Source of the DNA: Rhodospirillales bacterium
GTDB taxonomy: Bacteria; Pseudomonadota; Alphaproteobacteria; Rhodospirillales; Casp-alpha2
Length of the DNA stretch: 7,816 nt
Direction: 5' to 3'
NCBI GenBank assembly: GCA_018664265.1
Contig: JABJOR010000161.1
Span: 1-7,816, forward strand
The notes below the pieces were generated by a model. That model was not told the origin of the DNA. It saw only the letters and a list, made by a program, of their open reading frames with translations, and did no database searches. How positions within the stretch are numbered: the first letter of the stretch is position 1; each line of letters opens with the position of its first letter. Shown here in pieces: positions 1 to 7,816 of this stretch. Position numbers and translations under genes: made by a program.

Positions 1-1185
1 GAAAATATGCATGCTTTTGTCGTGCGACAGGACCGTTTTGGAGCCCCTAAGGATGCCTGGCAGCGCGAAGTCATCAAAACGCCGGAAATTGGCCCCAAGG
101 ACGTTCTGGTTTATGTCATGGCCACAGGTATCAATTATAACAACGTATGGGCGGCTCTCGGTTTTCCTGTTGATGTTATCAAGGATCGCCAGAAGAAGGG
201 TGAGCCTGAGGATTTTCATGCAGGCGGAAGTGACTGTTCAGGCATTGTCTGGGCTGTTGGATCAGATGTTACAGGCGCAAAAATTGGCGATGAAGTCGTT
301 GTACACAGTGGCTGGTGGGAACCAGAAGACCCATGGGTTCTGTCCGGAAAAGATCCCATGCTGGCCCCAAGCACACGTATCTGGGGATACCAGACCAATT
401 ATGGCAGCTATTGCCAGTTTGCTCGTGTTCAGTCGCATCAACTTCAGCCGAAGCCTGCGCATCTGAGTTGGGAAGAAGCCTCTTGCTATTTACTGTGTGC
501 TTCTACAGCCTATCGCATGCTTATGGGCTGGGCTCCCAACACCATTGAAGAAGGTGATGCGGTTCTGGTTTGGGGTGCTGCTGGCGGGCTGGGCAGTATG
601 GCTTTGCAAATTACGGCAGCTCTTGGCGGTAAGGCTATTGCCGTGGTTTCTGATGAAGATAAACGTCAATTTTGTCTCGACCATGGTGCAGTCGGTGTCA
701 TCAACCGAAATGATTTTGATCATTGGGGTACGATGCCTGATACAAATAGTGAAGAATGGGGCGCATGGATGGGCGGTGTCCGTGGCTTCGGTAAGGCTAT
801 TTGGGAAGCTCTTGGCGAAAAGAAGAGCCCTAAGATTGTATTTGAGCATCCTGGTGAAGCAACGCTTCCAACTTCTGGTTTTGTCTGTGACACAGGTGGT
901 ATGGTCGTAATTTGCGCAGGAACAACTGGATACAACATTACAATGGATTTACGGTATCACTGGATGATGCAAAAACGTCTTCAAGGTAGTCACCTGTCTA
1001 ATGATGAACAGGCAGCAGAAGTTAACAAGTTGGTTATGGCTGGTAAAATTGATCCATGCCTGTCTGCAACCTACAACTTTGATGAAATTGGTGATGCACA
1101 TCAGTTGATGAATGATAATAAGCACCCATACGGCAATATGGCGTGTTTGGTTAATGCAACACAAAAGGGTGAAGGTAAATCTTGA
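1..1185 (+). CDS. ccr: Crotonyl-CoA carboxylase/reductase (3' part; 5' end outside window)
   Basis: This enzyme reductively carboxylates crotonyl-CoA with CO2 and NADPH to (2S)-ethylmalonyl-CoA, the key step of the ethylmalonyl-CoA pathway for acetyl-CoA assimilation in the cytoplasm. The reading frame is open to the left edge. The first Met (position 7) aligns with an internal Met about 35 residues into known Ccr proteins of roughly 430 residues, so the true start is probably upstream. Numbering from that Met, I see the medium-chain dehydrogenase/reductase fold with GINYN (41-45), HAGGSDCSG (71-79), [11 protein letters not shown] (124-134), the nucleotide-binding [10 protein letters not shown] (188-197), VFEHPGEAT (278-286) and QKRLQGSH (322-329). 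N45 and H329 match the CO2-site Asn and His described for Kitasatospora Ccr (Asn81, His365). The Glu171 position appears to be Gln129 here. The gene ends with TGA, and an intrinsic terminator follows. The family call is very secure. Confidence 0.96.
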
Positions 1186-1215
1186 TCTGAGCCGTAAATA
1201 TCTACGCTTTTGAAG

Positions 1216-1254
1216 ACGGGTATCCCTGAATGATAGAGGGTGCCCGTTTTTTTT
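1216..1254 (+). terminator. Rho-independent terminator after ccr
   Basis: A 10-bp stem pairs 1216-1225 with 1238-1247, including two G-T wobbles, around a loop of about 12 bases. It runs directly into eight T residues (1247-1254). It lies 31 bases past the ccr stop, so ccr is probably the last gene of its transcript and the following ridA-like gene has its own promoter, although I cannot identify a convincing one. Confidence 0.88.
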
Positions 1255-1318
1255 GTTGCTTTCTTGTTCCGCAGGCAGCAAAACATAGACATGAATTTTA
1301 AATTAGGGAGAGATTAGA

Positions 1319-1666
1319 ATGTCCATTAAGCGCCTTCACACCAATGATCGTATGAGCCAGGCCGTTGTTCATAATGACACCGTATACTTAGCCGGACAGG
1401 TTGGGAAACCGGGTGAGAATGTAACGCAGCAGACCGAAACGATCCTGGGCCAGGTTGACAGCCTTCTTGCGGAATGCGGCAGTGATAAGACTAAAGTTCT
1501 TCAGGCTGTAATTTGGCTCTCCGATATGTCTTATTTCGCAGAAATGAACGCAGTTTGGGATACTTGGGTTAGCCCTGGTAATTGTCCTGCGCGTGCGGCA
1601 GGTGAGGCAAAACTTGCTACGCCGGATTATGATGTTGAAATCATCATTGTTGCTGCGGCTGATTAA
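1319..1666 (+). CDS. RidA/YjgF/YER057c/UK114-family protein
   Basis: This is a small soluble protein of 115 residues; archetypal RidA has about 128. RidA hydrolyses reactive enamine/imine intermediates such as 2-aminoacrylate, which arise from PLP enzymes. Visible family signatures are VYLAGQVG (22-29), the central helix ETILGQVDSLLAECG (40-54) and the C-terminal CPARAAGEAKL motif (89-99) followed by DYDVEIIIVAA. R92 lines up with the catalytic Arg105 of E. coli RidA, and E107 sits 15 residues later, as Glu120 does in RidA. Deaminase activity is therefore plausible. Rid subfamilies differ in substrate, and I cannot assign this one to archetypal RidA. The start is supported by a GGGAG Shine-Dalgarno at 1306-1310, eight bases ahead of ATG. 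It lies between a terminator and a helicase gene on the same strand, with no obvious functional link. Confidence 0.92.
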   Translation: MSIKRLHTNDRMSQAVVHNDTVYLAGQVGKPGENVTQQTETILGQVDSLLAECGSDKTKVLQAVIWLSDMSYFAEMNAVWDTWVSPGNCPARAAGEAKLATPDYDVEIIIVAAAD

Positions 1667-1830
1667 ATACAACAAATAACTATCTTTTTTTCTATAAGTA
1701 GTCTACAACCCCTGCAGCGTGATGACACGCAGCAGCTGCGCAGATGTACGCGCGCGCATCGCTGAGGAATGTATATCGCCCCTTAACAGGGAGTTGAACT
1801 CAGCATTATTTTATAGAAAGACTACATTAC
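1667..1830 (+). promoter_or_regulatory. 164-base leader/intergenic region ahead of rhlE-like gene
   Basis: This spacer holds a T-rich tract (1685-1691), a possible -10 hexamer TATAAG (1693-1698) without a clear -35 partner, a strong hairpin (1712-1735), and a 16-base alternating purine/pyrimidine tract (1744-1759). No good Shine-Dalgarno lies close to the helicase ATG; the nearest purine stretch is AGAAAG (1815-1820). AGGGAG at 1788-1793 is too far upstream for the annotated start. If the -10 call is right, the transcript would have a structured 5' leader of roughly 125 bases. The promoter is weakly supported; the hairpin is plain in the sequence. Confidence 0.4.
1712..1735 (+). other. Stem-loop in the rhlE leader
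   Basis: Arms 1712-1721 and 1726-1735 pair over 10 positions with a single A-A mismatch, around the 4-base loop ATGA. No T run follows, so it is not a terminator. It may be a structural element in the helicase mRNA leader. Confidence 0.6.
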
Positions 1831-3117
1831 ATGACCGATTTTTCGGGACTAGGCCTTGCCAGTCCCATTCTTAAAGCCGTTGAAGGCCAAGGCTATTCAA
1901 CGCCATCTCCTATTCAAGCTAAAGCTATCCCGCATCTCATGGAAGGTCGCGACTTGCTTGGCGTTGCCCAGACCGGAACCGGTAAGACGGCAGCATTTTC
2001 GCTGCCAATTCTTCATCGACTGGCTGATTTTAAAACCGCACCAAAGGCAGAACTTCACCCGGGAACTCCCCGAGTATTGATTCTTGCTCCAACCCGTGAA
2101 TTAGCCAGCCAAATTGGCGACAATATTCTTATCTACAGCAGGTACCAACACATCCGTACTGCCGTTATCTTTGGCGGTGTTTCAATCCAGAAGAATTTTT
2201 TCCGGATGCGCAAACCCGTTGATATTCTGGTGGCAACTCCAGGTCGTTTGCTGGATTTGATGGCACGGGGCTCTGTTAAGCTTAATCGTGTTGAAACTTT
2301 CGTTCTGGATGAAGCTGACCGTATGCTTGATATGGGCTTTATTCCCGACGTACGTAAAATTACAGCAAAGCTCCCCGGTAAACGTCAAACCCTCCTGTTT
2401 TCAGCAACCATGCCAGATAATGTCCGCAAACTTGCTAATGATCTACTGAACGACCCGGTTGAAGTTGAGGTTGCTCCTGCAGCCACAACAGCCGAGCGTG
2501 TTGATCAACGTGTCTTGTTTGTTCCAAAAGCAAAAAAACAAACTTTGCTTGCTGAAATTTTGAAAAATGAAGACATTAAACGTGTTCTTGTTTTCTCTAG
2601 AACCAAACACGGTGCTGATAGAATTGCCAAAAATCTTGATCGTAGTGGTATTAAGGCAGATGCAATTCATGGCAATAAATCGCAGAATGCCCGTGAACGT
2701 GCTCTGAACAGCTTCCGAGGTGGTAACCTTCGCGTGCTGGTGGCAACCGATATTGCCGCGCGTGGTATCGACGTAGATGGGATTACGCACGTTATTAACT
2801 TTGATTTGCCGAATGAGCCCGAAAGCTATGTTCATCGAATTGGCCGAACGGCGCGTGCCGGTGCCGATGGCATGGCCATATCATTTTGTGATGCAGACGA
2901 ACGCGCTTATTTGAAAGATATTGAAAAAACAATTCGCCAACGCGTTTTTGTGGATGAAACACATCCATATCACAACGAAGCAGCGTCTCTCAGCCCTACA
3001 CCAAAGAAGGCGAAGGGGCAAAAACGCTTCAAGCCAAGCGCTGTTAAAAAGGGTGGGCCTTCCAAACACCGTAGTATGGGGAATAAATCTTCCCGTTCAG
3101 GTAGAAAAGCCGCTTAA
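1831..3117 (+). CDS. rhlE: DEAD-box ATP-dependent RNA helicase, RhlE type
   Basis: This protein (428 residues) unwinds RNA duplexes using ATP. RhlE-type enzymes act in ribosome assembly, RNA decay and cold adaptation. All core motifs are present in order: Q motif GYSTPSPIQ (21-29), Walker A AQTGTGKT (46-53), PTREL (87-91), TPGR (136-139), VLDEAD (158-163), SAT (191-193), [12 protein letters not shown] (252-263), [13 protein letters not shown] (302-314) and HRIGRTAR (335-342). The residues needed for ATP hydrolysis are all there. The last 40 or so residues form a Lys/Arg/Ser/Gly-rich basic tail, typical of an RNA-binding extension in this subgroup. The ATG at 1831 is chosen because the N terminus MTDFSGLGL is the usual start of RhlE/DeaD relatives, although it lacks a strong Shine-Dalgarno. 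It is preceded by a structured leader. The family is certain; the exact subgroup (RhlE rather than another DEAD-box clade) is likely. Confidence 0.95.
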
Positions 3118-3140
3118 GGATAATCTTGCATATTTTTACG

Positions 3141-3178
3141 CCTCTCCCCATATTGCTAATAGAGTGATAAGGGAGAGG
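3141..3178 (+). promoter_or_regulatory. Inverted repeat that can hide the ribosome binding site of the VOC gene
   Basis: CCTCTCCC (3141-3148) is a perfect complement to GGGAGAGG (3171-3178). The right arm contains the Shine-Dalgarno for the ATG at 3183. The 22-base interior could add a further short A/T stem. No T run follows, so this is not an intrinsic terminator. Base pairing in the mRNA would mask the ribosome binding site, which suggests conditional translation. That role is inference. Confidence 0.55.
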
Positions 3179-3182
3179 ACGT

Positions 3183-3668
3183 ATGAATATCAAAGGTTTA
3201 CATCATAACGCCTATCGTTGCCGGGACTCAGAAGAAACACGCAGTTTCTACGAAGATTTTCTGGACTTACCGTTGGTTGACGCTTTTGAAATTGGCGAGA
3301 CTAAGACTGGCCGTGAAACTGAAGCTCTGCATACTTTCTATAAAATGGATGACGGGTCTTTTCTGGCATTCTTTGAAGTTCCAGGCATGCTCTTTGATTT
3401 CAAGGTGCAACACGACTACGACTTGCACATAGCCCTTGAGGTTGATCGGGAAACGCTTCTCTTCATGTTTGAAAAAGGCAAAGCCACAGGTATTGAAACC
3501 CGTGGTATCGCCGATCATGGCTTTATTAACTCAATCTATTTTCGAGATCCCAATGGCTACGTTATTGAGTTGACAGCCCTCACGGATAGCGCAGAGAGTC
3601 ATGCTATTGAAGCTGTGTCACAGGCCCATGGCAAGCTTGAGCAATGGCAGTTAAACAAATCAAACTAG
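3183..3668 (+). CDS. VOC superfamily (glyoxalase/dioxygenase fold) protein
   Basis: This protein of 161 residues has the paired beta-alpha-beta-beta-beta modules of the vicinal oxygen chelate fold. Module one starts LHHNAYRCRDSEETRSFYEDFLDLPL (6-31) and ends FLAFFEVPG (60-68). Module two has DLHIALEV (80-87) and the signature FRDPNGYVIELTA (120-132). Candidate metal ligands are H8, E65, H82 and E129, the usual His/Glu/His/Glu spacing, so a divalent metal enzyme is likely. The substrate cannot be read from the sequence: glyoxalase I, extradiol dioxygenase, epimerase and resistance proteins share this fold. The start is supported by GGGAGAGG just upstream. The gene is 65 bases after the helicase, possibly in one transcript. 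Its TAG stop overlaps the stop of the convergent transporter gene by four bases. Confidence 0.9.
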   Translation: MNIKGLHHNAYRCRDSEETRSFYEDFLDLPLVDAFEIGETKTGRETEALHTFYKMDDGSFLAFFEVPGMLFDFKVQHDYDLHIALEVDRETLLFMFEKGKATGIETRGIADHGFINSIYFRDPNGYVIELTALTDSAESHAIEAVSQAHGKLEQWQLNKSN

Positions 3669-4546
3669 GATTTTAACTCTGATCGTTCGCCTTTTGTGAT
3701 CAATAGTCCGGCAGCGATAATAATCAAGGCGCCGATCAAAACGTTAATCCCGGGAACTTCGTCCCATATAACCCATGCGAAAATTGAAGCCCAAATAAGG
3801 GCTGTGTATTCAAAGGATGCAGCAACTGAAGCTGCTGAGACGTTCCTGTATCCTATAATCATCAGGTAGGCTCCCCCTCCACCTATGCTACCGAGCAAGA
3901 TGAAAAGAAGGAGGTCATATAAACCGGGTGTTTGCCATGATGCCCACATAAATAGAGCGCTAATTAATGCCGCCCCGGATGTTGTATAGGTGAACATAGA
4001 AATATTAGTTTCTGTGGCGGCCATGTTTCGTGTCAGGATCATGCCAATAGAAAACAATAAGGCGGAGGCAACAATCAACAGAGATTCAACTCTGAACGCT
4101 TCGGTGCCGGGTCTCAGTATCACCATTGCACCTAAAAAGCCGATAAAGATAGCTAACCAGCGGAGCAGACCAACACGTTCACCCAAAAATGGAATGGATA
4201 ACAATGCGACAAATAATGGGGCCGTAAAGGCTATAGCGATGGCTTCCGTCAGTGGCATAAGCTTGATGCCCCAGAAGAAAAAGAATATAGCTCCAAATAT
4301 TAAACATGCACGAAGGCCATGAGAAAAAGGGCGCTGGGTTTTAAGACCAGCAATGCCAGATTTCCGGAGCATTAAGAAAACAGGAGCCATGCCGAATAAA
4401 TATCTCAGGAAGACAATTTGTGCGGGGGCATATCCCTGATGTCCAAACCATTTTGCAATGACGTCTGTGGTTGCGAACAAAAAAATTGCAAATGCTACCG
4501 CTATAAGTCCCAATCGTGGGTTTCGTATTACATTTGCATCAGTCAT
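3665..4546 (-). CDS. EamA/DMT-family membrane transporter
   Basis: This is an inner-membrane protein of 293 residues with about ten predicted transmembrane helices (rough spans 11-30, 41-61, 78-97, 101-121, 128-146, 154-172, 182-203, 211-231, 240-261, 266-284). They are arranged as two EamA repeats of five helices each. Family features include VFLRYLFG (45-52) near helix two, the LTEAIAIAFTAPLFVALLS stretch (99-117), FLGERVG (120-126) at the end of repeat one, and FEYTALIWASIFAWVIWDE (245-263) in repeat two. EamA proteins export or import small metabolites, often amino acids or their derivatives; the substrate is not predictable here. The start ATG (4546-4544) has no clear Shine-Dalgarno. The gene lies 75 bases downstream of the CbiX-like gene in the same direction, so it could be the last gene of the heme d1 operon or have its own promoter in the gap. 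Confidence 0.9.
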   Translation of the reverse strand: MTDANVIRNPRLGLIAVAFAIFLFATTDVIAKWFGHQGYAPAQIVFLRYLFGMAPVFLMLRKSGIAGLKTQRPFSHGLRACLIFGAIFFFFWGIKLMPLTEAIAIAFTAPLFVALLSIPFLGERVGLLRWLAIFIGFLGAMVILRPGTEAFRVESLLIVASALLFSIGMILTRNMAATETNISMFTYTTSGAALISALFMWASWQTPGLYDLLLFILLGSIGGGGAYLMIIGYRNVSAASVAASFEYTALIWASIFAWVIWDEVPGINVLIGALIIIAAGLLITKGERSELKS

Positions 4547-4562
4547 GAATGTGAACAGTTTA

Positions 4563-4619
4563 TTTGTTTGGTGGCTTTAATAAGATACTTTCACACTACT
4601 TAAAGCTGTGGCAAACAAA
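4563..4619. repeat. Two-part inverted repeat between cbiX-like and DMT genes
   Basis: TTTGTTTG (4563-4570) is complementary to CAAACAAA (4612-4619). Inside it, GCTTTA (4574-4579) is complementary to TAAAGC (4601-4606), separated by a 21-base loop. The asymmetric internal loop is three bases on one side and five on the other. No T run follows on the - strand, so a classic terminator is unlikely. It may be an mRNA structure (processing or attenuation between cbiX and the transporter gene) or an operator. It occupies most of the 75-base gap. Confidence 0.5.
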
Positions 4620-4621
4620 AA

Positions 4622-5377
4622 CTAGGCCCTTATGACACGCTCAAGAACATCACAAACCATGTTATTGAACATGGGATCTGTTGAAAGGCCACCTTCAGCG
4701 GGGATCAGAACGGATCGTTTGCTCCTGGTTAAGGCGGCTGGAAAATCTTCACTAAAGTGCCTGCCTGGAGTTAAAAATAAACCTTCAGCAATGACGGGCC
4801 CTTGAAGGTCAGTAATAATAGTTTCCGGCGTGGGGACTTGTTCCAGATAGCTTTCATTGACGCTTGTAAATATATTTCTGGATCGAATGTATTGTGCCAT
4901 TTGTTGTGCGGATTGTGCTGATTCAGGATGCTTCTCAGAGCCGTGCGCAACCAATATCAAATGTGCATCGCGAGAGCTTATCCCGTTTTTATCGGCACAT
5001 ATAGTAGCGCGTTTTGCAACCATATCAGCAAGTTCCGTGTGCTGGCTAATAGGCTGTAAGCAGTTGATTCGACTGGTTGTATTTTCCTGAAAATTTTCAA
5101 TTAGCCCCGGCAAAATAGTTCTTAAAGTAAAGCCACGGCACATGAAAATTGGCAGAATAATAATCCTGGTGATGTTTTTTGGTAAAACCGGATACAAATC
5201 CTTATCTTGACCAGACGCTGACCATGGGCATACGACGCCCAGTCCAAACCGTTCCTTGATAAGGGAAATAAGCTTACCTCTGTCTCCCCCTTTATTACCA
5301 GGCCAAGCAAGAATAAGCGCCGTATTCTTCAAATCAGTGGCTGGTGCCTGAGGAGAGGTTGATTTTGTTAAAGACAT
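4622..5377 (-). CDS. CbiX-like sirohydrochlorin chelatase family protein in heme d1 operon
   Basis: CbiX/SirB-type class II chelatases insert Co2+ or Fe2+ into sirohydrochlorin in the cytoplasm. This protein has 251 residues and reads as two related halves. The C-terminal half keeps the active signature LILVAHGSEKHP (140-151) with H145, and FLTPGRHFSEDFP (201-213) with H207, the two His positions used for metal insertion. The N-terminal half has the matching strand and loop pattern (ALILAWPGNKGGDRG, 20-34; IIILPIFMCRGFTLRTILP, 72-90) but no HGS or GRH histidines, so it seems catalytically degenerate. The start ATG (5377) has GGGA upstream and lies inside the 3' end of nirN, giving a 44-base overlap and likely translational coupling. 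In a nir operon the natural role would be supplying siroheme, the iron precursor of heme d1. This is inference; a cobalt chelatase role for cobalamin is the alternative. Confidence 0.82.
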   Translation of the reverse strand: MSLTKSTSPQAPATDLKNTALILAWPGNKGGDRGKLISLIKERFGLGVVCPWSASGQDKDLYPVLPKNITRIIILPIFMCRGFTLRTILPGLIENFQENTTSRINCLQPISQHTELADMVAKRATICADKNGISSRDAHLILVAHGSEKHPESAQSAQQMAQYIRSRNIFTSVNESYLEQVPTPETIITDLQGPVIAEGLFLTPGRHFSEDFPAALTRSKRSVLIPAEGGLSTDPMFNNMVCDVLERVIRA

Positions 5378-6671
5378 TATATTTTCCCGAAGGCCTGCTC
5401 ATAGGTATCCGTTTAATTTCTGCGAAGGTTTCAGCATCATAGACAATGATAGCGCCATCTTCTTCCCATATGCTGACCAATGCATAGCGACCATCACGTG
5501 TAAACTCTACATGAGCGACGGTCTGATTTGGTTCATGACGTAGTGTTTTGACAATTTCCAGTGTCCGCTTATCGATGATGTGGATGGCATCTTTATGCTC
5601 GCCGAAGAAAACATCAACCCAGAAATATGGGGTATTTTCATGAGAGCGTGCGAAGAACCCAGGTCCCAGGGTTTCAATGCGCTTTATTGTTTCCCATGTT
5701 TCCATATCGATTACGCTTATTGTTGCATCTTTAATATGGGGCGTCGCCATGACCATTCGATCTTGATAATCAAAGACGATTCCAGAACCAAGGTGTGGCA
5801 TGCCGCTTAGATCAAGGTCTGAGACTTTCTTGCGTACGTCCAAATTATAAACCACGCCTTTCTTATCTGTACGACTGGCACCGATAACTTCAGCGTAGTA
5901 GGGGTCAAAGAAGAAATCATCCATATAATCATCTACAGCAATACGGCGGATACCAAAGGGTTGTTCGCTGACAATAAAGCCTTCTTCTTCACCTTTTCGG
6001 AAATTGTGCTGAAAGCCTTCTCTGATCGGCTCAGCTTCTGGATCATAGGATAATTCCCAGATTTCCTTGATATCTTTCAGGGCAGCAATGAAACTTATGC
6101 GGGGTCGGGCATCATAAACGGCGCTAACACGTGACGTGACGCCTTCTCCATCGGCTACAGGGATGTAGCGAAACGGTGTCAGGTCTTCTGCATTGAGAAC
6201 GACAATGCTATGGGGCAGGTAATTGCCCACCATGACCCATTTGCCATCAGATGAGACGGCTATATTTCGAGTATTGATACCGGCGCGAATTTCCGCAACC
6301 TGCTTTAAGCTCCACAGATCATATTTGCTAACCCACCCATCCCGGGAACCAAAATAAACATAGCGGCCATCGGGAGAGTACTTGGCCCCACCATGTAGGG
6401 CAAAATGTGATTTAAATCGCCAGATTGGATCAAATGTATCACCATCAAGGATAGTAACGTGATGGTCTCCGGTTTCTACAACGGTAAACAGGTTTAACAG
6501 GTCTGATTGGTGGACTGGCTTATCTGGTAGTGTGGAGACGGCATTATGAATTGTTTGAGATGGAATGATTTCATCCATACCCCATTTTGGAATACTCGGT
6601 AGTGGGGTGTAGATTAGTTCCACCAGAGCATTGATTTCGGCTTCACTGAGTTTATCCCCATGGGCGGGCAT
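5334..6671 (-). CDS. NirN C-terminal fragment: cytochrome d1-type propeller
   Basis: From the ATG at 6671 this frame gives 445 residues. The frame itself is open from 6737 and encodes KKKAVGVIANGREATQ just upstream, so the ATG is an internal Met rather than a natural start; it has no Shine-Dalgarno. Residues 1-24 (MPAHGDKLSEAEINALVELI) are the last part of the cytochrome c domain. The d1 propeller shows repeated blades such as YSPDGRYVYFGSRDGWVSKYDLW (98-120). Histidines that could serve in heme d1 binding are H93 (ALHGG), H293 (GMPHLGSG), H344 (RSHEN) and H387 (AHVEF). Without the upstream part it would lack export and heme c. Confidence 0.8.
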   Translation of the reverse strand: MPAHGDKLSEAEINALVELIYTPLPSIPKWGMDEIIPSQTIHNAVSTLPDKPVHQSDLLNLFTVVETGDHHVTILDGDTFDPIWRFKSHFALHGGAKYSPDGRYVYFGSRDGWVSKYDLWSLKQVAEIRAGINTRNIAVSSDGKWVMVGNYLPHSIVVLNAEDLTPFRYIPVADGEGVTSRVSAVYDARPRISFIAALKDIKEIWELSYDPEAEPIREGFQHNFRKGEEEGFIVSEQPFGIRRIAVDDYMDDFFFDPYYAEVIGASRTDKKGVVYNLDVRKKVSDLDLSGMPHLGSGIVFDYQDRMVMATPHIKDATISVIDMETWETIKRIETLGPGFFARSHENTPYFWVDVFFGEHKDAIHIIDKRTLEIVKTLRHEPNQTVAHVEFTRDGRYALVSIWEEDGAIIVYDAETFAEIKRIPMSRPSGKYNVFNKINLSSGTSH

Positions 6672-6904
6672 CTGGGTTGCTTCGCGGCCATTGGCAATAA
6701 CGCCGACAGCCTTCTTTTTCGCAATCGTTTGAGGTTCTCAGGTAATAATGCTGGTCCTATACTACCTAAACGTTCTGCCTGATGGCATTCTGCACAATAG
6801 GTTTTATAGTTCTCTTCTGCAGATACATCTGCCTGAACAACATGGCTGTTTGAAATAACCCAAAACAAGCCAAGGCAAATGATAATTTTAAGCAACTGTC
6901 GCAT
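6614..6904 (-). CDS. NirN N-terminal fragment: signal peptide and cytochrome c heme site
   Basis: This frame encodes 96 residues. Residues 1-25 are a Sec signal peptide: basic MRQLLK, then a hydrophobic core IIICLGLFWVI, with cleavage probably after VVQA. A heme c site CAECH follows (37-41), then GSIGPALLPENLKRLRK (47-63), a conserved stretch in NirN-type proteins. From residue 64 on (RRLSALLPMAAK... to the stop) the sequence is Arg/Pro-rich and has no family likeness. It is the out-of-frame tail after the frameshift. As written it would be an unstable, truncated periplasmic heme peptide. Confidence 0.7.
   Translation of the reverse strand: MRQLLKIIICLGLFWVISNSHVVQADVSAEENYKTYCAECHQAERLGSIGPALLPENLKRLRKRRLSALLPMAAKQPRCPPMGINSVKPKSMLWWN
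6711..6729 (-). other. Frameshift site in nirN
   Basis: On the - strand the sequence is TTGCGAAAAAGAAGGC. Frame one reads L R K R R and then loses homology; the frame one base back reads K K K A V G V I A N G and matches the family. One extra A in the A5 run (making A6) would join the frames. The A run is at + strand 6715-6719. The frames share open sequence from 6737 down to 6614, and the conserved residues on both sides place the switch here. Confidence 0.8.
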
Positions 6905-7816
6905 AAGAGCCTTTCCCGTACGGTGTGACTTTCAGGCGTTCTTCACCATCTTCTACACCGATTTCATAATCTTCAAGATAACAACCCGAATCTTCGGCCC
7001 ACGGATCGCCGGTAAGCTGTAATGCACGGGTGCGGGTGTTCCCGCCGCATATATCAAAATGTTCGCATTTGCCACATCGCCCACCGATGGTGCGTGGTGA
7101 GGCCTTCAATCCGGCCATGATCGGATCAGATGTATCAGGCCAAATTTCAGAGAAAGGACGGTCCTTCACATTGCCCAATTTGTATTGCCACCAGAATGTA
7201 TCGGGGTGGACTTCGCCCACATTATCGATGTTGGCAACATTAACACCGGAAGCATTACCACCCCACTGAACAAGCTTGGCGCGAATATGCTCGGCCTTTT
7301 CAGGGAAGTGCTCCTGCACCCAGTGATAGAGGTAAACACCGTCAGCGTCGTTATTGCCGGTAACAATTTCTTTATCTGAACCATCGCTAATGTTTTTGTA
7401 TGCGGTCTCAAAGAGCAGGTTCATGGCTTCACGGGTCATGATGTGGTGGGCATCTTCACCACGGTTTTTATTTCCGCGCCCGCCATAATTCAGATGTGAA
7501 AGGTAGAATTTATTAACATCTTCATCTTCTGCCAACTTGAGCAATTCAGGAAGGTCATGCGCAGTTTGTTGTGTAATACAGAACCGCAAGCCAACTTTCA
7601 GGCCCCGGTCACGACACAAACGTACCCCATGGAGGGATTCATCGAATGCGCCTTTATGACCACGGAAATTGTCATGCGTTTCACGTAATCCATCCATGCT
7701 GATGCCTACATAATCGTAGTTTACAGCGGCAATTTGTTCGATATTCTCTTCCGTGATCAATGTCCCATTGGTAGACAGGCCAACGTAGAAACCTTTTTCT
7801 TTTGCTCTATGTGATA
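6888..7816 (-). CDS. nirJ: NirJ, heme d1 biosynthesis radical SAM protein (3' part; 5' end outside window)
   Basis: NirJ is a cytoplasmic radical SAM enzyme that removes two propionate side chains from 12,18-didecarboxysiroheme during heme d1 synthesis. The frame is open to the right edge, and about 308 residues are visible of a protein usually near 390. The N-terminal CxxxCxxC cluster motif therefore lies outside the window. Visible features are GFYVGLSTNGTLIT, YVGISMDGLRETHDNFRG and GLKVGLRFCITQQT, all typical radical SAM barrel strands, then FWWQYKLGNVKD and a C-terminal auxiliary cluster motif CGKCEHFDIC followed by a Cys 22 residues later (CX2CX5CX21C by my count). A TTG at 7760 is an internal Leu, not the start. 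The stop (6888) lies inside the start of nirN, giving a 17-base overlap. The related Ahb proteins of the alternative heme pathway are a less likely identity, given the adjacent nirN. Confidence 0.92.
   Translation of the reverse strand, partial: SHRAKEKGFYVGLSTNGTLITEENIEQIAAVNYDYVGISMDGLRETHDNFRGHKGAFDESLHGVRLCRDRGLKVGLRFCITQQTAHDLPELLKLAEDEDVNKFYLSHLNYGGRGNKNRGEDAHHIMTREAMNLLFETAYKNISDGSDKEIVTGNNDADGVYLYHWVQEHFPEKAEHIRAKLVQWGGNASGVNVANIDNVGEVHPDTFWWQYKLGNVKDRPFSEIWPDTSDPIMAGLKASPRTIGGRCGKCEHFDICGGNTRTRALQLTGDPWAEDSGCYLEDYEIGVEDGEERLKVTPYGKGSYATVA

Follow-up and report, generated by a model that had tools for sequence, protein, structure and literature searches.

In the passages of PMC13168839 concerned with heme d1 synthesis, the final step is assigned to NirN and placed in the periplasm, and PMC7242693, in its remarks on this protein, has NirN introduce the double bond of heme d1; the latter also cites, in its reference list, a 2019 article about the crystal structure of NirN. 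As far as its account of gene deletions goes, PMC3694632 describes less NirS activity in nirN deletions of P. aeruginosa and P. pantotrophus, together with an altered NirS cofactor in the P. aeruginosa deletion, postulated by its authors to be dihydro-heme d1. Intact cd1 absorbs near 638 nm, and a value of 624 nm is reported there for the deletion. The titles and abstract openings of papers on nirN with frameshift or pseudogene mention no natural loss of the gene. Single-base indel errors are a known class in draft and metagenome assemblies, and the slippery heptamer motif and dnaX-type bacterial -1 frameshifting are likewise known systems.

The locus described here contains a nirN gene read in two frames. 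It lies in the window, the whole stretch of DNA that was analysed (7,816 bases), which is the entire contig C544 of a draft genome (G000; 3.28 Mb, 603 contigs, 78.4% complete). As the last gene of heme d1 synthesis, nirN has a predicted role in finishing the heme of nitrite reductase. Its features are given below, with reference to an unbroken database protein, P0003.

A nirN gene read in two frames

5334..6904, minus strand: full extent of nirN (dihydro-heme d1 dehydrogenase), in two frames (window letters, ORF translation, structure match of P0003)
6614..6904, minus strand: nirN N-terminal piece, 96 aa, with hydrophobic start, CAECH heme c motif and out-of-frame tail (ORF translation; PF13442, 21.3 bits)
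5334..6737, minus strand: nirN C-terminal open frame, with the end of the cytochrome c domain and the d1 propeller (PF02239, 367.3 bits)
6715..6719, minus strand: A5 run (T on the plus strand), point of frame change (direct reading; frames compared with P0003)

The first 63 or so nirN codons stand in one frame and the remainder in another. The minus-strand open reading frame 6904-6614 (96 aa) continues after CAECH to ...LPENLKRLRK, followed by the out-of-frame tail and a stop at 6614. The second frame spans 467 aa from stop to stop (6737 to 5334), or 445 aa from its first ATG at 6671, and contains KKKAVGVIANGR... plus the d1 propeller. Both frames were read directly in the window, in agreement with the initial annotation, which had placed CAECH with the signal peptide in one frame and the rest of nirN in the other and had set the frame change at the A5 run (T5 at 6715-6719 of the plus strand); the interval that it gave, 6614-6741, corresponds closely to the overlap of the two frames (6614-6737). 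The unbroken nirN of a same-genus genome (G001) aligns to both pieces in different frames (residues 3-80 and 71-533), and both pieces also match P0003, so the split goes beyond chance. The frame break is hence confirmed in the given letters.

Several lines of evidence bear on the identity of the gene. The cytochrome d1 family PF02239 matches the C-terminal piece with 367.3 bits (cut-off 25.5), and PF13442 matches the N-terminal piece with 21.3 bits, below its cut-off of 27, and reaches 41.4 bits in the unbroken P0003. The closest solved chain to P0003 is 6rtd_A (567.8 bits over residues 19-523), far ahead of the best NirS (102.7) and NirF (88.1), which upholds the name nirN given initially. 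The structure listing labels 6rtd_A 'Cytochrome c'; we take the chains 6rtd and 6rte to be NirN of P. aeruginosa. With regard to the traits of NirN, the window presents an N-terminal c-type heme domain with a CxxCH motif and a putative export signal (CAECH behind a hydrophobic start) as well as a C-terminal d1 propeller (PF02239); a single uninterrupted frame is found in P0003 and fails in the window, where there are two.

P0003 emerged from a protein search with the C-terminal piece against about 5.8 billion proteins, considered for the best 120 of 7,999 matches. It has 523 aa and is listed on one contig of 46,757 bases, as compared with 7,816 for the window contig. The C-terminal piece is identical to it at 445/445 residues, and the N-terminal piece shows no difference over residues 1-63 and diverges beyond them. 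The source of P0003 is marked '-', the sign used for the window's own proteins, although P0003 is not encoded there letter for letter. The next protein among the best 120 of 7,999 is 83% identical. Judged by this identity, the source of P0003 is likely the same organism as that of the window. Adding one base had been expected to restore a NirN of about 524 residues: the single full-length protein is borne out by the unbroken P0003, and the length has to be corrected to 523.

The search with the N-terminal piece returned two proteins, both of them other cytochromes in a normal frame. The broken form of nirN was not found elsewhere in either protein search, but this absence says little, because the window's own pieces are missing from both searches too. 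For the NirJ part encoded in the window, the closest match is 86% identical among the best 120 of 7,992, and the 46,757-base contig was not recovered among these; that contig may end near nirJ, which would possibly account for the missing closer NirJ. At the DNA level, the unbroken allele had no match in viral contigs, and the nearest nirN in a scan of relatives' contigs was 83% identical (best 80 of 170 relatives); both scans may have omitted entries from the genome of the window itself or from one very close to it.

The nir cluster and nirN in related genomes

Two further genes accompany nirN in the window, in the minus-strand order nirJ 3' part, nirN and CbiX-like gene:

6888..7814, minus strand: 3' part of nirJ, truncated where the contig ends, with its start on contig C482 (TIGR04051, 483.1 bits)
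4622..5377, minus strand: CbiX-like chelatase gene, overlapping the end of nirN (PF01903, 48.6 bits)

The TIGR04051 score of the nirJ part (483.1 bits) is below the cut-off of 515.45, in keeping with its being a fragment. Of the related loci that extend 900 bases or more beyond nirN (n=79), 17 show a CbiX-like frame after the gene, and the CbiX-like chelatase may be a source of siroheme for heme d1.

Contig C482, also from G000, carries the final part of a d1-domain protein (nirS), a NapC/NirT-type protein of 580 aa, a plastocyanin-like protein, nirE (uroporphyrinogen methyltransferase), a small cytochrome c (nirC-like), a d1-propeller gene (nirF), a fused siroheme decarboxylase (nirDL), two more siroheme-decarboxylase-like genes (nirG and nirH) and the start of nirJ, the nir names being assigned from domains and gene order. 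The 580-aa protein (locus L111, 576-2318) joins a NapC/NirT-type domain (PF03264) to an ethylbenzene-dehydrogenase-like domain (PF09459), and its gene adjoins the plastocyanin-like gene, between nirS and nirE. Because the nirJ halves match one G001 protein (residues 2-112 on C482 and 122-429 on C544), C482 and C544 probably adjoin each other in the genome and are separated within nirJ; about nine codons remain unread between window 7814-7816 and L111 7436-7437. In the comparison with G001, the end of nirS, nirE, the nirC-like gene, nirF, nirDL, nirG, nirH and both ends of nirJ are each in one frame in G000, so no sign of decay of the nir pathway was seen among the genes compared.

The survey of nirN in relatives comprised 103 loci, 23 from whole genomes (L002-L024) and 80 from the scan of relatives' contigs (L031-L110). 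Some contigs were counted twice (e.g. L002 and L031), and the more distant propeller proteins (L025-L030) were excluded. The gene is in a single frame in 99/103 loci, with coverage that starts no later than residue 55 and reaches at least residue 500 in P0003 numbering. Among the other four, nirN is cut by contig ends in L021 and L023 and holds an in-frame TGA at about residue 191 in L018, all three being in a single frame at the break site, and the match in L024 ends short of that site. Over the 15 codons at the site (n=99), a run of exactly five A occurs in 24 loci and one of six or more in nine, all in frame.

The genome with the TGA in nirN (G053) has another in nirF (L252), one in each gene and both at the relatives' tryptophan. 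A change of genetic code, suggested by two TGA codons at conserved tryptophans, is unlikely, because release factor 2 is present, with its one TGA as in two relatives, and no inner stop is seen in three oxidase genes or in a helicase gene. G053 is left with two nonsense codons within one nir cluster that a code change is unlikely to explain. In another relative, a nirF-like match (G049:C74:9834-10928) holds one in-frame TAG.

Possible explanations: draft drop-out, recent loss and recoding

To gauge errors in the draft, 118.6 kb of G000 (20 contigs plus the window, of 603) were compared with 2.26 Mb of G001. Across 59 genes (48.4 kb summed), nirN was the sole split gene, and the stretches compared held 145 A or T runs at least five bases long. 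Since nirN alone is split despite these runs, errors are rare in G000, and general homopolymer noise across the draft was rejected (one split in 59 genes). Left out of this comparison were a second split flag (L129), raised by a piece that precedes the start of the gene concerned, and 12 genes whose matched stretch contains stops: in 11 the stops precede a Met at match residues 8-82 and were taken as pre-start, and the twelfth has its stop almost at the end of the match (residue 274 of 277).

A second gene in two frames was detected on another contig of G000 (C534; L259, about 640-760). It encodes cytochrome oxidase subunit I and changes frame near base 698; no residue is lost and the two frames overlap by one base, the pattern that a one-base loss would leave. 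The change is outside any run of four or more and falls in what is presumably a highly conserved part of the protein. PF00115 has five matches in G000, and other oxidase genes of the draft are in one frame, so this could be a draft error or a true mutation. By their match tables, PF00005 (60 matches, listed in part), PF00171 (9), PF00873 (4), PF02515 (6) and PF00562 (1) presented no clear two-frame split in this draft. A PF00171 match on C353 holds one TAG, a PF00873 match on C484 ends at position 886 of 1021, and the PF00562 match on C168 and several more are partial.

The reading that we prefer, with a probability of about 0.6, is that the nirN split is a single-base drop-out in the draft assembly, the A run having been called one base short. 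It is favoured because the break is a lone one between flawless frames, a near-twin is unbroken, the pathway neighbours are intact and a second gene of the same draft is in two frames. The living cell would carry an unbroken nirN, and NirN would be exported, loaded with heme c and convert dihydro-heme d1 to heme d1 for NirS. From the break, P0003, the unbroken relatives and the second two-frame gene, all of which are observed, we infer that the fault lies with the draft and not with the strain. Several points weigh against a drop-out. The only split among the 59 genes is nirN itself, and the case on C534 is possibly a true mutation. P0003 could in principle have been produced by a frame-mending gene caller, and its 46,757-base contig may match the locus over a limited stretch, the best NirJ being 86% identical (best 120 of 7,992).

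The single split in 59 compared genes, which marks errors as rare in G000, counts at the same time in favour of a true recent loss, in which one strain lost a base in nirN and near-identical strains keep the gene whole. Two otherwise flawless frames are the expected look of a very young loss, and PMC3694632, where it deals with the deletion, indicates that P. aeruginosa tolerates the absence of nirN, with lower NirS activity. Such a loss would explain nearly as much as a drop-out and is a serious rival, which we hold to be possible but the less probable of the two. It is weakened by the second apparent one-base loss in G000, in the oxidase gene on C534, and to a small degree by the occurrence of the broken form in no relative or other protein found, a weak point with the window's own pieces unlisted as well. 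The choice between a knockout and a sequencing error put forward initially was well posed. If it is not a draft mistake, the nirN break is an ordinary broken copy, and the finding is an ordinary one.

Programmed or low-level -1 slippage on the A run, yielding full-length NirN from the split gene, had also been offered and is very improbable. The A5 run is exactly at the frame change, and a lysine tRNA could re-pair there one base back. Against this, no shift is needed in 99 of the 103 related loci, and P0003, otherwise identical, is unbroken. The comparison of A-run lengths in relatives, proposed as a test of recoding, turned out against it: the frame break is not kept, and runs of five A (24/99) and of six or more (9/99) occur in frame. 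Direct reading of the nirN site confirms the earlier remark that the classical two-site slippery heptamer is absent. The same holds for the lack of a convincing downstream stem, since no stimulating structure beyond shuffles was found 3' of the A5 run: the 90 downstream bases have a folding energy of -22.3 kcal/mol, shuffles averaging -23.83 (z 0.47), and 138 of 200 shuffles fold as well. Recoding was rejected on the single-frame relatives, the unbroken P0003 and this fold.

Were the loss true, the C-terminal piece alone would be expected to have neither export signal nor heme c, and a less efficient NirS containing dihydro-heme d1 would be expected. The initial annotation had foreseen dihydro-heme d1 or a poorer cytochrome cd1, which fits the nirN deletions of PMC3694632; the effect would be partial, because NirS of the deletion stays catalytically active in the account given there. 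We consider it unlikely that the window represents a denitrifying alphaproteobacterial lineage that is naturally nirN-null, living beside intact near-twins with a cd1 nitrite reductase on dihydro-heme d1. If true, it would offer a natural test of the dependence of denitrification on NirN. Before another copy of the locus has been examined, it would be premature to equate a lone frame break in one draft with loss of heme d1 finishing or with recoding.

Comparison with known systems

The window gene shares the two-domain layout of P. aeruginosa NirN, with P0003 aligned over residues 19-523, and likewise stands among nir genes; it differs from that NirN in a frame interrupted once, inside the cytochrome c domain. 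A putative nirN-null lineage would be the natural version of the laboratory nirN deletion. With dnaX -1 frameshifting, the window nirN has in common an A run at the shift point, whereas it has neither the two-codon slippery heptamer nor the stem, nor is the shift conserved among relatives. The nirN break would probably belong to the class of draft indel errors: the gene is one base short between flawless frames, has an unbroken database version and is accompanied in G000 by another gene in two frames.
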